From assembly GCA_022710245.1 (NCBI GenBank), contig JAKLHH010000405.1, positions 1 to 6,907 of the forward strand: a stretch of DNA of 6,907 bases. Direction: 5' to 3'. The DNA is from Myxococcota bacterium (GTDB lineage: Bacteria; Myxococcota; Polyangia; GCA-2747355; JAKLHH01). Of this stretch, positions 1-6,907 are shown piece after piece (position 1 is the first letter of the stretch; every line of letters starts with the position of its first letter). A program made the translations under genes and the position numbers. Under the pieces are notes generated by a model, which saw nothing but the letters and a program-made list of their open reading frames with translations, was not told the DNA's origin and made no database searches.

Positions 1-615
1 GACGACCTGGGTGATATAGACCGCCATCGCCCGCGCCACCGCGCGGAGCGGCTCGAGGAGGCTGGCCGTCGGCGCTGCGGCGCGGAGCAGCCCGCCCTGC
101 ACCACCTTGGTGTACTCCACGTGCGCGCGCTTGAGCTCGGCCAGGAAGTCCGGCCCCGCGAGCGCGTCGAGCTCCGGCTCCAGCTTCTCGGCGGCGATGA
201 GGGCGAGACGCTTCTCGCACTCGGCCCACTCCGACGGATAGGGGAGCGTGAGGAACCCGAGGCCGTCGGGGAAGACGCGATCGAGCAGGCGCTGGGCGCG
301 GGCCGCGTTCGGGTAGCGGTCGACGGGCAACGCGCTCATGGCCTCGAGCCGGCGGGCGGAGGCGCCCCAGGCCGCGTCCACGGTGGCATCGACCGGCCGC
401 GGATCCACCGGGCGCTCGACTGGACGCTCCTTCTCGGCCCAGCGCGCCTGCAGCTCGAGGAGCGCGCCGCGGAGGTGCCGCCCCGCCTGCACGACGCCTG
501 GCCCTGCGCTCGCGGGCACCCCCGCGAGGAGCGCAGCGCCGACGGCCACCGCAGAGGGCACGTCGAGCTTCGGGACCGGAAGGTGGTTGGTGAGGTCGAT
601 GATGGAAATGGACAT
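1..615 (-). CDS. Hypothetical protein, 5' part only (205 codons, continues past the left edge)
   Basis: An open frame runs uninterrupted from an ATG at 613-615 to the window edge, giving at least 205 residues beginning MSISIIDLTNHLPVPKLD. A near-ideal Shine-Dalgarno AAGGAGG (623-629) lies seven bases before the ATG, which fixes the start. Codon use is strongly G/C at third positions, as in the operon genes. The chain looks mostly helical and soluble. An Ala/Gly/Val-rich stretch at residues 20-40 is only mildly hydrophobic and is not a clear signal peptide. A central charged stretch (residues 55-75) is followed by a more conserved-looking core with DAAWGASARRLEAM (about 80-93), FPDGLGFLTLPYPSEWAECE (about 115-134) and a helical segment ending in AHVEYTKVVQ. 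I have an impression that similar proteins occur in myxobacteria, but I cannot name a family or function. No catalytic motif is evident. It is separated from the next gene by about 490 bases of repeats, so it is probably transcribed on its own. Confidence 0.85.
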   Translation of the reverse strand, partial: MSISIIDLTNHLPVPKLDVPSAVAVGAALLAGVPASAGPGVVQAGRHLRGALLELQARWAEKERPVERPVDPRPVDATVDAAWGASARRLEAMSALPVDRYPNAARAQRLLDRVFPDGLGFLTLPYPSEWAECEKRLALIAAEKLEPELDALAGPDFLAELKRAHVEYTKVVQGGLLRAAAPTASLLEPLRAVARAMAVYITQVV

Positions 616-667
616 GGCGGCGCCTCCTTGTCTACCTGTTCGATGTCGGATTGCCCCTCGCTCGGGA

Positions 668-696
668 GCAGACCACACCGCTCTTCACAGTGTCAA
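668..696 (-). promoter_or_regulatory. Possible sigma-70-type promoter of the left-edge gene
   Basis: Minus-strand TTGACA (691-696) matches the -35 consensus exactly. Seventeen bases further on is GTCTGC (668-673), a poor -10 match. The position is plausible: transcription would start about 45 bases before the ATG at 615. The perfect -35 box in GC-rich DNA is the only strong part of the evidence. A different sigma factor, or chance, remains possible. Confidence 0.35.
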
Positions 697-745
697 CGCC
701 GGTGTAGGCGCAGAGCGCACGCGAGACTGGCCGACCTTTGGGATC

Positions 746-977
746 AATCCTGCTTCAGGTCGGGGCAGACCCGAGGGGTTCCGCGCCCGATCCTGCTTCA
801 GGTCGGGGCAGACCCGAGGGGTTCCGCGCCCAATCCTGCCTCAGGTCACGCCAGACCCGAGGGGTTCCGCGCCCGATCCTGCGTCAGGTCGGGGCAGACC
901 CGAGGGGTTCCGCGCCCGATCCTGCCTCAGGTCACGCCAGACCCGAGGGGTTCCGCGCCCGATCCTGCTTCAGGTCG
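746..977. repeat. 43-base tandem repeat, five full copies plus a 17-base partial copy
   Basis: Copies begin at 746, 789, 832, 875 and 918, with a partial copy at 961-977, at an exact 43-base period. Two sub-types differ after CAGGTC: type A has GGGGCAG (copies 1, 2, 4) and type B has ACGCCAG (copies 3, 5). Base 1 is G or A and base 9 is T, C or G. The remainder is identical, so the array is young or kept homogeneous. Because 43 is not a multiple of three, the frame rotates, and the open frames across the array on the plus strand are artefacts. At copy junctions CCCGA-(T)-CCTG can pair with CAGG-TCGGG around a 3-base loop (for example 786-807), and the variable base 9 falls in that loop. There are no spacers, so it is not a CRISPR array. 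It lies just upstream of the left-edge gene's presumed promoter. Confidence 0.95.
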
Positions 978-992
978 CAGCTGTGAGAAGCC

Positions 993-1056
993 GAGGAGCT
1001 GAGGAGCTGAGGAGCTGACGGAGCTGACGAGCTGACGGAGCTGAGGAGCACGAGCT
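993..1056. repeat. Short 8-9 base GAGGAGCT/GACGGAGCT tandem array
   Basis: Three perfect copies of GAGGAGCT (993-1016) are followed by GACGGAGCT, GACGAGCT, GACGGAGCT, GAGGAGCA and CGAGCT. The plus strand is purine-rich (G and A with regular CT). The mixed 8 and 9 base period rules out a preserved reading frame. It sits between the 43-base array and the structured element at 1057-1102 and looks like a slippage-generated microsatellite. I see no function in the sequence itself. Confidence 0.9.
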
Positions 1057-1102
1057 GGCCACCTCCGCCCGCGGGGGCGGACCCGTGTAGGGACGGGTGG
1101 CC
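1057..1102 (-). other. Compact three-way-junction-like inverted-repeat element after the small ORF
   Basis: On the minus strand this 46-base element has outer arms GGCCACC and GGTGGCC, an inner hairpin ACCCGT-CCCTAC-ACGGGT, and a second inner hairpin TCCGCCC-CCGC-GGGCGGA. The arms share a few bases, so the best joint fold keeps about 4 outer pairs, 6 pairs in the first hairpin and 6 in the second, with almost no unpaired bases. It begins three bases beyond the TAG of the 57-residue small gene. No run of U follows on either strand, so it is not a standard intrinsic terminator. It may protect or define an mRNA 3' end, be a structured RNA, or act as DNA (cruciform or protein site). The inverted repeats are certain; the role is inference. 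Confidence 0.7.
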
Positions 1103-1105
1103 TAC

Positions 1106-1279
1106 CTAAACTCGAAAATCCACGATGACGACGCCGCGCTCGACCTCATCTTCTTCCTCACGCACCCTCCGATCCTCGTCGTCCGGCTCCTCAAGTGGAA
1201 TCTCGAGCACAGGCCGGTCATCCCGCTGATCCTGATCTTCGCGTCTGCGAATCTCTTCGATGATCCATGGATCCAGCAT
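1106..1279 (-). CDS. Small acidic protein, 57 residues, unknown function
   Basis: ATG at 1277-1279 and TAG at 1106-1108 enclose 57 codons. A Shine-Dalgarno GGAGA (1286-1290) lies six bases before the ATG, which supports the start. The protein begins MLDPWIIEEIRRRE, has a proline-containing middle with PVLEIPLEEPDDED, then a charged run and ends ERGVVIVDFRV. It is extremely rich in Asp, Glu and Arg, with hydrophobic residues concentrated at the N-terminus (a probable amphipathic helix) and in a short C-terminal beta-like strand. It has no Cys, signal peptide or membrane segment, so it is presumably cytoplasmic. I have a recollection of similar small DPWIIEEI...ERGVVIIDF-type hypothetical proteins in other bacteria but know no function for them. 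The frame carries GC-rich third positions less strongly than the operon genes. A structured element follows directly, and a candidate promoter lies about 190 bases upstream, so it appears to be a self-contained unit. Confidence 0.7.
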   Translation of the reverse strand: MLDPWIIEEIRRREDQDQRDDRPVLEIPLEEPDDEDRRVREEEDEVERGVVIVDFRV

Positions 1280-1426
1280 TGGGTTTCTCCGGCACTTCTT
1301 GCCTTATTCCGTGCAACCAGCACGCCAACTGTACCGAGCCTCCCGTGTGTTCGGGCCGAAAGCGAGATTCAGCAGCAAATTCAGCCTGCATTCACTCACC
1401 TTCGGGTTATGTCTCTTTCCTCCGTG

Positions 1427-1451
1427 GACACCCAACTCTGCACCGGGTGTC
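1427..1451 (-). promoter_or_regulatory. Leader hairpin upstream of the small acidic gene
   Basis: On the minus strand GACACCC and GGGTGTC form a perfect 7-base inverted repeat around an 11-base loop. If transcription begins near 1467, this hairpin would form at about +17 to +41 of a leader about 190 bases long. No known riboswitch or attenuator pattern was recognised, so a regulatory role is only a possibility. Confidence 0.35.
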
Positions 1452-1473
1452 GTGTCGCTGCCTCTGTACTTTT

Positions 1474-1501
1474 ATTCTATCATGGGCTCCCGACAAAACC
1501 A
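1474..1501 (-). promoter_or_regulatory. Candidate promoter for the small acidic gene
   Basis: The minus strand carries TAGAAT (1474-1479) within the AT-rich run GATAGAATAAAAG, a good -10 match and conspicuous in this GC-rich DNA. A weak -35 candidate, TGGTTT (1496-1501), is 16 bases upstream. It would give an mRNA starting near 1467 and reading through the 57-residue ORF at 1279. The -10 is the stronger part of the evidence. Confidence 0.4.
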
Positions 1502-1538
1502 CTGTAGGGGTCGTCTCTTAACGTTCTACGCACGCTGT

Positions 1539-1551
1539 CGCAAATTTTGCG
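1539..1551. promoter_or_regulatory. AT-centred palindrome, possible operator
   Basis: CGCAAA-T-TTTGCG is a perfect 13-base palindrome with an A/T core, unusual in this composition. It lies about 70-85 bases upstream of the presumed start of transcription for the small acidic gene, a location typical of activator sites. No family-specific motif was recognised. It could also be a remnant of a stem or a chance palindrome. Confidence 0.3.
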
Positions 1552-1561
1552 CGTCGCCAAC

Positions 1562-1581
1562 AAAAATGGCGCAGCGAGCGC
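1562..1581 (-). terminator. Weak candidate terminator of the lipid A operon
   Basis: On the minus strand GCGC-TCGCT-GCGC (1569-1581) is followed after two bases by TTTTT (1562-1566), about 100 bases beyond the lipoprotein stop. The stem has only four pairs, so it would be a poor intrinsic terminator. No better hairpin followed by a T-run was found between 1560 and 1680. The GGGCCGGCCC palindrome at 1672-1681 overlaps the stop region but has no loop and no T-run. Confidence 0.25.
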
Positions 1582-1680
1582 ACACCTGGGGCAATCAGTC
1601 CCGAGCGCGCTGGTGACGGAAGGCCCGATCTCGACGGAATCTGCGTCCGCACCGTCCAGGATCCGGTCCAGGGGCCGGCC

Positions 1681-2454
1681 CTAGTCCGGATCCTCGATCT
1701 TCCAGATCCCGTCCTCGCGCACGAACCTCACCTCGAACTTCTCCCCGTAGGGCATGTTCGCCGTGTCGCCTGCTACATGTATCGGCGCGTTGAGGTTCGC
1801 CTTGAGGTTCTTGATCAGGCTGCCGACCTCGTCCTTCTTCTGCCCTTCCCACTCCTGGCGGAGCTTCTCGACCGTCATGGTCTCGGCCCACTTGGCCGGG
1901 ACGAAGCGCAGGACGATGTCGTAGCGGCGGCGCTCGAGGGCGCGGACGAAGGAGCGGAGCGCGTCGGCAGGCGTGCGCTGGCTGTAGAAGTCGGTCGGGT
2001 CCGTCGCGATCTTCCAGGCGCCGTTCTCGACCACCAGCTTCAGGCTGTCAGCCTCGGCCAGCTCGACCCGCGCCTCCACCTGGACCTCGGTCGCCTTGGC
2101 CTGGAGCTGCTTCATGCTCGCCTGCACGTCCGCCGGGTGCTCCCTGAGCATGCGGGCGAACTCCTTCTTGTCGTAGCGCTTGCGGTAGGCCTCCGACATG
2201 AGCTCGTAGGCGCGGTCGACCTTGCCCGCCAGCACGGCCTCGGCGTAGGCCGTGAGCGCGTCCTCGGGTCGCGCCGAGGTCGTCGCGGGCGCGGGGCAGC
2301 CAGCGCCCCCGAGCAGGAGCAGGCCGAGCGTGAGGCTCGCGAGTATTGCTCCCGTGGGGCGAGGGTGTGGGCGAAGGCGCGCAGCGCCGGGGGAGGGGGC
2401 AATCCCCCGGAGGGCAATGTCGAAGTCACGATCAATTGTCGTGTACGTCATCAT
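1681..2454 (-). CDS. Probable lipoprotein with two tandem NTF2/DUF4878-like domains
   Basis: The gene encodes 257 residues and starts at the ATG of an ATGA overlap with the gene before it, with GGGAGA a few bases upstream, so the two are translationally coupled. The hydrophobic stretch GAILASLTLGLLLLGGAGC ends in Cys53, which resembles a lipoprotein signal, although the residue at -3 is Gly rather than the usual Leu. After it come two similar halves: residues about 62-152 (PEDALTAYAEAVLAGKVDRAY ... ENGAWKIATDP) and about 160-257 (PADALRSFVRALERRRYD ... REDGIWKIEDPD). The pattern of two helices, then strands ending in G(A/I)WKI, is that of small NTF2-like or DUF4878-type folds often found in bacterial lipoproteins. 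This assignment is by pattern only. The first 35 residues are oddly long and charged for a signal peptide and overlap a repeat-like DNA element at 2345-2418. It is probably anchored in the envelope; its function is unknown. Confidence 0.85.
   Translation of the reverse strand: MMTYTTIDRDFDIALRGIAPSPGAARLRPHPRPTGAILASLTLGLLLLGGAGCPAPATTSARPEDALTAYAEAVLAGKVDRAYELMSEAYRKRYDKKEFARMLREHPADVQASMKQLQAKATEVQVEARVELAEADSLKLVVENGAWKIATDPTDFYSQRTPADALRSFVRALERRRYDIVLRFVPAKWAETMTVEKLRQEWEGQKKDEVGSLIKNLKANLNAPIHVAGDTANMPYGEKFEVRFVREDGIWKIEDPD
2345..2418. repeat. Repeat-like palindromic insert in the 5' end of the lipoprotein gene
   Basis: ATTGCTCCC (2345-2353) and GGGGGCAAT (2395-2403) are imperfect inverted repeats that enclose GGCGC-GCA-GCGCC (2376-2388). 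A second GGGCAAT copy ends at 2418. The interior, with GTGGGGCGAGGGTGTGGGC, resembles the CACCCTC-CCCC type of dispersed extragenic repeats seen in many proteobacteria. Here it lies inside the coding frame and adds about 20 residues (IAPSPGAARLRPHPRPTG) ahead of the signal-like segment. Only one copy is visible, so the assignment to a dispersed repeat is inference. Confidence 0.35.
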
Positions 2455-4127
2455 GGCTTCTCCCGCATCAGTCGATAGCTCTCCCGCGGGTTCGGCGCGC
2501 CCGCGTCCTCCACCTTGAGCAGCACCGCCGTCCCGGCCGCGGTCGCTGCCTCCAGCCTCGCCTTGCCCGCCGCGTCGGTCGTGGCCGACGCGAGCTTGCT
2601 CCCGTCGAGGGCGAGGAGCTCGAGCTTCAGCTTCAGCTTGGGCGCCTCGACCTGGAGGGTCAGCTTCTCGCCGCCCGCGTCCACACGATACCAGTCCACG
2701 TCGCCCTTCGGGTGCAGGAACCCGCGGAGCTCGGCGAGCTCGGCGGGCCAGGGCGTGGCCGCGGCCTGGGAGCTGTTGGGCTCCTGCTCCCAGCCCCCCT
2801 CGGGGAGCGCCTCCACCTTCAGGTGATAGGGCGCCACCGAGCTGACGCTCCCTGCCTTCGGCGCGCGCACCTGCAGCAGCACCCGCGGCGGCTTCGCCAG
2901 GAAGGCCGGCAGCACCTCGGGCTCGCGCGCCCCGCCCGCGTCCACCTCCCAGAGCGTCGCGCCCGTCTCGTCGACGAGCGCCAGCGCCGCGTCGAGGTTG
3001 AGCGGCACCGTGACCTGCGCCCGCAGCACCGCGGCCTTCTCGATCTTGATCGCGTAGAGGTCTCGGTCATGGGTGTCGCCGAGGAGGCCAGCGATGGGGC
3101 TGCCGAGGGGCACGGTGGTGGCGGCGGCGGGCTTGTCGTTCGGCTCCGCCTCGGTCAGCCCGGGCGGCACCGCCGAGGCCACGCGCACCGAGTAGCGCGA
3201 CTCCACGTTGAAGGTGTACTGGCTCCGCACCACCACGAAGAGCTCCTTCTGCCCCTCGGCAGCGGCCAGGTTGGCCAGCGTGATCCCCTCGCCGGCGCCG
3301 CCCCAGCGCTCCTGCAGCACCGCCCCCGCCGCGCTGCGCAGCGAGAGGTTGGCGCGGACCTCGTCGAGCCCGTCGAACTCCACGCGGATCCGCGCGCCCG
3401 CGGCGAGCGCCGAGAGATCGACGCGGTACCAGTCGTCGTCGCGGACCCAGCCGAGGTAGCCGACGGCCTCGCCCTCGAGCGCGAGGGGGGTGGCGAGCGG
3501 AGCCTTCCAGTTCGGCTCCCGCTCCTCGCCCTCCTCGGCCGCGCGGAGCGCGTAGGAGATCCGGTAGCGGCCCGCGCTCCCCTGGCCCTTGGCCTCGCGG
3601 ACGAGGAGGTAGGTGGTGCCGGGCGCCGGCGCCAGGTTCACCAGCACCTCGCCCTCGCCCACCTTGCTGTTGTTGATGCGGACCAGCCGCTCGGGCCGAT
3701 GGGTCGCGGCCGCTGCGCGCGACCGCCGCGCGGGTGCCGGCGCGGCGCCGCTCCCGCCCGTACCGAAGGCCTCGAGCACCAGGTCGAGCTCGGCGACGCC
3801 GGTCACGGTGGCGGTGAGGATCTGCTTCGGCGCCTTGATCTCGATCCGGTACCAGTCGCGATCGCCGCCGGGCTTCTCCGCGAGCGTCCCCTCCACGGCG
3901 CGGTCCGGCGGGAGCTCCTGCGCCTGCGTGGCGGTGTCGTTCGGCTCCTCCTCGGGCGTGGCCGGCGGGCGCCCGACCTCATCGGGGTCGACGACCACCA
4001 CGCCGCCGCCTCCCTTCCCCGCCTCCGCGCTGCCGCCGCCCTTGCCACAGCCGCCCGCGCGGACGACCAGCACGGCCGCGATCAGCCCGGCGACCACCAC
4101 CCCCGAGAGGATCATCGCGCGCCGCAT
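2451..4127 (-). CDS. Exported protein with four PPC-like beta-sandwich modules
   Basis: The 558-residue product starts at an ATG that shares its first base with the lpxA stop (TGATG), with GAGG about ten bases upstream. Residues 5-22 are a hydrophobic export segment followed by RAGGC, so it may be a lipoprotein at Cys27 or have a signal anchor. A Gly-rich linker (28-45) leads into four modules at about 59-194, 201-318, 325-440 and 445-556. Each opens with EPN (EEEPNDTA, EREPNWKA, EAEPNDKP, EQEPNSSQ), continues with an Ala/Pro/Leu stretch and a G-L/F turn, and reaches D-D/V-W/L-Y (DRDWYRIEI, DDDWYRVDL, DRDLYAIKI, DVDWYRVDA). This is the signature of bacterial pre-peptidase C-terminal (PPC) type domains. 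Such domains usually accompany secreted enzymes, but no catalytic domain is present here, so a binding or structural role in the periplasm or at the cell surface is likely. It sits after lpxA and overlaps the lipoprotein gene by four bases. The third module has Leu in place of Trp. Confidence 0.9.
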   Translation of the reverse strand: MRRAMILSGVVVAGLIAAVLVVRAGGCGKGGGSAEAGKGGGGVVVVDPDEVGRPPATPEEEPNDTATQAQELPPDRAVEGTLAEKPGGDRDWYRIEIKAPKQILTATVTGVAELDLVLEAFGTGGSGAAPAPARRSRAAAATHRPERLVRINNSKVGEGEVLVNLAPAPGTTYLLVREAKGQGSAGRYRISYALRAAEEGEEREPNWKAPLATPLALEGEAVGYLGWVRDDDWYRVDLSALAAGARIRVEFDGLDEVRANLSLRSAAGAVLQERWGGAGEGITLANLAAAEGQKELFVVVRSQYTFNVESRYSVRVASAVPPGLTEAEPNDKPAAATTVPLGSPIAGLLGDTHDRDLYAIKIEKAAVLRAQVTVPLNLDAALALVDETGATLWEVDAGGAREPEVLPAFLAKPPRVLLQVRAPKAGSVSSVAPYHLKVEALPEGGWEQEPNSSQAAATPWPAELAELRGFLHPKGDVDWYRVDAGGEKLTLQVEAPKLKLKLELLALDGSKLASATTDAAGKARLEAATAAGTAVLLKVEDAGAPNPRESYRLMREKP

Positions 4128-4954
4128 CAGGGCGCCTCGCGCTGGCGGCGCCGCCCGGCGCGGGCGCAGAGGCCGCGGCGGGAGAAGGCCGCGAAGGCGA
4201 GCAGCGCCTCGAGCTCCGGCGAGGGTGGCACCGCCTCGCGCGCCGCGCGCAGCCCGTCGGCCAGCGTCGCGGCCCCGAGCAGGAGCCGCAGCGCGCGCGC
4301 CAGCTCGCGCCGGAGGGTGGGCGCGAAGCCGCGCCGCCTGAGGCCCACCGTGTTGATCCCGTAGACGCGCGCCCGGTCGCCGGCCGCGAGGGCGAAGGGC
4401 GGCACGTCCTGCGAGACTCCGGCCGCCGCGGCGACGAAGGCGTACGCGCCGATCCGCGCGAACTGGTGCACCGCGGCCAGCCCGCCGAGGCCCGCGGCCT
4501 CACCCACCTGCACGTGGCCGGCGAGCTGCACGCCGTTCGCGAGCTCGACCCCGTCGCCGAGGCGGCAGTCGTGCGCCACGTGGCTGCCCGCCATCAGCAG
4601 GCACCGCGCGCCGACCCGCGTCTCGCCGCCGGCGCGCGCCGCGTGCACCGTCGCGAGCTCGCGGATGATGGTGCCCGCGCCGACGCGGAGCGCTCCGCCC
4701 TCGCCGCTCTCCTCGCGGACCTGCGGCGGGGCGCCGATCACCGCGTGCGGACCGACCACGCAGCCCTCGCCGAGCCAGGTGTCGCCGAGGACCACCGCGT
4801 GCGGACCGATCACGCAGCCGGCCGCGAGCCTGACCCGCGGCCCGATCACCGCGTACGGCGCGAGGCGCACCGAGGGGTGGAGCTCGGCGCCCGCCTCGAC
4901 CACGGCGGTCGGGTGGCGCGGCTCCGGCGAGGCCGCTGCGGCCTGGAGCGCCAT
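4127..4954 (-). CDS. lpxA: UDP-N-acetylglucosamine O-acyltransferase LpxA
   Basis: LpxA catalyses the first step of lipid A synthesis in the cytoplasm, moving a 3-hydroxyacyl chain from ACP to O-3 of UDP-GlcNAc. The 275-residue length is close to the usual 255-270. Residues 15-180 are a left-handed beta-helix of hexapeptide repeats (VIGPHAVV, VVGPHAVIG, RVGARC and similar). Recognisable LpxA blocks are GSHVAHDCRLGDGVELANG with the presumed catalytic His128 (E. coli His125), LAGHVQV (His147), AVHQFARIGA (His163, Gln164), GVSQDVPPFALAAGD and YGINTVGLRRRGF. A helical C-terminal domain follows, with a slightly extended basic tail (ARAGRRRQREAP). By alignment, the position of the E. coli Gly173 acyl-length ruler is Ala176, a small residue. 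That suggests a fairly long chain rather than the C10 of Met-type enzymes. The start lies 7 bases after the fabZ stop, and a GGAG inside the fabZ end could serve as the ribosome binding site. Confidence 0.96.
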   Translation of the reverse strand: MALQAAAASPEPRHPTAVVEAGAELHPSVRLAPYAVIGPRVRLAAGCVIGPHAVVLGDTWLGEGCVVGPHAVIGAPPQVREESGEGGALRVGAGTIIRELATVHAARAGGETRVGARCLLMAGSHVAHDCRLGDGVELANGVQLAGHVQVGEAAGLGGLAAVHQFARIGAYAFVAAAAGVSQDVPPFALAAGDRARVYGINTVGLRRRGFAPTLRRELARALRLLLGAATLADGLRAAREAVPPSPELEALLAFAAFSRRGLCARAGRRRQREAP

Positions 4955-4961
4955 CCGCGGG

Positions 4962-5396
4962 TCAGCTCCGGTTGGCGATGGTCGCCGTGAACTCCGCCGA
5001 GGCGACCACCTGCTCCCCGACCCGCGCCGTCCCCTTCATCTTCCAGACCGAGCTCCCCTTGCGCAGCGGCTCCACGTCGAGCTCGAGGCGGTCGCCGGGC
5101 CGCACCGGGCGGCGGAACTTGGCGCTGTCGATGCCCATGAAGTAGACGAGCTGCTTCTCGGGATCGAAGCTGCCGCACTGGTTGGCGAGGATCGCGCCCG
5201 CCTGCGCCAGCGCCTCGACGATGAGCACGCCCGGCATCACCGGCAGCCCGGGGAAGTGCCCGGCGAAGTGCGGCTCGTTGAAGCTGATGTTCTTGAAGGC
5301 GAGGATCCGCTCGGGCCCCACCTCGGTGACGCCGTCGACCATCAGGAACGGGTAGCGGTGCGGGAGGATCTTCATGATCTGGTCGATGTTCAGCAT
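4962..5396 (-). CDS. fabZ: 3-hydroxyacyl-ACP dehydratase FabZ
   Basis: FabZ dehydrates 3-hydroxyacyl-ACP to trans-2-enoyl-ACP in type II fatty acid synthesis, and competes with LpxA and LpxD for the same hydroxyacyl-ACP. The 144-residue hot-dog fold protein has the family start IDQIMKILPHRYPFLMVD (4-21), the motif FNEPHFAGHFPGLPVMPGVL with presumed catalytic His47 (E. coli His54), and IVEALAQAGA with Glu61 (E. coli Glu68). The later block YFMGIDSAKFRRPVRPGD (85-102) is also typical. The ATG is three bases after the lpxD stop, and its Shine-Dalgarno GGAGAG overlaps the last lpxD codons, so coupled translation with lpxD is likely. Length and motifs are complete and nothing is odd. Confidence 0.97.
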   Translation of the reverse strand: MLNIDQIMKILPHRYPFLMVDGVTEVGPERILAFKNISFNEPHFAGHFPGLPVMPGVLIVEALAQAGAILANQCGSFDPEKQLVYFMGIDSAKFRRPVRPGDRLELDVEPLRKGSSVWKMKGTARVGEQVVASAEFTATIANRS

Positions 5397-5399
5397 GGC

Positions 5400-6596
5400 T
5401 CACTCTCCGTGCTCGGTGCCCCTCGGGAGCGGCGCCGCACAGGTCGGGCGGTCGTGCGGAGCCGCGACCGATGACCCGAGCGGCGTCGCACAGGTCGCGC
5501 GGTCGTGCGGTGCTGCCGCGGCCGATGACGCGGCCGGCGCCGCGCAAGCGGGGCGGTCGTGGGGACCCACCGCGACCAGTGACGCGAGCTCGCGCCGGAG
5601 CGCCGCGACCTGCCCTGCCAGCTCCGCGAGGCGCGAGAATAGCACGCTGGCGCGGAGCCAGCGGCGGTGTTCGATGGCCGGGTAGCCAGCCACGCTGGCC
5701 CCCGGCGCGACGTCACTGGCGACGCCCGCCCCGCCAGCCACGCGGGCGCCCTCGCCGACCACGCGGTGGTCGCCGACCCCGGCCTGGCCGCCGAGGAGGC
5801 AGCCGTCGCCCAGGCGCGCGCTCCCGGCGACGCCGACCTGCGCGCAGAGGAGGGCGTGGGCACCCACGCGGACGTTGTGGCCGATCTGGACCAGGTTGTC
5901 GAGCCGGGCGCCGCGGCCGACGCGGGTGGCGCCGAGCGTGGCGCGGTCGACGCAGGTGCCGGCGCCGACCTCCACGTCGTCCTCGAGGACCACGGTGCCT
6001 GCCGAGGGGACGCGCTGCCAGGCGCCGTCGTCGCCGCGCACCTGCCCGAAGCCGTCGCCGCCGATCACCGCGCCGGCGCCCAGGCGCACGCGGTCGCCGA
6101 GCACGCAGCCAGCGAGCACGCTGGCGCCCGGTCCGAGGCGGCAGTCGCGGCCCACGCGCGCGCGCGGGCCGAGGTAGCAGAAGGGCTCGAGGCGCGAGCC
6201 GGCGCCGACGCTGGCGCCCGGTCCGACGTAGACGAAGGGGCCGATCCAGGCGGCGGGATCGATGGCCGCGTCGGCAGCCACCGCTGCGCGCGGGTCGACC
6301 CCGGGTGGCGCCGCGGCAGGCTCGGGGGCGTAGAGCTCGAGGAGCCGGACCAGCGCCCGGCGCGGGTCGGCGCAGACCAGCTGCGGGCGGGTCAGCTCCG
6401 GGAGCGGCCGCGCGACCAGGAAGGCGCTCGCCGCGCTCGCGGCGGCCTCGCCCTCACGCGCGCGATCGGTGATCGGCGCGAGCTCTCCCGCGCTCGCCTC
6501 CGCGAGCTCCCCGAGGCCGCTGATCTGGGTGGCAGGGTCCCCCTCCACGCGCGCGCCGAGCAGCGCCGCGAGCTCCCCGAGGGCGAGGCGGGGCAT
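5400..6596 (-). CDS. lpxD: UDP-3-O-acylglucosamine N-acyltransferase LpxD, with a repeat-bearing C-terminal tail
   Basis: LpxD transfers a second 3-hydroxyacyl chain to N-2 of UDP-3-O-acyl-GlcN in the cytoplasmic third step of lipid A synthesis. Of the 398 residues, 1-95 form the N-terminal uridine-binding domain ([16 protein letters not shown] at the start). Residues 100-305 are a hexapeptide-repeat beta-helix with [11 protein letters not shown] (177-187), [17 protein letters not shown], and [20 protein letters not shown] with presumed catalytic His240 (E. coli His239). A second conserved His is in [12 protein letters not shown] (His277). Residues 306-342 are the usual C-terminal helix. Residues 343-398 are extra: three copies of a PHDR(P/A)(A/T)CA(A/T)P unit with Ala/Ser linkers, placing Cys at 351, 369 and 386. 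The family norm is about 340 residues, so the tail is additional. The start is two bases after the skp stop, with no obvious Shine-Dalgarno, so translation probably depends on coupling. Confidence 0.95.
5430..5564. repeat. Three in-frame 51/54-base tandem repeats in the lpxD 3' end
   Basis: On the plus strand the core CGGCG(C/T)CGCACAGGTCG, followed by GGTCGTGCGG, begins at 5430, 5481 and 5535. The spacings of 51 and 54 bases keep frame, unlike the 43-base intergenic array. Copies 1 and 2 are nearly identical and copy 3 has diverged (GCAAGCGGGGCGG in place of ACAGGTCGCGCGG). The repeats encode the 17-18 residue PHDR..CA.P units of the LpxD tail. The antisense frames are also open across the repeat, but I take them as shadows. 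Confidence 0.85.
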
Positions 6597-6598
6597 CG

Positions 6599-6907
6599 CT
6601 ACCGGTTGAAGGCGCGGATGACCTCGTTGGTCATGTCGACGTGGTTCGGCGCCCAGAGGACCGCGGCGTTGTTGAAGACGTAGTCGTACTTCTCGCGCAG
6701 CGCGATACCCTGGATCACCTTGTTCAGCTTGCCGGTGATCTTCATCATCACCTGGGTCTTCTGCTCCATCAGCTGGCGCTCGGCGTCCATGTAGCGCTTC
6801 TGCAGGCCCTCGAACTTCTTGCGCGAGTCCGCGGCGCGCTTGCGCTTCTCGTCGTCCTTGAGGATGGACCAGGCCTTCCGCAGCTTCTCCTCCTCGTCGT
6901 AGAACTC
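6599..6907 (-). CDS. skp: Skp/OmpH family periplasmic chaperone, 3' part (102 residues, start beyond the right edge)
   Basis: Skp is a periplasmic trimeric chaperone that holds unfolded outer-membrane proteins for delivery to the BAM complex. The frame is open from the window edge to TAG at 6599-6601, so the ATG at 6790 is internal and not the start. The visible part begins with a highly charged helix ([20 protein letters not shown] ... [18 protein letters not shown]) typical of the Skp coiled-coil tentacles. It ends with the return helix and body strand ([46 protein letters not shown]), where Y-D-Y-V-F and D-(M/L)-T-x-E-V-I-x-x-(F/L)-N match the family's C-terminal pattern. The signal peptide would lie outside the window. 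Its position directly before lpxD is the classical bamA-skp-lpxD-fabZ-lpxA order, which supports the call. Many annotators would label it ompH. Confidence 0.9.

Follow-up and report, generated by a model that had tools for sequence, protein, structure and literature searches.

The 6,907-nt stretch of DNA from a Myxococcota bacterium that we analyzed (hereafter, the window; contig JAKLHH010000405.1) contains a 57-codon ORF that, judging from sequence comparison, is a real and conserved protein gene, with similarity to its relatives clearly above chance. In the window's clade, this small gene carries a putative promoter of the sigma-54 (-24/-12) type. We give a probability of roughly 0.55 to the reading that the ORF is a gene of its own, encoding a small protein that is acidic, mostly disordered and probably cytoplasmic, that it is expressed from the sigma-54-type promoter, that the protein acts as a partner-dependent adaptor or regulator, and that a 3' hairpin ends or protects the transcript.

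The small gene and its protein family

The gene lies on the minus strand at 1106..1279 (ATG at 1279, 57 codons and a TAG ending at 1106), and a Shine-Dalgarno sequence, GGAG, can be read at 1287..1290 (minus), 7 nt 5' of the ATG. These features agree with a preliminary description of the window, as does the acidity of the product (pI 4.2, net charge -12). The C-terminal segment given there, ERGVVIVDF, is present, but the true C-terminus runs on to ERGVVIVDFRV. The N-terminus had been called amphipathic; its moment (0.39) does not exceed the mean for shuffles of its own residues (0.43), and an amphipathic helix was rejected. The GC3 of the ORF is 0.62, versus 0.91-0.99 in the five complete upstream genes of the window.

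A search of 5.8 billion proteins returned 276 matches to the window protein at E <= 1e-3, self included, the best non-self match having an E value of 1.9e-20; a sister sequence and a third-type sequence, used as queries in the same search, gave 1055 and 166 matches, respectively. The organism names among the best 120 matches of each query are Deltaproteobacteria, Polyangia, Labilithrix, Myxococcales and Bradymonadia, in each case with the annotation hypothetical protein. In a sample of 377 genomes from the phylum of genome G008 (Myxococcota by label), matches at E <= 1e-3 were found in 239 genomes with alignment A3 and in 225 with alignment A2; weak matches among these may be due to chance, because the middle of the protein is rich in charged residues. 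There is usually one match per genome among the matches listed for this search.

We read the DNA of 120 members, namely 104 loci, including the window, and 16 more, three of which are on putatively viral contigs. Twelve repeated loci (L016, L017, L110, L111, L112, L114, L115, L120, L123, L126, L129 and L131) were left out of the counts, as were L132-L135, which are wider cuts of loci already counted. Members are 52-68 aa long, and the pI is below 6 in 117 of the 120. An alignment of 63 members shows M1, I7 and I10 to be invariant, with near-invariance at L2, I6, R13, E14, P28, R48, G49 and V50. Of 839 member pairs that share 60% identity or more, 21 have dS <= 0.57. For the 14 of these that are 90% identical or more, omega spans 0.00-0.13, and for the remaining 7 it spans 0.34-0.69; it should be noted that these values are biased low by the choice of pairs on identity. 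As estimated from these alignments, change between close relatives is mostly synonymous. Of the checks named in the preliminary description, homologues and purifying selection were both found, the latter on relatives, as pairs including the window protein are too divergent for dS.

The family is undescribed, with no curated family in the libraries searched. The window protein had no Pfam or NCBIfam match over the curated cut-off; the 63 members gave three single weak Pfam matches, none credible, and no NCBIfam match. A PDB profile search returned one match (E 0.5) and no credible relative, and Foldseek found no match to the AlphaFold model of the window protein. This model has two helices, at 4-20 and 34-47, and lacks a tertiary fold (pTM 0.29); the sister protein is modelled with a helix at 4-21, no helix like the one at 34-47 and, likewise, no tertiary fold (pTM 0.31). 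The models suggest that the window protein is mostly disordered, although low AlphaFold confidence does not prove disorder; the protein is probably cytoplasmic. No published description of it was found at the title and abstract level in the literature searched. In IMG/VR, 3 of 37 pattern-matching stretches encode relatives (L106, L107 and L108, at 5001) on putatively viral contigs. A phage origin of the family was considered on this basis, with inspection of the ORFs of these contigs, but was not adopted.

Promoter types in the window and across clades

The candidate promoter, TTGGCGTGCTGGTTGCA (1312..1328, minus), was recognized by the rarity of its motif in the window and by recurrence in the clade. 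The pattern TGGC-N7-TTGCA has one copy in the 6907 bases, both strands considered (1312-1327, minus), versus 0.01 expected, and its TTGC ends 33 nt 5' of the ATG. The sigma-54 consensus is TTGGCACG-N4-TTGCA; the GG-N10-GC core is present in the window's site, with 2 mismatches in 13 positions. Transcription is predicted to start near 1301, 12 nt past the TTGC, which would leave a leader of ~22 nt, just holding the Shine-Dalgarno sequence. A scan of 600-1760 in the window revealed no sigma-70 consensus site (0.2 expected). An inverted-repeat search of 1280-1690 for possible enhancer-binding-protein sites gave one overlapping palindrome, at 1589-1626, ~260 nt upstream. The small gene is separated from the genes before it by a weak candidate for a terminator-like hairpin with a T-rich tail, ATTTTTGTTG (1558..1586, minus), represented by two overlapping matches, with 0.7 such matches expected by chance in the scanned stretch.

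The clades were defined by an N-terminal motif after the sequences had been seen: the window type (n = 41), the sister type, PPF (n = 62), and the third type, DAY (n = 17). The tree groups the 41 window-type rows with weak support (83/81), the alignment having too few columns, and it should be noted that window-type loci were chosen by likeness to the window. When 104 loci were pooled, a crude sigma-54 score separated them weakly from shuffles (33% versus 11% at score 18) until the clades were taken separately. In the 150 nt before the start, 25 of the 41 window-type loci carry the loose pattern GG-N8-TTGC, and 16 do not have a site in this range; in the same loci, other GG-TTGC spacings occur in 3.4 loci on average (maximum, 9), compared to a mean of 1.8 (maximum, 7) in shuffles. 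With one member per lineage, the pattern is found in 14 of 26 lineages, and other spacings in no more than 6. Random 150-nt stretches of window-type loci contain it in 85 of 1434 cases. The strict pattern GGC-N7-TTGCA is present in 19 of the 41 loci, versus 13 of 1434 random stretches, and in none of the 62 PPF or 17 DAY loci. Conversely, the sigma-70 pattern TTGAC-N14-18-TAnnnT was detected in 28 of 62 PPF loci, versus 1 of 2251 controls, and in none of the 41 window-type loci; the 17 DAY loci have neither this pattern nor the strict one. However, GG-N8-TTGC is also raised in PPF (17/62 versus 68/2251), which speaks against a clean split.

Given sigma-54-type sites in the window's clade and sigma-70 sites in the sister clade, the same small gene seems to be under different sigma factors. 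A rival explanation accepts the gene as real but takes the -24/-12 match to be incidental to a sigma-70 promoter, the TTGC letters also forming part of its extended -10. It draws on the sigma-70 pattern of the sister clade, where in some loci both patterns overlap on one TTGC, and on some window-type loci that retain TTGAC upstream of GGC; on the other hand, the complete sigma-70 pattern is missing from all 41 window-type loci, the 600-1760 segment of the window has no sigma-70 consensus site, and the strict sigma-54 pattern is confined to the window's clade. We consider this explanation unlikely, and prefer a sigma-54-type promoter, on the grounds of sequence and recurrence; the preliminary description had mentioned a candidate promoter. 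The shared TTGC is possibly both the -12 box of the sigma-54 site and the extended -10 of the sigma-70 site.

The rpoN gene was found in each of the 15 genomes searched, all of them from relatives. Sigma-54 promoters require an enhancer-binding (activating) ATPase; therefore, expression of the small protein would be conditional, on a signal. The window's site resembles the sigma-54 promoters reported for envelope genes in its GG-N10-GC spacing, its TTGGC and TTGCA boxes, and the adjoining lipid A genes; the difference is that it precedes a gene for a small orphan protein.

The folded element 3' of the stop codon

A GC-rich hairpin, predicted to fold as a three-way junction, occupies 1057..1102 (minus) and is read as a terminator-like 3' end. 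The 46-nt stretch folds at -28.9 kcal/mol (z -2.5; 2 of 200 shuffles are as stable), whereas for the first 80 nt past the stop codon z is -1.3; the stability of the fold is only mildly above chance. The three-way junction and the absence of a U-tract (no T-run follows the hairpin in the window) are as the preliminary description had them, whereas two details had to be corrected: 12 of the 46 bases are unpaired, rather than almost none, and the element begins three bases past the TAG, not two. Between the hairpin and the next ORF there are also a 43-bp tandem repeat (5.4 copies, 747-977) and a GGAGCTGA-type 8/17-bp repeat (984-1049).

The expected recurrence of the element downstream of related genes failed. 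A BLAST search of the 46-nt sequence against the fetched loci found no counterpart (best foreign E, 0.36), Rfam gave no match at 1057-1102 and one weak match elsewhere (E 0.35), and 3 of 40 window-type loci, counting the window itself, are predicted to form a junction at this position. Stable structure of varied kinds is general in the family: the mean z of downstream stretches is -0.87, versus -0.07 for random stretches, and z is below -2 in 25 of 103, versus 10 of 208. At least four T occur in 22 of the 103 stretches, and many relatives have plain hairpins, unrelated to that of the window, some with T-runs. That the junction is a functional RNA (a small RNA or a regulatory 3' UTR) working with the protein could be argued from its z value and its compact shape directly 3' of the stop codon; given the failure to find it in Rfam, in the sequences of the fetched loci or in most of the clade, and given that varied downstream structure is what terminators would be expected to leave, we regard this as improbable. 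The element is most simply read as a terminator, or as a hairpin at the 3' end, that has been rebuilt in each lineage. Similarly to intrinsic terminators, the window's hairpin is GC-rich and lies directly past a stop codon, and some relatives add the T-run; unlike such terminators, the window's hairpin is a three-way junction without one.

A short ORF followed by a strong hairpin is also the layout of a leader peptide that governs a downstream gene by attenuation. However, both ends of the protein are conserved, yet the downstream gene varies or is convergent, so that a leader peptide is very hard to sustain, and we retain the reading of an independent small-protein cassette. This proposal of the preliminary description is borne out by family conservation, mostly synonymous change, a predicted promoter of its own and the 3' hairpin.

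Neighbourhood and proposed role

The gene order in the window is Skp-like (by sequence reading), lpxD, fabZ, lpxA, a PPC-domain gene, an NTF2/MecA_N-like lipoprotein gene and the small gene. The Pfam-identified MecA_N/NTF2-like protein (1681..2454, minus; 257 aa) is probably a lipoprotein, with a lipobox by reading. Homologues of all six preceding genes are present in L132, L133, L001 and L005, and 30 of the 41 window-type loci have a lipoprotein homologue no more than 1.5 kb upstream, compared to none of the 60 PPF and 15 DAY loci with enough sequence. In other types, the small gene adjoins MoxR-, DUF58-, SDR- or enhancer-binding-protein-like genes, as named by their sequences. In one subclade (L041, L066, L076, L082, L085, L088 and L092), an enhancer-binding-protein-like gene lies ~20 nt 3' of the small gene; GAFTGA is present in 6 of these 7 ORFs, and the L041 ORF is cut. 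Such ORFs also occur within 3 kb in L005, L006, L015 and L019, as a raw count. Identification of a partner by neighbourhood was rejected, as neighbours vary by clade. A 205-aa ORF that runs off the window edge (1-615, minus) gave no match in Pfam or, by tblastn, in the 12 loci examined.

The small size and acidity of the protein would also suit the antitoxin of a toxin-antitoxin pair. Against this stand the variable neighbours, with no constant adjacent toxin in 104 loci when ORFs of 80 aa or more are compared (a toxin gene below 80 codons would escape this comparison), the usual single match per genome among the matches listed, and the broad presence in one phylum; we consider an antitoxin highly improbable.

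Because the protein is small and acidic, is conserved at both ends and lacks a predicted fold, action through partners is most likely. Upon a signal, an enhancer-binding ATPase would activate expression from the sigma-54-type promoter. The conserved N-terminal helix (MLDPWIIEEIRRRE) and the conserved hydrophobic C-terminal segment, RGVVIVDF, would each dock on another protein; between them runs a variable acidic linker, in which an RPxLE-PL patch is conserved, and the small protein would thus act as an adaptor or regulator through its partners. The hairpin past the stop codon would end or protect the transcript. MciZ, SidA and Sda are small partner-dependent regulators; the window protein is likened to them in being tiny and in its presumed action by docking on a partner, and differs in that its family is much wider within one phylum.

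Since the small gene follows lipid A and outer-membrane genes, its role in the window's clade is perhaps in an envelope-related response. Two papers touch on this: one describes sigma-54 as a controller of the bacterial exterior (PMC3162934), and the other names the lipid A enzyme COG0774 as one of the groups enriched for sigma-54 in Myxococcia (PMC12316311). The latter also reports that M. xanthus does not survive deletion of rpoN. The envelope tie comes from one clade, because other clades have the small gene beside other genes; it amounts to a guess, based on the neighbouring genes and the sigma factor of the window's clade alone. More tentatively than the main reading, and with considerable doubt, we suggest that an undescribed adaptor, kept by much of the phylum, has switched between two sigma factors, sigma-70 and sigma-54, possibly at a single site via the shared TTGC core, and in the window's clade is now signal-gated beside lipid A and outer-membrane genes.

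The clade-specific promoter types offer a natural, testable case of sigma-factor change on one small gene. Matched in 239 of 377 genomes of its phylum and lacking a curated family, the protein family clearly invites genetic work in relatives that can be cultured.
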